Origin: Bacteroidales bacterium | GTDB taxonomy: Bacteria; Bacteroidota; Bacteroidia; Bacteroidales; UBA932 | DNA: 64,000 nucleotides | NCBI GenBank assembly: GCA_016288055.1 | Contig: JAEEXZ010000002.1 | Coordinates: forward strand, 20,967 to 84,966 | Reading direction: 5' to 3' | In this document: positions 1 through 64,000 of the stretch, in pieces | Layout of the letters: each line of letters opens with the position of its first letter | Numbering within the stretch: the first letter of the stretch is position 1 | The notes under the pieces: generated by a model | What the model was told of the DNA's origin: nothing | The model's database searches: none | The model's input: the letters and a program-made list of their open reading frames with translations, nothing else | Translations under genes and position numbers: made by a program

Positions 1-2
1 TG

Positions 3-2141
3 GAGACCGGCCTCAATGCCATGGAATATGGCCTGGAACACCTTCCCAGCTTTGTAGATACCAGTTGGTACGCTCTCATAGAGAAGGCGCTTACCCCCGA
101 AGCCATCCAGGCCCAGATGATGGAGAACGCCCACCTGATTATGGAAGACGAGACGGGAGACGACACCCAGCTGGTGAGCATGGACCCGCTGAATCTCCGG
201 AGTATCCTGCTCCATGACATCCTGGGAGAAGGAGCCGCACTGGGCAGTTTCAATATGGTTGACGGCCATTTCTTCTGCCTGGACAAGTCCGTTGCGCTGG
301 CCTTTGTGGCCCCGTCCTTCATTTCCACCGATACCGGCAAGGGTACGCGCCTGGTGAAGATGATCAACAACGCCCGCAAGGACTTCGAGAAATCCCATCC
401 CGACCTCCGCGTACTCGTGCACGGAAACCCGCAGGGCAGCGTCTCCAACGCCGGCACCATCAAGCGGGACCTCGTTTGGACCGTGGGCCTTTCCCTCCTT
501 CTGATCCTTCTTATCATGATGTTCAGTTTCCACAAACTGAGCTTCATCGTGCACCAGATTGTCCCCGTTATCTACGGCGCGCTCTTCTCCATGGCCTGCA
601 TGTATCTGATCAAGGGATACATGTCACTGATGGCCCTTGGACTCGGAGCCGTCATCCTGGGCGTAGCCATCAGCTACTGCCTGCATGTGCTCATCCACTT
701 CTACTATGTAGGAGACGTGGAGAAAATGCTCCGGGACGAGAGTACCCCCGTCGTACTGGGCTGCATCACCACAGTCGGCGCCTTCCTGGGCCTGCTGTTC
801 ACGGACAGCGACCTCCTCTCCGACTTCGGCCTCTTCGCCACCTTTGCCCTCCTGGGCAACACCTTCTTCGTGCTGGTGTTCCTCCCCCACTTCCTGAATC
901 CCTCGCAGATCAAATTCAAGCGCACCCACGGCTTCCCGCTGGTGGAGAGGATCAATTCCCTGCCCTGGGACAGAAACAAATGGGTAATTGGCACGCTTGT
1001 CGTCGCCATTATCGTTGGCATCGCATTCAGCGGCAAAGTCAAATTCGACTACGACCTGCGCAACCTGGACTACGACGACCCCGACCTTGTCGAGAGCCAG
1101 AACCTCTATAACCGCAAAAACGCAGACGGCAGCATGCACATGTACTTTGCCGCCTGGGACGACAATACCATTGACGCGGCCCTGGAGTACAACAAGTCCC
1201 TGTTCCCCGTGCTGGATTCCCTGCAGAAGGAAGGCGTCGTCACCTCCTATAGCCCGGTGACCAAGTTCCTCTTCCAGTCCCGCGAAGACCAGCGCGAACG
1301 CATCCAGGCCTGGAACGGTTTCTGGAATAAATCCCGGGTAGCCCGTCTCAAACGGGACCTCGGCGCCGCAGCAGCTGCGAACAACCTGCCCTACAACCTC
1401 TTCGACCCGTTCCTGAACATCATTTCCCGCCATTACGAGCCGGACAACCTCTTCGAATCCGGAGTGGCTCCCGCCGGCCTCCTTTCCAATTATGCAGAAA
1501 AACAGGGCAGCGGCCGCTACATGGTATTCACAGATGTTTCCTATCCCCTCGAGAAGCAGGAAGACGTCTTTGAAAGCCTTACCCGGATTCCCCATATCTT
1601 CGTCCTGGAACCTTTCTACTACTGCCAGGACCTGGTCAAGGTTATCCACGAGGATTTCTCCACCACCCTGTGGATTTCCAGTATTTTCGTACTCATCGTC
1701 CTGCTGCTGAGCTTCCGGAACCTGTGGATCGCGCTTGTCGCCTTCTTCCCCATGTTCGTGAGCTGGTATGTTATGCAGGGCTATATGGCCATTTTCGGCC
1801 TCGAGTTCAACCTGATCAACATTGTCATTGCCACCTTTGTGTACGGCATCGGCGTGGATTACAGCATCTTTGTGATGGAAGGCCTCCTGGCCGAAGCTCG
1901 TCGCGGAGAGAAATCCATGCTGGAGTATCACAAGGTTGCCATATTCTACAGTGCCCTCGTGCTGGGCATCGTCATTTTCTCACTTGTCTTCGCCACGCAT
2001 CCCTCTATCCATTCCATCGGCATCATTACGCTCATCGGCATGGCTTCCACCATCCTTATCACGTATTCGCTGCAGCCCTGGATTTTCCGTATGCTGGTGA
2101 AGATTCCCTTCTTTAGAAAAACTTTCCGTATTCCTGAATGA
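3..2141 (+). CDS. MMPL/RND-family exporter, 5' end outside window
   Basis: This is the C-terminal part of a large inner-membrane transporter of the MMPL/RND superfamily, which uses proton-motive force to export lipids or other hydrophobic molecules. The frame is open back to base 3, so the true start lies upstream of the window and the Met at 21 is internal. Two blocks of membrane segments are visible: about residues 151-290 (counted from Met 21), with helices near 151-170, 176-197 and 201-228, and about residues 550-700. They are separated by a soluble domain of about 230 residues, the duplicated RND layout. Its stop overlaps the start of the DAK2 gene (ATGA), so the two are probably translationally coupled. 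Substrate cannot be told from sequence; the lipid genes downstream suggest a lipid, which is inference. Confidence 0.8.
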   Translation, partial: ETGLNAMEYGLEHLPSFVDTSWYALIEKALTPEAIQAQMMENAHLIMEDETGDDTQLVSMDPLNLRSILLHDILGEGAALGSFNMVDGHFFCLDKSVALAFVAPSFISTDTGKGTRLVKMINNARKDFEKSHPDLRVLVHGNPQGSVSNAGTIKRDLVWTVGLSLLLILLIMMFSFHKLSFIVHQIVPVIYGALFSMACMYLIKGYMSLMALGLGAVILGVAISYCLHVLIHFYYVGDVEKMLRDESTPVVLGCITTVGAFLGLLFTDSDLLSDFGLFATFALLGNTFFVLVFLPHFLNPSQIKFKRTHGFPLVERINSLPWDRNKWVIGTLVVAIIVGIAFSGKVKFDYDLRNLDYDDPDLVESQNLYNRKNADGSMHMYFAAWDDNTIDAALEYNKSLFPVLDSLQKEGVVTSYSPVTKFLFQSREDQRERIQAWNGFWNKSRVARLKRDLGAAAAANNLPYNLFDPFLNIISRHYEPDNLFESGVAPAGLLSNYAEKQGSGRYMVFTDVSYPLEKQEDVFESLTRIPHIFVLEPFYYCQDLVKVIHEDFSTTLWISSIFVLIVLLLSFRNLWIALVAFFPMFVSWYVMQGYMAIFGLEFNLINIVIATFVYGIGVDYSIFVMEGLLAEARRGEKSMLEYHKVAIFYSALVLGIVIFSLVFATHPSIHSIGIITLIGMASTILITYSLQPWIFRMLVKIPFFRKTFRIPE

Positions 2142-3775
2142 ATTTAAACGCTGAACTATACCTGAACCTGATCCGTGGCGGTGCGGCCCATCTGGCCGAA
2201 GACCGTCAGGCCATCAACGACCTTAATGTCTTCCCCATCCCGGACGGAGATACGGGAGACAACATGTATATGACCATCGAAGCCGGCTCCCAGGCCCGGG
2301 CCGATGAAACCCTCTCCGAAACCGCGGAAGCCGTCTCCAAGCAGATGCTGATGGGCGCCCGCGGCAATTCAGGCGTCATCCTCTCGCGCATCTTCGCCGG
2401 TCTTTCCAAAGGCCTCAGAGGTTTGCATGAGGCCGATATGCCTGCGTTCACCCAGGCCATGCAGGCGGCCGTGAACGAAGCCTATCACGCCGTATCCACC
2501 CCCGTCGAAGGCACCATCCTCACCGTCCTCAGGGAAGGTGTCGATGCTGCAAAGGGTTCCTCCTCCCTGGAAGAATACTTCGACCTGTGGATTGCCGGCA
2601 TGGACCTGAGCCTGCAGCATACCCCCGAACTTCTGGACGTCCTGAAGAAAGCAGGCGTCGTGGACAGCGGCGGCGCCGGCCTTGTGAGTATCGCCGAAGG
2701 CATGCGCGCAGCCCTGCACGGGGAGATTCCCGGTCAAGCCGGGAATGACGGCGAAAGGAGCTATGACGGGGGTAGATCCGTCATGCCCGGCCCCGACCGG
2801 GCATCTAAAGTCAACTTCGACGCCTTCACCGAGGACAGCGTCCTGGAATTCGGCTACTGCACCGAATTCATCCTGCGCCTGCAGCGCTGCAAGGTGGACC
2901 TGGAAAGCTTCGACGAGACAGTCATCCACGACTGGCTGGCATCGCAGGGAGACTCCCTGGTCTTTTTCCGCGACGGTTCCCTCGTAAAGGTGCACGTCCA
3001 TACCAAAGACCCCGGCGCCGTCCTTACCAAGTGCCGCGAATGGGGCGAATTCCTCACCATCAAGGTGGAGAACATGACGCTCCAGCATCATGAGAACCAC
3101 ATGGAAGACCGCTTCAAACGCTCCCGAAAAGCCCTCGGAATCGTTACGGTAGCCGCAGGCCGCGGCCTTACCGACACCTTCCGGGAAATGGGCGTTGACG
3201 CCGTCATCGAAGGCGGCCAGACCATGAATCCTTCCGTCGAACGCTTCCTGGACGCCTTCAAGGAGGTGAACGCGGAAACCATCCTGGTCTTTCCCAACAA
3301 CAGCAATATCATCCTCACCGCCAACCAGGCCGCGGAGCTCTACAAGGACGCCCGCATCGTCGTCATCCCCACCAAGACCATCGGGGAAGGCTACTACGCC
3401 CTTGCCAACCTGGACGCCAGCCAGCCCGTCGAAGAGCTAACGCAGACCTTGAAAGACGCCGCAGCCGCCGTCACCACGGGAGCCGTTTCCCGCGCCATCC
3501 GCGATACGGCCGATGCCCACAGCGGAGACTACATCGGCTTCAGCGGCAAGGACATCCTCACCGCCTCCTCTTCCCGTGAAGAGGCCGTCAACGCGCTTGC
3601 AGGAAAGCTGGGCGCCTCCCAGGCAGACATCCTCGTCCTCTTTATCGGGGCCGATGCCCCCGCCGACGAGGCCGCCCGCATCAAATCCACCCTCGAAAAA
3701 GCATGTCCCATGACAGAAGTCATCCTTCTGGACGGAGGACAACCCGTATATGACTACATCTTAGTGCTATGTTAA
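2138..3775 (+). CDS. DAK2-domain protein, fatty acid kinase FakA-like (YloV family)
   Basis: Residues 1-200 form a DhaL/DAK2 ATP-binding kinase domain; the metal/ATP motif PIPDGDTGDNM lies at about 34-43 and a glycine-rich MGARGNSGVILS follows near 72. The rest matches the FakA-type C-terminal region. In characterised systems FakA phosphorylates a fatty acid held by a DegV-type FakB protein, giving acyl-phosphate. A DegV gene follows at once (8-bp overlap) and plsX lies two genes on, which supports that pathway. Length (545) is normal for the family. The odd feature is a low-complexity linker at about residues 198-224 that is encoded by palindromic repeats (about 2732-2811) read in frame. Kinase substrate is inferred. 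Confidence 0.82.
   Translation: MNLNAELYLNLIRGGAAHLAEDRQAINDLNVFPIPDGDTGDNMYMTIEAGSQARADETLSETAEAVSKQMLMGARGNSGVILSRIFAGLSKGLRGLHEADMPAFTQAMQAAVNEAYHAVSTPVEGTILTVLREGVDAAKGSSSLEEYFDLWIAGMDLSLQHTPELLDVLKKAGVVDSGGAGLVSIAEGMRAALHGEIPGQAGNDGERSYDGGRSVMPGPDRASKVNFDAFTEDSVLEFGYCTEFILRLQRCKVDLESFDETVIHDWLASQGDSLVFFRDGSLVKVHVHTKDPGAVLTKCREWGEFLTIKVENMTLQHHENHMEDRFKRSRKALGIVTVAAGRGLTDTFREMGVDAVIEGGQTMNPSVERFLDAFKEVNAETILVFPNNSNIILTANQAAELYKDARIVVIPTKTIGEGYYALANLDASQPVEELTQTLKDAAAAVTTGAVSRAIRDTADAHSGDYIGFSGKDILTASSSREEAVNALAGKLGASQADILVLFIGADAPADEAARIKSTLEKACPMTEVILLDGGQPVYDYILVLC
2732..2811 (+). repeat. GC-rich palindromic repeats inside the DAK2 gene
   Basis: Two copies of the family whose core reads ATGCCCGG-n-CCGGGCAT occur here: a first variant around ATTCCCGGTCAAGCCGGGAAT and a second, GTCATGCCCGGCCCCGACC followed by GGGCATCT. 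The same element is intergenic at 6847, 55855, 58310, 59528 and 59869. Here it is read through in frame and adds a Gly/Asp/Arg-rich linker between the two domains of the kinase. Confidence 0.7.
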
Positions 3776-4635
3776 AGATTTACACCGACACCGACACCGA
3801 CTTCTACCCGTCCATTGCGGCAGAATACGGTTACAAGCTCATCTCCATGCCTTACAGCATCGACGCCAAAACCACGTATCCCTATGTGGACTTCAAGGAG
3901 TTCGATGCCCACGCCTTTTACGATGTGCTTCGCGGTGGCGTCCTGCCCACCACCAGCGCTATTTCCAAGGAGCAGTACATCAAGTACTTCCAGGCCGACT
4001 TCAAAGCCGGCCACGAAATCCTTTACGTGCACTTCTCCCGCAACATGACCAATACCTTCGACGCCATGGACCAGGCTGTCGCGGAACTCAAAGCCCAGTA
4101 TCCCGACGCCCGCTTCGAAGAAATCGACACCAAGGGCATCACCACCATCAGCTACGCCATCGTGCGTGAGGTCGGAGACCTTGTGAAGGCCGGCAAGACC
4201 CTGGACGAGATCCTCGCCTGGGCCCGTGAGGAAGTGGACCACTTTGCCATGTACTTCTTTGCCGACGATCTCAAGTTCTTCCGCCGCAGCGGCCGTGTGA
4301 GCGGCCTGGCAGCGACGATGGGAACGCTCATCGGCGTACGTCCCCTCATCCACATGAGCCAGGAAGGAAAGATGGTATCCGTAGGCACCGCCAAGGGCCG
4401 TCTCAACGCCATGACCTTCCTTGTGGACAAGGTGGGAGAACTGGGACAGGACATTGACAAGCACCGCATCTGCATCGGCCATACCGACGCACCGGAGATT
4501 GCTCACAACATTGCCCAGATGATCGAGAAGAAATACGGCCCGCAGGATATCGTCTTCGTTGACGTGAACCCTACGGCCGGCAGCCACTGCGGCCCCAACG
4601 GCGTGGGCGTCTGCTTCCATGCCAAAAATAGGTAA
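3769..4635 (+). CDS. DegV family fatty-acid-binding protein (FakB-like)
   Basis: A full-length DegV protein (288 residues). It begins with the family's IYTDTDTDF strand, has the TTSAISKEQY segment that corresponds to the fatty-acid-carboxylate-binding TS motif at about 60-70, and the downstream GRVSGLAATMGTLIGVRPL segment typical of the C-terminal lobe. DegV/FakB proteins hold a fatty acid while FakA phosphorylates it. The start overlaps the end of the DAK2 gene by 8 bp, so the pair is probably co-translated. Which fatty acid it binds is not visible. Confidence 0.85.
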   Translation: MLKIYTDTDTDFYPSIAAEYGYKLISMPYSIDAKTTYPYVDFKEFDAHAFYDVLRGGVLPTTSAISKEQYIKYFQADFKAGHEILYVHFSRNMTNTFDAMDQAVAELKAQYPDARFEEIDTKGITTISYAIVREVGDLVKAGKTLDEILAWAREEVDHFAMYFFADDLKFFRRSGRVSGLAATMGTLIGVRPLIHMSQEGKMVSVGTAKGRLNAMTFLVDKVGELGQDIDKHRICIGHTDAPEIAHNIAQMIEKKYGPQDIVFVDVNPTAGSHCGPNGVGVCFHAKNR

Positions 4636-4640
4636 TTCCT

Positions 4641-4668
4641 GTCATTCTGAGCGAAGCGAAGAATCTAT
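4641..4668 (+). repeat. Dispersed GTCATTCTGAGCGAAGCGAAGAATCT repeat (family A)
   Basis: One copy of a short repeat (core GTCATTCTGAGCGAAGCG) that recurs through the window between genes and inside some. It fills most of the gap between the DegV gene and the next gene, ending about 5 bp before that start codon. Confidence 0.8.
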
Positions 4669-4673
4669 TTATT

Positions 4674-5807
4674 ATGATTGAAATCAAAGAAGTTAAATCC
4701 CGCCGCGAACGGAGGGATTTCCTGAACTTCCAGCTGGACCTGTACCAGAGCAACCGCAACTTCGTTCCGCCGCTCTATGCCGACGAAAAGAAGATGTTCC
4801 GGGAAGACTATGTCTATCGCAGCAGCTGCGAATACGTATTCTTCAACGCCTACCGTGACGGCGTGATGGCCGGCCGCATCCAGGGAATCATCCAGAAGGA
4901 CGCCAACGCCAAGAACAACGAGAAGCGCTGCCGATTCTGCCGCTTCGACGTCATCGACGACCTCGACGTCTCCCGCGCCCTGTTCGCCGCCGTCGAGAAA
5001 TGGGCGGCCGATAAGGGCATGGACACCATGGTGGGCCCGCTCAACTACTCCGACCTGGAACGCGAAGGCATGCTGGTGGACGGCTTCAACGAGCCCGCCA
5101 CCTTCGAGGAGAACTACAATTTCGCCTACTACAAGAAGCATGTGGAAGCCCTGGGATACAGCAAGGAGGTGGACTGGACCGCCAGCCGCCTTTACGGGGC
5201 CGAGAACCCGGAAGCCCTCCAGGAACTGGAAGAGCTGGTGGGATTCATCTTCAAGCGCTACAAACTGCACTACGGGACGGCCCGTTCTGGCCGGGAGCTG
5301 TTGAAGAAATACGCCACCGGCATCTTTGACCTGCTGGATGCGTCCTACGAAGGCCTGTACGGAACCGTTCCCTTCACCGACGGCATGCGCAAACTGATGC
5401 TGGAGAACTTCGCCATGGTCATCAATCCGCGCTATACGGCCGTCATCCTGGACGAGAATGAACGAATCGTCTGCTTCGGCCTGTCCTTCCCCGGCCTTGC
5501 AAAGGCGCTTTCGGGAACGCGCGGAAAATACACGCCGCTCACCCTCGTGAAGCTCCTGAACGCCATCAAGAATCCGGAAATCCTGGACCTTTGCCTGGTG
5601 GGCGTAGATCCCGAATATCTCAACCGGGGCGTTTCCGGTGCCCTGTCCCTTGCCATCATGAAGATGCTCCGCGACAACCCCCGCCTCAAGTGGGCCGACA
5701 CCAACCTGAACCTGGAAGACAACTATGCCATCCTGAACAGTTGGCGCCGCTTCCGGCGCGAAGAGTGCAAACGTTACCGTTCTTACGTAAAGTCCCTGTC
5801 ATTCTGA
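4674..5807 (+). CDS. GNAT-like N-acetyltransferase family protein (YghO-type)
   Basis: A 377-residue soluble protein of a family common in Bacteroidota and usually annotated as hypothetical or GNAT-like. It opens with the SRRERRDFLNFQLDLYQSN segment and has the MVGPLNYSD motif near residue 120. The second half (about 245-377) resembles a GNAT fold, including LCLVGVDPEYLNRGVSGAL, reminiscent of the acetyl-CoA loop. Acyl substrate is unknown. It lies between FakA/FakB-like genes and plsX, so a role with acyl groups is possible but inferred. Its stop codon (TGA) is supplied by a copy of the family-A repeat. Confidence 0.7.
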   Translation: MIEIKEVKSRRERRDFLNFQLDLYQSNRNFVPPLYADEKKMFREDYVYRSSCEYVFFNAYRDGVMAGRIQGIIQKDANAKNNEKRCRFCRFDVIDDLDVSRALFAAVEKWAADKGMDTMVGPLNYSDLEREGMLVDGFNEPATFEENYNFAYYKKHVEALGYSKEVDWTASRLYGAENPEALQELEELVGFIFKRYKLHYGTARSGRELLKKYATGIFDLLDASYEGLYGTVPFTDGMRKLMLENFAMVINPRYTAVILDENERIVCFGLSFPGLAKALSGTRGKYTPLTLVKLLNAIKNPEILDLCLVGVDPEYLNRGVSGALSLAIMKMLRDNPRLKWADTNLNLEDNYAILNSWRRFRREECKRYRSYVKSLSF

Positions 5808-5825
5808 ACGAAGTGAAGAATCTAT
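5798..5825 (+). repeat. Family-A repeat bridging a stop codon and a start codon
   Basis: A slightly diverged copy (GTCATTCTGAACGAAGTG then AAGAATCT). Its TGA is the stop codon of the upstream acetyltransferase-like gene and it runs directly into the ATG of plsX, so it forms the entire intergenic spacer. Confidence 0.8.
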
Positions 5826-6843
5826 GATCAAAATCATCGTTGACTGCTTCGGCGGCGACCACTGCCCCGAAGCCCCGGTAGAAGCCGCAGTTCGTTCCCT
5901 GGCCGCCAACCCGGACCTGTACCTCATCCTCACCGGAGACGAGGCCATCCTTCGCAAATGCCTGGAGGGCAAGCAATACGACGCCTCCCGTCTGGAAATC
6001 GAGCATGCTCCCGAAGTGATCGGCTGTGATGAGAAGCCCACGGACGTGGTGCGGCTCAAGCGCAACTCCTCCATGATGAAGGGCATCATCCTCCTGCGGG
6101 ACCGCGACGACATCGCCGCCATGGTTTCCACCGGTTCTACGGGGGCGCTGGTGACCGGCGCACTCGTGCGTATCGGCCGTATTCCCGGAGTGATCCGCCC
6201 GGCGTTCTGCCCGCTTCTTCCGACGATGGACGGCGGCATCGTGGGCGTGTGCGACAGCGGGGCCAACGTAGAGGTGACATCGGCCCATCTGCGGCAGTTC
6301 GCGATCATGGCCAGCCTCTATATGGAGAACGTTTACGGCGTGAAGAACCCGCGCGTGGCGCTTCTGAACGTGGGAAAGGAGGCCGAGAAAGGCGACGACA
6401 TGCGGCGCGAGACGTATCAGCTGCTCACGCAGACGCCTTCCGTGAACTTCGTGGGCAACATGGAGAGCCGGGACCTTCTGAGCGGCAGCTACGACGTGGT
6501 GGTGGCCGACGGCTTCAGCGGCAATGTCCTGGTGAAGACCACCGAAGGGACCGCCCTTGAGCTTCTTCGGAAGCTCAAAAAAGATATCATGAGCCGATGG
6601 CTCTATAAAATGGGCGCTCTTCTGATGAAGCGGATGTTCAAGGACATGAAGGCGTTCATGAACTACCAGAATTATGGCGGAAGCGTGCTCCTGGGCACAT
6701 CCAAAGTGGTTGTGAAGGGGCATGGCTCCTCCAAGGCCGTGGCGGTGGAGAAGTGCATCGAGCAGGCCTACAAGATGGAAGTATCCCATCTCTCCGGTAA
6801 GATTGAAACTGAAATCGCTCAATACGAGCATTACGAAGACTAA
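5824..6843 (+). CDS. plsX: phosphate acyltransferase PlsX
   Basis: PlsX interconverts acyl-ACP and acyl-phosphate, feeding PlsY in phospholipid synthesis. The protein is full length (339) and shows the family N-terminus with the GGDHCPE motif near residues 11-17 (GGDxxP in the family), the STGALVTGALVRIGRIPGV block at about 108-126, and ADGFSGNVLVKTTEG near 229-243. It is followed within 42 bp by an acyl carrier protein gene, a classic pairing. With the DAK2/DegV pair upstream it suggests entry of acyl-phosphate made from free fatty acids, which is inference from context. Confidence 0.93.
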   Translation: MIKIIVDCFGGDHCPEAPVEAAVRSLAANPDLYLILTGDEAILRKCLEGKQYDASRLEIEHAPEVIGCDEKPTDVVRLKRNSSMMKGIILLRDRDDIAAMVSTGSTGALVTGALVRIGRIPGVIRPAFCPLLPTMDGGIVGVCDSGANVEVTSAHLRQFAIMASLYMENVYGVKNPRVALLNVGKEAEKGDDMRRETYQLLTQTPSVNFVGNMESRDLLSGSYDVVVADGFSGNVLVKTTEGTALELLRKLKKDIMSRWLYKMGALLMKRMFKDMKAFMNYQNYGGSVLLGTSKVVVKGHGSSKAVAVEKCIEQAYKMEVSHLSGKIETEIAQYEHYED

Positions 6844-6846
6844 AAC

Positions 6847-6872
6847 GTCATGCCCGGCCCGACCGGGCATCT
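6847..6872 (+). repeat. Palindromic GTCATGCCCGG...CCGGGCATCT repeat (family B)
   Basis: A short hairpin-forming repeat filling most of the plsX-acp gap. Arms ATGCCCGG and CCGGGCAT are perfect. Lacking a T-run, it is not a standard terminator. Confidence 0.75.
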
Positions 6873-6884
6873 AAACCTTATCTT

Positions 6885-7118
6885 ATGTTTGAAAAAGTAC
6901 AGACCATCCTGGCGAAGCAGCTTCGTCTGGACCCCTCCAAAATCACTCCCCAGTCCCTCATCAAGAAAGACCTGGGGGCGGACTCCCTGGACATCCTCCA
7001 GCTGCTGATGCGCATCGAGGATCAGTACGGAATTGTGATTCCGGACCAGGCCCTCGCCACCTTCGAGACCGTCGCCGACGTTGTCGGCTATCTCGAAAAA
7101 CAACAAGTCAACCTCTAG
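6885..7118 (+). CDS. acpP: acyl carrier protein
   Basis: A 77-residue acyl carrier protein. The phosphopantetheine-accepting serine is Ser34 in GADSLDILQLLMRIEDQYGI. The protein is acidic and four-helical by pattern, with the usual length. Placed after plsX, it probably supplies acyl-ACP for PlsX or fatty acid synthesis. Whether it is the main housekeeping ACP or a specialised one cannot be told from this window. Confidence 0.9.
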   Translation: MFEKVQTILAKQLRLDPSKITPQSLIKKDLGADSLDILQLLMRIEDQYGIVIPDQALATFETVADVVGYLEKQQVNL

Positions 7119-7120
7119 AT

Positions 7121-7182
7121 CCTTCGTCACTGCGTTCCTCAGGATGACAATATTTGTCATTCTGAGCGAAGCGAAGAATCTT
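7121..7182 (+). repeat. Inverted then direct family-A repeats between acp and nucleoside kinase
   Basis: An inverted, diverged copy (GATCCTTCGTCACTGCG then CAGGATGACA) is followed by a direct copy (GTCATTCTGAGCGAAGCG). Together they could pair into a long hairpin. They fill the gap before the nucleoside kinase gene. Confidence 0.7.
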
Positions 7183-7196
7183 TAAAACGATATTAT

Positions 7197-8852
7197 ATGG
7201 TACAGGTATTCTGCAAAAACACTGGCGAAAGCAAACGCTTCCCCGAAGGGACATCCCTCCTGCAGATGCTGCAGGAGTTTGATTGCCATCGGCCCTACCC
7301 TATCGTGTCGGCCAAGGTTAACAATGTTTCCCAGGGCCTCAAGTTCAAGGTTTACCAGAACAAGGACATCGAGTTCATCGATGTGCGGGAGTCCAGTGGT
7401 ATGCGGGTGTACTGCCGTTCCCTGTATTTTCTGCTTTATAAAGCCACCTGCGACGTTTTTCCGGGAAGCAGGCTCTATATCGAGCACCCCATCTCCCATG
7501 GCTATTTCTGCCATTTGAGAAAGGCCGATGGAAGCAACCCCACTTCGGAGGACCTCCTGCTGCTGGAAGCGCGCATGAAAGAACTGGTGGCCAAAGATAT
7601 GCCTTTCCACCGTTATGACGTGCAGACGGACCGTGCCCTCAAGGAGTTCCGCAAGGCGGGCTTCGAGGATAAGGTGAAGCTGCTGGAAACCAGCGGCGAA
7701 GCCTATACGGACTACTACACCCTGGACGACACGGTGGACTACTACTACGGAAAACTTGTGCCTTCCACCGGTTACCTCAAGGTATGGGGGCTTATCCTTT
7801 ACCATGACGGATTCCTGCTGCAGGTTCCCTCCCGCGAGGATCCCTCCCGTGTGGCCGACTTCGTGGACCAGCCCAAGACCTTCGAAATGTTCAAGGAGGC
7901 GCTGCGCTGGAACATCATCATGGGCCTGAGCACGGTGGGAGACGTGAACGAGGCGTTCCTGCATGGGCGGGCCAGCGAGCTTATCCAGATTGCAGAGGCC
8001 TTGCAGGAAAAGAAGATCGTGCAGATTGCCGAGGAAATCGACCGCCGATACCGCAGCGAGAATCCGCTGAAAGTGGTGCTTATCACCGGGCCTTCCTCCT
8101 CCGGAAAGACTACTTTCTGCAAACGACTCTCCATCCAGCTCAAGGCATGCGGCCTCAAGCCCATTTCCGTGAGTACCGACGATTACTTCGTCAATCGCGT
8201 TGACACGCCCAAGTTCCCCGACGGGTCCTACGACTTCGACAACTTCGACACCGTGGACCACGACCTCATGGAACGGGATATCATGAAACTCATCGCCGGA
8301 GAGGAGGTTTCCGTGCCGGAATACAACTTCGTGACGGGCCTGAGGGAGTACAACAACAAACTCCTGCGCCTCACCGAGGGCAGTATTCTCCTGATCGAGG
8401 GTATCCATGCCCTGAATCCGGCCCTTACGGCCCAGATTCCCGACGAGAGCAAATTCCGCATCTTCATCAATACCCTTACCGGTACGCTGCTGGACGACCA
8501 CAACATGATCCCCACCAGCGACAACCGCCTTCTCCGCCGTATCGTACGAGACTATAACAAGGGCGCCTTTACAGCCCGCGAGTCCATCTCCAACTGGCAG
8601 AACGTCTTATCGGCGGAGCGTAAATGGATTTACCCCTACCAGGAGACAGCCGACGCCATGTTCAACAGCGCCTACCTCATTGAGTTTGCTGTACTGAAAA
8701 ACCACGCCGAGCCCATTCTGCGGAGCGTGCCGCAGAACTGCGTCGAATACTCCGAAGCTCACAGGCTCCTGAAGTTCATCCACTACTTCACTCCCGTCAG
8801 CGACCGCGAAATCCCCGCCACATCCATGATCCGCGAATTCATCGGCGGATAG
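7197..8852 (+). CDS. nucleoside kinase (TGS domain plus uridine-kinase/PRK domain)
   Basis: A 551-residue protein of the Bacteroidota family annotated as nucleoside or uridine kinase. An N-terminal TGS-like domain (about 1-65) is followed by a threonyl-tRNA-synthetase SAD-like segment and then a P-loop kinase from about residue 290. The Walker A motif is GPSSSGKTT (near 298-306) and the substrate region STDDYFVNR follows near 324. It probably phosphorylates uridine or a related nucleoside. The fused TGS/SAD part is a known architecture of unclear role. The gene ends at a hairpin terminator. Confidence 0.82.
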   Translation: MVQVFCKNTGESKRFPEGTSLLQMLQEFDCHRPYPIVSAKVNNVSQGLKFKVYQNKDIEFIDVRESSGMRVYCRSLYFLLYKATCDVFPGSRLYIEHPISHGYFCHLRKADGSNPTSEDLLLLEARMKELVAKDMPFHRYDVQTDRALKEFRKAGFEDKVKLLETSGEAYTDYYTLDDTVDYYYGKLVPSTGYLKVWGLILYHDGFLLQVPSREDPSRVADFVDQPKTFEMFKEALRWNIIMGLSTVGDVNEAFLHGRASELIQIAEALQEKKIVQIAEEIDRRYRSENPLKVVLITGPSSSGKTTFCKRLSIQLKACGLKPISVSTDDYFVNRVDTPKFPDGSYDFDNFDTVDHDLMERDIMKLIAGEEVSVPEYNFVTGLREYNNKLLRLTEGSILLIEGIHALNPALTAQIPDESKFRIFINTLTGTLLDDHNMIPTSDNRLLRRIVRDYNKGAFTARESISNWQNVLSAERKWIYPYQETADAMFNSAYLIEFAVLKNHAEPILRSVPQNCVEYSEAHRLLKFIHYFTPVSDREIPATSMIREFIGG

Positions 8853-8871
8853 CAGGCGGCAGGCTAACAAA

Positions 8872-8912
8872 AAACCGGAGCCCTCAGGAAAGGGTTCCGG
8901 TTTTTGTTTGAT
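8872..8912 (+). terminator. Rho-independent terminator after nucleoside kinase
   Basis: The arms AACCGGAGCCCT and AGGGTTCCGGTT, with one mismatch, form a stem flanked by A and T tracts, with TTTTTG on the + strand. It lies between convergent genes and could stop transcripts from both sides. Confidence 0.75.
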
Positions 8913-8923
8913 GACGTTATCCA

Positions 8924-9376
8924 TTAAAAGAGGTAGCGGATGCCGAGGGCGAGGCCTTGCCAGCCGAAGCCGGTGGCGGGAACGAGGTTGAAGGAAGGCT
9001 TCCAGTCAAGGGAGAGCTGGAGAGGGATTTCCTCGAAGCAGTATTCAAGGCCCAGCTGGGCGCCGATACCGGCCCACAGTTTGGTGGAGTTCTGGCCTTC
9101 TGCATCACTGTAGCCGCCGAAGCCGATGTAGGCCTGGGGACCAGCGTAGAAGTTGAAGGGACCTACAGGACAAACCTGGAAGTCATAGGCGAGGCCGGCG
9201 TTGAAGGAGCCGACGCTCCAGCCGAGGTCAATTTCAGCGAAGTTGGCAGCACCAAGGGTGTGCTGATAGGATACTTCGGCACCGTAACCGGCACGGATAC
9301 CGATGGCACGGGGCTGTGCGATGGCCGCAAAGGAAAAGCCCAAGACGGCGACAGCAATTAAAAGAAACTTTTTCAT
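8924..9376 (-). CDS. small outer-membrane beta-barrel protein
   Basis: A 150-residue protein with a clear signal peptide (MKKFLLIAVAVLGFSFAAIAQ, cleavage after AIAQ) and alternating hydrophobic/polar strands typical of a small porin-like or opacity-type barrel, ending in the aromatic IRYLF. It is a single-gene unit, convergent with the nucleoside kinase and divergent from the deoxyhypusine-synthase-like gene. Function is not recognisable beyond outer membrane location. Confidence 0.7.
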   Translation of the reverse strand: MKKFLLIAVAVLGFSFAAIAQPRAIGIRAGYGAEVSYQHTLGAANFAEIDLGWSVGSFNAGLAYDFQVCPVGPFNFYAGPQAYIGFGGYSDAEGQNSTKLWAGIGAQLGLEYCFEEIPLQLSLDWKPSFNLVPATGFGWQGLALGIRYLF

Positions 9377-9438
9377 TATTACGTTTGGTTTAAGGGTTTA
9401 TATCCTAATTCTGTAACACGAAATTACAGAAATTTTTC

Positions 9439-9446
9439 TAAATTTG
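9439..9446 (+). promoter_or_regulatory. Candidate -7 element (TAAATTTG) for the deoxyhypusine-synthase-like gene
   Basis: TAAATTTG matches the Bacteroidota TAnnTTTG element. A clear TTG at the -33 position is missing, so this is only a candidate. The leader to the ATG at 9511 would be about 60 nt. Confidence 0.4.
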
Positions 9447-9510
9447 CAATCTGAAGTCAGGGGTTGGAGACCAAAGACTGGTTTCGCCCGCTGGCCGCTT
9501 TTTAAGTAAA

Positions 9511-10485
9511 ATGGAAAAGGGACCTATCTCTCAATTCATTACCCACAACTACCGTCACTTCAATTCTGCAGCTCTTGTAGATGCTGCAAAAGCCTATGAA
9601 GACCTTCTGAACAAGGGTGGCAAGATGTTCCTGGCCATGGCCGGTGCCATGAGTACGGCTGAACTCGGCCTCTCCCTGGCCGAAATGATCCGTCAGGACA
9701 AAATTTCCTTCGTCTGCTGCAGCGCCAACAACCTGGAGGAAGACATCATGAACCTGGTGGCTCACAACCACTATTATCGTGTACCCGGCTACCGCGACCT
9801 CACCCCGGAGCAGGAGCAGGAACTCATCAACAACCACTACAATCGTGTAACCGATACCTGCATCCCCGAGGAAGAGGCTTTCCGCCGTCTGGAGAAGCAC
9901 CTCGTGGAGGTATGGGACAAAGCCAAAGCTGAAGGTAAGAGATATCTCCCCTACGAGTTCATCTATCAGATGATCCGCAGCGGTGTTCTGGAGCAGTACT
10001 ACGAAATCGACCCCAAGGACAGCTGGGTGGTCGCCGCCTGCGAAAAGAACATCCCCATCATCTGCCCCGCATGGGAAGACTGCACCACCGGTAACATCTT
10101 CACCGCACACGTCATCCGCGGCGAATACGATCCTCACATGGTCATCCAGGGTGTAGAGGTCATGATGTTCCTCGTGGACTGGTACAAGAAGAACAGCCAG
10201 GGCGCCGGCGTCGGTTTCTTCCAGATCGGCGGCGGTACTGCCGGTGACTTCCCCATCTGCTGCGTTCCCATGATGGAGCAGGATCTGGGCTGGACCGGCA
10301 CTCCCCTCTGGGCCTACTTCTGCCAGATCTCCGATTCCACCACCTCCTACGGTTCCTACTCCGGTGCCGTCCCCAACGAGAAAATCACCTGGGGCAAGCT
10401 GGCTCCCGAAACACCCAAGTTCATCGTAGAGTCCGACGCCACCATCGTGGCACCGCTCATCTTCGCCTACGTGCTGGGCTGGTAA
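9511..10485 (+). CDS. deoxyhypusine synthase family protein
   Basis: A 324-residue member of the deoxyhypusine synthase family, NAD-dependent enzymes that transfer the aminobutyl group of spermidine. Recognisable blocks are the LAMAGAMSTAELG nucleotide-binding segment near 48-60, the CCSANNLEEDIMNLVAHNHY segment near 73-92, and the GGGTAGDFPI stretch near 240. Bacteria lack eIF5A, so bacterial members probably act on a small amine (homospermidine-type reactions are known for related enzymes) rather than on a protein; the substrate here is unknown. It stands alone, followed by a strong terminator. Confidence 0.85.
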   Translation: MEKGPISQFITHNYRHFNSAALVDAAKAYEDLLNKGGKMFLAMAGAMSTAELGLSLAEMIRQDKISFVCCSANNLEEDIMNLVAHNHYYRVPGYRDLTPEQEQELINNHYNRVTDTCIPEEEAFRRLEKHLVEVWDKAKAEGKRYLPYEFIYQMIRSGVLEQYYEIDPKDSWVVAACEKNIPIICPAWEDCTTGNIFTAHVIRGEYDPHMVIQGVEVMMFLVDWYKKNSQGAGVGFFQIGGGTAGDFPICCVPMMEQDLGWTGTPLWAYFCQISDSTTSYGSYSGAVPNEKITWGKLAPETPKFIVESDATIVAPLIFAYVLGW

Positions 10486-10509
10486 GTTAGTACCTTATAT
10501 ATTATATCT

Positions 10510-10542
10510 GAGCCTGCTTTTTCCGAGCAGGCTCATTTTTTT
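10510..10542 (+). terminator. Rho-independent terminator
   Basis: GAGCCTGC and GCAGGCTC form a perfect 8-bp stem directly followed by ATTTTTTTT. It ends the deoxyhypusine-synthase-like transcript. Confidence 0.9.
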
Positions 10543-10563
10543 TGTAAAATTTTCACAAAAAAT

Positions 10564-10593
10564 TTGCAGATTAAATTATTCTTTCTACCTTTG
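10564..10593 (+). promoter_or_regulatory. Bacteroidota-type promoter of the ABC/GntR operon
   Basis: TTG at 10564-10566, a 19-bp spacer and TACCTTTG at 10586-10593 match the Bacteroidota primary-sigma consensus. The start site would fall just beyond, inside the palindrome at 10595-10618. Confidence 0.75.
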
Positions 10594-10594
10594 C

Positions 10595-10618
10595 AGTGTA
10601 CTAATGAACTAATACACT
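10595..10618 (+). promoter_or_regulatory. Probable GntR operator (inverted repeat AGTGTAnTA-n6-TAnTACACT)
   Basis: AGTGTACTA and TAATACACT are inverted arms (one mismatch) directly downstream of the -7 box. YtrA-type GntR repressors bind such palindromes overlapping the promoter of their own ABC operon, and a GntR gene of that type is third in this operon. Binding is inferred. Confidence 0.65.
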
Positions 10619-10626
10619 ACAAAGAT

Positions 10627-11451
10627 ATGATTAGCGTAAAAGATTTATCGTTCAGCTATGGTTCCAAAGGAGTGCTCAAAAACATCTCCACGGAGCTGCA
10701 AGGAGGCAATATCTATGGCCTTCTCGGAGAAAATGGCGTGGGTAAGACCACCCTTCTTACTCTTCTGTGCGGCTTGAAAAAGCCCCAGGTGGGAACGATT
10801 GACACGGACGGACGCAATCCCTTCGACCGCCAGCCTTCCCTTCTGGCAGAGCAATTCTATCTTCCCGACGAAGTCGCCCCTGTTCACAGCAAGGCCAACG
10901 CCTTCGGTGAAGAAACCGGCGCTCTCTGGCCCAAATACAGCCAGGAGAAATTCCTTCAGATTCTTCGCGAATTCGAGGTTGACGAGTACCAGCGCATGGA
11001 TACCATGAGCGCGGGCCAGCTCAAGAAAACCTGGATTGCCTTTGCCCTCGCCTGCAATGCCCGCCATTATTTCATGGACGAACCCACCAACGGACTGGAC
11101 ATCCCTTCAAAGTCCATGTTCCGCAAAGCCATCATGAAATACACGGACGAAGAATCGGCCGTCATCATTTCCACCCACCAGGTCCGTGACCTGGAAAACA
11201 TCATCGACCCCATCATCATCCTGGACAAGGAAGACGTGCTTGTCAACGCTTCCCTGGCGGAAATCAGCGAGAAACTCTACTTCGACTACGGCAACACCAT
11301 CCATCCCGAAGCACTGTACATGGAAAGCACCCCTACCGGATGCATCCAGGTGTACCCCAATACCACCGGCGAAGAGTCCAAGGTGCATATCGAAGCCCTC
11401 TTCAATGCCGTCCATGCCCATAAAGATGTTGTAAAAGCCTTATTCAAATAG
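10627..11451 (+). CDS. ABC transporter ATP-binding protein
   Basis: A 274-residue ATPase. Walker A is GENGVGKT (34-41), the signature is a variant MSAGQLKK in place of LSGGQ, Walker B is in HYFMDEPTNGLD, and the switch His is in ISTHQVRDLE. The start ATG at 10627 is preferred over the longer frame because the promoter and operator lie inside that extension. It pairs with the membrane protein that begins 5 bp after its stop. The operon type (ABC plus YtrA-like GntR) is known for drug or envelope-stress response; the substrate is not evident. Confidence 0.88.
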   Translation: MISVKDLSFSYGSKGVLKNISTELQGGNIYGLLGENGVGKTTLLTLLCGLKKPQVGTIDTDGRNPFDRQPSLLAEQFYLPDEVAPVHSKANAFGEETGALWPKYSQEKFLQILREFEVDEYQRMDTMSAGQLKKTWIAFALACNARHYFMDEPTNGLDIPSKSMFRKAIMKYTDEESAVIISTHQVRDLENIIDPIIILDKEDVLVNASLAEISEKLYFDYGNTIHPEALYMESTPTGCIQVYPNTTGEESKVHIEALFNAVHAHKDVVKALFK

Positions 11452-11455
11452 CCTT

Positions 11456-12268
11456 ATGAAAAGCGAAGTATTCAACGGTTCCCGTTTCTGGAACTATTTC
11501 AAATACGATCTTGTACAGATGTGGCGCAACCACATGAAAGCCGCCATCGGCATCGGCCTTTCCGGTGTCATCGTTTACTTCATAACGGTGATTCTCTCCC
11601 TGACGATCACCGGAGCCTGGAACGGTCCCAACATCATCGTAAGAGCGCTCACCTTCTTCTTCGCCGGCGCAGCCCTTGAACTGTACTACACCCGCATCTA
11701 TGGCTATCTGACGGATCGTCGTAAAGGTAGCGCATGGCTTATGGTTCCGGCCTCCAGCTTTGAAAAGTGGCTTTCCATGATGATCATGTCACTTCTCATC
11801 CTTCCCATCCTGCTGGCCGCCGTATTCCTCGTCCTTGACTGGCTGATGTGCGCCCTCGACCCCACGGTTGGAGATTCCATCCTCCACTACGCCTTTGACG
11901 GTATCAGTTCTCTCCGCACGGCGCTGGACGAGGTCAATGCAGAGTACAATACTTTCTGGACTCCCGGAATGTTCGTGCCTGTCTTCATCGTTTCCTTCTG
12001 CTTCAACTATCTGTTTTTCCTGCTCTGCGGTATTTGCTTCAAGAAAAACAAGATTGTCAATGCCTTCCTGGTAATCATTCTTACCAGCATCGTCTGGACC
12101 ATTTGCATGAGCGTCTTCGGCTTCCCCACTTACTATAATATCGAAGTATTTGCCGACGCAGAGCACGCCCTTGAAAAAATGATGACGATACTCAATATTG
12201 TAACAGGAGCCGCCGCTGTGGGTATCGCCGGAGGCATCTTCTACAGAATCAAAACTTTAAAACATTAG
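11456..12268 (+). CDS. ABC transporter permease-like membrane protein
   Basis: A 270-residue integral membrane protein with about six hydrophobic segments (near 30-52, 63-80, 104-126, 170-190, 200-222 and 240-260). It has no recognised family motif that I can name, but sits between the ATPase and the GntR regulator with 4-bp gaps, so it is almost certainly the membrane partner. Confidence 0.75.
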   Translation: MKSEVFNGSRFWNYFKYDLVQMWRNHMKAAIGIGLSGVIVYFITVILSLTITGAWNGPNIIVRALTFFFAGAALELYYTRIYGYLTDRRKGSAWLMVPASSFEKWLSMMIMSLLILPILLAAVFLVLDWLMCALDPTVGDSILHYAFDGISSLRTALDEVNAEYNTFWTPGMFVPVFIVSFCFNYLFFLLCGICFKKNKIVNAFLVIILTSIVWTICMSVFGFPTYYNIEVFADAEHALEKMMTILNIVTGAAAVGIAGGIFYRIKTLKH

Positions 12269-12272
12269 AATC

Positions 12273-12611
12273 ATGGACTTTCACGGAGAAAAACCCATCT
12301 ATCTCCAGATTGCCGACGTGTTTTGCGAAAACATCCTGACCGGCACTCTGAAGGCGGACGAGCGCATCCCGTCTGTCCGCGAATACGGCGCCGAGATTGG
12401 CGTGAATCCCAATACTGTCATGAGAGTTTACGAGAAACTGACTGCCGAAGGCATCATCTACAACAAGCGCGGAATCGGTTACTTCGTTTCCGAAGATGCG
12501 CGCGAGAAAATCCTGGACACCCAGCGCAAGGAATTCATTGAGACAGAAGTGCCTGCCATCCGTCGCAAGATGGAACTGCTGGGACTGGATGCAAGTATAT
12601 TCAATAAATAA
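12273..12611 (+). CDS. GntR-family transcriptional regulator (YtrA type)
   Basis: A 112-residue short GntR protein. It has the start typical of the YtrA subfamily (KPIYLQIADVFCENILTG) and a winged helix with the IPSVREYGAEIGVNPNTVMR recognition region at about 30-50. There is no large effector domain. The likely target is the palindrome at 10595-10618, which would make the operon self-repressed. Confidence 0.87.
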   Translation: MDFHGEKPIYLQIADVFCENILTGTLKADERIPSVREYGAEIGVNPNTVMRVYEKLTAEGIIYNKRGIGYFVSEDAREKILDTQRKEFIETEVPAIRRKMELLGLDASIFNK

Positions 12612-12618
12612 TAAAGCA

Positions 12619-13302
12619 ATGAAAAAACTATTCCTCCTCATCAGTTGCGCAGCTGTCCTGTTTACCGGCTGCATCAGCATTAACTACGGATTCAAGACTG
12701 TCCGCTGCAACGGACCCGTCGAAGAAGTGTACTTTGAAGACTTGAAGGACTTCAGCAAGATCGAAGCATTTGCTTCCGTTGACCTGAACATTGTCCAGGC
12801 CGACACCTTCTCTGTAAAAGTGACCGCCAACAAGGAAGTGTTCGATTACCTGAACTACCAGATAAAAGACGAAACGCTCCTTCTCGTCACCAAAGACAGC
12901 GTAGCCCTCCGTGCAGAGAAATACGTTGTGGACATCACGCTTCCCTACATCGAGAAGATTGAAGTCTTCGGCGCGGGAGACGTAGATTTCAAAGGCAACT
13001 ATGCCTCTGACAAGTCGCTCGCCATTGACGTCAACGGTGCGGCCGATATCAATATCGGAAAGATGCAGGTCCCCTCAGTGAGCATCGATGTGAATGGTGC
13101 CGGAGACATTGCCATCAACGATTTGGATGCAGAGAAGCTTTCCATCGAAGTGAACGGCGCCGGTGATGTGGTCGTCGCCGGAAAATGCGAGAAGTGCAGC
13201 TTCTCCGTGAATGGTGCCGGTGACATCGATGCCAAAAATCTGGAATGCAACGATGTCAAGACGCACAAGTCCGGACTTGCCAGCATCGCGCTCAAAAAGT
13301 AA
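12619..13302 (+). CDS. DUF2807 (putative auto-transporter adhesin, head domain) lipoprotein
   Basis: The start at 12619 gives a lipoprotein signal (MKKLFLLISCAAVLFTGC, lipobox Cys18). The mature part is a DUF2807-type right-handed beta-helix with repeated turns of the form VNGAGDI (for example near residues 140, 158, 178 and 197). These proteins are probably periplasmic or surface anchored. It lies 7 bp after the GntR gene; DUF2807 proteins often accompany such ABC/GntR operons, possibly as envelope-stress sensors. Confidence 0.8.
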   Translation: MKKLFLLISCAAVLFTGCISINYGFKTVRCNGPVEEVYFEDLKDFSKIEAFASVDLNIVQADTFSVKVTANKEVFDYLNYQIKDETLLLVTKDSVALRAEKYVVDITLPYIEKIEVFGAGDVDFKGNYASDKSLAIDVNGAADINIGKMQVPSVSIDVNGAGDIAINDLDAEKLSIEVNGAGDVVVAGKCEKCSFSVNGAGDIDAKNLECNDVKTHKSGLASIALKK

Positions 13303-13335
13303 CTTTTTTCTTCCTTAAATAATCGTTTTGTGCTT

Positions 13336-13421
13336 GGGACGAATGGCCAAAAAAGCGGTCATTCGTCCCAAAATCGTTACTTTCGTCCCTAAATAGCAGT
13401 TTTAACCCCATTCATTCGTCC
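13336..13421 (+). repeat. Four copies of ATTCGTCCC, two as a hairpin
   Basis: GGGACGAATG (13336) and CATTCGTCCC (13360) form a 10-bp inverted repeat, followed by direct copies TTTCGTCCC (13381) and ATTCGTCCC (13413). This array lies just upstream of the acyltransferase promoter and could be an operator cluster. Confidence 0.6.
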
Positions 13422-13484
13422 CAGACAACATTTCTTTTTTCAGGTCTTTCGCACGCTGTAATTTTGCGCAAAACCTTGAGAGAA

Positions 13485-14762
13485 ATGATTGCAACTATTC
13501 CCGCCCGACTCAGACTGGACAACGCAGCAAACATCTATCCCGCATCCATGTCCAAGCATTACAGCTCGTTGTACAGGATGAAGGTAAGCCTTGTCGATCC
13601 CGTCGATACAGATATATTACAGGCCGCGCTACTGCGCGTATCCGAACGCATTCCCACTTTCCGGTGCACGCTTAGAAACGGCACTTTCTGGTGGTATCTT
13701 GACCGCTGCAAAGCGCTGCCCTGCATAAGACCCGTGAAACCCCTCAAACATTTTTCCTTCAAAGAACAGGAAGGTCTCCTCTATCGTGTGAGCGTAGAAG
13801 GCAAGGAGATCCTGCTTGACGTGTTTCACGCCCTTGCCGACGGAAACGGCGCCATGTGTTTCCTTCTGACGCTTGCAGGAGAGTACATCCGCACCCGTTA
13901 CGGAGTGAGCCTCACTTACAACCAGCTTGTCTGGAACCCTGGCGAACACCCCGTATATGCAGAAGTGGAAGACAGCTTCAAAACCGTCTTCAGCGGCCGC
14001 CACGGCCAGCTGGAGAAGAATGTCGATGCCTACCACATCCGCGGGAACGTACTCCCCTTCTCCGCCGTCAAGGACCTGCGCGCCGTTTTGTCGGCCGATG
14101 CATTCCGCCGCGTATGCCGGCAGTACGGCTGCACCGTGACCGAACTTCTCACGGCCACCATGCTCTGGGCGCTGCAGGAAGAGCACAGGATTGATACATC
14201 GGCCCGCAAGCGCAGCGTCCTGAAGGTCTCGGTGCCCGTGAACCTGAGGCCGATCTACGGCAGCCGCACCGTGCGCAACTTCTCCTCCTACGTAAACCTG
14301 GGCGTTGACGTTAAAGACGGCTATTACTCCTTCCCGGAGCTGGTGGCAGCCGTAAAGGCACAGAAAGAGCACGACTTGCGCAAGGAGAACCTGGAGCCCA
14401 AGATCGCTGCCAACGTAGAGCTGGAGGAAATGCTCCTGGTACGCATGCTTCCCCTCAAGATCAAGCATCCCATCATCGATATCATCAACCTGCTGCATGG
14501 AGACCGCTTCTGCTCCCAGACGCTCTCCAATATGGGAAATCTGGAAGTGCCGGAAGAAATGCGCATTTATATGACAGGAGTGGACTTCATCCTGGGACGC
14601 CAGCGCGGCAACAGCGGCGCATTCTCCTGCGTAAGTTACAACGGGAAGATGTATCTGCACATGACACGGAAAGTGGCGGGAGACCGTTTCGAGATGGCTT
14701 TCCTGCGCCAGCTTTCCGCTCTGGGGCTTTCCGTAAGCACCCAGCTTACAAATCTAGCCTAA
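13485..14762 (+). CDS. condensation-fold acyltransferase (alcohol acetyltransferase-like)
   Basis: A 425-residue protein of the CoA-dependent acyltransferase/condensation superfamily. The active-site motif HALADGNG (HxxxDG) is near residues 109-116. The N-terminus LRLDNAANIYPAS matches the alcohol-acetyltransferase-like family. I prefer the ATG at 13485 to the upstream TTG at 13464 because a TAATTTTG promoter box at 13459-13466 overlaps the latter. Substrate is unknown; related proteins transfer acyl groups to alcohols or lipids. The 3' end overlaps the convergent gene. Confidence 0.75.
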   Translation: MIATIPARLRLDNAANIYPASMSKHYSSLYRMKVSLVDPVDTDILQAALLRVSERIPTFRCTLRNGTFWWYLDRCKALPCIRPVKPLKHFSFKEQEGLLYRVSVEGKEILLDVFHALADGNGAMCFLLTLAGEYIRTRYGVSLTYNQLVWNPGEHPVYAEVEDSFKTVFSGRHGQLEKNVDAYHIRGNVLPFSAVKDLRAVLSADAFRRVCRQYGCTVTELLTATMLWALQEEHRIDTSARKRSVLKVSVPVNLRPIYGSRTVRNFSSYVNLGVDVKDGYYSFPELVAAVKAQKEHDLRKENLEPKIAANVELEEMLLVRMLPLKIKHPIIDIINLLHGDRFCSQTLSNMGNLEVPEEMRIYMTGVDFILGRQRGNSGAFSCVSYNGKMYLHMTRKVAGDRFEMAFLRQLSALGLSVSTQLTNLA

Positions 14763-15287
14763 AGGATAGAAAAGGTTGTTGTAGCGGCTGTGCCAGCTTT
14801 TGTCATACTGCTTACGGATGACGCGGGCGCTGGCAAAGAGGTTGAAATTATCCCACGCCGCCAGAAACAGGGCGGCAAAGTCCTCGCGGCCATGAAGGGC
14901 CAGCGCGAACAGCGTGTACACAGCTACGACATAGACCATGGCGCGCTCGCGGTCGTCGGCCTGGGGATTGTCCGGCGTCACAAGGACGAGGCGTTCGGCC
15001 TGCGCGAAAGAGAGGTCCGCGATGGCATCGGCGAGGAGAGGGTCGGAGGCGGGCCGATAAAGTTGGCGGCAGTAGCGCTCCCCTGCCCGCGTGCGGGTAT
15101 CGGCCTCCTTTTCCAGGATCGCATTAGGGGACGGCAGCGCGCTCTCGAAGTAGCGGGACGGACTGGCCTTCCCTTTCAGGAAATCGAGAGCCAGGATGCA
15201 GTAATCCCGCACGGAGGCTTCCACATCCATTTTCATGGGCGCGTTTTCGTCTATTCTGCGGAGTATGTCATCCAAATTCGCCGGCAT
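14754..15287 (-). CDS. conserved hypothetical protein
   Basis: A 177-residue soluble, helix-rich protein I do not recognise. I chose the Met at 15287 (MPANLDDILRRIDENAP) since the longer frame runs back through the divergent dehydrogenase promoter. It has an alanine-rich middle, no signal peptide and no membrane segment. It is divergent from the 2-hydroxyacid dehydrogenase and its 3' end overlaps the acyltransferase by 9 bp. Confidence 0.6.
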   Translation of the reverse strand: MPANLDDILRRIDENAPMKMDVEASVRDYCILALDFLKGKASPSRYFESALPSPNAILEKEADTRTRAGERYCRQLYRPASDPLLADAIADLSFAQAERLVLVTPDNPQADDRERAMVYVVAVYTLFALALHGREDFAALFLAAWDNFNLFASARVIRKQYDKSWHSRYNNLFYPLG

Positions 15288-15314
15288 ATCACTCGTAAAT
15301 ATACGAATTTTACT

Positions 15315-15322
15315 TAATTTTG
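15315..15322 (+). promoter_or_regulatory. -7 element TAATTTTG five bases before the start codon
   Basis: TAATTTTG ends 5 nt before the ATG at 15328, leaving no room for a ribosome binding site. The transcript would start at or next to the ATG, implying a leaderless mRNA. Confidence 0.6.
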
Positions 15323-15327
15323 CACCC

Positions 15328-16254
15328 ATGAACATTGTATTTCTTGACGCCATCTCCATGGGGGATGTCTCCCTGGAGGAAATCGCTTCCCTGGGTCATT
15401 TCACCTCCTATCCCACTTCCACCGCGGAAGAAGCCCGCGAGCGCGTGAAGGACGCAGACGTCGTCCTCCTTAACAAAGTCATTGTGGACCAGGCATTTCT
15501 GGACGCTGCGCCCCGGCTCAAACTCGTCTGCGAGGCGGGTACAGGCATCAACAATATCAACGTTCCCCTGTGCGAAAAGCGGGGCGTGATCGTGCGCAAC
15601 GTAGCGGCCTACTCCACCGACTCCGTGGCGCAGACGGCCTGGATGCACATTCTCAACCTCGCGGGACGCGCGTTCCACTACCAGGAATTCGTCCAGAGCG
15701 GGGACTACAGCCGGAATCCCGTCCACGTGGACTACCGGCACCCCTTCACAGAACTTGCCGGGAAAACGCTCGGCATCGTGGGGATGGGCGCCATCGGCCA
15801 GAAAGTCGCAGCCATCGGCACGGCCTTCGGCATGCGCGTAGTCTATTATTCGACGTCCGGGACCGCGCACTGCAAGGACTACCCCTGCGTGACGCTGGAG
15901 GAACTTCTGAAGCAGGCCGATGTCCTCTCCATCCACGCGCCCTACAACGCGCGCACCGCGGGGCTCATCGGCTATGAGCAGCTTCGACAGATGAAGAAAT
16001 CGGCTTTCCTCGTGAATACGGGACGCGGCGGCATCGCCGTGGAGGAAGACCTGGCCCGGGCGCTGGATGAAGGTCTCATCGCCGGCGCGGCCCTCGATGT
16101 ATATGAAAGGGAGCCGCTCCCGCAGAGCAGCCCCCTTATGAAGATCAAAGACTCCGGGCGGCTTATTTTCTCGCCGCACATTGCCTGGTATTCCCGTGAA
16201 GCCCGTGCAAGACTGGCTCACGAGATGGCGGAGAATATCCGCCGTGGATGGTAA
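15328..16254 (+). CDS. D-2-hydroxyacid dehydrogenase (NAD-dependent)
   Basis: A 308-residue member of the D-isomer 2-hydroxyacid dehydrogenase family, related to glycerate/phosphoglycerate dehydrogenases. The NAD-binding motif GIVGMGAIGQKVA is near 147-159, the conserved Arg/Gly segment VNTGRGGIAVEEDL near 229-242, and the catalytic His in FSPHIAWYS near 280. It reduces a 2-keto acid or hydroxypyruvate; the exact substrate is not determinable. There is no ACT domain, so it is not a long-form SerA. Confidence 0.85.
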   Translation: MNIVFLDAISMGDVSLEEIASLGHFTSYPTSTAEEARERVKDADVVLLNKVIVDQAFLDAAPRLKLVCEAGTGINNINVPLCEKRGVIVRNVAAYSTDSVAQTAWMHILNLAGRAFHYQEFVQSGDYSRNPVHVDYRHPFTELAGKTLGIVGMGAIGQKVAAIGTAFGMRVVYYSTSGTAHCKDYPCVTLEELLKQADVLSIHAPYNARTAGLIGYEQLRQMKKSAFLVNTGRGGIAVEEDLARALDEGLIAGAALDVYEREPLPQSSPLMKIKDSGRLIFSPHIAWYSREARARLAHEMAENIRRGW

Positions 16255-17469
16255 TTAAGCGCCCAGGCGTACTTCCAGACGCTTTCTGATTTCCTGAAGG
16301 AACTGGAGTGAGGTAAGGCCCTTCGGGGTAATGCCCTCGGAGAGGTTCACCAGGTCCTTGGTCTCCAGACCCTCGTTCAGGGTGTCGAAGCAGGCCTGCT
16401 CCAGCTGGTTGGCGTAGTTCACCAGTTCCGGCAGGTTGTCCATCTCGCCGCGCTTGCGGAAGGCACCGCTCCAGGCGAAGATGGTGGCCATCGGGTTGGT
16501 GGAAGTCTCCTCACCCTTGAGATACTTGTAATAGTGACGGGTCACGGTGCCGTGAGCGGCCTCGTACTCGTACTTGCCGTCGGGGCTCACCAGCACGGAA
16601 GTCATCATGGCCAGGGAACCGAATGCGGTGGACACCATGTCGGACATCACGTCGCCGTCGTAGTTCTTGCAGGCCCAGATGAAACCGCCCTCGGAGCGCA
16701 TCACACGGGCCACTGCGTCGTCGATGAGCGTGTAAAAGTACTCGATGCCGGCGGCCTCGAACTGCTCCTTGTACTCGTTCTCGTAGATTTCCTCGAAGAT
16801 GGCCTTGAAGCGGCCGTCATACTTCTTGGAGATGGTATCCTTGGTGGCGAACCACAGGTTTTGCTTCACATCCAGCGCGTATTTGAAGCAGGCGTGGGCG
16901 AAGCTGCTGATGGACTTGTCGGTGTTATGCATGCCCTCGATCACGCCGGGGCCGGCAAACTCGTGGATCACTTCCTCGATGCGCTCGCCGGAAACGCCTT
17001 CGAACACCAGTTTGGCCACACCGGGCTCGGTGGTCTGGATTTCCACATCACGGTACACGTCGCCGTAAGCGTGACGGGCGATGGTGATGGGCTTCTTCCA
17101 GAACTTCACGGCCGGATGGATGGAAGGGATGGTGATAGGTGTACGGAACACGGTACCGTCCAGCATGGCGCGGATGGTTCCGTTCGGGCTCTTCCACATC
17201 TGGTGCAGATTGTACTCGCTCATGCGCTGCACGTTGGGAGTGATGGTGGCGCACTTGACGGCAACGCCCAGACGCTTGGTGGCGTTGGCCGAGTCGATGG
17301 TCACCTGGTCGGAGGTCTTGTCGCGGTACGGCAGGCCCAGGTCGTAGTACTCGGTCTTAAGGTCCACGAAGGGCAGGATGAGCTCGTCCTTGATCATTTT
17401 CCAGAGGATTCTGGTCATTTCATCGCCGTCCATCTCTACGAGCGGCGTAGTCATTTTGATTTTTTCCAT
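16255..17469 (-). CDS. icd: NADP-dependent isocitrate dehydrogenase (eukaryote-like type)
   Basis: A 404-residue enzyme converting isocitrate to 2-oxoglutarate. It belongs to the homodimeric type shared with eukaryotes: [19 protein letters not shown] at the start, the isocitrate-binding [16 protein letters not shown] block near 95-110, and the C-terminal [13 protein letters not shown] nucleotide-binding motif near 308-320. It is the last gene of the citX-DUF4954-citCG-acn-icd run, 60 bp after aconitase with family-A repeats in the gap. Confidence 0.94.
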
Positions 17470-17484
17470 AATATTTAATTATTT

Positions 17485-17532
17485 GTCATTCTGAGCGAAT
17501 TATTTGTCATTCTGAGCGAAGCGAAGAATCTA
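17485..17532 (+). repeat. Partial plus complete family-A repeats
   Basis: A truncated copy (GTCATTCTGAGCGAA) is followed by TTATTT and a full copy. They form almost the whole aconitase-icd spacer, and may be a short tandem slippage product. Confidence 0.75.
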
Positions 17533-19767
17533 CTTCCTATTCTTATAATAATTCATGAGGCAGCCGTCGGCGAGGATCTGGCGTTCATCCTCGGTGAGCG
17601 GCTTGAAGTAAAGGGTAATGGGCGTGGACTTGCCGTCGCGGGTGATGACGCGCGCCTCGATCTGCTCCTCGCCGCCCAGGATGGCCTTGCGGATGCCGGG
17701 CACGAACACATAGTCCCCCACCTCGTACTCGAAAGGAGTATCCGGGCCGATGGTAAACGGAACGATACCCCAGTTGATGCAGTTGGAGCGATAACGCTTG
17801 GTGGCATACTCGTAGCAGATGTTGGCGTCGCCGCCCAGCACCTTCTGGCAGGAAGCGGCCTGCTCACGGGCGCTGCCATCGCCGGGCTTGTTGGCAAACA
17901 CGCAGGAACCGAAGGAAGTGGTCTCGGGAGAGGTTCCGGCAACGGCGAAAGCCTTCTGGAGATCCTCGGAGAGCTGTCCGGCGCGGCGGTTGCGGTCGTC
18001 CTCCTGGATGCGCTTGCTGCGGCCTACATACTCGGGAACGCGGCGGCTCAGGGCGAACTCGGAGAGCTTGAGCGGGTTGGAACGGTAGCTGGACGTTTCA
18101 CCGGAAGGAATGAGTTCGTCGGTGGTGGTCACGGGGTCGTGGATGACGGCGGCCAGTTCCAGCAGCATGTTCTCCTGCATGGCAGGCATCACGGGCCAGT
18201 CCTTGATATTGGGACCATAACGCAGCTCTACGGAAAGGTCTGCCTTGCCGTAACCATTGTAGATACGCTTCTCGTAGATATGGCCGTCGAACTCATAGGG
18301 CTTGTGCTTGTCCTCGTATTCGATATCGGTAGCAGCGGTGATGACGCCGCCGTTTGCAGCCGTAGCGGCAATGGAACGGGCGTCCATCAGGGCCACCATG
18401 GAAATCTGTCCCTGGCCGGGCTTGGAGCCTTCGCGGTTGGGGAAGTTGCGGGTGGTATGGCGGATGGACAGGCCATTGTTGGACGGCACGTCACCGGCGC
18501 CGAAGCAAGGGCCGCAGAAAGCGGGCTTGATGACCACGCCGGCCTCCAGGAGTTCCTCGGCGATATGGTTACGCGTGGTTGCCAGATAAACCGGAGTGCT
18601 CTGCGGATAGGCGCTCATGGTGAAGTAATCGTTGCCGATGGACTTGCCCTTGAGGATAGTAGCGGCCTCGGAGAGGTTGTCGTAGGTGCCGCCGGAGCAG
18701 CCGGCAATGATACCCTGGTCGGCGTACACCTTTCCGTTCTTGATCTTGGACATGAGGTCGGGGTGCACTTTCTCGCCAAAACGCTTGATGGTGTCTTCCT
18801 CGATGGCCTTGAGGACCTTTTCAGGGTTGGCCTGCAGTTCGTGGATGGTCACGGCGTTGGACGGGTGGTAAGGCAGGGCGATCATGCTCTCCTGCTGGGA
18901 GAGGTCGATGGTGATCATGGCGTCGTAGTAGGCGACCTTACCGGGATCCAGCTTCTTGTAGGCGCTGGGACGTCCGTGCATTTCGAAGTAGTTCTTCACC
19001 TCCTCGTCGGTGATCCAGATGGAGGACAGGCAGGTGGTCTCGGTGGTCATTACGTCGATGCCGTTACGGAAGTCGATGGGGAGTTCCTTGACGCCGGGGC
19101 CGGCGAATTCCAGGACTTTGTTCTTGACGAAACCGCTTTCGAACACAGCCTTAACCAGGGAGATGGCCACGTCGTGCGGGCCGATACCGTGCTTGGGCTT
19201 GCCTTCCAGCCACACCAGCACCACCTCGGGGGCATTGATGTCCCAGGTGTTCTGCAGGAGCTGCTTCACGAGCTCGCCGCCACCTTCACCCACGCCCATG
19301 TTGCCCAGGGAACCGTAACGAGTATGGGAGTCGGAACCCAGAATCATGTTACCGCAGGCGGTAAGGGCCTCGCGGGCATACTGGTGAATCACCGCCTGGT
19401 TGGCAGGTACGTAGATACCGCCGTACTTCTTGGCCGCGGAAAGGCCGAACACATGGTCGTCCTCATTGATGGTACCGCCCACTGCACACAGGGAATTGTG
19501 GCAGTTGGTCATGGCGTACGGCAGCGGGAACTTCTCCAGTCCGCTGGCGCGAGCCGTCTGGATAATACCTACGTAAGTGATGTCATGGCTCACCATGGCG
19601 TCGAAGCGGATATTGAGGGCCTTGCCCTTGGAACCGTTCACGTCATGAGCGCGCAGAATCTGGTAGGTAATGGTGTTTTCACGGGCCTCGTCTTTACCGA
19701 GGGCCGCTTCCTGGGCGATGGTTTTCCCATCAAGGAGATAAACTCCATTGGCGTTCAGTGTAATCAT
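17530..19767 (-). CDS. acn: aconitate hydratase
   Basis: A 745-residue aconitase of the mitochondrial-like lineage, converting citrate to isocitrate with a [4Fe-4S] cluster. Cluster cysteines lie in GCSGGTYDNLSEA and in CGPCFGAGD; the active-site stretch GSDSHTRYGSLGNMGVGEGG is near 163-182. I start it at MITLNANGVYLL (19767); this ATG overlaps the citCG stop as ATGA. The longer upstream frame reads over citCG and was rejected. It sits in one unit with icd, giving two consecutive TCA steps. Confidence 0.93.
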   Translation of the reverse strand: MITLNANGVYLLDGKTIAQEAALGKDEARENTITYQILRAHDVNGSKGKALNIRFDAMVSHDITYVGIIQTARASGLEKFPLPYAMTNCHNSLCAVGGTINEDDHVFGLSAAKKYGGIYVPANQAVIHQYAREALTACGNMILGSDSHTRYGSLGNMGVGEGGGELVKQLLQNTWDINAPEVVLVWLEGKPKHGIGPHDVAISLVKAVFESGFVKNKVLEFAGPGVKELPIDFRNGIDVMTTETTCLSSIWITDEEVKNYFEMHGRPSAYKKLDPGKVAYYDAMITIDLSQQESMIALPYHPSNAVTIHELQANPEKVLKAIEEDTIKRFGEKVHPDLMSKIKNGKVYADQGIIAGCSGGTYDNLSEAATILKGKSIGNDYFTMSAYPQSTPVYLATTRNHIAEELLEAGVVIKPAFCGPCFGAGDVPSNNGLSIRHTTRNFPNREGSKPGQGQISMVALMDARSIAATAANGGVITAATDIEYEDKHKPYEFDGHIYEKRIYNGYGKADLSVELRYGPNIKDWPVMPAMQENMLLELAAVIHDPVTTTDELIPSGETSSYRSNPLKLSEFALSRRVPEYVGRSKRIQEDDRNRRAGQLSEDLQKAFAVAGTSPETTSFGSCVFANKPGDGSAREQAASCQKVLGGDANICYEYATKRYRSNCINWGIVPFTIGPDTPFEYEVGDYVFVPGIRKAILGGEEQIEARVITRDGKSTPITLYFKPLTEDERQILADGCLMNYYKNRK

Positions 19768-21632
19768 GATAATATGGAATGTATAAATATTGTCAAAGCA
19801 AGCATATCGGCAGCCCCTCCGGGGGAAATCCGTTCCGCCGCAAATTCTTCGCACAAGGATTGTAACCTGTCCTTCTGATTCCCCTCATTGTCATTCTGAT
19901 TCCCCTCATTGTCATTCTGAGCGAAGCGAAGAATCTCTTCTTTTACTCTCTCAGCCCTCTCCTTCCCCACTCTATGAACAACACATGTATCATCCAGCGT
20001 GCTCATAATCTTCAGCAGCGTCCGCAGCGCACCGGCACCGCTCCGGTAGTACGGCAGCCAGTCTTCGAAGAGTTGGCGGTAGCCGGTGGCGGCGATGGCT
20101 CGGGCACCGGTTAGGGGCGTTTTCGTTAAGTTATTAACATTCAACTGATTACACAAAATGCTCCCGGCAATATTGCACAGAGCAATTTGCATATCTCGTT
20201 GATAATTAGCACTTTGAGAAAAACGGCCATTATCAGGGAAGCTGCGCATGGCGGCGTTCAGGGCAATCCCCAGGCAGAAAATGGCGCCGCGATGGGTGTT
20301 AACCCCGCCGGTAGCAGCCAGCATGGCCTTTTCGGCCTCGATGCCCAGAGCAATCAGGGACGGGGCATCGGGGGCCAGGGCCATTTGGGACCAGAACGGG
20401 CGCAGGGCGCGGATACCGGCGGCCATCACGGAATAATTCATGTCGGAATGGGCGCCGCTGGACTCCGGGCAAACGAGACCGGGCTTGAGAGGCGTGTCCA
20501 GTTCCAGCAAAAGGGCGCGCTGTGCCAGGGCGGCCAGCAAATAAGGACGGGAGGAAACAGGGCAAAGGGCCGATGCTTCCCCGAACCGCCCCAGCGACAG
20601 AGCGCTGCGCACCCGGGATGCCGAAACGGGAGCACCGTCAAGCTCCATCCGGGGTACGACTACAGAGTTGGTTATTAATTGGTTGTAACGGTTGGTAAGG
20701 GCGTCAAGGGGTTCAGAACCCACGAAGCGGACGGAAGCACCCAACGCAGGTGCAATCCATCGTGTATATAAGTCCACATCCAACTGCATCTGCGTCTGCG
20801 CAGCCATGGACAAATCCTTCAGAAAATACGTCGGAAACGTCACCGCCGAAATCACATACTCCGACCCCTCCAGCACCGTAATGCGATTAGATTCTTCGCT
20901 TCGCTCAGAATGACAGCGCGTTGGCGTTGCGATGGCCGACGGAAATTGGTTTTTCGGGCACCGTCCCGAAAAATAATTTCCTTCGGCCGTAGGCCCTTCA
21001 TAACACATAGATTCTTCGCTTCGCTCAGAATGACAGAGGTCTGCGACGGCCGCACGGATCATCGCCAGGCGCTCCTCATAAAGAAAATCGGAGCAATCTT
21101 CTTTGACGGGAATGACGAAGAGGTGATCTACCTGCGAAGAAGCCTGTTGCAGAAGATACTGATGTCCCAGCGTGAAGGGATTGGCGTTCATCACCACCAC
21201 ACCCGTGCGGCCTTCCCGGCGGAAAGAACGAAGGTAAGAACAGTACTGCTCCAGTCCCCTGCCATTCTCGAGCAGGACAGCCAGCGGGGCCGATGCCAGG
21301 AGACGGAACCCCATGCTCTCGAACACCGCCTGATACTCCGGCTTGGTAAAGACCTTGAGAGGCCCGGGGTGCTCGCTCATGATGCGGGAAACCAGCGGAA
21401 CCAGCATGCCGGAAGAACGATGGGACTCGGAAACGGCCAGGCATTTGAGCACGGAACCGGCCAGGCCGGCGCCGGCCAGCAGTTCCCCTTCCCCATCGAC
21501 AAAAGCATAATAAGAATCAAGCGATTCCATTCGGAGCCCATTGGCCTCGAGGAACCGCTTTACTTTATCACGGAAATAAGGAGTACTTAAAGGTATCTCC
21601 TGTATGTCGGTGTTTCTTTCGTATGTATTCAT
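19764..21632 (-). CDS. citrate lyase ligase / triphosphoribosyl-dephospho-CoA synthase fusion (CitC-CitG)
   Basis: Two citrate-lyase maturation activities fused in 622 residues. Residues 1-350 are CitC-like: an N-terminal acetyltransferase-like part, then the nucleotidyltransferase core with NANPFTLGHQYLL (HxGH-type) near 148-160 and SEYVISAVTFPTYFLKD near 256-272. Residues 355-622 are CitG-like: PLKPGLVCPESSGAHSDMNY near 379-398, ATGGVNTHRGAIFCLG near 438-453 and a final SPGGAADMLALTIF. CitC acetylates the lyase acyl carrier; CitG makes its prosthetic-group precursor. Two separate in-frame repeat insertions (20889-21036 and 19873-19936) lengthen the protein at places where the family has short loops. 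Citrate lyase subunit genes are not in this window. Confidence 0.85.
   Translation of the reverse strand: MNTYERNTDIQEIPLSTPYFRDKVKRFLEANGLRMESLDSYYAFVDGEGELLAGAGLAGSVLKCLAVSESHRSSGMLVPLVSRIMSEHPGPLKVFTKPEYQAVFESMGFRLLASAPLAVLLENGRGLEQYCSYLRSFRREGRTGVVVMNANPFTLGHQYLLQQASSQVDHLFVIPVKEDCSDFLYEERLAMIRAAVADLCHSERSEESMCYEGPTAEGNYFSGRCPKNQFPSAIATPTRCHSERSEESNRITVLEGSEYVISAVTFPTYFLKDLSMAAQTQMQLDVDLYTRWIAPALGASVRFVGSEPLDALTNRYNQLITNSVVVPRMELDGAPVSASRVRSALSLGRFGEASALCPVSSRPYLLAALAQRALLLELDTPLKPGLVCPESSGAHSDMNYSVMAAGIRALRPFWSQMALAPDAPSLIALGIEAEKAMLAATGGVNTHRGAIFCLGIALNAAMRSFPDNGRFSQSANYQRDMQIALCNIAGSILCNQLNVNNLTKTPLTGARAIAATGYRQLFEDWLPYYRSGAGALRTLLKIMSTLDDTCVVHRVGKERAERVKEEILRFAQNDNEGNQNDNEGNQKDRLQSLCEEFAAERISPGGAADMLALTIFIHSILS
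19873..19936 (-). repeat. Family-A repeat with tandem partial copies inside citCG (CitG part)
   Basis: A full family-A copy is followed by two further partial units of about 21 bp with ATTCTGATTCCCCTCATTG. Read in frame on the minus strand it gives the repeated peptide NDNEGNQ before the conserved C-terminus of CitG. Confidence 0.75.
20889..21036 (-). repeat. Composite repeat (two family-A copies around a hairpin) inside citCG (CitC part)
   Basis: Two family-A copies (20889-20916 and 21010-21036), same orientation, flank a hairpin element (20941-20981) whose arms are GGAAATTGG and variant AATTTCC with TTTTTCGGG/CCCGAAAAA. The composite is translated in frame (about 49 residues, twice CHSERSEES) between ADL and NRITVLEGSEYV, where CitC proteins have only a short loop. 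Confidence 0.8.
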
Positions 21633-21730
21633 CCTGCCGCAAGCTTTCCAATACTCCCGGTTCCGCCTGCTATGGAATCACGTCACGAAGGTAACGATTA
21701 ATTGCCGATAAACAAAGAAATAAATGCACT

Positions 21731-23710
21731 TTATGCCTGCAGCCGGGCAATGAGTTCATCCCCCAGCGCCTCTTTGGCTTTGATGTGCTCCAGGACGGCT
21801 GTCACAAAAGGATTCGTTTCGAATTCCCCACGCACCTCGGAGAAATCCTTCTCCTTGATTTCGTGGGAACCGTCGGCACCGAAACCGGTTTGCGAAGCCA
21901 TGTTGAATTCCTTGCGGGCGTCCTCGTAGAGCATCCGGTCCAGCCCCACCACGGCCTCTTTCCAGCGCTCCACGATGGTGATAATCTGGCTGGGCGAGAT
22001 ATGGTCCAGGGAAATGCCGAAGAAGCACTCGAACTTGTCGTAGGCCCAGGTCCACTCGGCGTCATAATAGTTTTCATGCAGGGCGCGGAATCCCTCCGAG
22101 AGCTGCCAGATGTCCATGTGCCCGTTCTCCACCTGGTCCAGCAGTTCCGAGACCGCATTGCGCGGGACGATGAGGCCGCTGATATCGGCCCAGGGGCCCT
22201 TCCCGGAATGGGAGGTGGGCTTGAGTAGCTGGTGGATGCGCTCGTCCGACGCACCGGCCGGCATATTCTCCAGGCGCTTGATGAGCGAATTGCCGAGGAA
22301 CTTGGTGATGGCAATCTCGTAATACTGGATGCCGTGCCGGAGGGAAGCATTACGGATTTTGGTGCTGTGATAGGAATACAGGTCCGAGAGTTCGCCGGAA
22401 GCGTACTGGAGGTTCTTGAGCACCTGAATTCCCTTGAACATCTTCTGGATGGTGTAAGGGCTAAGGAGGTTGTAATTGATGCAGTCCAGACGGTCCGGGT
22501 CCTTGCGGGCGTCGCGCTTGGGCCATTTCTGGGCATCGCGGATGGTACCTACACTGCGCAGGTTAACGCCCGGCACCAGATAAGTGGTGTTCTGCTGCTC
22601 AATGAGATAGGAGAACGGCAGGTGCGACGTATCCGAGTGAGTGACATGGCGGCCCATGACCAGCGAAAAAGCTCCAACGCGGGCCGGCCACAGGATATAG
22701 GAATCGGATGCCGTCTTGGCGCCGCGCTCCAGGATACCCTGGTGGATGGGCCCCAATTTATACATGTGGTTGCTCTGGTTGGAGCCGGAGCCCGCATTCA
22801 TGAAGGAAAACATGCCGGCTATGAGGAGCGTACTCTTGTGGTGCGTCACCGTGAAAGGGCCCGCAAAGATGGCGCAGGCCTCGCCGTTTTCTTCCGTGCA
22901 ATTGCTGAAGAACAGGGAATCCGTAGCGCTGTACCCGTGCCCCATCTGGCAGCACTGACCCACGAAGCAGCGTTCCAGGGAAGTATTGTCAGACACATGA
23001 GAGCCGCTGCAGATGATGAAATCGTCCGCAATCACCCCATGCGCGATGGTCACCGGCGCCACGGCATTGCTGTGGACGGAACCGTTGCGGAGCCGGCTGC
23101 ACCCGCTGATGACGGCGTAGTCCCCGATGCGTACGCCATTGATATGCCGCGTATTGCGGATGGAGACCTCGTCGCCGATCATCCCCCGCTCCGACGTCTG
23201 CGACTTGGCGTAAGCGTCGATGTCCGCATTCAGGCGGGCAATCAGGTCGGGCCGATGCCGATACATGGCCAGCACATAGGCGATCTGCGCGCTGAGGCGG
23301 TCGAAGATCTTCACCTCGCGGCCGCCGGTCTCGTTGAGAACGGCCACCTCCACCCCATTGCCGAAGCTGCAAGGCCCCTCCGTCACAATCAGGTCCACAT
23401 TCTCGATATACGAATGCCGGCCGATGTCGTAGTTGGCGATATAATTGGAAACATTCTCGATCAGGGTGTCGTCCCCCACCGTCACATTGTGAAGCGTGGC
23501 ATTGCGGATGCCGGAATGCTTCCGGATGCCGCCGGGCAGTTCGAACACTTCCCTGAACCGTCCCCAACGGACATCACCGGAAAAACGCACGTTCCGGACA
23601 TGCTGAAGGGACTCCGCGTCGGTGATTTCCACCCTGTTCCAATCCGTGGCGCAGCATCCGCCGGACACGAGTAAATCAATCTCTTGCTGGCTTAGTTTTC
23701 TGTATTGCAT
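21731..23710 (-). CDS. DUF4954 family protein
   Basis: A 659-residue protein of the Bacteroidota family DUF4954. The middle (about 40-330) shows hexapeptide-like turns with alternating small and hydrophobic residues (for example RNTRHINGVRIGDYAVISG), suggesting a left-handed beta-helix as in sugar-nucleotide acyl/uridylyltransferase relatives. The C-terminal third is helical. No catalytic motif that I can name. It lies between citX (19-bp overlap) and citCG; the role in citrate metabolism, if any, is unknown. Confidence 0.8.
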   Translation of the reverse strand: MQYRKLSQQEIDLLVSGGCCATDWNRVEITDAESLQHVRNVRFSGDVRWGRFREVFELPGGIRKHSGIRNATLHNVTVGDDTLIENVSNYIANYDIGRHSYIENVDLIVTEGPCSFGNGVEVAVLNETGGREVKIFDRLSAQIAYVLAMYRHRPDLIARLNADIDAYAKSQTSERGMIGDEVSIRNTRHINGVRIGDYAVISGCSRLRNGSVHSNAVAPVTIAHGVIADDFIICSGSHVSDNTSLERCFVGQCCQMGHGYSATDSLFFSNCTEENGEACAIFAGPFTVTHHKSTLLIAGMFSFMNAGSGSNQSNHMYKLGPIHQGILERGAKTASDSYILWPARVGAFSLVMGRHVTHSDTSHLPFSYLIEQQNTTYLVPGVNLRSVGTIRDAQKWPKRDARKDPDRLDCINYNLLSPYTIQKMFKGIQVLKNLQYASGELSDLYSYHSTKIRNASLRHGIQYYEIAITKFLGNSLIKRLENMPAGASDERIHQLLKPTSHSGKGPWADISGLIVPRNAVSELLDQVENGHMDIWQLSEGFRALHENYYDAEWTWAYDKFECFFGISLDHISPSQIITIVERWKEAVVGLDRMLYEDARKEFNMASQTGFGADGSHEIKEKDFSEVRGEFETNPFVTAVLEHIKAKEALGDELIARLQA

Positions 23711-24198
23711 AAAATGTAGTTATTGACCATTTGGCGGATACGGGCAAGCAGCTCGTCCGTAGAGTGGTTCCGGGCCCGCATGCAGTAGCGCACCTCGTTC
23801 CCGCAAAGGAGGCATCGGCGGGGCTCACGGCCCACGGCCTCGCGCGGGACGGGACCATCGGCCCCCACGACATCGATGTCCATCAGGCGGCCCAGCGGGT
23901 GGGATTCCTCCACTTCGCAGGTGATGCGCTTGACGTCCAGCGGGGTGGCGGGCACGGAGAAATAGGCCTCGTAGCCTGTTTCCAGGTCCTTTTCGCAGAC
24001 AAAGCATCCGGGGAAACGCCCTTCGAGGGCTTCGCGGCCCGCCCTGCCGATGGCAAGGGAAACGTCGTTGCGTTTTTCCGGGCCGGGCAACTGTACCGTG
24101 AGAGAGACAAGCGTACAACCGGGATGCTTTCCCAGCCATTCCCGCTGAAAAGCCACCCGGGTGTCGCGACTCAGGAGCAGTTGCTCTAATGATACCAT
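23692..24198 (-). CDS. citX: apo-citrate lyase phosphoribosyl-dephospho-CoA transferase CitX
   Basis: A 168-residue protein matching CitX, which attaches the prosthetic group to the citrate lyase acyl carrier protein. The characteristic motifs are LGRLMDIDVVGADG near 106-119 and RRCLLCG near 126-132. N-terminal LLLSRDTRVAFQREWL is also family typical. It is the first gene of the minus-strand run that leads to citCG. Finding CitX, CitC and CitG activities without citDEF nearby implies the lyase itself is encoded elsewhere. Confidence 0.85.
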   Translation of the reverse strand: MVSLEQLLLSRDTRVAFQREWLGKHPGCTLVSLTVQLPGPEKRNDVSLAIGRAGREALEGRFPGCFVCEKDLETGYEAYFSVPATPLDVKRITCEVEESHPLGRLMDIDVVGADGPVPREAVGREPRRCLLCGNEVRYCMRARNHSTDELLARIRQMVNNYILCNTEN

Positions 24199-24236
24199 AC
24201 CGATAGTTTAGCTAACAAATATAGTAAAATTCTTTG

Positions 24237-24244
24237 TATCTTTG
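24237..24244 (+). promoter_or_regulatory. -7 element TATCTTTG upstream of the KdsC-like gene
   Basis: TATCTTTG matches TAnnTTTG and lies 24 nt before the ATG at 24269, a normal leader length. The -33 region is AT-rich without a clear TTG. Confidence 0.55.
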
Positions 24245-24268
24245 CACGCCCAAATCAAATAGACATTT

Positions 24269-24790
24269 ATGAATCTCAATAACATCAAGGCATTCGCCTT
24301 TGATATAGACGGCGTGGCAACCGACGGCGGTGTATTCTGTAACAGCGAAGGAGACCTTCTGCGCACCTACGATGCGAAGGACGGATTCGCCATCCGCATG
24401 GCCGCCATGCACGGTTTCCCCCTCGCCGTCATCACCGGCGGCAGCAGCGAGAGTATCCGCAAACGCATGCAGGGATGCGGCGTAAAACCGGAGGACGTCT
24501 TCCTCCACTGCCGCGACAAACGGGACCAGTTCGCCATCTTCTGCGAGCGCTACGGCCTCCAGCCTTCAGACGTCATGTACTTCGGGGACGACGTACCGGA
24601 CCTGGACATCATCAAGGCCTGCGGCGCGGGCGTTTGCCCCTCCGACGCCGTGGACGAAGTAAAGGAGGCGGCCGATTGGATCACCACCCACCGGGGCGGC
24701 AAGGGCTGCCTGCGCGAAGCCATCGAAAAGACACTCCGCGTCCAGGGAAAATGGACCTTCGAACCGGAAGATTACAAAGCAAGATTCTAA
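24269..24790 (+). CDS. HAD-family phosphatase, KDO-8-phosphate phosphatase-like (KdsC)
   Basis: A 173-residue capless HAD phosphatase of the KdsC type. Motif I is FDIDGVATDGG (11-21), the motif II Ser/Thr lies in AVITGGSS near 55, and motif IV is YFGDDVPDLDII near 99-110. KdsC removes phosphate from KDO-8-phosphate in lipopolysaccharide core synthesis; relatives act on other sugar acids, so the substrate is likely but not certain. It is followed after 3 bp by maf. Confidence 0.82.
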   Translation: MNLNNIKAFAFDIDGVATDGGVFCNSEGDLLRTYDAKDGFAIRMAAMHGFPLAVITGGSSESIRKRMQGCGVKPEDVFLHCRDKRDQFAIFCERYGLQPSDVMYFGDDVPDLDIIKACGAGVCPSDAVDEVKEAADWITTHRGGKGCLREAIEKTLRVQGKWTFEPEDYKARF

Positions 24791-24793
24791 ACC

Positions 24794-25390
24794 ATGGACC
24801 TGAAAGGAAAACATATCATCCTCGCGAGCAACTCCCCCAGAAGGCGCGAGCTGCTCAAAGGCCTGGACATTGATTTTGAGGTTGATACCCGTAACAACTT
24901 TGAGGAACGCTTCGGTCCGGAGATTCCTTACGACGAAGTCCCCCGCCTGATGGCGGAGGGCAAGTCCCACGGGTTCCATCGGCCCCTCGAGGACGGGGAA
25001 ATCCTCATTACCGCAGACACCATGGTCATCCTCCCCTCCTCCTGCGGGAAGCCCGGGGAGATTCTGGGCAAGCCGCGCGACCGCGAGGACGCATGCCGCA
25101 TGCTGCGGGACCTCTCTGGCCGCGAACATCACGTGACCACAGCCGTCACCATCCGGGACAACAGCCGGGAGAGCACCTTCGCCATCACCACCGAGGTGTG
25201 GTTCAAACAGCTCACGGAAGAGGAAATCGCCTATTACGTAGATACTTACAAGCCCTATGACAAAGCGGGCGCCTATGCCATCCAGGAATGGATAGGCCAT
25301 ATCGGCATCACCCGTATCGAGGGTTCCTATTTCAATGTGGTGGGATTCCCCGTGCAGCGCGTGTACGAGGCCCTGCAGTCCTTCCTTTAG
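24794..25390 (+). CDS. Maf-like nucleotide pyrophosphatase
   Basis: A 198-residue Maf protein, a house-cleaning nucleoside triphosphate pyrophosphatase. It has the start IILASNSPRRRELLKGL, the ITADTMVIL motif with the catalytic Asp, and GKPRDREDACRML further on. It is full length. It shares a transcript with the KdsC-like gene and its stop overlaps the convergent exporter gene. Confidence 0.88.
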   Translation: MDLKGKHIILASNSPRRRELLKGLDIDFEVDTRNNFEERFGPEIPYDEVPRLMAEGKSHGFHRPLEDGEILITADTMVILPSSCGKPGEILGKPRDREDACRMLRDLSGREHHVTTAVTIRDNSRESTFAITTEVWFKQLTEEEIAYYVDTYKPYDKAGAYAIQEWIGHIGITRIEGSYFNVVGFPVQRVYEALQSFL

Positions 25391-26676
25391 TGAGTAGCCT
25401 TGCGGTAGCGGGAGAAGAGCCGCTGCGGCAGTTCCATCGCAAAGACAATTCCCAGAACAATGGCCACAGCCACTTTGAGGGCCATGAATCCGCTGCCCAG
25501 TCCCAACTGGAACTGGCTGGTTGTGATGTAGTAGGAGAACCAGAACACGCCCGCCCCCGGAACCAGCGTAAAGATGCCGCACACAGTGAACACCTGCGCC
25601 GGACAGCGGTTAGGGACAGCGGCGAAGCGTGAGAGGACGCAGATGACAAAAGCCGCAAAGAGGGACGCCATCGGGGCCGTCATTCCCGCGAACCTGAACA
25701 GCAGCAGATACACCATCCACCCTGCCACGCCGATGACGCCGGAGGAGAGATAGTGCTCGCGGTCCACCCCGTAGATGGCCGTAAACCCGAGCGTGCCGAT
25801 GAACGCCGCCACCGCCTGCCAGAAGAAGCCCGCCGTCTGGGGACTTGCCGTCATGCCCGTGAGCTTGATGATCTGGCCGAACAGCGCGCCGTCCACCAGG
25901 AAGGCGAAGGACACGCCCAGCGCAATGCACACAAAGCCCAGCATGGCATCCGTCAGCCGCGTGAGGCCGGCCAGATAGTCGGAGTTGGCAAGGTCCCGCA
26001 CGCCGTTGGTAAACGGAACGCCGGGAATGAGGGGCATCACCGCGCCGATGATAATGTCGCTCAGGCTGTCCCCCAGCCCAAGCCTCCAGCAGAGGATGGA
26101 TATGGCCGATGCAATCACGGCGTTGGACACGCCCGCCACGATGCGGGACATGTAGCGGGAACTCACGAAGTGGATGAACAGGAAGAGGAAAAGGCCGGCG
26201 ATGGCCGCCGCCGCGCAATCCAGGAAACCGCCGCCGAACACAGCCGAGAAGGCCGCGGCGCTGGCCGATGTAGCCACCAGCTGCTCCCAGAACGGCTTTC
26301 CGGGCAGTTTCTTAATCTGCTCCAGGCGTTCGCGGGCCTGGTCCAGGGTGCATCGGCCGGCCGCAATGTCATAGCTGAGGCGGTTGACGGCCGTCACGCG
26401 GGAGAACTGAGTGGCGCGGATGGGAATGAAGGCGACGTTGGCGTAGGTGGAAGCCTGGCCGCCGTTCTTGGAGACGCGCTCTGCCTTGCCGGAAGTAAAA
26501 ATCCCGTTGGAGAGGATGAAAAAATGACCGGAACTCACGCCGAAGTGCGTCGAAATCCGGTTCATGATATCTTCCACGCGGGAGAGTTCCGCGCCGTTTT
26601 CCAGCAGGATGTGCCCGGCCTCGGAGGCCACCTCCAGGACCTCTGAGAAATCTGGTTTCTGTTCGTTCGTTTCCAC
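25387..26676 (-). CDS. threonine/serine exporter family protein (ThrE-like)
   Basis: A 429-residue membrane protein. The N-terminal soluble part (EAGHILLENGAELSRVEDIM) and the following helices match the DUF1212/ThrE domain; the C-terminal half is the second ThrE-like membrane domain, giving about ten helices. Family members export threonine and serine. I place the start at the GTG at 26676, four bases after a TACTTTTG box on the minus strand, mirroring mutY on the other strand. A Met at 26691 lies upstream of that box. Confidence 0.82.
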   Translation of the reverse strand: METNEQKPDFSEVLEVASEAGHILLENGAELSRVEDIMNRISTHFGVSSGHFFILSNGIFTSGKAERVSKNGGQASTYANVAFIPIRATQFSRVTAVNRLSYDIAAGRCTLDQARERLEQIKKLPGKPFWEQLVATSASAAAFSAVFGGGFLDCAAAAIAGLFLFLFIHFVSSRYMSRIVAGVSNAVIASAISILCWRLGLGDSLSDIIIGAVMPLIPGVPFTNGVRDLANSDYLAGLTRLTDAMLGFVCIALGVSFAFLVDGALFGQIIKLTGMTASPQTAGFFWQAVAAFIGTLGFTAIYGVDREHYLSSGVIGVAGWMVYLLLFRFAGMTAPMASLFAAFVICVLSRFAAVPNRCPAQVFTVCGIFTLVPGAGVFWFSYYITTSQFQLGLGSGFMALKVAVAIVLGIVFAMELPQRLFSRYRKATH

Positions 26677-26716
26677 GGTGCAAAAGTACATAAAATAATT
26701 GTATTTTTGCACTGTG
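26674..26716. promoter_or_regulatory. Overlapping divergent promoters for thrE-like gene and mutY, both leaderless
   Basis: On the minus strand TACTTTTG (26688-26681) is followed by CACC and GTG; on the plus strand TATTTTTG (26702-26709) is followed by CACT and GTG. The two halves form an imperfect palindrome (CACGGTGCAAAAGTA and TATTTTTGCACTGTG). Each box ends 4 nt before its GTG, so neither mRNA would have room for a Shine-Dalgarno sequence. Confidence 0.6.
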
Positions 26717-27778
26717 AATTCCTTTACGCAAAGCATTCTTTTCTGGTACTCCGAAAATGGCCGCGACCTACCCTGGCGCCGTACCCGGGACCCGTACGCC
26801 GTGTGGCTCAGCGAGATTATCCTGCAGCAGACGCGCATCGCCCAGGGAACGGCCTACTGGCACCGTTTCATGGAGCGCTTCCCCACCGTCGGGGAGTTGG
26901 CCGATGCCTCCGAAGACGAGGTCCTGCGCCTCTGGGAAGGCCTGGGGTATTACTCCCGGGCCAGGAACCTGCACGCCGCCGCCAGGCAGATCGTGGCGGC
27001 CGGCGCGTTCCCTTCCACGCTGGAGGGGATCAAGGCGCTGAAGGGGGTCGGGGACTATACGGCGGCGGCCATCGGCTCCATCTGCTTCGGCCTTCCGGCC
27101 GCGGTGGTGGACGGCAATGTGTACAGGGTGCTCGCGCGGCATTTTGGTCTGGCGACTCCGGTCGGAACCACGCAGGCCAAGAAGGAATTTACCGCCCTGG
27201 CGCAGCAGTTGTTGCCGGCCGACGACCCCGCCGCCTTCAACCAGGGCATGATGGACTTCGGAGCCATGCAGTGCACGCCCATCGGCCCGGACTGCCCGGC
27301 CTGTCCCCTGCGGGCTTCCTGCAATGCGCTCCGCACCGGCCGCGTGGAGCTTCTTCCCGTCAAAAAGGCGCCCGTCGCCGTCCAGGAGCGCCGCTTCAGC
27401 TACGTCTATGTCCGCTTCAATGGCGAGACCGCCATCCGCCGCCGCGGCGCTGGCGATATCTGGCAAGGGTTATATGAGCCTTTGGTAATTAGCGACCCCG
27501 CCTGGCTGGCGGCCAAAGGAATTTATTTTTCGCAAGGCTTTGCGAAAAACCAAATTCCTTCGGCCATCGCGAACCTAACGCACGCGGGGCCGCTGGTACA
27601 ATTACGGAATAACGTCAAGCATCAATTAACTCACAGGACTCTTATTGTAGATTTTTTCCTGTGGGAGCCTGTTTCCAAACCCGAACTCCCCGACGGATAT
27701 ATCTGGATAAAAGAAACGGAGCTTGACCGTTATGGCAAGCCCCGTCTGTTCGAACTGCTTCTGGAAAGCCTTCCTTAG
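26714..27778 (+). CDS. mutY: A/G-specific adenine glycosylase MutY
   Basis: MutY removes adenine mispaired with 8-oxoguanine. The HhH-GPD core shows the catalytic Glu in LQQTRIAQGTAYW, the helix-hairpin-helix LKGVGDYTAAAI with the catalytic Asp, and the iron-sulfur cysteines as C-x6-C-x2-C-x5-C ending CPACPLRASC. A C-terminal NUDIX-like domain follows. It is 354 residues from the GTG. Residues near 269-286 (IYFSQGFAKNQIPSAIAN) come from an inserted hairpin repeat in the C-terminal domain. The start is a GTG just after the promoter box. Confidence 0.92.
   Translation: MNSFTQSILFWYSENGRDLPWRRTRDPYAVWLSEIILQQTRIAQGTAYWHRFMERFPTVGELADASEDEVLRLWEGLGYYSRARNLHAAARQIVAAGAFPSTLEGIKALKGVGDYTAAAIGSICFGLPAAVVDGNVYRVLARHFGLATPVGTTQAKKEFTALAQQLLPADDPAAFNQGMMDFGAMQCTPIGPDCPACPLRASCNALRTGRVELLPVKKAPVAVQERRFSYVYVRFNGETAIRRRGAGDIWQGLYEPLVISDPAWLAAKGIYFSQGFAKNQIPSAIANLTHAGPLVQLRNNVKHQLTHRTLIVDFFLWEPVSKPELPDGYIWIKETELDRYGKPRLFELLLESLP
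27518..27571 (+). repeat. Hairpin repeat inserted in frame in mutY (family C)
   Basis: GGAATTTATTTTTCGCAA and its near-perfect inverse TTGCGAAAAACCAAATTCC form a 20-bp stem, followed by TTCGGCCATCGC. The same element with different stem bases lies in citCG at 20941-20981. Confidence 0.75.
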
Positions 27779-28839
27779 GCTTCTTCTTCGTCGTCCGGAA
27801 GGACAATCTGCTTGAACTGGTTCTTGCGTTTGAGCCAGCGCTCACGGGCATACTGCTGCATGTCGGTGATGGTGTCGTTCTCGTCGATGATTTCCATTCC
27901 CAGGATGGTTTCCATGATGTCTTCCAGCGTGATGATGCCCTGGAAGCAGCCATAGTCGTCGATGATGCAGGCAATCTGGTCCTTGGTCTTGAGAAGGCTT
28001 TCCCAGATGTCCCCGACGGTGGTTTCCTCGTGAAAGGCAGCGATTTTGCGCTTGATAGACTTCAGGCGCATGTCGAACTTATCCTCTGCCAGGTTCTCCA
28101 GGACATCGTAGCGCAGGACATAGCCGGTGATGAATTCCGGAGAGTCTGCATAGACAGGGATACGGGAGTTGTGGGAAAGGTCTTCCTGCCTGTAGAACTG
28201 CTTGAGCGTCATGTTCTCGGGGGCGATGGCCGCCACTACCCGGGGAGTCATTACGTCGTAGGCTTTTATATCGTCCAGTTTGATGATGTTCTGGATGACT
28301 TTGTTCTCGGAGTTGTCCAGCACACCTTCCTCTTCGCCGATATTGGCCATGGCGCTCACTTCTTCGCGGGAGATTCCCACGTCCGGTTCCTCGTCCGAAA
28401 TGCTGGAATGCAGCTTGTCCACCACCCACACGATGGGATAGAGCAGGTAAACCAGCATCTGCATGATTTTGCTCAGCCAAAGGAGGTCTTTGTAGTGGGA
28501 GGTGCCGATGGTTTTGGGAACGATCTCCGAAAACACCAGGATGAGGATGGTCATGGCGGCGCTCACGATGCCGAACCAGTGGTCTCCGGTGAGGAGTGTG
28601 GCCTGATGGCCCACGGCGGCGGCGCCCAGGGTGTTGGCAATGGTATTGAGGGACAGGATGGCGGTGAGGGGGCGGTCCGGATCCTGCTTGAACTTCAAAA
28701 AGCGGGCAGCATGGCGGTCTCCCTCCTCCTCCTTCATGGTAATAAAGGAAATGGGCGTTGACATGAGCACCGATTCCAGCAACGAGCACAGGAAGGAAAT
28801 GCCCATCGTGAGAAGGAGATATACGAGAAGAAGTGTCAT
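27775..28839 (-). CDS. CNNM/CBS-domain membrane protein (hemolysin C-like, DUF21)
   Basis: A 354-residue protein with an N-terminal DUF21 membrane domain (hydrophobic segments near 1-25, 60-80, 90-110 and 122-145) and a CBS pair from about 200 to 325 (VMTPRVVAAIAPENM, then IACIIDDYGCFQGIITLEDI). The family is linked to magnesium/cobalt homeostasis. It lacks the usual C-terminal CorC/HlyC domain, so it is a short form. It overlaps mutY tail to tail by 4 bp. Confidence 0.85.
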   Translation of the reverse strand: MTLLLVYLLLTMGISFLCSLLESVLMSTPISFITMKEEEGDRHAARFLKFKQDPDRPLTAILSLNTIANTLGAAAVGHQATLLTGDHWFGIVSAAMTILILVFSEIVPKTIGTSHYKDLLWLSKIMQMLVYLLYPIVWVVDKLHSSISDEEPDVGISREEVSAMANIGEEEGVLDNSENKVIQNIIKLDDIKAYDVMTPRVVAAIAPENMTLKQFYRQEDLSHNSRIPVYADSPEFITGYVLRYDVLENLAEDKFDMRLKSIKRKIAAFHEETTVGDIWESLLKTKDQIACIIDDYGCFQGIITLEDIMETILGMEIIDENDTITDMQQYARERWLKRKNQFKQIVLPDDEEEA

Positions 28840-28857
28840 CTTGTTCTATTCAATTCA

Positions 28858-28885
28858 CAAATTTATCAAATTTTCCGTAAATTTG
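28858..28885. promoter_or_regulatory. Divergent promoter boxes for the CBS-domain gene and serB
   Basis: TAAATTTG on the minus strand (28865-28858) serves the CBS-domain gene with an 18-nt leader. TAAATTTG on the plus strand (28878-28885) ends only 5 nt before the serB ATG at 28891, again implying a leaderless mRNA. Confidence 0.6.
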
Positions 28886-28890
28886 TACTC

Positions 28891-30120
28891 ATGAGTAAGG
28901 AACAAATCTTAATCCGCATTTCCGGCAAAGACCAGATAGGGCTCACCGCGGAAGTGATGTCCATCCTGGCCCGCTACGATGCACAGGTTCTGGACATCGG
29001 CCAGGCAGATATCCACAGCACCCTTTCCCTGGGTATTCTCATCCGCATCGACGAGAACGCCTCCGGGCAGGTGATGAAGGAGCTGCTTTTCAAGACCAGC
29101 GAGATGGGCGTTACCATCGGCTTTGAGCCCATCACCGACGACGAATACGAGGACTGGGTGGGCCGCCAGGGACGCAACCGCTATATCCTCACCTGCATCG
29201 GCCGGTCCCTCAGCGCCGGGCAGATCCAGTCGGCCGCGCAGGTCATCGCCCGGCACGGGCTCAATATCGACGCCATCAAGCGCCTGACGGGCCGCATGAG
29301 CATCAAGCATCCGGAGCGCAATGTGCGCGCCTGCGTGGAGTTCTCCATCCGCGGCACCATGGACGACAAAGCCCTGTTTCAGAAGGAGTTGATGGCGCTA
29401 TCGGCCGAAAGCGGCATGGATTTTTCCTTCCAGAAGGACGACATGTACCGCCGTATGCGCCGCCTCATCTGCTTCGATATGGATTCTACGCTCATTCAGG
29501 CGGAATGTATAGACGAGCTGGCGCGTCGCCACGGTGTTTATGACAAGGTGGCCGCCATCACCGAGCGTGCCATGCGGGGGGAGATTGACTTCAAGGAAAG
29601 TTTCACCGAAAGGGTTGCCCTGCTGAAGGGGCTGGATGTCTCCGTGATGAAGGAAATCGCGGAGAGTCTGCCTGTCACCGAGGGCACGGATCGCTTGATG
29701 AGCGTCCTCAAGACCTGCGGCTACAAGATTGCCATCCTCAGCGGCGGCTTCACTTTCTTCGGGGAATACCTTCGTTCCAAATACGGGATTGATTATCTCT
29801 ATGCCAACGAGCTGGAAATCGGCGAGGACGGCAAGCTGACGGGGCGGTATGTGGGCGAAGTCGTGGACGGGCGCCGCAAGGCAGATCTGTTGAAGCTCAT
29901 CGCCCAGACGGAGAAGGTCAACATTGCGCAGACCATCGCCGTGGGTGACGGTGCCAACGACCTCCCCATGCTGCTGGAGGCCGGTCTGGGCATCGCGTTC
30001 CACGCCAAGCCCCGCGTGAAAGAGACGGCAGGGCAGAGCCTTAGTACCATCGGCCTGGACGGCATTCTCTACTTCCTGGGCTTCAAGGACAGCAACCTGG
30101 GAGAGCAGGGGCGGTTATGA
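28891..30120 (+). CDS. serB: phosphoserine phosphatase SerB (with ACT domains)
   Basis: The last step of serine synthesis. Residues 1-165 form two ACT-like regulatory domains (LIRISGKDQIGLTAEVM, then LTCIGRSLSAGQIQ); the HAD phosphatase begins with FDMDSTLIQAECIDELA near 194-210 and has SGGFTFF and GDGANDLPML downstream. At 409 residues it is a normal ACT-SerB. Its stop overlaps the next start (ATGA). Confidence 0.93.
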   Translation: MSKEQILIRISGKDQIGLTAEVMSILARYDAQVLDIGQADIHSTLSLGILIRIDENASGQVMKELLFKTSEMGVTIGFEPITDDEYEDWVGRQGRNRYILTCIGRSLSAGQIQSAAQVIARHGLNIDAIKRLTGRMSIKHPERNVRACVEFSIRGTMDDKALFQKELMALSAESGMDFSFQKDDMYRRMRRLICFDMDSTLIQAECIDELARRHGVYDKVAAITERAMRGEIDFKESFTERVALLKGLDVSVMKEIAESLPVTEGTDRLMSVLKTCGYKIAILSGGFTFFGEYLRSKYGIDYLYANELEIGEDGKLTGRYVGEVVDGRRKADLLKLIAQTEKVNIAQTIAVGDGANDLPMLLEAGLGIAFHAKPRVKETAGQSLSTIGLDGILYFLGFKDSNLGEQGRL

Positions 30121-30539
30121 GTCGCATCTTCTTCAATCCTTTTACGGGGCAGTTCTTTTCACTGATTGCAAGGCGGCGGGTCCGGCTGGTCCGTCGGCGG
30201 GCGGCCGTGGGCCCCGAAGTGGAGGAGCTGCGGGCCCGGGCCAAGGCTGAGTTGCCCGCCCGGCTGGCTGCGCTGGCGGCCCAGCACGGGTTTGAGTACC
30301 GGAAAGTCTTCATCAAGAACAACGTGAGCAACTGGGGCAGCTGCTCCTCCCTGGGCAACATCAACCTGAACCTTCGCCTGGTGACGCTCCCCCCCGACCT
30401 TGCCGACTATGTGATGCTCCACGAACTCTGCCACCTGCGCCACATGAACCACGGCCCCAAGTTCCACGCCCTGCTTGAGTCCGTCTGCCCTGGCCACCTC
30501 GCCCTCGCCCGCCGCCTCAAGGCCATTCCTATTAAGTAA
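30117..30539 (+). CDS. YgjP-like metal-dependent hydrolase (short form)
   Basis: A 140-residue zinc-protease-like protein. The motif HELCHLRHMNHGPKFH (near 101-116) supplies HExxH and the third His ligand, and NNVSNWGSCSS before it is typical of YgjP/DUF45. The family is usually about 230 residues, so the N-terminal half is missing or replaced by an Arg-rich stretch. It is translationally coupled to serB. Confidence 0.8.
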   Translation: MSRIFFNPFTGQFFSLIARRRVRLVRRRAAVGPEVEELRARAKAELPARLAALAAQHGFEYRKVFIKNNVSNWGSCSSLGNINLNLRLVTLPPDLADYVMLHELCHLRHMNHGPKFHALLESVCPGHLALARRLKAIPIK

Positions 30540-30587
30540 GTTTTTTGCCCCGGGGGGGGCTTTTGCGCCACTTGTCATCCTGAGCGC

Positions 30588-30646
30588 CCCCTGTCATCCT
30601 GAGCGCAGCGAAGGATCTATCCGCCGTACTTCATACCCCGCCGCTA
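30588..30646 (+). repeat. Island block start: family-A variant plus conserved tail
   Basis: GTCATCCTGAGCGCAGCG then AAGGATCTATCCGCCGTACT and TCATACCCCGCCGC. This roughly 55-bp block is repeated at 45216-45270, 47110-47165 and, inverted, at 58202-58258, each time bordering accessory DNA. Confidence 0.8.
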
Positions 30647-30880
30647 CTGTATGTACAGAAAAACGGCCTTCCAGAGCACTTTCGCTGTACATACAGATTC
30701 GCAATCGCCCACAGGAGCCACTTCCCGCTACTGTATGTACAGAAAAACGCCCTCCCAGAGCACTTTCGTTGTACATACAGAATCGCAATCGCCCCCAGGC
30801 GCCACTTCCCGCTGCTGTATGTACAGAAAATCGCCCTCCCAGAGCACTTTCGTTGTACATACAGATTTGCAGTCGCCCCC
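30647..30880 (+). repeat. Tandem array, three 84-bp hairpin repeats
   Basis: Units start at 30647, 30731 and 30815 (period 84). Each begins CTGTATGTACAG and, after about 25 nt including CCAGAGCACTTTCG, carries TGTACATACAG, giving an 11-12-bp stem. A two-unit array stands at 45271 and a single unit at 47166. Both strands are open through the array because 84 is a multiple of 3, but I see no sign that it is coding. Confidence 0.85.
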
Positions 30881-31005
30881 TTTGTCACAAGATTGGGTTG
30901 TTTGGAGGGGTTCGAGCACGAAAACGGCCTCTCTGGTGCTCGAGTTTAGTCACGGGTGCACCGGGACAAAGGAAAAGTGCACCCGTTGCGAGCGCAAAAA
31001 ATCGC

Positions 31006-31049
31006 AATCGGCTAAAATAATTGTCGATTTTTATCTGTTTTAGCCGATT
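31006..31049 (+). other. Conserved stem-loop in the Rpn leader
   Basis: AATCGGCTAAAA and TTTTAGCCGATT form a perfect 12-bp inverted repeat. It recurs at 45546-45589 in front of the second Rpn gene, with a changed loop. The right arm is also kept upstream of the third Rpn gene. Confidence 0.65.
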
Positions 31050-31117
31050 CGTGAAGAAATCGCCCGAAAAAATTTATGTTTTGACCGATAGTATCGGGAA
31101 AATAGAGATATTATTGT

Positions 31118-31155
31118 AGTCCGGTTCTCCACGGTGGAGGACCGGACTAATTTTT
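31118..31155 (+). terminator. Terminator-like hairpin just upstream of the Rpn gene
   Basis: AGTCCGGTTCTCCA pairs with TGGAGGACCGGACT (one mismatch) and is followed by AATTTTTAA. It lies 14-20 bp before the Rpn ATG, so it would attenuate read-through from upstream into the gene. Identical hairpins precede the other two Rpn genes (45658-45695 and 59391-59421). Confidence 0.7.
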
Positions 31156-31168
31156 AATTATTTATGCT

Positions 31169-32158
31169 ATGCAAGAAAACAAACTGACCAAAGAACAGCA
31201 GCAAAAATTCATGGCCTTCTTGAACGAGTATGAGAAGTGCCGGAACCTCTCTAAGGAAGAGAAAGAGAACCTAATTGTTCAGATCACATCCACCACGTAC
31301 ATTGACCTCCTCTGCGATTGGGCCTTCAAACATGTCTTCGGACACAACAAGGAAAACCTGATGCTACTCCTGAACGACTTCCTTCCGGAAGAGATCATTG
31401 ACATCGAGTACGATCCCAATGAGCGGGACATGCTCCGGGGTGATGACAAGCAGGTCATCATGGATGTCATCTGTCACACTAAGGACCGTAAGTTCATCGT
31501 GGAGATGCAGAAGTGCGGCAGCAACGAGTTCCGTAACCGCATGCTATACTACGGTGCAGCGTCGCTGGCCCGGCAGCTGAATCCGGGCGACAGCTATGAC
31601 AAGTTGGTTCCGGTGTACGTAATCTGCTTCATGAACTTCCGTCTGTTACATGACACAGACCAGTTGGTGTACCGTTTCCAGGTCCGTGAACAAGACTCCT
31701 GTGAACTCTATGGTCAGCAGCTATCCATCTACCTGTGCGAACTGCCCAGATGGGTCAAACCACTGGAGGAAGCGAAGACTCCGATTGAGGAATGGTTTGA
31801 CATTTTGCAGAATATGAGTAACTTTGCAGAGAAACCAGCCACCATCAGCAAACGTTACGATTCCATTTTCGATGCTTGTCAGCGTGGCCGGTTACAAGTC
31901 AAAGAACTGGAACAATACTTTCGCGCCATGATTACAGAACGAGAAGAAAAAGGCATCGCCGCCTTCTACAAGGAAGAAGGTCTCCGTGAAGGCTTCGACC
32001 TCGGTAAGGCCGATGGCTTGGCCGAAGGTAAAGCCGAAGGTAAGGCAGAAGGTAAGGCAGAAGTAGCCAGGGCATTGTTGAAAGATGGAATGACGGCAGA
32101 GAAGGTCATGGCTTATACTGGCTTGTCAAAAGAAGAGATTGAGCACTTGCGTCAATAA
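31169..32158 (+). CDS. Rpn family recombination-promoting nuclease/putative transposase (copy 1)
   Basis: A 329-residue Rpn-type PD-(D/E)XK nuclease. The core shows DWAFKHVFGHNKE, then VIMDV with Asp99 and FIVEMQ with Glu112/Gln114, the family's catalytic pattern. The C-terminal part is a coiled, charged segment with tetrapeptide repeats of the EGKA type, ending in a small helical domain (AYTGLSKEEIE). Rpn proteins are DNA endonucleases; in E. coli the long form is toxic and is inhibited by a short form translated from within the gene. It is near-identical to the inverted copy at 58345-59370 and is followed by a partial 3' duplicate. Confidence 0.88.
   Translation: MQENKLTKEQQQKFMAFLNEYEKCRNLSKEEKENLIVQITSTTYIDLLCDWAFKHVFGHNKENLMLLLNDFLPEEIIDIEYDPNERDMLRGDDKQVIMDVICHTKDRKFIVEMQKCGSNEFRNRMLYYGAASLARQLNPGDSYDKLVPVYVICFMNFRLLHDTDQLVYRFQVREQDSCELYGQQLSIYLCELPRWVKPLEEAKTPIEEWFDILQNMSNFAEKPATISKRYDSIFDACQRGRLQVKELEQYFRAMITEREEKGIAAFYKEEGLREGFDLGKADGLAEGKAEGKAEGKAEVARALLKDGMTAEKVMAYTGLSKEEIEHLRQ
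31928..32158 (+). CDS. Candidate internal Rpn-S reading frame within Rpn copy 1
   Basis: An in-frame internal ATG (31928) would give a 76-residue C-terminal protein starting MITEREEKGIAAFYKEE. It is proposed because the separate duplicate at 32169 begins at exactly this Met with the same upstream bases (CTTTCGCGCC). Translation from here is inferred by analogy with E. coli RpnS. Confidence 0.4.
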   Translation: MITEREEKGIAAFYKEEGLREGFDLGKADGLAEGKAEGKAEGKAEVARALLKDGMTAEKVMAYTGLSKEEIEHLRQ

Positions 32159-32168
32159 CTTTCGCGCC

Positions 32169-32375
32169 ATGATTACAGAACGAGAAGAAAAAGGCATCGC
32201 CGCCTTCTACAAGGAAGAAGGCCTCCGTGAAGGCTTCGACCTCGGTAAGGCCGACGGTTTGGCCGAAGGTAAAGCAGAAGTAGCCAGGGCATTGTTGAAA
32301 GATGGAATGACGGCAGAGAAGGTCATGGCTTATACTGGCTTGTCCAAGGAGGAGATTAACGGTCTGTCCCACTAG
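32169..32375 (+). CDS. Stand-alone Rpn C-terminal (RpnS-like) ORF, tandem duplicate
   Basis: This is a 68-residue ORF that repeats the last 76 residues of the Rpn gene directly upstream (offset 241 bp, minus 8 codons of the EGKA repeat). The copy begins right after the long gene's stop, keeps the bases in front of the Met, and has diverged at its own 3' end (EEINGLSH versus EEIEHLRQ) while keeping an open frame. That makes a working small gene more likely than debris. A terminator with the arms CTCCGT/ACGGAG follows at 32399. Confidence 0.6.
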   Translation: MITEREEKGIAAFYKEEGLREGFDLGKADGLAEGKAEVARALLKDGMTAEKVMAYTGLSKEEINGLSH

Positions 32376-32398
32376 ACGCATTAGAAGACCACACAAGA

Positions 32399-32431
32399 AA
32401 GCTCCGTTTGTCCAACAGACGGAGCTTTTTT
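32399..32431 (+). terminator. Rho-independent terminator after the Rpn/RpnS-like pair
   Basis: AAGCTCCGTTTGTC and its inverse GACGGAGCTT, followed by TTTT. A very similar hairpin ends the Rpn pair at 46.9 kb, so the terminator belongs to the module. Confidence 0.85.
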
Positions 32432-32512
32432 GCGTCAATGATAAAAAAAAGACGGGCACGAAGGGTGCCCGTCGACTGTGAATAAACACAAAAATCATTA
32501 ACCAATAGAGTT

Positions 32513-33229
32513 TTAATCCTTCTTAGTTAATGTTTTATCATAATGGTAGGCCGCTCCCGAGGAGGAAGAGCCGGAACCAGAGGCGGAAGCGGAGCATGAA
32601 GAGTGCGCCACCGAGGAGGGAGTGCCGGAACTAGCAACGCCAGCAGAACCAGCCACGGAACCAGAGGTAGAAGCGTCAAGCAGGGCGGACTCGAGCGGAG
32701 CGGGAGCGTCAATCAAGGCGGACTCGAGCGGAGCAGAAGCGTCAAGCAGGGCAGACTCGAGCTGGGCGAGGCGGGGGGCGGCGGGAGAGTCGGGAGAGGA
32801 GAAGGCGGCGCGGAGGGGCGGCAGGAGGGCCTGCGCGGAGGCGTAGTCGCCCAGGGAGAGGTGGTGCCAGGCCATCTCCAGGCGGGAGAGGCAGGCGCCG
32901 GCGGTCTCGCCGCAAGCCTCGAGCGCCACCACCGACGAGCGCGCATAATCGAGCGCCGCACCGTACTCGCAAGTCATCGCCCACAGGGCCGATAACTGCT
33001 GACACGCATACCCCCGGTAGTAATCGTTCCCCGCGACCTCCGCGGCCGACAAAGCCTTTTCAAAATAGCCGATGGCCCCCTCCCAGTCCTCATCCAGACG
33101 CGCATAGCGCCCGAGGTCGTAGTACTCCCCCGCCGACAACGACATCCCCCGCCCCTCGCGGGAACTCCCGCAGGAGCCCCCGCAAAGGACAAGGCCGATG
33201 CCGATGCAAATATAAAGGAGCAATCTCAT
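32513..33229 (-). CDS. TPR-type lipoprotein, last gene of the minus fimbrial operon
   Basis: A 238-residue secreted lipoprotein (signal RLLLYICIGIGLVLCGG, Cys in GGSCG). Residues about 32-130 contain TPR-like helical repeats (EYYDLGRYARLDEDWEGAIG and YFEKALSAAEVAGNDYYRGY). The last 90 residues are low-complexity, with repeated ALLDAS/APLESAL and then Ser/Gly-rich sequence. The start at 33229 (ATG) is preferred to the upstream TTG. It begins 7 bp after the preceding fimbrial gene. A shorter relative closes the plus operon at 57159. Confidence 0.7.
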   Translation of the reverse strand: MRLLLYICIGIGLVLCGGSCGSSREGRGMSLSAGEYYDLGRYARLDEDWEGAIGYFEKALSAAEVAGNDYYRGYACQQLSALWAMTCEYGAALDYARSSVVALEACGETAGACLSRLEMAWHHLSLGDYASAQALLPPLRAAFSSPDSPAAPRLAQLESALLDASAPLESALIDAPAPLESALLDASTSGSVAGSAGVASSGTPSSVAHSSCSASASGSGSSSSGAAYHYDKTLTKKD

Positions 33230-33235
33230 TATCAA

Positions 33236-35503
33236 TTAAGGTTCCTGGACGCAACGGATGGGGAAAGCACTTGCTGGATTATTCGTACTAAGAATACGAA
33301 CACCAGCCGAATCAAAACTCAAAATGAATTTAGTACCAGACGCCCATGTGTAACCATATGTTGTCACAAGGTTCAACGAGCCACTATCATTTCTGCGATG
33401 CCCCGATGCGAGATAAAAATCTGTAGGACCGCTTTTCCAATCCTGATAGTAGTATTCAAAACCTTTATTGAAAGTTGTTGAAACTACATTCCACTTATCC
33501 GACAAAGAAGCACCGTTAGCATTATCGTGTGTCTGAGTAAAGTTCACCCACAGGTCCTGAGGAGCAACCCTAAACCCTTCCGGAGAAGGATCGAAGATGG
33601 ATTTATATGTTTCTTCCATGAACGGGAATGAACGAGACTCTTTATTGTTGCCCCATAGATTAGAATCCAACTCGGTCCAACAGTTGTCGTATTTACCGTT
33701 ACACATGATATACATCCACGGCATAGTAACGGAATAATCAATCATAAAACGCCCTACTGGTTTTGTCCGACCGGCAGCATCCCACGCATTATAAAGCTGA
33801 CTTAAACTTGCATCTGCCGAACTGTTCGCAAACCAAATCTCACAATCTTTTAGGTTTCCACCAGCTATACCGTGACCAGCATCTCCAATATTCAAAGCAG
33901 TAGTTTGGTCGGGGCCATATACATTTCTGACATCACCGCCATTCGTATTAGTAATATTGGTCGGCCGCCCCAGAGGGTCTTTTCTTCCCCACTGGTAGTA
34001 GTTTCCTGCCGCTTCCGGATCGGCCGTACCGGCGCTCGCTTTCTTCAAAGCACCAATAGGCATAGTCATTACAATATAGGTACCGCTATTGGTTTGGGAG
34101 TATTCGTACATACCTTCAGTAGGATCTTCGTCCGGGCACCAGATGTGGTAACTCCACAGAAGCCGGTCCGAACTATCATAGATGCCCACCAGGGCATTGC
34201 CGCTTCCGCTGCCGCGCTTAATGGTAAGCGTAGACTTGCCGTTGCTGTCGGTGGAAATTGCATCCGCCGCACCGGCCGCACTGCCAGCCAGTTTGAGCTT
34301 ATAACCGTATGCGCTGCCGTTTACAGTGGAGGAAGCAATTACTTCGGCCCCCTCACTCCAGATAATCTTGGCATAAACGGCGGGCCGGGACGTCTGGACA
34401 TCCACCATGTTCTTTGTGTTATGCCAATAGCTGTCAGTTACATACTGCGTGACGTCCAGGGTGCCCGTCATGTTGGTCTGCGCGAGCAGCAGGCAGTTGG
34501 TGCCGCCGTAGTAGTAGAAAGGCTCCAGACCGGTGCGGTCGGTGCGGGTGTAGGCCAGGTCTGTCCCGTCCAGGGTGAAGTTCTTGTCCACCGTGATGGG
34601 GAAGGAAAGTTTGACGCCGCCCTCAAAGTTGCGGGTGGGCTTTCCGGTGAAGACAAACTCGTGGTCGGTGGTGGTAATGGTGACTTTCAGCGTGTTGCTA
34701 ATAGTCACCTCCGGGTACAGCACAAACTCGAACTTCTTCTCGGCGGTCATGGGAGCCGGCGTGGTGAGCGTCCAGTCAAGGGACGTCTGCGGCATGGAAA
34801 TGATTCCCAGGCTTGTACCGACCACCTTGGCACGGCCGGCGATGGCGGCACCTTCCAGGGTTGTCACCTGGATGCGCTCGATGCTTTCCATCGCGAGGGT
34901 CTCCGCAATGTCGGACTGGGTGAAATCCACCAGGAACTCACAGTAGGTTCCCAGCTGTTGAAACTTAAAATTAACTTTCCCGTTATTATCCACTTCGGCG
35001 CCGTCCGGGACGGCCACCTTGATGTCGTTGTTGGAGAAACTGAAGCGGGAGTCGCCAGACCAAGTGGTAACGCCCCTCTGTGTGAAGGTGCTGCTCAGGT
35101 CCTGGTTATTGATGTTTACATACAGCTCGCCGCCGGAGAGTTCCGCCGCGCAGGCCGGATAAACGGCCGTCAGGTCCTCGGGGGCGTTGTAGGACGCCGG
35201 ACTCTGGCCGGCAGCCGGAAGGAAGCGGCCGATAGAAGTGCCGCCGCCGAATACGAGCCGATAGTAATGCAGGACGCCGTCGGTGCCCTTCACGGCAATT
35301 TGGTCGTCGGCGCTCCATTTCACCACGCCATTCGCCTGGACGGAGGTCTTTGTATCAAGGTCCTCGCCGGTGTAGGCAGTGATTTCGGTAAGCAGGTACT
35401 TACCCTGGACGCCGTTCTCGGGAGGGGCTATTTCTTCCCGGTTACACGAAGCCAGGCCGATGGCCGTCATGGCTGTCAGTGCAATGAATATAATTTTTTT
35501 CAT
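33236..35503 (-). CDS. Fimbrillin-like lipoprotein with C-terminal FISUMP-type domain (755 aa)
   Basis: The signal is MKKIIFIALTAMTAIGLASC (lipobox Cys20). Residues about 30-320 resemble fimbrillin (Mfa-like) N-terminal and beta-sandwich regions (YLLTEITAYTGEDLDTKTS, then DQIAVKGTDG). From about 330 the protein carries a large domain with YYQWGRKDPLGRPTN, FDPSPEGFRVAPQDLW and a final AFPIRCVQ, the pattern of the Fibrobacter succinogenes major paralogous (FISUMP) domain, which is C-type-lectin-like. I infer a fimbrial tip or accessory adhesin. It is paralogous to the 764-aa neighbour; their last 90 residues differ most. Confidence 0.8.
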   Translation of the reverse strand: MKKIIFIALTAMTAIGLASCNREEIAPPENGVQGKYLLTEITAYTGEDLDTKTSVQANGVVKWSADDQIAVKGTDGVLHYYRLVFGGGTSIGRFLPAAGQSPASYNAPEDLTAVYPACAAELSGGELYVNINNQDLSSTFTQRGVTTWSGDSRFSFSNNDIKVAVPDGAEVDNNGKVNFKFQQLGTYCEFLVDFTQSDIAETLAMESIERIQVTTLEGAAIAGRAKVVGTSLGIISMPQTSLDWTLTTPAPMTAEKKFEFVLYPEVTISNTLKVTITTTDHEFVFTGKPTRNFEGGVKLSFPITVDKNFTLDGTDLAYTRTDRTGLEPFYYYGGTNCLLLAQTNMTGTLDVTQYVTDSYWHNTKNMVDVQTSRPAVYAKIIWSEGAEVIASSTVNGSAYGYKLKLAGSAAGAADAISTDSNGKSTLTIKRGSGSGNALVGIYDSSDRLLWSYHIWCPDEDPTEGMYEYSQTNSGTYIVMTMPIGALKKASAGTADPEAAGNYYQWGRKDPLGRPTNITNTNGGDVRNVYGPDQTTALNIGDAGHGIAGGNLKDCEIWFANSSADASLSQLYNAWDAAGRTKPVGRFMIDYSVTMPWMYIMCNGKYDNCWTELDSNLWGNNKESRSFPFMEETYKSIFDPSPEGFRVAPQDLWVNFTQTHDNANGASLSDKWNVVSTTFNKGFEYYYQDWKSGPTDFYLASGHRRNDSGSLNLVTTYGYTWASGTKFILSFDSAGVRILSTNNPASAFPIRCVQEP

Positions 35504-35530
35504 AGTTTTAATGATTCATGTGTTAAACTG

Positions 35531-36547
35531 TTACCAGCCGAATCCGGCATTGGTATAGGCGCCGTCCTCTACGACGGGCTCGTAATCCCAGCCGTTGCCG
35601 CCGTCGATGTAGTAGGCATCGGGGGTGTCGCCGTTAACAACGGAGACGAGGAACTCGCGCTCCAGGCTGTAGCGAACCCCGGGCAGGAAGCGGGCGGGAG
35701 AGAGCTTGTTGGCCATGGTGTACTTGGTGCCGTTCTCGTCCACTACATAGAAGGAGAGGACGGAGTTGCCGGTGACGGCCGGCAGCAGGATGGCCGTGAA
35801 GAAGGGATTCTCTGTTGCGTCCTTGGTAATGCGTACGGCATTGGTAAGGGTAACCGTGACGGTGGAAGAACCGCCGGCGGCAGAGAGAGATCCGTTAGAG
35901 AGGGTAAGTTCGCAGGCGCCCACAATGGGACGGTTGTCCGCGATCTTGATGGTAAGCTGCTTGATGTAGATGGCATCCACGGCCGACGTACTCTTGAGCA
36001 CGGGCTTCACGCGGAGCATGGAGGTTACCGGGCCGAACTCGAAGTTCACCGGTTCGTAGCCCTCCGTAAGCGCCGCCGCAGTGAGGTCCGTGGAGGCGTA
36101 GCAGATCTGATACCTGCCGAACTCGCCGCTCTGGGCACTCGGAAGGTTCAGGGCCACCTTGCCGCCGACGCACGAGGACTCCGGGGCAAACATCTGGGGA
36201 TAGTAGGCGCAGAACGTAAGGTCTGCGGCACTCCCCGCCCAGGCGGAACGGCCCTCCGACGAGGCGAACACGGCGTCATTCCCCGTGCGCCAGGTGATGG
36301 GGGCGAACCCGCTGTGGACAAGGGCCGACGTATTGGCGTCGAAACTATAGACGCCCAGATTGTCGTACGAACTCCACACCAGGGTGCCATCATCCTCGTC
36401 GGAGAAGGTTGCCTTGGTGCTCACGGTTGAGCCCGTGAACGTCAAAGGCTCTTCATCCGCCCGGGGGCTCACAGCCCCGCCTTTTGCGCAGCCCGCAATG
36501 ACGGACAGCGACAGCAGCAGAATGATATATGATTGAATCTTTTTCAT
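35531..36547 (-). CDS. Fimbrillin family lipoprotein (338 aa, copy a)
   Basis: Lipoprotein signal ending VIAGC, then an Mfa-like_1/fimbrillin-type protein (TFTGSTVSTKATFSDEDD at the N-terminus, LTIKIADNRPIVGACELTLS in the second sandwich). It has a near-identical twin at 38877-39893; the proteins differ only in the signal peptide. It ends YTNAGFGW. Probably an assembled or accessory fimbrial subunit on the cell surface. Confidence 0.8.
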   Translation of the reverse strand: MKKIQSYIILLLSLSVIAGCAKGGAVSPRADEEPLTFTGSTVSTKATFSDEDDGTLVWSSYDNLGVYSFDANTSALVHSGFAPITWRTGNDAVFASSEGRSAWAGSAADLTFCAYYPQMFAPESSCVGGKVALNLPSAQSGEFGRYQICYASTDLTAAALTEGYEPVNFEFGPVTSMLRVKPVLKSTSAVDAIYIKQLTIKIADNRPIVGACELTLSNGSLSAAGGSSTVTVTLTNAVRITKDATENPFFTAILLPAVTGNSVLSFYVVDENGTKYTMANKLSPARFLPGVRYSLEREFLVSVVNGDTPDAYYIDGGNGWDYEPVVEDGAYTNAGFGW

Positions 36548-36549
36548 GA

Positions 36550-38844
36550 TTAATGTTCTTTGACGCAGCGGACAGAGAAGCAGCTGGCACGACGCCCACC
36601 TGCATTATACGGATGAACAACGGTAGCAACAAAATATAGCATTGAGCCAGCATTGTTCTGATTTGCCGGTGAAGAAGTCCATACGGCTAAATTATCAGAC
36701 ACATTCGACAGAAAGGAGTACGCCCTTGATCGTTGACCTTGCGCCAGATAAAAATCCGTCGGGCCAGTCTTCCATCCCTGATAGTAAAATGCCCATCCAT
36801 TCGCATTATTGGGATTTACATAGTCACCAGTGGCGACATTAAACTGTTCTATTATTGAAGAATTCTGTCGTGTTGATGTAAAGCCCGCGAACAAATCTTG
36901 GGGTGCAACACGGAATCCTTCAGGGGAAGGATCAAAGATGGATTTATATATTTCCTCCATAATGGGGAATTTATTTGACCCACCTCCGTTTCCCCACAAA
37001 TTGTCATCAAGCGGGAGCCAACTATGAGAATATGCTAAATCGTCACAGAAAATACACATCCAAGGTTTAGCAATAGTATAATCAAGTATAAAGCGTCCAA
37101 GTGTTTTTGATTTATCAGAACCCTCCCACGCAAGTTTAAGAGTGTTTTTTTCAGAACTGCCGTTGGAATTCGAAAACCATATCCAACAATCCAACAAATT
37201 GCTCGCAGACACAGAATAGTCTGGATCGCCAAGGTTCAATGTGGAGATTTGATCAGAACCATATAAATTCAGAACACCTCCTCCGTTTAAAGAGTTAAAA
37301 TTCTTCGGCCTTCCCATAGGGTCTTTTCTACCCCACTGGTAATAGAACCCCGCAGCCGTTTCCGGATTAGACATACCGGGATAGGCCTTCTTGATGGCGC
37401 CAATGGGCATGGTCATTACGGTATAATTGCCGCTATTGGTTTGGGTGTATTCATACATGCCATCCGTGGGATCGTCCTCCGGGCACCAGATATGGTAACT
37501 CCACAGAAGCTTATCAGAGGCGTCGTAGATGCCCACCAGGGCATTGCCGGCGGCGGAGCCGCGTTTGATGGCGAGGAAGGATTTCCCGCTGCTGTCGGTG
37601 GAGATGGCGTCCGTTGCGCCAGCGGCGCTGTCGGCCATCTTCAGTTTATAGTCGTAGGCACTGCCATTGACGGTGGCGGAGGCGATGACATCGGCCCCCT
37701 CGCTCCAGATAATCCTGGCATAGGAGGCGGGGCGGGGATTCTGGACATCGGCGGTGTTCTTGGTGTTGTGCCAGAAACTGTCGGTCACGTACTGGGTGAC
37801 ATCCAGATAGCCAATCTCGTTGGGAGTGCGCAGGAGCAGGCAGTTGGTGCCGCCGTAATAGTAGAACTGGTCCACATCTGTCCGGAGCGTGGAAGTATAG
37901 GCCAGCAGCGTACCGCCCTGGGTGAAGTTTTTATCCACCGTTACAGGGAAAGTCAATCTTCTGCCCGCCTCGAAATCCTGCGTGGGTTTTCCGGTGAAAA
38001 CGAACTCATGGTCCGTGGTAGTAAGGGTAATCTTCAGGGTGGTGTTGGTGGTCACCCCGGGATAGAACACGAACATGGGCTGGATGAGCGCGGACATGGG
38101 TCTGGGCGTTGCGACGGTCCAGTCAATGTTGGTCACGGGATTGGTGATGGGGCCCAGCGTTGTGCCCGTCAGTTTGGCGCGGCCGCCCAGGGCAACGCCA
38201 TTGAGCGTGGATATCTGAATCCTTTCCACGCTCTCCATCATGAGGCTGCGGGCTTGGTCGGCCTGGGTAAAGTCGATAATAAAGCTACAGCAGGTTCCCA
38301 GCTGCTTGAATTTGAAGTTAGGAAGCCCGTCCTCCAGCTTGACGCTGCCGGGGACAGCCACTTTGATGTCATTATTGGTAAAGGTGAACGGAGAATCAGC
38401 GTTCCAGGAAGACAGTCCCCTTTCCGAGAAAGAGCCGCTCAAATCCTGGTTGTTGATATTCACATACAGTTCTCCATCCGTCAGTTCCGCGGCGCAGGCC
38501 GGGTAGATGGCGGTGAGGTCTGCCGGCGTGTTGTAGGAGGCAGGTGTCTGGCCGGGAGCCGGAAAGAATTTTCCGACCGGGGTACCGCCGCCAACCTTGA
38601 GTTTGTAATAGTGGAGCGCACCGTCGGTTCCCTTGACCGCAATCTGGTCGTCGGCGTTCCATACAACCACGCTGTTGGACTGTATGTTCGTCTTTGTATC
38701 ATCATCTCCCGTGGAAGCTGTAATCTCGGTAAGCAGGTACTTACCCTGTACACCTTCCCTGGGAGGATCTATTTCTTGTCTGTTGCACGACGCCAGGCCA
38801 AGGGCCGTTATGGCTGTCAGTGCCAGGAGTAAAAACTTTTTCAT
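36550..38844 (-). CDS. Fimbrillin-like lipoprotein with C-terminal FISUMP-type domain (764 aa)
   Basis: Paralogue of the 755-aa protein with the same plan: signal MKKFLLLALTAITALGLASC, fimbrillin-like N-terminal half (YLLTEITASTGDDDTKTN), then the FISUMP-type domain with YYQWGRKDPMGRPKN, FDPSPEGFRVAPQDLF and a terminal CFSVRCVKEH. The N-terminal halves are very similar and the final ~100 residues are not, which points to a binding surface there. It forms a tandem unit with the 338-aa gene upstream. Confidence 0.8.
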   Translation of the reverse strand: MKKFLLLALTAITALGLASCNRQEIDPPREGVQGKYLLTEITASTGDDDTKTNIQSNSVVVWNADDQIAVKGTDGALHYYKLKVGGGTPVGKFFPAPGQTPASYNTPADLTAIYPACAAELTDGELYVNINNQDLSGSFSERGLSSWNADSPFTFTNNDIKVAVPGSVKLEDGLPNFKFKQLGTCCSFIIDFTQADQARSLMMESVERIQISTLNGVALGGRAKLTGTTLGPITNPVTNIDWTVATPRPMSALIQPMFVFYPGVTTNTTLKITLTTTDHEFVFTGKPTQDFEAGRRLTFPVTVDKNFTQGGTLLAYTSTLRTDVDQFYYYGGTNCLLLRTPNEIGYLDVTQYVTDSFWHNTKNTADVQNPRPASYARIIWSEGADVIASATVNGSAYDYKLKMADSAAGATDAISTDSSGKSFLAIKRGSAAGNALVGIYDASDKLLWSYHIWCPEDDPTDGMYEYTQTNSGNYTVMTMPIGAIKKAYPGMSNPETAAGFYYQWGRKDPMGRPKNFNSLNGGGVLNLYGSDQISTLNLGDPDYSVSASNLLDCWIWFSNSNGSSEKNTLKLAWEGSDKSKTLGRFILDYTIAKPWMCIFCDDLAYSHSWLPLDDNLWGNGGGSNKFPIMEEIYKSIFDPSPEGFRVAPQDLFAGFTSTRQNSSIIEQFNVATGDYVNPNNANGWAFYYQGWKTGPTDFYLAQGQRSRAYSFLSNVSDNLAVWTSSPANQNNAGSMLYFVATVVHPYNAGGRRASCFSVRCVKEH

Positions 38845-38876
38845 AGTCTAAATGATTTTTGTGTTTCAAATGGGGT

Positions 38877-39893
38877 TTACCAGCCGAATCCGGCATTGGT
38901 ATAGGCGCCGTCCTCTACGACGGGCTCGTAATCCCAGCCGTTGCCGCCGTCGATGTAGTAGGCATCGGGGGTGTCGCCGTTAACAACGGAGACGAGGAAC
39001 TCGCGCTCCAGGCTGTAGCGAACCCCGGGCAGGAAGCGGGCGGGAGAGAGCTTGTTGGCCATGGTGTACTTGGTGCCGTTCTCGTCCACTACATAGAAGG
39101 AGAGGACGGAGTTGCCGGTGACGGCCGGCAGCAGGATGGCCGTGAAGAAGGGATTCTCTGTTGCGTCCTTGGTAATGCGTACGGCATTGGTAAGGGTAAC
39201 CGTGACGGTGGAAGAACCGCCGGCGGCAGAGAGAGATCCGTTAGAGAGGGTAAGTTCGCAGGCGCCCACAATGGGACGGTTGTCCGCGATCTTGATGGTA
39301 AGCTGCTTGATGTAGATGGCATCCACGGCCGACGTACTCTTGAGCACGGGCTTCACGCGGAGCATGGAGGTTACCGGGCCGAACTCGAAGTTCACCGGTT
39401 CGTAGCCCTCCGTAAGCGCCGCCGCAGTGAGGTCCGTGGAGGCGTAGCAGATCTGATACCTGCCGAACTCGCCGCTCTGGGCACTCGGAAGGTTCAGGGC
39501 CACCTTGCCGCCGACGCACGAGGACTCCGGGGCAAACATCTGGGGATAGTAGGCGCAGAACGTAAGGTCTGCGGCACTCCCCGCCCAGGCGGAACGGCCC
39601 TCCGACGAGGCGAACACGGCGTCATTCCCCGTGCGCCAGGTGATGGGGGCGAACCCGCTGTGGACAAGGGCCGACGTATTGGCGTCGAAACTATAGACGC
39701 CCAGATTGTCGTACGAACTCCACACCAGGGTGCCATCATCCTCGTCGGAGAAGGTTGCCTTGGTGCTCACGGTGGAGCCCGTGAACGTCAAAGGCTCTTC
39801 ATCCGCCCGGGGGCTCACAGCCCCGCCTTTCGCGCAGCCCGCGACAATCGCGGACAGCGACAGCAGCAGAATGATGCTTAGTTTGTTTTTCAT
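38877..39893 (-). CDS. Fimbrillin family lipoprotein (338 aa, copy b)
   Basis: Almost identical to copy a at 35531-36547. The DNA is the same over roughly 900 bp (offset 3346) until near the signal-peptide region, where one base change and then a short rearrangement appear. Lipobox VAGC. The copy supports recent tandem duplication or gene conversion of the 338-aa gene. Confidence 0.82.
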   Translation of the reverse strand: MKNKLSIILLLSLSAIVAGCAKGGAVSPRADEEPLTFTGSTVSTKATFSDEDDGTLVWSSYDNLGVYSFDANTSALVHSGFAPITWRTGNDAVFASSEGRSAWAGSAADLTFCAYYPQMFAPESSCVGGKVALNLPSAQSGEFGRYQICYASTDLTAAALTEGYEPVNFEFGPVTSMLRVKPVLKSTSAVDAIYIKQLTIKIADNRPIVGACELTLSNGSLSAAGGSSTVTVTLTNAVRITKDATENPFFTAILLPAVTGNSVLSFYVVDENGTKYTMANKLSPARFLPGVRYSLEREFLVSVVNGDTPDAYYIDGGNGWDYEPVVEDGAYTNAGFGW

Positions 39894-39913
39894 AGCTTAT
39901 AATACATTAATAA

Positions 39914-40993
39914 TCAGAATGAACGGTCCTCATAGGCCCCGGTTCCGCTTCCCGGCATAACGCCGTCCTGATAAACACCAGGGGTTATTTCGCCATTAAA
40001 AGCGTTGGGGTCTTTCGTCACACACCACCAGGACTGGTGGGTATCACCCGCCGCAGATTCACTAGGGAACCTGGCAGTGTAGAATCCTTCATAGAGATCC
40101 AGGAAGGTATTACCTCCGCTGCTGAAATTTTGGCTTCTGTTTCTATGGAAGCCGACCACATAATTGTCGTTTTCCAACAGAAAAGTCAGTCCCAGATTTG
40201 TCCCACTCTGAAGAGTGTTGATGGGCAGCATGGGGACAAAACGTACCACATAGTCAGTTGCAGAGAATCTGGGAGCCGAAGTAAGCGTTATCGTGAAACT
40301 GTCCTTTGTTCCGGCATTCCTTGCGATGGAAGGCGTGCCGGACGAAAAAGTAACCGGGGCTTTTCCCGCAATGCCGGTGGCTTTGAAGGTGACGTTACTA
40401 ATAGTCTCACTTCTCAGGGTTTCATCGGACATGGTGACATTCAAAGCCATCAAACTGACCATACGGCTGAAACTCAGAACACCAGACAGGCTCGATGCCT
40501 TGAAACGCCTGGTAATCAGGATATCGTTGAATGTAAAAGGGTCATTCGCCGTCTTGGCGTTTGAATATGCATATCCACCGCTCTTCTCCCGATAGAGGTC
40601 GACATAAAGTTGCCCTCCTTCGACGGACACAGCGTCGTATGGATAAATGGCATGCAGGTTGTGCTTCCCAAAGTCAGGAGTTGCCTCGCCGGCAGCAAGG
40701 ACGAACGAGCCATCCTCGGATCCTACATAAGACGGATTCAGTTCATATTTATAGAACTGCCGCGTAGTCTCATCATAAACGGCCACGGCATCCCCGGACT
40801 TCCAGGACAATTTCATAGATAAGCTGCCCACTTCAGTTTTTGTATCCGTATCGTCCAGAAGTGGCACTTCCGTATAGCGAAGCGTCAACTGCCTTAGCTG
40901 ACCCGATGCAGATTCTGCATCATGGGTCAGCTGGCAGGACGCGCCACAAACGACGCCAATAATGGACAATATGAGTAGCTTATTCTTACTCAT
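39914..40993 (-). CDS. Fimbrillin family lipoprotein (359 aa)
   Basis: The ATG at 40993 (MSKNKLLILSIIGVVCGASC, lipobox Cys) is preferred over the TTG 9 bp upstream. The body is fimbrillin-like: TLRYTEVPLLDDTDTKTEVG, SWKSGDAVAVYDETTRQFYK, then NLHAIYPYDAVSVEGGQLYV. It is related to the 365-aa first lipoprotein of the plus operon (47782-48879): both have a GDAVAVYD/GDKIAIVN block, an IYPYDAV/AAYPVDAI block and a FHR motif near 270-300. Confidence 0.75.
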   Translation of the reverse strand: MSKNKLLILSIIGVVCGASCQLTHDAESASGQLRQLTLRYTEVPLLDDTDTKTEVGSLSMKLSWKSGDAVAVYDETTRQFYKYELNPSYVGSEDGSFVLAAGEATPDFGKHNLHAIYPYDAVSVEGGQLYVDLYREKSGGYAYSNAKTANDPFTFNDILITRRFKASSLSGVLSFSRMVSLMALNVTMSDETLRSETISNVTFKATGIAGKAPVTFSSGTPSIARNAGTKDSFTITLTSAPRFSATDYVVRFVPMLPINTLQSGTNLGLTFLLENDNYVVGFHRNRSQNFSSGGNTFLDLYEGFYTARFPSESAAGDTHQSWWCVTKDPNAFNGEITPGVYQDGVMPGSGTGAYEDRSF

Positions 40994-41005
40994 GGGTGTC
41001 AAGGA

Positions 41006-41107
41006 TTAGTCACCGGACTGTTCATCCGGAATACTCTGGCAGATAATCTGCTCGGTCTGGATGGTGAAAACCTCCGATTCGGGTGCAAAATACATTTCCT
41101 TTTTCAT
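41006..41107 (-). CDS. Short acidic peptide ORF in the minus fimbrial operon
   Basis: A 33-residue ORF, MKKEMYFAPESEVFTIQTEQ then IICQSIPDEQSGD. It ends 12 bp before the next fimbrillin start. It resembles the 54-residue ORF at 47595 in the plus operon (CPKVEPIELNTESTILDTSD): a short lead, then xPexEvxxIxTExxI and an acidic tail. Peptides of this kind are frequent and uncharacterised beside Bacteroidales fimbrillin genes. Confidence 0.5.
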   Translation of the reverse strand: MKKEMYFAPESEVFTIQTEQIICQSIPDEQSGD

Positions 41108-41147
41108 AACATTAATTTTTAAAGGGTTAAACATGGTTTAATGATTT

Positions 41148-42317
41148 TTATGTTTCTTCGTTCAAGGATGCGCCTTCGGCATAGGCGCCGGGGTTGGAGA
41201 TACCGCTGTTGGTGTCGTCTCCAGACCCATATTTTCCCGCCTCGCTGCCGTCCACGACGCGGTTCTGATAATCCCCTGCCTCAAGGCCGGGCAGGAATTG
41301 GTCAATATATTCGCCGGCGGTGGACGCTTCCACGGAAGGTGCTCCGCCCAGGCTCAAGGTGAGGCTGTAAGTAAAGACGCCGCCGGCTGGCCAGATGTGC
41401 TGGTCCAGAAGCCCTATCTCAAAGGCGGCCTCGAATTCCTCTTCCAGGCTATCGGCCGCATAAATCCCGTATTTCACGCGGAGGCGTGAGCTGGGCGCGA
41501 GGGTCTGCGGGATCAGGTAGAGCACGCCGGCGGGCAGGAGGAAGGAATCCGTGTAGGCAGGGGCCTGCGGGAGGGCGGAGGTAGTCACATCGGCCGCCGC
41601 AAGCGAGCCGTTTGCCGGGGTGAGGCTGTAAGACTCGGTGGCATAGGTGGCCAGATCCTCCGGGGCGGGGCTGTCCCAGTTGTAGCCGCCGCTGTAGAAG
41701 GTGACGGAACTGCTTCCGCGCACGTTCTCCAGCGCGATGGAACGGATCCGGACATCGAGCCCGCGGGAGACGACGCGCCGCACGAAGGGGTCCTCGCCCG
41801 TCCAGCGGGCTTTGAAGACCACCTGCGCGAGCGCGTGCGTAAACACCAGCGGCACGTTGCCGGAGGCCTGCGTCCGGTTCAGGACGGGCGTCGCCAGCAC
41901 CAGGTCTTCCTGCTGCGAGGGGGCCGATGCCACCGTGTAGCTGGCCACCGGAAAATCGCCGGACATCCCCGAGGGGAAGACCAGGGAGCCGTGGGCGGCG
42001 TCTGCGTGGTAGGGAGCGTAGGCATAGAAGGAAAGCGCGCAGCCAAAGGGCCAGTACGCGTTCCCGAGCCAGGTCCCCGAGCCGCCGTCGTAGGTAAAGT
42101 GCCGATTGTCAAGGTAAATGGACGTATCCCAGGCAAAAAGGCCGATCCCCGCGGTCTGCAGGGTTCCGGTAACGGTTTCGCCGGTGCCTTTCGTATGGGC
42201 ATCGGCCCGTGCTACGCATGCGATGGGCTGCCGCCCCCCTTCAGGGAGCGACAGCGGCGTGCACGCGGCTATTGACAGCCACGCCACTATCCATCGGTAT
42301 GCGAAAGGACGGGTCAT
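41148..42317 (-). CDS. Fimbrillin family (Mfa-like) lipoprotein (389 aa)
   Basis: Signal peptide FAYRWIVAWLSIAAC (lipobox Cys), then KGTGETVTGTLQTAGIGLFA, NAYWPFGCALSFYAYAPYHA and VPLVFTHALAQVVFKARW, a pattern typical of the Mfa-like_1 fimbrillin family. It is the counterpart of the 404-aa protein at 55943-57157. It starts 1 bp after the preceding stop, so the two are one transcript. Confidence 0.78.
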   Translation of the reverse strand: MTRPFAYRWIVAWLSIAACTPLSLPEGGRQPIACVARADAHTKGTGETVTGTLQTAGIGLFAWDTSIYLDNRHFTYDGGSGTWLGNAYWPFGCALSFYAYAPYHADAAHGSLVFPSGMSGDFPVASYTVASAPSQQEDLVLATPVLNRTQASGNVPLVFTHALAQVVFKARWTGEDPFVRRVVSRGLDVRIRSIALENVRGSSSVTFYSGGYNWDSPAPEDLATYATESYSLTPANGSLAAADVTTSALPQAPAYTDSFLLPAGVLYLIPQTLAPSSRLRVKYGIYAADSLEEEFEAAFEIGLLDQHIWPAGGVFTYSLTLSLGGAPSVEASTAGEYIDQFLPGLEAGDYQNRVVDGSEAGKYGSGDDTNSGISNPGAYAEGASLNEET

Positions 42318-42318
42318 T

Positions 42319-43302
42319 TTAGATACCTGCAGCGACTCCGGATGCTTCAGACCAGCTACCTACAGTGGCCGTCACCTTGATCTCGTGCATCGTGATACCA
42401 ATGTTGTAGGTATACTTGTAGCCAGGCTGCATGACCATATCTGCCGTATCAGGCGTTATTACGACTGAATAGGCATGACCGTCAAGCGTATAGTTCACTA
42501 CAAAAGAAGTAAAGGAAGCCCCATTCGCGGTAGGGTTGGGCACAATCAGAAGGCCGTCACCGACAGTCCGGGCGGTACCATCTACGGTGATGGATGACAC
42601 ATTGGGAACGGAGACATTATTCTCCTTTGTGGCGGAAGCATACGCCGTCGCATCCCATGAAGGGGTCGCAGTCAGCGTTTCAGAAGAGCTATTGTAGTTT
42701 GCAAGATTAACAGTAAGTGTTCCAGTATATGCAGCACCGTTCAACTTGATGCCAGTCACTGCCAGGCCTGTACCGGCAGTACCGGAAACGGTAAACTGTA
42801 CCCAGGACAGGGCATGCTTGAAAGTAAGGGGTACATTGCTGCTGGGGTTCGATGCCTGTGCGCAGGCATACATCAAGTCATGCTGGGCGGTTTTATTGTT
42901 CTCGAGTGCGACAACAACTTTACTGGCATAATTGGCATTATCCGTACCGAATGTGGTCGTGGAACTACCAGCTTTAGTCACGGCAAGGAAGTTAAGTGTT
43001 TCCGAATTAAGCGGCCAATACTTTTTGGAACCCGATACACCGGACCAAGTAGTAGTAGATGATTCATTGGCAAACTCGGCTCCATCAAAATAGTCACCAG
43101 AGCCTGCTGCGTAAGCGGCAACGTAGAAATGATAATCCGTAGGGAAGACCGTGTTGGCAACCGGTGCCTTCGTAGTAGGCTTGGCCAGAAGCGAGAAGGC
43201 GATCTGGCGGGATTCAGGACTGCCTGTGTAGACGTCCTTGACTTTGGCGCAACTCACGAGCGCGAGAGCTGCGACGGAAAGAAGAATAAAGTACTTTTTC
43301 AT
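42319..43302 (-). CDS. Fimbrillin family lipoprotein, probable major subunit (327 aa)
   Basis: Signal MKKYFILLSVAALALVSC, then the fimbrillin start SRQIAFSLLAKPTTKAPV and YWPLNSETLNFLAVTKAG, NVPLTFKHALSWVQFTVSG and GHAYSVVITPDTADMVMQPG. It corresponds to the 324-residue protein at 53792-54763. Placed after the DUF3575 and DUF5119 genes, it is the best candidate for the main stalk protein of this operon, by position. Confidence 0.82.
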   Translation of the reverse strand: MKKYFILLSVAALALVSCAKVKDVYTGSPESRQIAFSLLAKPTTKAPVANTVFPTDYHFYVAAYAAGSGDYFDGAEFANESSTTTWSGVSGSKKYWPLNSETLNFLAVTKAGSSTTTFGTDNANYASKVVVALENNKTAQHDLMYACAQASNPSSNVPLTFKHALSWVQFTVSGTAGTGLAVTGIKLNGAAYTGTLTVNLANYNSSSETLTATPSWDATAYASATKENNVSVPNVSSITVDGTARTVGDGLLIVPNPTANGASFTSFVVNYTLDGHAYSVVITPDTADMVMQPGYKYTYNIGITMHEIKVTATVGSWSEASGVAAGI

Positions 43303-43347
43303 AGTAAGGTTTAAATTTGATTGTTTTCTTGTTGATGTATATATGGA

Positions 43348-44280
43348 CTAACCGATGGGAACGTCAATCTCCTCTCCTTGCCACGGGTTCACCGCTGGAG
43401 AAAAGCCGCCCGTTCCTTCCGGTTCAGGAATGTCAATTTCTTCTTCGATTTCGATCACATGCCGGGGTGCGACCACTTTCTCCGTGATGTCCATGGAGTA
43501 GTTGTGTTCGTCGCCGCCCGTGTCACGCATGATAAAATGTACGTATGTTTCGCTTTCTTTGTCGGTCCTTACGCCAAAGGTATTGAAGACGGCTGTGAGG
43601 GTGCCTTTCTCGCGGTTCACCTCCACCGGGAACCAGATGGTGCAAGGTTCGTCGGAGGCCTCTCCCCTGCCGATGAAATAGCTCCGGGACTGGTTGGTCA
43701 CAAATGCCTCGGCACTCTCCACGTACTCGAGGCCTGTGAGCTGGGTCATCTCGAAGGAGAAGGTCTGTACCACTGTGGAAGCATCGGCATGCAAGCTCGC
43801 AGCGCGGATCTCTCCGGTGAATTCCTGCACGGTCACTTCTTCCTTGGCGACGAGGAGGTGGTCCGGCATATAGACGATGGGGTCGTCCAGCGCTTTGGTG
43901 GAGAAGCGCCTGTAGCTCTTCATCTTGGATGCTGTGATGTCGGAGGTGAAGGCTTCGATGGTTTCCAGGGAGCTTTCTCCGCGTATCTGCACGTATTCTG
44001 TTCCGAAGGTATATACTAATAAAGTGTAGGTGCCGGGGGCTATGGTTACGTCGCCGCCTTCGCTTCCTACAAAGTGGGTGTTGGAAAGCATGCCCGTTTC
44101 CCAGCCGTAGAAGTTGGCCATGAAGTGTTCGGGGACGGCTATGGCATTGTCTTCCAGGTCGCTGGAAAGGTCAAGGGCCAGTTCCAGTTTCACGGACTTG
44201 TCCTTTTCATATATCGGCATGAAACGGCAGGAAGGCAGCAGGAGAAGGAGGGCTGCCATACTTGTTACGGCTTTTCTCAT
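43348..44280 (-). CDS. DUF5119 fimbrial lipoprotein
   Basis: A 310-residue lipoprotein (signal ending LLLPSC) of the DUF5119 family, typical of Bacteroidales fimbrial loci. It carries GDVTIAPGTYTLLVYTFGTE and SSLETIEAFTSDITASK, which are shared nearly word for word with the plus-operon copy at 52826. Probably an anchor or assembly factor like Mfa2/FimB (inferred). Its start overlaps the end of the DUF3575 gene by 4 bp. Confidence 0.8.
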   Translation of the reverse strand: MRKAVTSMAALLLLLPSCRFMPIYEKDKSVKLELALDLSSDLEDNAIAVPEHFMANFYGWETGMLSNTHFVGSEGGDVTIAPGTYTLLVYTFGTEYVQIRGESSLETIEAFTSDITASKMKSYRRFSTKALDDPIVYMPDHLLVAKEEVTVQEFTGEIRAASLHADASTVVQTFSFEMTQLTGLEYVESAEAFVTNQSRSYFIGRGEASDEPCTIWFPVEVNREKGTLTAVFNTFGVRTDKESETYVHFIMRDTGGDEHNYSMDITEKVVAPRHVIEIEEEIDIPEPEGTGGFSPAVNPWQGEEIDVPIG

Positions 44281-44891
44281 TGCCCACCTCCTTTTTTCTT
44301 GAATACCGTGAGGGGGACGACGACGGACACGCCGGCCTTCACCGGGCCGAAGTAGCGGATGTCCTTGGCCATGTCCTTTTCTGCGTAAGCCGGTCCGCCG
44401 GGTTCGTACACCCGGTACTCCCTGGCCCGGGAAAGGAAGAAACCCAGTCCCAGGGAGAACTCCAGGCGTAAACGGTTCCCTATGACGGGAACGGCAAACA
44501 TATAATCTATACCGACGCTTCCGAATCGGCCCTGATAGCCGTGGAAGTTGCGTTCAACATCATATTTCCCGGCCATGCCGAAGGCTCCGACCGAGTGGCC
44601 CTCGAAGGGCTTTGTGAACCAGTATCGGCCCTCAAGGGAAGCGGCGAGGGCCTGGAGGGCATTGGCGTTTGAGCCGAGGGTGCGAGGGATCCAGGGGTAG
44701 TACCAGTCTGCGCCGAGGGTCCAGTTGGCGGCCACGGCTACTTCCACGCCTATGTTGAGAAGGGGTATAGCCAGCGCATTGGTGCGTACGGCAACATCCC
44801 CCGCGCCTGTCTGCGCCGGCCTTGCGGCCATTGCATGCACGGTGATAAATACTGTTAGCAGCGTGAGGATATGTTTACAGGCGGGCCTCAT
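44277..44891 (-). CDS. DUF3575 outer-membrane protein
   Basis: A 204-residue protein of family DUF3575 with a signal peptide (LLTVFITVHAMAA). It shows beta-barrel-like strands, VRTNALAIPLLNIGVEV and WTLGADWYYPWIPRTLG, and KDIRYFGPVKAGVSVVVPL near the end. It is the first clear gene of the minus operon; its homologue opens the second part of the plus operon at 52203. Such proteins accompany fimbriae and may form an outer membrane component. Confidence 0.82.
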   Translation of the reverse strand: MRPACKHILTLLTVFITVHAMAARPAQTGAGDVAVRTNALAIPLLNIGVEVAVAANWTLGADWYYPWIPRTLGSNANALQALAASLEGRYWFTKPFEGHSVGAFGMAGKYDVERNFHGYQGRFGSVGIDYMFAVPVIGNRLRLEFSLGLGFFLSRAREYRVYEPGGPAYAEKDMAKDIRYFGPVKAGVSVVVPLTVFKKKGGGQ

Positions 44892-45215
44892 TGTGGTTCT
44901 TTTTCGAGGAATAATTAGTCCTCATCTGTTGGGCGCCTGATTACAGTTAGTCTTAGCGCGTTTCATAGTTTAGTTCTTGTTATTCAGTCATCTATGCGGG
45001 GGCTGGTTAGACCCCTTGTCCGTTCAATTTATCGAACGTTTATTTACACACCTTTTGTCCCTATCCCCAGCCTCTCCTCCCTGCGTCCTTTCGTGGGTAT
45101 TTCATGGCCCTTTTTGCAGGGCCCTTTGCCCGGCTTCTTGTCCGGTTCTTGCCCGGTTCTTGCCTGGCTTCTTGCCCGGATTCTTGCCCGGCTTCGCTCG
45201 GGTGCACTGCCCCCT
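44892..45215. other. Intergenic upstream of the minus fimbrial operon, no promoter seen
   Basis: I find no TAnnTTTG on the minus strand in this stretch. It holds one half of an imperfect inverted repeat (45022-45044) and a degenerate tandem TTCTTGCCCGG repeat (45128-45195, about five units of 11-12 bp). Confidence 0.5.
45022..45044 (+). repeat. Left half of imperfect inverted repeat flanking the central segment
   Basis: GTTCAATTTATCGAAC followed by GTTTATT. The inverse at 47573-47551 matches at 18 of 23 positions. Both contain GTTC-n8-GAAC, a site-like dyad. Confidence 0.45.
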
Positions 45216-45425
45216 TGTCATCCTGAGCGCAGCGAAGGATCTATCCGCCGTACTTCATACCCCGCCGCCGCTGTATGTACAGAAAATCGGCCTCTCAGAG
45301 CACTTTCGCTGTACATACAGATGCGCAATCGCCCTCTGGCGGCACTTCCCGCAACTGTATGTACAGAAAAACGGCCATCCAGAGCACTTTCGTTGTACAT
45401 ACAGAATTGCAATCGCCCTCTTTGT
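45216..45425 (+). repeat. Block and two-unit 84-bp hairpin array
   Basis: The 55-bp block (45216-45270) is followed by two 84-bp units at 45271 and 45355. It is the same arrangement as at 30588-30880, which has three units. A shared leader then continues to the Rpn gene at 45710. Confidence 0.85.
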
Positions 45426-45545
45426 CGCAAGATTGGGTTGTTTGGGTGCCTTCGAGCACGAAACACCCCCTTCTGGTGCTCGAGTTCAGGTACGGGTGCA
45501 CCGGGGCAAGGGAAAAGTGCACCCGTCGCGAGCGCGAAAAATCGC

Positions 45546-45695
45546 AATCGGCTAAAAAAAATGACGATTTTTATCTGTTTTAGCCGATTCGTGAAGAAAT
45601 CGACCGAAAAAATTTATGTTTTGACCGATAGTATCGGGAAAATAGACATATTATTGTAGTCCGGTTCTCCAGGGTGGAGGACCGGACTAATTTTT
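45546..45695 (+). other. Rpn leader stem-loop and terminator-like hairpin (copy 2)
   Basis: The stem AATCGGCTAAAA/TTTTAGCCGATT (45546-45589) and hairpin AGTCCGGTTCTCCA/TGGAGGACCGGACT (45658-45688) with TTTTT are the same as before Rpn copy 1. The two leaders are conserved even though the Rpn proteins are different. Confidence 0.7.
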
Positions 45696-45709
45696 AACCA
45701 TCATAACTT

Positions 45710-46633
45710 ATGACAAAGCCTTTGGCACCTGGCGGGAAAGGGAGGTATGCATTCCTGCTGTTTGACTCCACGATGAAAGTCGTCATTTTCAACCCCGAGA
45801 ACGAGAGACTCCTGATTCAGATCCTCGAGCTGCTCATTCCGGGGAAGCACATTGCCGGTATCACATTCATGGACAAAGAGAAACACGGTTTGGTGATTTC
45901 CGAAAAAGTGGCTACCTTTGACATGTTGTGTAAAGATGCAGATACCGGCGAAGAGTTCCTGGTAGAAGTGCAGAATGCGCCGCAGAACAACTTCCAAGAC
46001 CGTGTTCTGTCGTATTCCACCTACCCTATTAGGGAACAAATGGCACGAAGGATCAGCCGCATCCGCGACGGAGAGAAGTTGGACCGGATGGACTACACTT
46101 TAAGGCCGATATACGTCCTGAGCCTTGTGAACTTCGCGCTGGAGCATGAATCGGCCGAAGCCCTGGAGGAGAACTACATCTCCCGCTATGAGCTGAGAAA
46201 CCGCCACAACGCGGAGCTCATGACCCGGAGCCTGAACTTCGTGTTCGTGGAGATGGGCCGAATGAAACTGGGCCCCGAAGACGGTGACAAGTGCAACACT
46301 TTGCTGGAAAAATTCATCTTTTCACTGAAGCACATGCATGAGCTGGACAAGTGCCCGGACAACTTCAAGGAGGACCTGCTGAAAGACCTCTACCGCGCCA
46401 CGGAACTGGCCACCATGCCCATAGAGACAAGAGAATATTACGACCAGAATATGAGAACCGAATTAGACATCATCGCCCAGAAAGACTATGCCGTCAAACA
46501 AGGCCGCGCCGAAGGCGAAGCTAAGGGGCGGGCTGAAGTTGCCAAGGCCATGCTGAAGAACGGTTTGTCCGTAGACATGGTCATGTCGTGTACTGGTCTG
46601 TCGAAGAAAGAAGTTGAGCATCTTGCCCAATAA
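45710..46633 (+). CDS. Rpn family nuclease/putative transposase, divergent subfamily (copy 2)
   Basis: A 307-residue PD-(D/E)XK protein of a different Rpn subfamily from the copies at 31 and 58 kb. Catalytic-type residues are Asp71 (KVATFDML) and Glu86/Gln88 (FLVEVQ). The C-terminal end has the charged run GRAEGEAKGRAEVAKAML and the small domain MSCTGLSKKEVEHL. It uses the same leader and terminator as copy 1 and also has a duplicated 3' end directly after it. Confidence 0.85.
   Translation: MTKPLAPGGKGRYAFLLFDSTMKVVIFNPENERLLIQILELLIPGKHIAGITFMDKEKHGLVISEKVATFDMLCKDADTGEEFLVEVQNAPQNNFQDRVLSYSTYPIREQMARRISRIRDGEKLDRMDYTLRPIYVLSLVNFALEHESAEALEENYISRYELRNRHNAELMTRSLNFVFVEMGRMKLGPEDGDKCNTLLEKFIFSLKHMHELDKCPDNFKEDLLKDLYRATELATMPIETREYYDQNMRTELDIIAQKDYAVKQGRAEGEAKGRAEVAKAMLKNGLSVDMVMSCTGLSKKEVEHLAQ
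46415..46633 (+). CDS. Candidate internal Rpn-S reading frame within Rpn copy 2
   Basis: The internal ATG at 46415 would give 72 residues beginning MPIETREYYDQNMRTELDII. The stand-alone duplicate at 46643 begins at the equivalent Met. Internal initiation is inferred. Confidence 0.4.
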   Translation: MPIETREYYDQNMRTELDIIAQKDYAVKQGRAEGEAKGRAEVAKAMLKNGLSVDMVMSCTGLSKKEVEHLAQ

Positions 46634-46642
46634 CTGGTCACC

Positions 46643-46873
46643 ATGCCCATAGAGACGAGAGAATATTACGACCAGAATATGAGAACCGAATTAGACATCA
46701 TCGCCCAGAAAGACTACGCCGTCAAACAAGGCCGCGCCGAAGGCGAAGCCAAAGGTCGTGCCGAAGGCAAGGCGGAAGTTGCCAAGGCCATGCTGAAGAA
46801 CGGTTTGTCCGTAGACATGGTCATGTCGTGTACTGGTCTGTCCAAGAAAGAAGTTGAGGAATTGACTGTTTAG
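46643..46873 (+). CDS. Stand-alone Rpn C-terminal (RpnS-like) ORF after Rpn copy 2
   Basis: A 76-residue ORF repeating the last 72 residues of the Rpn gene upstream (offset 228 bp) with one extra EGKA-type tetrapeptide and a changed end (EELTV versus EHLAQ). Differences inside are mostly synonymous (for example ACA/ACG and TAT/TAC), so the protein is under constraint or the copy is recent. The same layout as at 32169, in an unrelated Rpn subfamily, argues for function. Confidence 0.6.
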   Translation: MPIETREYYDQNMRTELDIIAQKDYAVKQGRAEGEAKGRAEGKAEVAKAMLKNGLSVDMVMSCTGLSKKEVEELTV

Positions 46874-46893
46874 ACACACCAGACTACCACGAA

Positions 46894-46932
46894 CAGCTCC
46901 GTTTGTCAAACAGACGGAGTTGTTTTTTTTTC
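46894..46932 (+). terminator. Rho-independent terminator after the second Rpn pair
   Basis: CTCCGTTTGTC and GACGGAG arms followed by TTGTTTTTTTTT. Same family as the terminator at 32399. Confidence 0.8.
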
Positions 46933-46949
46933 TTTCCCGGAGCTGGGGG

Positions 46950-47099
46950 CAACGGCAGCCATTTTCTGGGCCCTTCCACGGAGCCCGGAAAATGGCTGTC
47001 CGTAGCAGGCCCTCCTGCTTTCGAGGGCCTGCGGTGCCTTCTCACCAACACGCAATGGCCGGCGCGCCTCGTTTTGCGCGCCGGCTCCCGTGTAACCAC
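46950..47099 (+). ncRNA. Candidate structured element with three hairpins (copy 1)
   Basis: Three successive stems can be drawn: CAGCCATTTTC with GAAAATGGCTG; GCAGGCCCTC with GAGGGCCTGC; and GCCGGCGCGC with GCGCGCCGGC. The second copy (59582-59732, inverted) keeps all three while changing paired bases together. I do not recognise a known RNA family. It could also work as DNA. Confidence 0.5.
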
Positions 47100-47109
47100 T
47101 CGCATAAGC

Positions 47110-47290
47110 TTGTCATCCTGAGCGCAGCGAAGGATCTATCCGCCGTACTTCATACCCCGCCGCTGCTGTATGTACAGAAAAACTGCCTCCCAGAGCACTT
47201 TCGGTGTACATACAGATTCGCAATCGCCTACTTTATCGCAAGATTGGGTCGTTTGGGTGCCTTCGAGCACGAAACAGGCCCTTCTGGTGC
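47110..47290 (+). repeat. Block and single 84-bp unit without an Rpn gene
   Basis: The 55-bp block, one 84-bp hairpin unit from 47166, and the following tail (CAAGATTGGGT, TTCGAGCACGAAAC) match the start of the Rpn leaders, but the leader then breaks off. Confidence 0.8.
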
Positions 47291-47420
47291 TCGAGTGGGT
47301 GCAAAGGTGCTTGAAGTGATGCAAAGGAGCTCGAGGGGGTGCAAAGGAGCTCGAGGGGGTGGCAAAGGTGCTCGAGGTGGCGCAAAGGTGCTCGAGTGGG
47401 TGCAAAGGTGCATGAAGTGG
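47286..47420 (+). repeat. Degenerate tandem repeat, GGTGCAAAGGTGCTCGAG
   Basis: About seven units of 18-19 bp. It appears to be an expansion of the GGTGCTCGAG motif found once at the same place in the other Rpn leaders. Confidence 0.75.
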
Positions 47421-47514
47421 GGCCTGGGCGCTTCAGGGACTAGGTTTTGGGGATGAGACACAGCCGCGAAGGGGCCCCGCGCCAGAGGGAAACTTTACGA
47501 TTTTTGACAAAAAA

Positions 47515-47546
47515 TTTGCATTTGTATTTTTTAGTTCTTATGTTTG
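47515..47546 (+). promoter_or_regulatory. Promoter of the plus-strand fimbrial operon
   Basis: TTTG (47515-47518), 20 bp, TATGTTTG (47539-47546): a strong Bacteroidota promoter. It lies immediately inside the right inverted-repeat half at 47551-47573, so it would turn with the segment if that inverts. Confidence 0.75.
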
Positions 47547-47550
47547 CAAA

Positions 47551-47573
47551 AATATTCGTTCGTTTATTTGAAC
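47551..47573 (-). repeat. Right half of imperfect inverted repeat
   Basis: Read on the minus strand it is GTTCAAATAAACGAAC followed by GAATATT, matching 18 of 23 positions of the left half at 45022. Mismatches include positions in the centre of the GTTC-n8-GAAC dyad. Confidence 0.45.
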
Positions 47574-47594
47574 AGTATTGAAGGCTATTAGCCA

Positions 47595-47759
47595 ATGTTT
47601 AACATTAAAATGAAGGCCATGAAAAACTTTAAGAATGCGCAAGTCTATGACTGCCCGAAGGTCGAGCCCATTGAGCTCAACACCGAATCTACCATCCTGG
47701 ACACCAGCGATGATGAGGGACAGATGACACCTAAGCCGTTTGACCCTATTTACCAGTAG
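47595..47759 (+). CDS. Short acidic peptide ORF opening the plus fimbrial operon
   Basis: A 54-residue ORF: a basic lead (MFNIKMKAMKNFKNAQVYD), then CPKVEPIELNTESTILDTSD and an acidic/proline tail ending FDPIYQ. It lies between the promoter and the first lipoprotein, 22 bp before the latter. A likely relative is at 41006-41107 in the minus operon. There is no signal peptide. Function unknown. Confidence 0.55.
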   Translation: MFNIKMKAMKNFKNAQVYDCPKVEPIELNTESTILDTSDDEGQMTPKPFDPIYQ

Positions 47760-47781
47760 ATTAATCACCTAAACTCACACT

Positions 47782-48879
47782 ATGAAAAACGGACTCCGAA
47801 ATGGTCCCCTTTGGGGATCATTGGCCGTTGTCCTCATGGTTTCGGGAGCTTGTACGAGAGAAGGGGCATCGGCCCTTAATGGCGAAGCCTTTATCTTGCC
47901 CGGAATCATGGTCGAGTCTCCGTACACGGAGCCGGACGACGCTACAAAATCTGTAGCCGGAGAGGTTCAGTACAGGCTGTATTGGAATGCTGGCGACAAG
48001 ATTGCCATCGTGAACATATCACAGGGCAATCGGATCGACACCTATACCTCTACCGCGCGCACGAACGAAAACGACGGCCTGGCCAGCTTCAAGGCCGATG
48101 CCCAGTACTCTTACAACCCGAACGACCTGGTATTTGCCGCATATCCGGTAGATGCCATCGAGAATATTGCAACCAGCGTGGCTCCCTACAAGATTACGAT
48201 GAGCCTGGCGGACAATACTTCCTATTACATCAAGTCAAACAGCCCCATGTTCTCGCGGAACGACATTCAGGTCTCTCCGCTGATGAATGCAAGCCAGTTG
48301 CATGGTTCCGGAAACAATCTTCCCAGCATCAAGCCCAGCCGCATGACGGGCATGCTCCGCGTTTTGAGCCACATCTCCAACGAGACGCTCAGCCAGGAGC
48401 AGGTATCGGCCCTCACCGTTGCGGTGAAGGGCGTCGCAGGGCAGGCCGATATCGTCTTCTCGGGGACATCGGCCGGCGCGAAGCCGTCCCTGGCCGTGAA
48501 CATGGGCTCGGAGGACCAGATCACCGTGCTTCTGCCCAACAGGCCGAAGATGGCGTCTGCCGCCGCCATTGTTGAGTTCATCCCTGTGTTCCCCATCTGG
48601 ATGGGCCGGGACAATACCCGCGACGGGATTAGCTTTATCTTCACGACGGACCTGTACAAGGCGGCTTTCCACCGCGAAGCCAGCAGTAATGTCCGTTCCA
48701 ATAACGTCACTGCATTCAATATATTTGAAGGGTCCTACACACGGATTGGCTCGGAGGATGCTTTCTCTGCCGACAACCAGTGGTGGTACACCCTCAAAGC
48801 CGGCGGCATGAACAGCCCCGGCAACTTTGACTCCCCCGGCCCGAATATAGGCAGCAGCGCGGGAGGATTTGTTGACTAA
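47782..48879 (+). CDS. Fimbrillin family lipoprotein (365 aa)
   Basis: Lipoprotein signal (LWGSLAVVLMVSGAC). Fimbrillin-like body with SPYTEPDDATKSVAGEVQYR, NAGDKIAIVNISQGNR and FAAYPVDAIENIATS, and later KAAFHREASSNVRSNNVTAF. It is the counterpart of the 359-aa protein at 39914. It is followed after 23 bp by the 1020-aa protein, as the 359-aa gene neighbours the FISUMP genes in the other operon. Confidence 0.78.
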   Translation: MKNGLRNGPLWGSLAVVLMVSGACTREGASALNGEAFILPGIMVESPYTEPDDATKSVAGEVQYRLYWNAGDKIAIVNISQGNRIDTYTSTARTNENDGLASFKADAQYSYNPNDLVFAAYPVDAIENIATSVAPYKITMSLADNTSYYIKSNSPMFSRNDIQVSPLMNASQLHGSGNNLPSIKPSRMTGMLRVLSHISNETLSQEQVSALTVAVKGVAGQADIVFSGTSAGAKPSLAVNMGSEDQITVLLPNRPKMASAAAIVEFIPVFPIWMGRDNTRDGISFIFTTDLYKAAFHREASSNVRSNNVTAFNIFEGSYTRIGSEDAFSADNQWWYTLKAGGMNSPGNFDSPGPNIGSSAGGFVD

Positions 48880-48902
48880 AAAAGATTTAAAGAGAACAAA
48901 CT

Positions 48903-51900
48903 ATGAAAAACGAATATCTGATTCCGGCATTAGTGCTTTTGATTCTGGCCGGATGTTATAAGGAGCAGGAACCGATACAGGAGGGCTCCATTCCCCGGAA
49001 GGGGACATTCAACTTCTCCAGTTCCACTGGAGAGGTGACCAAAGTGTTGCTGAACTCCGACAATACCCTTTTCTGGGCTAGCGGAGACAAGATTGCCGTG
49101 TATGATTACAAGGCAGGATCCGTATATGCGAAGGATATCGCCGTCCTTACGGGCGGTGAAAGTACGGCTGTGGGTACCTTTACCCCTGCCGTCAAGACAA
49201 CCAATACAGATTGGTATAACGCAGCGGACGCCTCTGACCAGGTGTATAATTTCTATGCATTCTACCCTGGCGGCACAGAAGCCGTGAATCCTACCGATGG
49301 CAAAGTGACCGTGAGTGTTGCTGCCTCCCAGCAGGAATCCGTCGGCATTGGCAAGTACATTGTTAGCTGGGCCAGTGCCAATACCACCAAGCAGAACCTT
49401 GCTGGTGGCTCGGCGCCCAACTTCGCATTCGCTCCCAAGAGCGCATTGCTCAAGCTTACTCTGCAAAACAGTGCTGACATCCCGGTGAAGATTACCTCCA
49501 TCCAGATTAGCGCCGCATCCGTGAATATTGCGGGTGATGCTAACCTGAATCTGGGTACCGGTGTCTTGTCTGCAGGTAGCGGAAAGGTAATTACCTACAT
49601 ACCCAGTAAGCCCATCGAAATTGCTGCCGGTGCAGTTGCTTCTGCACCAGTGTACATTTCATTACTGCCTGGCGCTCCCGATTCCTTGACCGTGACTCTC
49701 AACCAAGCTGGTTTCAAATACAATTCCCCTAGCATTGCTCTGGCGACCATTGAGTCGGGTCATGTGTATTCCAAAGAGGCTGCAATCAGCAGCGTGAGCC
49801 GTGAGCTGGCCATCTCTAATGATAACACAACTAACTTGGCAGATGCCGCCGCAATGGACTCTGATCCGAATCTCTACTATGGCACGTCAAACTGCGTGGT
49901 TATGGATGCTAGCGATATCCAGGGTATCATTGCTATTGGTCTTTACAGTTCCGATGATGGTTACACACGCAACAACTCTTCCGCAGGAAAGGATACTGCG
50001 GTCAAGAAGGCCAAGGTGATTTGGGCGGAGAAAGGTCTTTACGAAGATCCGAACTTCTGCATTGCTTCCGGTACAACGAACATGCTTGTCGTGACCAAGT
50101 CTGCTGGTGTCACTGGCAATGCTTTGATTGGTATCTACGATGGTAACGATGGACTCCTGTGGAGTTATCATGTCTGGTGCCCGTTTGATAAGTCTGTCAT
50201 GAGTGTCACTACAGAAAAGACGTCTACGAAGTATACTGCCTTCAAACTTGCCCTGGGCCAGATTACCGGTGCAGACAGTGATACTTATATGTACTATCAG
50301 TGGGGACGAAAGGACCCGTTGGGACGTGCAAATCCTGGCTTTATTGGGAAGAGCCTCTTGACGGTATATGGCGATGTGCCCACTACTTGGGCTACTGAGA
50401 ATGGCCGCACAAGAACAGGTGTGACGGCAAATAACATTGCATATGCACGTAAAAATCCGACCGTTTTCATTACAGATAATAATTCGACACCTTATGACTG
50501 GTACCCTGGATCTGATGCGACTCAGAACAACAACCTTTGGGTGACGACAAAGGCGACCATTTTTGACCCCTGTCCTCCGGGTTACCGTGTCGCGCCTAAG
50601 ACTCTTTGGGATGGCACCAAGGACAAGGAGGCTAGTCCTTTGTTTGAGTCCGCAGGGCTTTGGTATGTCCTTGGTGGCGGCCGTGATCGCTCGGATGGCA
50701 GCGTCAGCAGTGTGGCGTCCGGCGGCCACTACTGGTCCTCCGAGGTTTCGGGTTCGTCGGTGGGCGCGTACTACTTGTACTTCAATTCGGGCACGCGCTC
50801 GCTCCGAGAGAACATCTACCACCGCGCGAGCGGCTACGGGGTGCGCTGCGTCAAAGAAGACGACAGCAGCATCAAGCGCGAAATAGCCATCTCCAACAGC
50901 AACAGTGGTGAAAACCTGGCCAACTCCGCTGCGCTTGACGCCGCCTATGCCGACGACGAGACCGATGCCTCGTCCCTCTACTACGGTGCAGCCAACTGCG
51001 TGGTTATGGGCGCCAGCGACACCCGCGCGCTCATCGACATCAGGCTCAAGAAGTCTACCGACGGCTACTCCCGCAGCGGCGCCGACCCTTCCCCCAAGGT
51101 GACCGCCGTCAAGAAGGCCAAGGTCATTTGGGCCGAAGCAGACCTCTACCGTGATTCCAATTTCGGTATTGCCGCCGGAACTGTTAGTCAGCTGGTTATC
51201 CAAAAGTCTGCCGGTACCACCGGTAACGCCCTCGTGGGTATCTACGACGAGTCCGACCAGCTCCTGTGGAGCTACCACATCTGGTGCCCCGTGGACCGTA
51301 GCGTAGTGTCCGCCACTTCCGAGGATGCTTCTCCCTTCACCTACCAGGCTTACAAACTGGCCCTTGGTCAGATCCTGGGCGCCGACTGCGACACCTACAT
51401 GTACTACCAGTGGGGCCGAAAGGATCCTCTGGGTCGAGCGGAGAGCTCCTTTACGGGCGGTGGTAGCCTTGCCGCCACGTACGGTGTTGCTTTCTCAAAC
51501 AAAGGCCATTCTTCGACTGGTGAAACTGTTCATAATCTTGGCTACGCTCGAAAGAATCCTACCGTATTCATTTCGGACGGTAACACCACGCCTTACGATT
51601 GGTATAATCCAATGGATAAAACAAATCAGAACGACAACTTGTGGAAGTCCGATATAGCAACCATTTTCGATCCTTGCCCGCAGGGCTACCATGTTGCTCC
51701 CAAGAAACTCTGGGCTGGCAATGCCGCCAAGGTCGCAGGTCCTCTGTTTGAGTCCGCAGGGCTTTGGTATGTCCTTAGTGGCTACCGTGTTCGCACGAGT
51801 GGCAACGTCTACGATGTGGCGTCCAACGGCTACTACTGGTCCTCCGAGGCTGTTGGTGGGGCTTCTCAGTACTCCTACCACCTGAACTTCAGTTCCGGCG

Positions 51901-51965
51901 CTGGCCTGAACCGAGCGCGCAACGACTACCGCGCGAGCGGTTTCGGGGTGCGCTGCGTCAAGTGA
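48903..51965 (+). CDS. Large fimbrial lipoprotein with two FISUMP-type (C-type-lectin-like) domains, probable variable adhesin
   Basis: The signal is MKNEYLIPALVLLILAGC (lipobox Cys18). Residues about 30-300 are a fimbrillin-like part (SGDKIAVYDYKAGSVYAKD, then FYAFYPGGTEAVNP). Two FISUMP-type domains follow, about 300-655 and 660-1020, each with YYQWGRKDPLGRA, YARKNPTVFI, then IFDPCPPGYRVAPKTLW or its variant, and each ending in GVRCVK. The last 70 codons of each domain form matching segments that differ in a way typical of adenine-directed mutagenesis (see the variable-region entries). The 755- and 764-aa proteins have one such domain each. I infer a surface-exposed tip adhesin whose ligand-binding face is diversified. 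Confidence 0.82.
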   Translation: MKNEYLIPALVLLILAGCYKEQEPIQEGSIPRKGTFNFSSSTGEVTKVLLNSDNTLFWASGDKIAVYDYKAGSVYAKDIAVLTGGESTAVGTFTPAVKTTNTDWYNAADASDQVYNFYAFYPGGTEAVNPTDGKVTVSVAASQQESVGIGKYIVSWASANTTKQNLAGGSAPNFAFAPKSALLKLTLQNSADIPVKITSIQISAASVNIAGDANLNLGTGVLSAGSGKVITYIPSKPIEIAAGAVASAPVYISLLPGAPDSLTVTLNQAGFKYNSPSIALATIESGHVYSKEAAISSVSRELAISNDNTTNLADAAAMDSDPNLYYGTSNCVVMDASDIQGIIAIGLYSSDDGYTRNNSSAGKDTAVKKAKVIWAEKGLYEDPNFCIASGTTNMLVVTKSAGVTGNALIGIYDGNDGLLWSYHVWCPFDKSVMSVTTEKTSTKYTAFKLALGQITGADSDTYMYYQWGRKDPLGRANPGFIGKSLLTVYGDVPTTWATENGRTRTGVTANNIAYARKNPTVFITDNNSTPYDWYPGSDATQNNNLWVTTKATIFDPCPPGYRVAPKTLWDGTKDKEASPLFESAGLWYVLGGGRDRSDGSVSSVASGGHYWSSEVSGSSVGAYYLYFNSGTRSLRENIYHRASGYGVRCVKEDDSSIKREIAISNSNSGENLANSAALDAAYADDETDASSLYYGAANCVVMGASDTRALIDIRLKKSTDGYSRSGADPSPKVTAVKKAKVIWAEADLYRDSNFGIAAGTVSQLVIQKSAGTTGNALVGIYDESDQLLWSYHIWCPVDRSVVSATSEDASPFTYQAYKLALGQILGADCDTYMYYQWGRKDPLGRAESSFTGGGSLAATYGVAFSNKGHSSTGETVHNLGYARKNPTVFISDGNTTPYDWYNPMDKTNQNDNLWKSDIATIFDPCPQGYHVAPKKLWAGNAAKVAGPLFESAGLWYVLSGYRVRTSGNVYDVASNGYYWSSEAVGGASQYSYHLNFSSGAGLNRARNDYRASGFGVRCVK
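50643..50852 (+). other. Candidate DGR variable region 1 (internal)
   Basis: Seventy codons from TTTGAGTCCGCAGGGC to TGCGTC. Over the first 34 codons the only differences from variable region 2 (15 bases) are in codon positions 1 and 2 (for example GGC/TAC, GAT/AGT, AGC/TAC, GGC/AAC), each explicable by an A in a template. It ends with CGCGCGAGCGG and GGGGTGCGCTGCGTC, conserved in both copies. Confidence 0.65.
51747..51959 (+). other. Candidate DGR variable region 2 (3' end of gene)
   Basis: Seventy-one codons at the extreme 3' end, where DGR targets normally lie. No third-position change from region 1 in the first 34 codons, although the 27 codons just upstream differ at many third positions. 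A GC-rich constant end (GCGCGAGCGG, TTTCGGGGTGCGCTGCGT) could be the initiation-of-homing sequence. The region is one codon longer than region 1, with less clear alignment in its second half. Confidence 0.68.
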
Positions 51966-51972
51966 TTTTACC

Positions 51973-52011
51973 GACCCGCCCCCTCTTTTCATAAGAGGGA
52001 GGAGGCGGGTC
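51973..52011 (+). other. Stem-loop directly after the 3' variable region
   Basis: GACCCGCCCCCTCTT pairs with AAGAGGG and, after a 4-nt bulge, GGCGGGTC, with a 5-nt loop. It begins 8 bp after the stop codon and is not followed by a T-run, so it is unlike a terminator. In studied DGRs a hairpin just 3' of the homing sequence aids target recognition. Confidence 0.6.
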
Positions 52012-52103
52012 ATCCCATGAAATATCCCGTCATGCGGCGGGCATCCAAAAGCACGCCGCAATATTATTAAAACAATCTATTGTTAGCTGCGCACAAACTG
52101 TAG

Positions 52104-52190
52104 GGTGATAGCAAATTCGGTGGTCCACGGCTATCCACTGTTGGCTCTTCCGGCATAAACGCCTTCGGGGTGCGCTGCGTGAAAGAATAA
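52104..52190 (+). pseudogene. Remnant of a FISUMP-domain gene 3' end
   Basis: A 28-codon open frame after an in-frame TAG, ending NAFGVRCVKE and a stop. The last part (TTCGGGGTGCGCTGCGT) is the same as the end of variable region 2. It looks like the tail of a lost third paralogue or target. Confidence 0.55.
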
Positions 52191-52202
52191 GAAACATTGA
52201 TT

Positions 52203-52829
52203 ATGTCCATATCCCCTCGGCTGTTACTATTGTTTGCCACGCTTGTTGCGAGCGTGGCAGGCAATAGCGCGGGGGCAGCGAAACCACAAAAGGAGCCGCC
52301 CGTCGCAGTTGCCGCGCGTACCAATGTGCTGGCTGTGCCGTTTCTGAATCTGGGGGCGGAAGTGTCCCTGGGCCGTCACTGGTCCATCGGCGCGGACCTG
52401 TACTATCCCTGGCTGCGGCGTGTGAAGGGTTCCGAGGGGATGGATTACAGCGGGAAATGTGTGCAGATTATGGCCGGCGGGCTGGAGCCGCGTTATTGGT
52501 TCGGCGGGAGCGGGCGGCTTGTGGGGTTTGGTATCGGCCTGCTTGCCATGGGCGGTTACTACGACCTGGAATGGGACTACCACGGTTATCAGGGAGAGTT
52601 TGTGAGTGGCGGGCTTGACTTTGTTTATGCCTGCCCTGTCTTTAAGGACAGGCTGCGGCTGGAGTTCTCTCTCGCGCTGGGCTATCTGTATTCCCGGGCC
52701 AGGGAGTACCAGACATACTGGGCTGGAGGCCAGGCTTTTACCGAAAAAGGAATGGCCAAGGATATTCATTTCGTGGGCCCGGTGAAGGCCGGAGTCTCTC
52801 TTGTGCTTCCAATCCGCATCAAGAAATGA
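52203..52829 (+). CDS. DUF3575 outer-membrane protein (plus operon)
   Basis: A 208-residue homologue of the protein at 44277: VAARTNVLAVPFLNLGAEV, HWSIGADLYYPWLRRVKG and KDIHFVGPVKAGVSLVLPI. The signal peptide is hydrophobic (LLLLFATLVASVAG). The ATG at 52203 is preferred to the TTG at 52197. It overlaps the DUF5119 gene by 4 bp, as in the minus operon. Confidence 0.82.
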   Translation: MSISPRLLLLFATLVASVAGNSAGAAKPQKEPPVAVAARTNVLAVPFLNLGAEVSLGRHWSIGADLYYPWLRRVKGSEGMDYSGKCVQIMAGGLEPRYWFGGSGRLVGFGIGLLAMGGYYDLEWDYHGYQGEFVSGGLDFVYACPVFKDRLRLEFSLALGYLYSRAREYQTYWAGGQAFTEKGMAKDIHFVGPVKAGVSLVLPIRIKK

Positions 52830-53746
52830 AAGTATTATTACATGGGGCGCTGTCCCTTCTCTGTCTTCTGTCATGTGAACGTATGCCGCTCTACGTGAGG
52901 GAACCGTATGTGAAACTGACTCTGGAATTGAACCTGGAAGAGGGCAAGATTCCCGAGCCGGAGCACATGAAGGCGTGTTTCTTCGCTCCGGACGGCGGCG
53001 GGCTTTATAATACCCAATTTGTGGGTAGCGACGGCGGTAATTTGTCCGTTGCTTCAGGTAGCTATACCCTGCTGGTGTATTCCTTCGGCACGGAGTACAT
53101 TCAAATCCGCGGAGAGAGTTCCCTGGAAACCATAGAGGCCTTCACCTCGGACATTACCGTTTCAAAGCACACGGCCTTCCGAAGGCTTACAGGAACAAAG
53201 GCAGGAGAGGACGCCCCCATTTTTTATGCGCCGGACTATTTGCTGGTGGCCATGACCACGGTCGAAGTGCCGGAGTTCACCGGCGAGAATACGCTTGCCG
53301 AGGTTGCTCTGGAGCCCTCGTCCGTCGTGCAGACTTACTCTTTTGAAGTGACTAACGTGCACGGGGTTGACTATGTAGAGAGCGCAGAGGCGTATGTGAC
53401 CAACCAGGCGCGTTCGTACTTCATCGGCCGCATGCAGCCTTCCACTGAACCGGCGACGCTGTGGTTTCCCATAGAGGTGGACAAGGAGAAGGCCGTCTTG
53501 AATGCTTCATTCAATACATTCGGTGTGCTTCCGGGCGGCAGCGAGACTTACATCCATTTTGTGGTGCGCAGTTCCGGCGGCCAGGAGGTTACTTTCTCCA
53601 AAGATATTTCCGAGCAACTGGCTGCGCCGGAGCACAGGATTACAGTAGATGACGAGATTACTATCCCCAAGCCGTCGGGGCCCAGCGGTTTCTCTCCCGA
53701 AGTGGATCCCTGGGAGGAGGAAATACGCGACGTTCCCATCGGCTGA
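52826..53746 (+). CDS. DUF5119 fimbrial lipoprotein (plus operon)
   Basis: A 306-residue homologue of the protein at 43348. Lipobox in LLCLLSC; shared blocks SGSYTLLVYSFGTEYIQIRG, SSLETIEAFTSDITVSK and VESAEAYVTNQARSYFIGR. Likely an anchor or assembly component of the fimbria made by this operon (inference). Confidence 0.8.
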   Translation: MKVLLHGALSLLCLLSCERMPLYVREPYVKLTLELNLEEGKIPEPEHMKACFFAPDGGGLYNTQFVGSDGGNLSVASGSYTLLVYSFGTEYIQIRGESSLETIEAFTSDITVSKHTAFRRLTGTKAGEDAPIFYAPDYLLVAMTTVEVPEFTGENTLAEVALEPSSVVQTYSFEVTNVHGVDYVESAEAYVTNQARSYFIGRMQPSTEPATLWFPIEVDKEKAVLNASFNTFGVLPGGSETYIHFVVRSSGGQEVTFSKDISEQLAAPEHRITVDDEITIPKPSGPSGFSPEVDPWEEEIRDVPIG

Positions 53747-53791
53747 TTCCATATGAACCATTATTCAATCATTTTTTACACAACTAAAGCT

Positions 53792-54763
53792 ATGAAAAAA
53801 ATCCTTTTGACTCTTTTCGTCACAATGCTTCCCCTTGTAAGCTGCGTGAAATCCCGCGACGTTTATGTCGGCTCCTCCGACGCGCGTCAGATTTCCTTTT
53901 CCCCGCTGGCGCAGCCGGTGACAAAGGCCGCTGTAGAGGGGACCACATTCCCCAATCAGGCCATGTACGTAGCCGCATACGATGCGACCGCCGGGGCCAA
54001 TTACTTCGACGCGACTGCTTTCTCGCAGGACGGAAGTACCGGCAGCTGGAAATCTACTCCCGCAACGTTCTGGCCCCTGAACACAGCCACGCTTAACTTC
54101 CTGGCCTATAGCGGTGTGTCTTCCGGTGCCACCTGGAATTCCACCAATCCTGCCAGCGGTGTAGAGATTGTGCTGGCCAACAATGCCACCAATCAGTATG
54201 ACCTGATGTATGCCTGCGGCCGTCAGTCCAGGACCAGCGGATCGGCCGCAACCAGTATTGCCTTGCCTTTCAAGCATGCCATGGCACTCATCAAGTTTAC
54301 GGCATGCACTGCCGCCAATTATGGAAATCGCATGAAGATCACCAGCATCGTGCTCACCGGAGCTCACTACGCGGGCACCTACCGCGTCACTCATACCGGC
54401 TGGAATTCAGCCACCGATGCACAAAGTGTCGCCGGTACATGGGATTCCGTCGGTTCGGAGGCCAATGTGTCCATAACGCCTTCCTGGGAGAATGAGAATG
54501 CCGTGACAACCACCGCCCAGCAGGTCGGAGCCGGCATCCTGGTCGTTCCCGACGACGACGACACCAAGGACGACTACACCGGTTTTACCATCAATTATAC
54601 CATCGATGGCCATGGCTACAGTTATAATTACGCCCCGGCGGACCTTGATGTGCACCAGGCCAAGAAGTACATCTTCGCCATCAGCATGACGCTGAACGAG
54701 ATTGTCATTGTTCCTTCCGTCGTGGATTACGCAGAAGAAGGCAACAACGGCGTTACCATCTAA
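53792..54763 (+). CDS. Fimbrillin family lipoprotein, probable major subunit (plus operon)
   Basis: The start at 53792 gives the signal MKKILLTLFVTMLPLVSC (lipobox Cys18). It is homologous to the 327-aa protein at 42319: ARQISFSPLAQPVTKAAVEG, FWPLNTATLNFLAYSG, ALPFKHAMALIKFTACTAAN and GHGYSYNYAPADLDVHQAK. In the minus operon the next gene follows at once; here a 1.2-kb insertion separates them. Confidence 0.82.
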   Translation: MKKILLTLFVTMLPLVSCVKSRDVYVGSSDARQISFSPLAQPVTKAAVEGTTFPNQAMYVAAYDATAGANYFDATAFSQDGSTGSWKSTPATFWPLNTATLNFLAYSGVSSGATWNSTNPASGVEIVLANNATNQYDLMYACGRQSRTSGSAATSIALPFKHAMALIKFTACTAANYGNRMKITSIVLTGAHYAGTYRVTHTGWNSATDAQSVAGTWDSVGSEANVSITPSWENENAVTTTAQQVGAGILVVPDDDDTKDDYTGFTINYTIDGHGYSYNYAPADLDVHQAKKYIFAISMTLNEIVIVPSVVDYAEEGNNGVTI

Positions 54764-54849
54764 ACATTTCATCCGGCGGGGCCCGACCGCCCCTCCGGGT
54801 GCCAATCCAACCGTTCTTTGACATACTGACACAGAGAGAATAAGAATTT

Positions 54850-54880
54850 TTTGCGAAGTTCCAGATTATCATTACATTTG
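54850..54880 (+). promoter_or_regulatory. Promoter of the inserted CdiA-C-like gene
   Basis: TTTG (54850-54853), 19 bp, TACATTTG (54873-54880). It gives the inserted gene independent transcription inside the fimbrial operon. Confidence 0.65.
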
Positions 54881-54934
54881 CTATAGGCAATTCGTTGCCA
54901 AGTAAGTGTAGTTGTATAGTCGAGGCGTCGAGAC

Positions 54935-55471
54935 ATGGACGATATCGCGAATGAACTAGCCAAGTTGCATGAACTGGAAGGTTCGGCATTTGTGTTACAG
55001 TTAAAACACATTGTTGCTCACAAGAGCTTTCGGGCTTTGGATGACCATCCTGACGTATTTACGATGGGTGAATGTGGGGAGGACTATGATAACCTATTAG
55101 ATGCGGCCCTGAAGGCCGTTGATTTAGGTTATCGGGTTTTCATTTTACCTAATCCAAAGAGGTCTCGTACGGCGGATTTTATTTTTGTCCGTCGTGGAAT
55201 ATACCGGATGTATGATTTGAAGACCATTCGCGGGAAATCGTCTGTGGGGAATCGATTGAGGGAGTCCATCGGCCAAACAAATCACGTACTGCTTAACTTA
55301 CAAGTTCGCTATAATGGAGGCCGGCTTGCCGCGGAAATCCGCAGCTTCTTTGAAATAAACCCCAAAGCATGTGAGGTGCTCGTTTTTAAGGGGAAACAGG
55401 TGTTTACCATAAAACGAGGGTATGCCTTACAAAAGGATTTCCTAATCAAATTCAGGAAGAGATATGGATAG
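54935..55471 (+). CDS. CdiA C-terminal (tRNA nuclease)-like domain protein
   Basis: A 178-residue soluble protein. The C-terminal 100 residues (RTADFIFVRRGIYRMYDLKT, then SSVGNRLRESIGQTNHVLLN) resemble the CdiA C-terminal nuclease fold of contact-dependent inhibition toxins, with a plausible D-n-DxK active site. There is no secretion signal and no neighbouring CdiA/CdiB or clear immunity gene. Its base composition is more AT-rich than its neighbours and it has its own promoter, so it looks like an inserted cargo gene. Similar domains also occur in phage and mobile elements of Bacteroidales. The assignment is from memory of the family pattern and needs a profile search. Confidence 0.5.
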   Translation: MDDIANELAKLHELEGSAFVLQLKHIVAHKSFRALDDHPDVFTMGECGEDYDNLLDAALKAVDLGYRVFILPNPKRSRTADFIFVRRGIYRMYDLKTIRGKSSVGNRLRESIGQTNHVLLNLQVRYNGGRLAAEIRSFFEINPKACEVLVFKGKQVFTIKRGYALQKDFLIKFRKRYG

Positions 55472-55942
55472 AAAAAGTCACCCCGCAGGGTGACTTAGAT
55501 GATGGAGCAGGGGCGATACGGTCTTACTCCTACTCGGGAACTTACCGGATAGTCAATCATTATTGACACCTCAAAGGTAAGCATTATTTTCTGATTATCA
55601 AATTTTTCGATCGATTCTATCGGCTATCTTTCGTTGGACCAGGTCCAACCCCTATTTGGACGAGGTCTCGTGAATATCTGGACTAGGTCGCTTTTTACCC
55701 CTTGGACCAGGTCCACCCCGTAGTCTGTAGCGCATTTGGCTGTTTTTGTTAAATGGTTAATAATCAACAAAAAACGAGAATTGCTCTCGTCTATATGGCA
55801 TGGAGCAAATGTTGTAAATTATTAATATATAATCAATTAGCAAAAACACTATAGAGATGCCCGATCAGGTCGGGCATGACGAGGATGAGGTCGGGCATGA
55901 CGTTTCTCTTTATGTTAGTTTTGTTTTAGAACGAAATACTGG
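55472..55942. other. AT-rich intergenic region with spaced GGACnAGGTC motifs
   Basis: No gene is seen. Four GGACnAGGTC motifs lie at 55636, 55658, 55680 and 55704. Two family-B-like palindromes occur near 55855-55903. A possible -7 box (TAGTTTTG, 55916-55923) precedes the next fimbrillin gene. Confidence 0.55.
55636..55714 (+). repeat. Four GGACnAGGTC motifs at 22-24-bp spacing
   Basis: GGACCAGGTCC (55636), GGACGAGGTC (55658), GGACTAGGTC (55680) and GGACCAGGTCC (55704) are spaced 22, 22 and 24 bp. The first and last are nearly palindromic. Two-helical-turn spacing suggests binding of a regulator on one face of the DNA. Confidence 0.65.
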
Positions 55943-57157
55943 ATGACTGATAATGAGATGAAGTGTGCAAAATACATATTGGGATTGCTGATGCTTGCTG
56001 GTTGTAGCCGTTTGGAGCAGCCGCAGGGGCGGGCCATCATGTGCCGGGCGGAGGCACCGGAACAGGCGCAGTCCCCGGCCAATGAGCAGACGAAGGGCGC
56101 CGGCGTGACCAACACGGCGGCCCTGGAGTCTTCCGGGCTCGGCCTGTTTGCCTGGCGCACCGCGGAAGGCACTCCCTTCGACGGTACGACACCATACTTG
56201 CAGAACTGCGGATTCACGTATGACAGCAATATGGATTTGTGGAAGGGCGGTGTGTACTGGCCTATCGGGTATTGGCTTTCCTTCTTCGCTTATACGCCTT
56301 ACTCGGCCGATGTCAGTACTGGCAATCTAAAATTTCCCTCCAGTGACTATGTGTCGGGGTATCCCAGGCTGCAGTTTACGCCGGATGCATCGGCCGCCTC
56401 GCAGGTGGACCTGTGCCTGGCCACGCCGGTGATGGACCGCGCGGCATCCACGAACGACGGCGTTGTGCCGCTCTCCTTCTCTCATGTGCTCACGCGGTTG
56501 TGCGTCCAGGTGCGGTGGATGGGGACCAGCGCGCAGGTTGCGCAGATATCGGCCTCGGGGCAGACGGTTCGCGTGCTGGGCATGGAAATCGGCCCTGTTG
56601 TCGGCACGAACAAGCTCACTTACGGACGGACTTCCTTCCTCTGGGACAGCCCTTCGGCCGGGGACTACGACGCGTCCTACGAGATGAGCGTCGCCAACGG
56701 TTCCTTCCGGGATGTGGCCCTTCCCGCCGCGGGAACCTATTCGACGGATTTTTGGAATATGGCCGATGCCTGCCTGTACGTGCTGCCGCAGTCCCTGGTG
56801 GCGGGCTCGGAGCTGGCGGTGACGTTCGGGATTTTCAACAGCGACGGGTCGATGGTTTCCGAGGAATCGGTCTCGTTCGATATCGGCACGCTTCCGCAAA
56901 ACCTCTGGCCGGCGGGGATGACGATGACTTATTCTGTTACGCTGGACCTTCTGGGGCACTACACCGTGGAGGCAGATGTAACTTATGACTGCAACGCCGG
57001 GACCTTTGTGGCTCCGGGAACGTTTAACTTTAACCAATCCAACGCCGGCGCCTTCCTGGGCGGCAGCTTCCAGGTGAACGACACCCGGGCCGGCGCCTAC
57101 GGGACCGACGGCATGGGGCTTGGCGGATCATCGGCCGGAGGATTTACTACAGACTGA
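55943..57157 (+). CDS. Fimbrillin family (Mfa-like) lipoprotein (404 aa)
   Basis: The lipoprotein signal is MKCAKYILGLLMLAGC; the true start may be the ATG at 55958. It is homologous to the 389-aa protein at 41148: SSGLGLFAWRTAEGTPFDG, GGVYWPIGYWLSFFAYTPYS, VPLSFSHVLTRLCVQVRWMG. The C-terminal 60 residues are Asn/Gly/Ala-rich with repeated AGAFLGG/AGAYGTDG turns. It sits directly before the truncated TPR lipoprotein gene. Confidence 0.78.
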   Translation: MTDNEMKCAKYILGLLMLAGCSRLEQPQGRAIMCRAEAPEQAQSPANEQTKGAGVTNTAALESSGLGLFAWRTAEGTPFDGTTPYLQNCGFTYDSNMDLWKGGVYWPIGYWLSFFAYTPYSADVSTGNLKFPSSDYVSGYPRLQFTPDASAASQVDLCLATPVMDRAASTNDGVVPLSFSHVLTRLCVQVRWMGTSAQVAQISASGQTVRVLGMEIGPVVGTNKLTYGRTSFLWDSPSAGDYDASYEMSVANGSFRDVALPAAGTYSTDFWNMADACLYVLPQSLVAGSELAVTFGIFNSDGSMVSEESVSFDIGTLPQNLWPAGMTMTYSVTLDLLGHYTVEADVTYDCNAGTFVAPGTFNFNQSNAGAFLGGSFQVNDTRAGAYGTDGMGLGGSSAGGFTTD

Positions 57158-57158
57158 C

Positions 57159-57611
57159 ATGAACAGATTCATTTATCTCATACTGCTACTGGCGACCTGT
57201 ACTTGCCGAAACTCCGCGCTCACGCCCGCCGAATACTATAATCTGGGCCGATACGCCCGTCTGGACGGAGACTGGTCGGCCGCCGTCGGGTACTTTGAGA
57301 AGGCGCTGGATGCGGCGGAATGGGCTGGTGACGACTACTACCGGGGCTACGCATGCCAGCAGCTTGCCGCCATGTGGATCCTGGCCGGGGAAAAAGCAAT
57401 TGCTTTGTCTTACTCCATAACGGCGGTTGCTGCCCTTGAGGCCTGCGGCGAGACTGCCGGAGCCTTCCTCTCCCAGCAGATTATCAAGGATTGCGAGGCG
57501 TCACCCGTACAAAAGGCCGCGGAGGTGAAGCCAGCGGTAGAGGGTTGTGCGACTGCAGCCGATGTCGCGCGCAATGGCCGCCACGGGCCGATGGGAATTC
57601 AACAGCAGTAG
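57159..57611 (+). pseudogene. TPR-type lipoprotein, 3' end replaced by invertase DNA
   Basis: Homologous to 32513-33229 up to about residue 105 (EYYNLGRYARLDGDWSAAVG, YFEKALDAAEWAGDDYYRGY, ALEACGETAGAF). After about 57474 the match stops and the frame runs on through DNA that is the 3' end of the invertase gene on the other strand. So the gene was cut by the arrival of the invertase segment, or by rearrangement. The truncated product could still be made. Confidence 0.65.
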
Positions 57612-58106
57612 AATGACGTCCCTGTGCCGGTCAAGTTTTTTCATGACGGTTGTACTGCCCTTCGGCCTGCCCAGGGCTACGCCCTCGGCTTTCTTGCGAG
57701 CCAGCGCTTCGCGGGTTCGGATGGAGATAAGCTGACGCTCTATCTCGGCCGCAAGCCCGAACGTAAATGCCAGCACCTTTGACTGGATATCCTCCCCCAG
57801 ACGAAATCTTTCCTTGACGGTCCACACTCGACATTCCTTCTTGAGACAGATGTTCAGGATGTTCATGATCATGAACAGGCTTCGGCCCAGACGGGAGAGC
57901 TCGGCACAAATGATGACATCTCCCTTTCGGACTTGCTTCAGAAGCTCTCCCAGTTTACGTTCTGTTGTTTCCAGTGTCCCGGAAACTGTTTCCTGAATCC
58001 AGACATCGACGTGCAAGTTCTCACTCCGGCAATAATTAATGATTTCGAAACGCTGATTCTCCAGCGTCTGACGGTCTGTGGAGACACGGATATAAGCATA
58101 AGTCAT
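57501..58106 (-). CDS. Serine recombinase/DNA invertase
   Basis: A 201-residue resolvase/invertase. The catalytic Ser9 is in MTYAYIRVSTDRQTLENQR; the catalytic core continues with ICAELSRLGRSLFMIM; and a helix-turn-helix PVAAIARDIGCSRTTLYRWL ends the protein. The start at 58106 is the family start; the longer frame reads through repeats. Short serine invertases of this sort in Bacteroides invert promoters of surface polysaccharide and fimbrial genes. Its target sites are not established here. The perfect dyad GTTTAC-n6-GTAAAC at 58122-58139 lies just before it. Confidence 0.88.
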   Translation of the reverse strand: MTYAYIRVSTDRQTLENQRFEIINYCRSENLHVDVWIQETVSGTLETTERKLGELLKQVRKGDVIICAELSRLGRSLFMIMNILNICLKKECRVWTVKERFRLGEDIQSKVLAFTFGLAAEIERQLISIRTREALARKKAEGVALGRPKGSTTVMKKLDRHRDVILLLLNSHRPVAAIARDIGCSRTTLYRWLHLRGLLYG

Positions 58107-58121
58107 AACGGTTAACAAATA

Positions 58122-58139
58122 GTTTACCCTTATGTAAAC
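58122..58139. promoter_or_regulatory. Perfect dyad GTTTAC-n6-GTAAAC upstream of the invertase
   Basis: Six-base arms, 6-bp centre, 16 bp before the invertase start. It could be an operator or a recombination half-site; no second copy was noticed in the window. Confidence 0.45.
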
Positions 58140-58201
58140 AAATAGCCTGCTTAAAGGTGGTGACTTGTCCTGACCACCCACTCGTGAATCAGAGGGGACC
58201 A

Positions 58202-58334
58202 TGCAATGCGGCGGGGTATGAAGTACGGCGGATAGATCCTTCGCTTCGCTCAGGATGACAATGAGTATAAAATAACTCCGCCGGGATGGGCGGAGCAATT
58301 AATGATAGAGATGCCCGGTCGGAGCCGGGCATAA
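58202..58334. repeat. Inverted island block plus hairpins downstream of Rpn copy 3
   Basis: The inverted 55-bp block (58202-58258), a stem with arms GCTCCGCC and GGCGGAG (near 58272-58297, T-rich on the minus side), and a family-B palindrome (58310-58334). Confidence 0.65.
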
Positions 58335-58344
58335 CGAAGCGACC

Positions 58345-58611
58345 TTACTGATTCAAGGCTTCGATTTCGTTCTTTGAGAGGCCGGTATATGCCATGACCT
58401 TCTCTACCGTCATTCCATCTTTCAACAAAGCCTTGGCTACTTCGGCCTTACCTTCTGCCTTACCTTCTGCCTTACCTTCTGCTTTACCTTCGGCCAAACC
58501 GTCGGCCTTGCCAAGATCGAAACCTTCGGCCTTACCGAGGTCGAAGCCTTCACGAAGGCCTTCTTCCTTGTAGAAGGCGGCGATGCCTTTTTCTTCTCGT
58601 TCTGTAATCAT
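58345..58611 (-). CDS. Candidate internal Rpn-S reading frame within Rpn copy 3
   Basis: The internal ATG at 58611 corresponds to the start of the stand-alone ORF at 32169 and would give 88 residues with an expanded EGKA tract. Translation is inferred. Confidence 0.35.
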   Translation of the reverse strand: MITEREEKGIAAFYKEEGLREGFDLGKAEGFDLGKADGLAEGKAEGKAEGKAEGKAEVAKALLKDGMTVEKVMAYTGLSKNEIEALNQ

Positions 58612-59370
58612 GGCGCGAAAGTATTGTTCCAGTTCTTTGACTTGTAACCGGCCACGCTGACAGGCGGCGAAAATCGAATCGTAACGTTTGCTGATGGTGG
58701 CTGGTTTCTCTGCAAAGTTACTCATATTCTGCAAAATGTCAAACCATTCCTCAATCGGAGTCTTCGCTTCCTCCAGTGGTTTGACCCATCTGGGCAGTTC
58801 GCACAGGTAGATGGATAGCTGCTGACCATAGAGTTCACCGGAGTCTTGTTCACGGACCTGAAAACGATACACCAGTTGGTCCGTGTCATGCAATAGGCGG
58901 AAATTCATGAAACAGATAACGTAAACCGGAACCAACTTGTCATAGTTATCACCCGGATTCAACTGCCGGGCCAATGACGCTGCTCCGTAGTAAAGCATAC
59001 GGTTACGGAACTCGTTGCTGCCGCACTTCTGCATCTCCACGATGAACTTACGGTCCTTAGTGTGACAGATGACATCCATGATGACCTGCTTGTCGTCACC
59101 CCGGAGCATGTCCCTCTCGTTGGGATCATACTCGATGTCGATAATCTCTTCCGGTAAGAAGTCATTCAAGAGCAGCATCAGATTATCCTTGTTGTGGCCG
59201 AAGACATGTTTGAAGGCCCAATCGCAGAGGAGGTCGATGTACGTGGTGGATGTGATCTGTACGATCAGGTTTTCCTTCTCTTCTTTCGAGAGGTTCCGGC
59301 ACTTCTCGTACTCGTTCAAGAAGGCCATGAATTTTTGCTGCTGTTCTTTGGTCAGTTTGTTTTCTTGCAT
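58345..59370 (-). CDS. Rpn family recombination-promoting nuclease/putative transposase (copy 3)
   Basis: A 341-residue protein nearly identical to copy 1 (31169-32158) in the nuclease part, with the same Asp99, Glu112 and Gln114. The C-terminal repeat tract is longer: GKAEGFDLGKADGLAEGKAE followed by further EGKA units. It lacks the separate 3' duplicate seen after copies 1 and 2. It lies inverted relative to copy 1, 27 kb away, with the same upstream hairpin. Confidence 0.88.
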   Translation of the reverse strand: MQENKLTKEQQQKFMAFLNEYEKCRNLSKEEKENLIVQITSTTYIDLLCDWAFKHVFGHNKDNLMLLLNDFLPEEIIDIEYDPNERDMLRGDDKQVIMDVICHTKDRKFIVEMQKCGSNEFRNRMLYYGAASLARQLNPGDNYDKLVPVYVICFMNFRLLHDTDQLVYRFQVREQDSGELYGQQLSIYLCELPRWVKPLEEAKTPIEEWFDILQNMSNFAEKPATISKRYDSIFAACQRGRLQVKELEQYFRAMITEREEKGIAAFYKEEGLREGFDLGKAEGFDLGKADGLAEGKAEGKAEGKAEGKAEVAKALLKDGMTVEKVMAYTGLSKNEIEALNQ

Positions 59371-59390
59371 AGCATAAATAATTAAAAATT

Positions 59391-59421
59391 AGTCCGGTCC
59401 TCCACCGTGGAGAACCGGACT
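59391..59421 (-). terminator. Terminator-like hairpin upstream of Rpn copy 3
   Basis: On the minus strand AGTCCGGTTCTCCAC pairs with GTGGAGGACCGGACT (one mismatch), then AATTTTTAATTATTT. It is the same as at 31118 and 45658. No 84-bp array lies behind it in this copy. Confidence 0.7.
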
Positions 59422-59581
59422 ACAAGTATATGCGAAAATCCCCGAAGAATTGCAATCAAAACAGACAATAATTCGGTACAAACATGCTACAATCGGCTAA
59501 AACATAAAAAGTTATCAACAACCAGGCATTGAGATGCCCGATCAGGGTCGGGCATGACGCGGAATAGGTACGGCCGTGTTT

Positions 59582-59732
59582 GTGGTTACACGGGAGCCGG
59601 CGCGCAATACGCGGCGCGCCGGCTCCCGTGTATATGTTAACAAGGCACCGCAGCCCCTCAATACGAGGAGGGGCTGCTACGGACAGGGATTTCCCGGGAT
59701 CCGTGGAAGGTCCCGGAAAATCCCTGCCGTTG
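59582..59732 (-). ncRNA. Candidate structured element with three hairpins (copy 2)
   Basis: Read on the minus strand: CAGGGATTTTCC with GGAAATCCCTG; GCAGCCCCTC with GAGGGGCTGC; and an 18-bp perfect stem ACACGGGAGCCGGCGCGC at 59588-59605 paired with 59614-59631. The paired changes relative to copy 1 (46950-47099) keep every stem. Confidence 0.5.
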
Positions 59733-59758
59733 CCTCCTAGGATGGGGAGTCAGCACGT

Positions 59759-59905
59759 GGCGGGGCAAGGAAAGGCTGTTTTTTTGCCCCGCCAGATGCT
59801 GGAGCACGTGCTCGGACATAAAACCGGCGTTTTTTTGACCGGCCAGGTGCTAGGGTGGGGAGATGCCCGGTCGGGGCCGGGCATGACGGAAACAAACCAA
59901 TGGAA
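59759..59905 (+). repeat. Further GC-rich hairpins and a family-B palindrome
   Basis: GGCGGGGCAA and TTGCCCCGCC (59759-59793) form a 10-bp stem around a T-rich loop, then CCGGCGTTTTTTTGACCGG (near 59824), then AGATGCCCGGTCGGGGCCGG. I see no gene between 59422 and 60019. Confidence 0.55.
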
Positions 59906-60019
59906 GGGGTATGGTTACACGGGAGCGGGGAGGAAAATGAGAGAAAAATGAGAGAAAAATGAATAATGAATATGTTTTTAAATTTTTTTCGTATATTAGC
60001 GAGTGGAAATGGTACACGT

Positions 60020-60388
60020 ATGAATACGATCGGAAATGTGTTTTGGCTGCTGCTGGGCGGCATTGTGCTGGCCCTGTGGTATTTTGTGTACGGGATGCTC
60101 CTGTGCATTACCATCATCGGGATCCCGTTCGGGGTGCAGTTGATGAAGCTCGGGGCATTCGTCCTGTGGCCGTTCGGCCGTGATCTGGTGGACAAACCCT
60201 CGGAACCCGGATGCCTGTCCGTGCTGATGAACGTTATCTGGATCTTCACCGGTTGGTGGGAGATCGCAGTCGGGCACCTCTTCTTCGGCCTGCTGTGTTG
60301 CATCACTGTTATCGGCATACCCTTCGGCCTGCAGCACTTCAAACTGGCCAAGGCATCCCTGACCCCCTTTGGTAAGGAAATCAAATAA
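60020..60388 (+). CDS. YccF domain-containing inner membrane protein
   Basis: A 122-residue protein of the YccF (DUF307) family, with two repeats of a membrane segment followed by the motif CITIIGIPFGVQ (near 34-45) and CITVIGIPFGLQ (near 93-104). The start at 60020 (MNTIGNVFWLLLGG) matches the family; the upstream Met belongs to a low-quality extension. Function of the family is unknown. It precedes the MetE-like gene by 13 bp. Confidence 0.88.
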   Translation: MNTIGNVFWLLLGGIVLALWYFVYGMLLCITIIGIPFGVQLMKLGAFVLWPFGRDLVDKPSEPGCLSVLMNVIWIFTGWWEIAVGHLFFGLLCCITVIGIPFGLQHFKLAKASLTPFGKEIK

Positions 60389-60401
60389 CACGAAACTCAA
60401 T

Positions 60402-61517
60402 ATGAATCAACTCCCCGCCATGAGGGCCGACTTCGTAGGAAGTTTTCTTCGGCCCCAATCCATCAAACAGGCCAGGGCACAACTGGCCGCCGGTGAAATC
60501 ACACCCCAGCAGCTCAAAGCCGTAGAAGACGCGGCCATCACAGACCTCGTCGCCAAGCAGAAAGCGCTCGGCTACAAAGTCGTCACCGACGGCGAGTTCC
60601 GCCGACAGGCCTGGCACCTGGACTTCATGTGGGGATTCAACGGCGTCGGCCATGCGCCTACCAAGACCGGCCTGCCCTTCCACGGCGAGCAAGCCATGAT
60701 CGACGACACCTTCCTCACCGGGAAGATCTCCATAGGCGAGACACACCCCTTCGTGGAGCACTTCAAATTCGTGAACGCCCTTGCAGGGGCCGATGCCGAA
60801 GCCAAGCTCACCATCCCCGCCCCGGCCCAGTTCCTGGCCCAGATGATCATGCCCTTCGCCGAAGAAAACACCCGTAAATACTACGCCACCGACGAAGAAG
60901 TCTTCGAAGACATCGCGCAGGCCTACAAAGCCTTCATCAAGATGATCTACGACGCCGGATGCCGCCGTCTCCAGTTCGACGACTGCACCTGGGGCATGCT
61001 CGTGGATCCCGCCGCCGTCTATATGTGGGGCACCGACGAAGGCGGCCTCAGGAAAGTGGCCGAGACGAACCTCGCCCTGAACAACCTCGCCATCGAAGGA
61101 AAGCCGGCCGACATGTTCATCAACACCCACGTCTGCCGCGGCAACTACCATTCCACCTACGCCAACTCCGGCGCTTATGACAAAGTCGCTAAAGTCCTCT
61201 TCGCCCAAGAAAACGTGAACGCCCTCTTCCTGGAGTTCGATGACGAACGCTCCGGCGGCTTCGCACCCCTCCAGCACGTCTCCGACGACAAGATGGTCGT
61301 GCTGGGACTAATTACCACCAAGTCTCCCCGCCTTGAATTCCCGTCCCTCGTCAAGGAACGCATCGAGAAAGCCAGCCAGTACATCCCGCTGGAACGGCTG
61401 TGCCTGAGCCCCCAGTGCGGCTTCGCCTCCTGCGAAATCGGCAACCGGCTCACCGAAGACGAACAATGGGCCAAGCTCAAGCTGGTCCAGGACATCGCAA
61501 AAGAAGTTTGGAAATAA
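60402..61517 (+). CDS. MetE-like cobalamin-independent methionine synthase family protein (YxjG type)
   Basis: A 371-residue protein of the UroD/MetE-like family, equal to the catalytic half of MetE. It starts RADFVGSFLRPQSIKQAR, has VTDGEFRRQAWHLDFMWGF near 58-76, a zinc-type site with the His/Cys of INTHVCRGNYHS near 237-248, and the C-terminal LCLSPQCGFASC with the conserved Cys. These proteins transfer a methyl group to homocysteine or a related thiol. The methyl donor is not known for the short forms. Confidence 0.83.
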   Translation: MNQLPAMRADFVGSFLRPQSIKQARAQLAAGEITPQQLKAVEDAAITDLVAKQKALGYKVVTDGEFRRQAWHLDFMWGFNGVGHAPTKTGLPFHGEQAMIDDTFLTGKISIGETHPFVEHFKFVNALAGADAEAKLTIPAPAQFLAQMIMPFAEENTRKYYATDEEVFEDIAQAYKAFIKMIYDAGCRRLQFDDCTWGMLVDPAAVYMWGTDEGGLRKVAETNLALNNLAIEGKPADMFINTHVCRGNYHSTYANSGAYDKVAKVLFAQENVNALFLEFDDERSGGFAPLQHVSDDKMVVLGLITTKSPRLEFPSLVKERIEKASQYIPLERLCLSPQCGFASCEIGNRLTEDEQWAKLKLVQDIAKEVWK

Positions 61518-61522
61518 AAAAA

Positions 61523-61551
61523 GCGGCGGCCCAATGAAAGGGTCGCCGCTC
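61523..61551. terminator. Bidirectional terminator-like hairpin
   Basis: AGCGGCGGCCC and GGGTCGCCGCT (one mismatch), flanked by A-rich sequence upstream. It lies between the convergent MetE-like gene and pgi. Confidence 0.7.
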
Positions 61552-61565
61552 TCCATCTAAATAGA

Positions 61566-62903
61566 CTACAGCCGCTGCTTGATAGCCTTGGTAGCCTCTT
61601 CGTAGCCGGGTTTCTCCAGCAGGGCGAACATGTTCTTCTTGTAAGCCTCCACACCGGGCTGGTTGAAAGGATTCACACCCAGCAGGTAGGCGCTCACGCC
61701 GCAGGCGAACTCGAAGAAGTACAGCAGGGCGCCCAGGTTGAAGGCGTCGATCTTCTCCAGCACGACCTGCATCTGAGGTACGCCACCGTCGATGTGAGCC
61801 AGGACTGTACCGAGCTCGGCCATGTGGTTGCAGTGCTCCACGTGCTTGCCGGCCAGGTAGTTCAGCTGGTCCAGGTTCTGGTCATCGGCCTCGATCACCA
61901 CGCTGCGCTGGGCGTTCTCCACGTGGAGAACCGTCTCGAACATCACGCGGGAACCCTCCTGGATGAACTGACCCATGGAGTGAAGGTCTGCGGTGTTGTT
62001 CACGCTGGCGGGGAAGATACCCTTGCCGTCCTTGCCCTCGGACTCGCCGTAGAGCTGCTTCCACCATTCGGCCACGTAAGTGAGCTTGGGGTTGTAGTTC
62101 ACCAGGATCTCGGTGCTCTTGCCCAGCTCCGTGTGGAGGAAGTTACGCATGGCGGCGTAGATGACAGCGGGGTTCTTCTCGCTCTTGATCTCCAGACCCT
62201 TCTGGGCGTCCAGGGCACCGGCCACCAGGGCGTGGATGTCGAAGCCGGCCACGCAGATGGGCAGCAGACCAACCGGAGTGAGAACGGAGAAACGGCCGCC
62301 CACATTGTCCGGAACCACGAAGCTCACGTAGTTCTCCTGGGTGGCCAGGGTCTTGAGGGCGCCCTTCTTGGCGTCCGTGATGGCGACGATACGGTCTGCA
62401 GCTTCGGCCTTGCCGTAGTGGGTCTCCAGGTACTGCTTCACCACGCGGAAAGCCACGGCGGGCTCGGTGGTGGTGCCGCTCTTGGAGATGACGATGCAGG
62501 CGACGTTACGCTCGGCGGCGAGGTCCATCAGCTCGGCCAGATACTCCTCGGAGAGGTTGTTGCCGGCGAAGACCACCTCCGGGGCGTCCTTGCGCTTCAG
62601 CTGCTTAGCGAAGTTGTGGCTCAGGGCCTCCATGACGCACTTGGCGCCCAGGTAGGAACCGCCGATGCCGATGGCGATCACCAGGTCCACACCCTTCTTG
62701 ACCCACTTGTCGCGAATAGCCTCATACTCGGCCAGCTCGCGCTCGTCGATCTGCTTGGGGAGTTTCTTCCAGCCCAGGAAGTCGTTACCGGCGCCGGTCT
62801 CATTCTTGAGCACGTCGAAGGCATCCAGGGCCTTGGCGACATAGCTTTCATACTTGGCTGCATCCACGAAAGAAGAGCAGCCTTTTACGTCAATTTTGAT
62901 CAT
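61566..62903 (-). CDS. pgi: glucose-6-phosphate isomerase
   Basis: A 445-residue enzyme, the short form also seen in Bacillus. It interconverts glucose-6-phosphate and fructose-6-phosphate. Recognisable are VIAIGIGGSYLGAKCVMEAL near 75-94, VISKSGTTTEPAVAFRVV near 137-154, FVVPDNVGGRFSVLTPVGLL near 195-214 and, at the C-terminus, GVNPFNQPGVEAYK. It is a single-gene unit. Confidence 0.95.
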   Translation of the reverse strand: MIKIDVKGCSSFVDAAKYESYVAKALDAFDVLKNETGAGNDFLGWKKLPKQIDERELAEYEAIRDKWVKKGVDLVIAIGIGGSYLGAKCVMEALSHNFAKQLKRKDAPEVVFAGNNLSEEYLAELMDLAAERNVACIVISKSGTTTEPAVAFRVVKQYLETHYGKAEAADRIVAITDAKKGALKTLATQENYVSFVVPDNVGGRFSVLTPVGLLPICVAGFDIHALVAGALDAQKGLEIKSEKNPAVIYAAMRNFLHTELGKSTEILVNYNPKLTYVAEWWKQLYGESEGKDGKGIFPASVNNTADLHSMGQFIQEGSRVMFETVLHVENAQRSVVIEADDQNLDQLNYLAGKHVEHCNHMAELGTVLAHIDGGVPQMQVVLEKIDAFNLGALLYFFEFACGVSAYLLGVNPFNQPGVEAYKKNMFALLEKPGYEEATKAIKQRL

Positions 62904-62946
62904 TGTTTATCGTTATTTGTGTTGTTTTTACAGCTAAAACAGGGGC

Positions 62947-62954
62947 CAAATTTA
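62947..62954 (-). promoter_or_regulatory. -7 element TAAATTTG of pgi
   Basis: On the minus strand TAAATTTG ends 43 nt before the pgi ATG at 62903. Confidence 0.6.
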
Positions 62955-62973
62955 GCGATTATTCTTGATATAT

Positions 62974-63006
62974 AAAAAAAGCCGGACGAAAACGTCCGGC
63001 TTTTGT
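62974..63006 (-). terminator. Terminator of the surface-protein gene
   Basis: GCCGGACG and CGTCCGGC form a perfect stem, with TTTTTTT on the minus-strand side. It ends the transcript of the gene at 63008. Confidence 0.85.
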
Positions 63007-63007
63007 C

Positions 63008-64000
63008 TTAATTATCACCGTTAATGGTAAAGCTTACCGATTTCGCTGCATACATAGGCGTCTCGGGGAAAGTGAGCGTTACTGTTCGGGCCATAAACAT
63101 ATTCCCCGTCTCAGGATGGATTGTCAAGGTCTTTGCTGACAGATTGTAGGTTATGGTATAAGCAACCTGCATAGGCGCATCACCCGACGTGGTAGTTTGA
63201 ACAATCGAAGGTATTGTTCCGGCGCTGGAATAAACATTATTGATTACTTTGTCCCCACCACTCGTTATGCTGTAGTTACTGGGTAAGCCGTAAATCGTCT
63301 GCTGCGCCTTTGAGATGGTAGCGGGCGTGGGCCATGTTCCGGTTACTTCATTCAAGTTGTCATTTCCTACAATCATGTAGTGGATCGTGTAGGAACCCTG
63401 ATCTTTTGCCTGGAGCAAGCCAGCGGTTTTCCAGTTTTCACCATCCAGTGAGAAATACCTGGTAGCGGTGACTTCGACATCGCCAACCTTTACCGTACCT
63501 ATATTATTCAGCAGCGTCTGGTTCTGTCCGGTGTAAGTGAGGTTGTTAACTCCCAACCCGGTCAGCGTAGGCGTACCCTTGCTGATGGAGGCGATGAAAG
63601 GCGTCGTAGGCAGCTCAGATGCGTCCACATCCTCGTAGTCGTCGTTACCCTGAGCCTTGGCAAAGACATAGTATTGGCCAACGTTTGTGGCCGTTGCCGT
63701 GGTCTTCCACTCGGAGTCCTCAATGTCATCCAGCGTAGGGGTACCTCCGATTACGAACTTCCTCACGGCGAACATGAGCTGGCACTTCTTGTCATACTTG
63801 TCGGACTCTCCGTCAATGAAGACGCGCTGGCCGTTTACCTCGGCATAGAGATAACCCTCGGCCGGCTCTACCAGATTCTGGGCCTGTCCGTTGTACTTGA
63901 CTTCTTCTACGGCCTTGAGACTGTCTGCGGCAAACTTGATGAGTTTTTTCATCTGGAGCTCACGGGTGTAGAATTCGCCTTCCTTGAGGCCGACGTTTGT
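63008..64000 (-). CDS. C-terminal part of a large MBG/Ig-like surface protein, 5' end outside window
   Basis: The frame is open to the window edge (codons before the Met at 63952 read TRELQ), so this is the 3' part of a longer gene. The visible 330 residues contain repeated beta-sandwich modules of the MBG/Ig-like type: TPTLTGLGVNNLTYTGQNQT, then QTIYGLPSNYSITSGGDK, and ATNVGQYYVFAKAQGNDDYE, typical of bacterial surface repeats. No sortase or Por-secretion C-terminal signal is evident. Probably cell-surface or secreted; function not determinable. Confidence 0.65.
   Translation of the reverse strand, partial: TNVGLKEGEFYTRELQMKKLIKFAADSLKAVEEVKYNGQAQNLVEPAEGYLYAEVNGQRVFIDGESDKYDKKCQLMFAVRKFVIGGTPTLDDIEDSEWKTTATATNVGQYYVFAKAQGNDDYEDVDASELPTTPFIASISKGTPTLTGLGVNNLTYTGQNQTLLNNIGTVKVGDVEVTATRYFSLDGENWKTAGLLQAKDQGSYTIHYMIVGNDNLNEVTGTWPTPATISKAQQTIYGLPSNYSITSGGDKVINNVYSSAGTIPSIVQTTTSGDAPMQVAYTITYNLSAKTLTIHPETGNMFMARTVTLTFPETPMYAAKSVSFTINGDN

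Follow-up and report, generated by a model that had tools for sequence, protein, structure and literature searches.

The analysed window of 64,000 nucleotides (which takes up the final 64 kb of a contig of 85 kb, from a Bacteroidales genome bin of 2.05 Mb and 90 contigs, 87.5% complete) contains a fimbrial locus in which a lipoprotein gene with two variable-region-like tails, referred to below as the target gene, is directly followed by genes for DUF3575, DUF5119 and Mfa_like_1 proteins. The following features were located, all on the + strand:

47782–48879, +: upstream lipoprotein gene, 365 aa, without Pfam match, pilin-like by position only
48903–51965, +: target gene, one ORF for a 1020-aa lipoprotein with two homologous FISUMP-like domains and a lipobox-like start, MKNEYLIPALVLLILAGC
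50643–50855, +: VR1, internal variable-region-like tail of domain 1, recognised by its codon profile and AAY-column coincidence, without a hairpin downstream
51747–51962, +: VR2, C-terminal variable region of domain 2, recognised by its codon profile and 17/17 NNY codons at template-AAY columns
51973–52011, +: GC-rich hairpin shortly beyond VR2 and the target-gene stop codon; folding energy -15.9 kcal/mol (as DNA), z -5.08
52110–52190, +: relic of another FISUMP tail end (terminating in STVGSSGINAFGVRCVKE and a stop codon; GVRCVKE stop) in the intergenic gap after the target gene, recognised as repeat family D5 and by translation
52197–52829, +: DUF3575 protein of the fimbrial locus, Pfam E=1.3e-20
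52826–53746, +: DUF5119 protein of the fimbrial locus, Pfam E=6.6e-27
53753–54763, +: fimbrillin-like protein (Mfa_like_1), Pfam E=7.1e-21

The two domains of the target protein (residues about 300–654 and 659–1020) were 62% identical to each other, and each closed with a tail of about 71 residues giving sub-cut-off Pfam matches to Lcl_C (PF07603, formerly DUF1566; E=3e-4) or Fib_succ_major (E=0.006). The first 499 residues had no Pfam match, and the N-terminus was judged lipobox-like by eye. A C-type lectin fold was not confirmed for the tail, whose structure model (pLDDT 72) had no PDB match, and sequence searches found no solved relative; the viral library returned only FISUMP phage proteins (E=1.2e-3). 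As expected of a type V tip pilin, the protein is a lipoprotein with an extra C-terminal domain encoded in a fimbrillin locus, and it is best explained as a putative tip-pilin-like adhesin of this type.

A further fimbrillin cluster was present at 33–44 kb of the window. Within it (33236–39893, −), a pair of fimbrillin and FISUMP lipoprotein genes was duplicated in tandem: the fimbrillin copies (35531–36547 and 38877–39893) differed at 28 of 1014 bases, and the FISUMP proteins (755 and 764 aa) were alike save for their last ~70 codons, which were nearly unrelated. A PD-(D/E)XK nuclease-family transposase gene (45710–46633, +; PDDEXK_2, E=9.5e-33) was located ~1.1 kb 5' of the gene preceding the target.

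DGRs are bacterial systems that rewrite binding sites at template adenines, and the first-pass annotation had proposed two DGR-like variable regions in the target gene. The ORF and the codon alignment placed both tails in the same gene, and a recount reproduced the 15 base differences claimed for their first 34 codons, which fell in 10 codons and exclusively at codon positions 1 and 2 (positions 1/2/3 = 8/7/0). The 277 homologous codons upstream of the tails showed a distribution of 81/66/171 (third-position deficit in the tails, Fisher p=1.4e-5). The tract boundary was sharp: 30 identical bases (50643–50672 = 51747–51776) came right after heavy divergence, with 19 third-position differences in the 34 codons just before the tract, more than the about ten in 27 codons that had been noted initially. 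The statement that every changed site fits a template A proved weakly worded, any differing base pair fitting it; what stood was that one of the copies keeps A at 13 of the 15 differing tail sites, compared with 147 of 318 upstream. The second half of the tails was less clean, as first described: the loop of 8 codons contained a one-codon indel and 5 third-position differences, and the last 29 codons another 4; these non-A-like differences were counted against a DGR origin. GC3 reached 0.68–0.88 in the tails against 0.38–0.59 (VR1) and 0.41–0.56 (VR2) just before them, a rise that is suggestive only, because high GC also marks the start of domain 2. Two VR-like tails per gene were also found in one gene each of the congeners G244 and G200, where the tails retained third-position differences, and a clean tract is therefore not a general property of two-domain genes.

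An A-tolerant scan of congener loci for repeats recovered canonical cassettes with TR/VR pairs of 83–195 nt, 6–29 mismatches at template A and 0–6 elsewhere, and an RT in the locus. The RTs shared a GxPIGxLxSQ-like consensus, a DGR hallmark, and strong matches to the DGR-RT profile were obtained in about 25 of 250 congeners. Two of the congener targets (L044 and L052) were located in fimbrillin loci, had Fib_succ_major tails and, like the target gene, fimbrillin-type neighbours.

The alignment columns that are mostly AAY in ten congener templates coincided with the variable columns of the window tails: 16 of the 18 varied between VR1 and VR2, compared with 10 of the remaining 42 (p=5.7e-6). 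Taken alone, this leaves selection possible, because FISUMP tails in general may contact their ligand at such columns. As to third bases, all 36 codons at the AAY columns ended in C or T (64 of 107 elsewhere in the tails, p=3e-7), the chance of which was 0.004 given the codon usage of the target gene itself. In a second alignment this C/T (NNY) index was 17/17 for VR2 and 14/17 for VR1, the loop of which was hard to align. Among eight VRs with a known template the index was 17/17 in seven and 15/17 in one, while tails looking unrelated to DGRs (L084, L085, L086, L088, L106) scored 9–12 of 16–17; some unclassified tails (L087, L092, L110) reached 16/17, so that the index is not perfectly specific. 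The residues at the AAY columns were mainly Tyr, Asn, Ser, Gly, Asp and His, consistent with Tyr, Ser and Asp as the outcomes measured for AAC in a reconstituted DGR (PMC12875486).

A template was then reconstructed by writing A at the sites differing between VR1 and VR2, and searched in 400 congeners. It matched 14 other genomes, in 11 of which the match was a template or an RT-adjacent repeat: nine matches fell within a template for which a VR partner had been called (G013, G050, G053, G064, G208, G347, G396, G400, G404), one in an Asn-rich repeat adjoining an RT (G325) and one in a candidate template adjoining an RT (G257). No DGR RT was found in the other three (G038, G076, G453). The search was mildly circular because A had been written in, although the template positions were not given to it.

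The hairpin started ~10 bases 3' of VR2, the 3' end of which, GGGGTGCGCTGCGTCAA, is likely a GC-rich initiation site. Similar hairpins were present within 15–60 nt after most template-paired VRs of the genus; the hairpin after VR2 is supportive only, because several other window genes are also followed by hairpins. In Bordetella phage BPP-1 such a hairpin is required for efficient homing (PMC3240598). The target gene resembles mtd of this phage in having a VR at the gene 3' end, a GC-rich 3' boundary and a downstream hairpin; it differs in the longer hairpin with a 5-nt loop, CATAA, in place of a GRNA tetraloop, in its chromosomal location and in having no cassette nearby. The AAY coincidence, the C/T third bases, the retrieval of real templates and the hairpin agreed in supporting the proposed DGR-like mutagenesis, and VR2, judged from its sequence, belongs to the DGR variable-region class. 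Of the two regions first proposed, only the terminal VR2 looked clean; that both tails are equal targets was unsupported, VR1 being internal, without a hairpin downstream, and looking older. The relic at 52110–52190 is perhaps left over from a second target gene, or from a cassette, that was deleted.

Neither an RT nor a template repeat was found within the window, in agreement with the first-pass annotation. The genome search which it had proposed was run on the 87.5%-complete bin and again returned neither: no DGR RT was detected there by Pfam or by the genus DGR-RT profile, which does find congener RTs, and DNA searches with the VRs and the reconstructed template recovered only the two window copies. 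The sole A-biased repeat flagged in the window (32027–32357) was rejected as a TR/VR pair: it is a coding repeat rich in Lys/Glu/Ala/Gly-type codons, and no RT lies nearby. Viral contigs searched with three VR/TR patterns gave no match, and the phage and plasmid collections contained only remote FISUMP-like proteins (<30% identity).

Action of a DGR in trans was evident in the congener G244, in which one template on contig C22 served at least eight VRs over five contigs (C22, C7, C27, C43, C51; loci L149–L152, L161, L197, L200 and L203–L207), including two VRs in one gene (L150). The VR on C27 had 30 changes at template A and 0 elsewhere. Together these loci form a DGR network that acts in trans on pilin-like proteins. 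Another congener, G164 (95% complete), contained four VRs (L193, L196, L199, L202), which differ from the G244 template at 22–31 of its A sites and at 6–10 other sites; L193 and L196 had near-identical hairpins 15 nt downstream. No RT or A-rich template was found in this assembly. VR sets without RT and template recur in the genus, in this bin and in G164, which may reflect either assembly loss or true loss. The trans action which the first-pass annotation had assumed is thereby documented for G244, while for the incomplete bin studied here, in which neither part was found, it is plausible, because G244 has a trans DGR and G164 has four VRs and no RT.

We consider it quite probable that VR2 is a DGR variable region, whose RT and template act in trans or were recently lost, and that VR1 derives from the same template lineage. 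The RT would reverse-transcribe an A-rich template repeat, introducing errors at adenines, and the altered cDNA would replace VR2 starting from the GC-rich 3' end beside the hairpin. Template Asn (AAY) codons would in this way become varied NNY codons, presumably at a binding surface of the pilin, and the codon choice elsewhere in the tail would be reset to that of the template. The template would be expected to resemble TTTGAGTCCGCAGGGCTTTGGTATGTCCTTAGTGGCAACCGTAATCGC in sequence. If the system is currently active in this strain, RT and template would operate from a locus absent from the bin; alternatively, they may have been lost recently. VR1 may have arisen, and been updated, either through direct homing from time to time or through recombination with an earlier VR2.

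Gene conversion between the domains, followed by strong diversifying selection at ligand-binding positions, might have produced the tails without any DGR: two-domain genes recombine easily, variability at columns that may be ligand contacts is nonspecific, and an RT was not found in the bin. This explanation was considered and judged unlikely, with little probability left to it, since it requires 102 bases to have acquired 15 nonsynonymous changes and 0 synonymous ones and fails to predict the A at 13 of 15 sites, the all-C/T AAY columns and the retrieval of RT-linked templates; moreover, the tandem FISUMP paralogues of the same window lack such a pattern. A DGR that is already gone, leaving both tails orphaned and rewriting ended, is unlikely too, but to a lesser extent. 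It would account for the RT and template missing from the bin, for the four VRs of the 95%-complete G164 and for the tail relic just 3' of the target gene, but the 0 synonymous differences over 34 codons argue for recent rewriting or conversion; besides, the bin lacks 12.5% of the genome, and repeats are frequently lost in assembly or binning.

The origin of VR1 divides the preferred explanation itself. In one sub-case, to which we give somewhat less than an even chance, only VR2 is a DGR target and VR1 an archive of an earlier VR2, transferred by homologous recombination between the domains. The internal position of VR1 and its missing hairpin agree with this, as do its C/T index of 14/17 against 17/17 of VR2 in one of the alignments and the internal VR-like copy of L150 in G244, in which 20 changes at template A and 19 others were counted, far from the 30/0 of the proven trans VR. 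Recombination, as a partial conversion, also fits VR1 better than one full-length cDNA copy, because the 5' half of the tract is clean and the loop divergent. On the other hand, in the other alignment VR1 had C or T as the third base in every one of its 18 AAY-column codons, and BPP-1 retained low homing with a disrupted hairpin (PMC3240598), hence direct homing is possible. Overall, VR1 may be an archived older output. A broader scenario, which we regard as rather improbable, is that species of the genus keep DGR-formatted tip-pilin VRs without an RT and template of their own, re-diversified only on arrival of a cassette or in carrier strains, with past outputs stored in the internal VRs and recombining with the active terminal VR.

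Several elements of this picture have precedents. DGR targets among type V tip pilins of Bacteroides are reported in PMC12632263, which cites Macadangdang et al. (2024); compared with what is described there, the present gene has two variable domains and its bin no cassette. The DGR of Treponema denticola uses one template for several lipoprotein targets scattered over the genome (PMC4891356); here the phylum and the protein family are different, the template was not found, and it is in the congener G244 alone that trans action was shown. A single ORF held several VRs in 31 of 271 multi-VR DGRs, with DUF1566 (now Lcl_C) as the commonest target domain (PMC6642488); RT and TR are present in those systems, while in the window each VR ends its own FISUMP domain, 1.1 kb apart. 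Tip pilins of Bacteroidales as DGR targets, targets remote from the cassette and genes with several VRs are already published, and the parts worth following are the paired-domain arrangement and the RT-less state.

Surveys seeking VRs beside an RT miss remote targets (PMC8144416). The locus suggests that such targets may be recognised without RT or template, by codon-position statistics combined with the NNY index at template-AAY columns. The locus further draws attention to a genus of Bacteroidales in which one cassette diversifies many pilins in trans, and in which RT-less assemblies contain VR sets. If VR1 is indeed an archive, the products of a DGR could be stored and reshuffled within a single adhesin.
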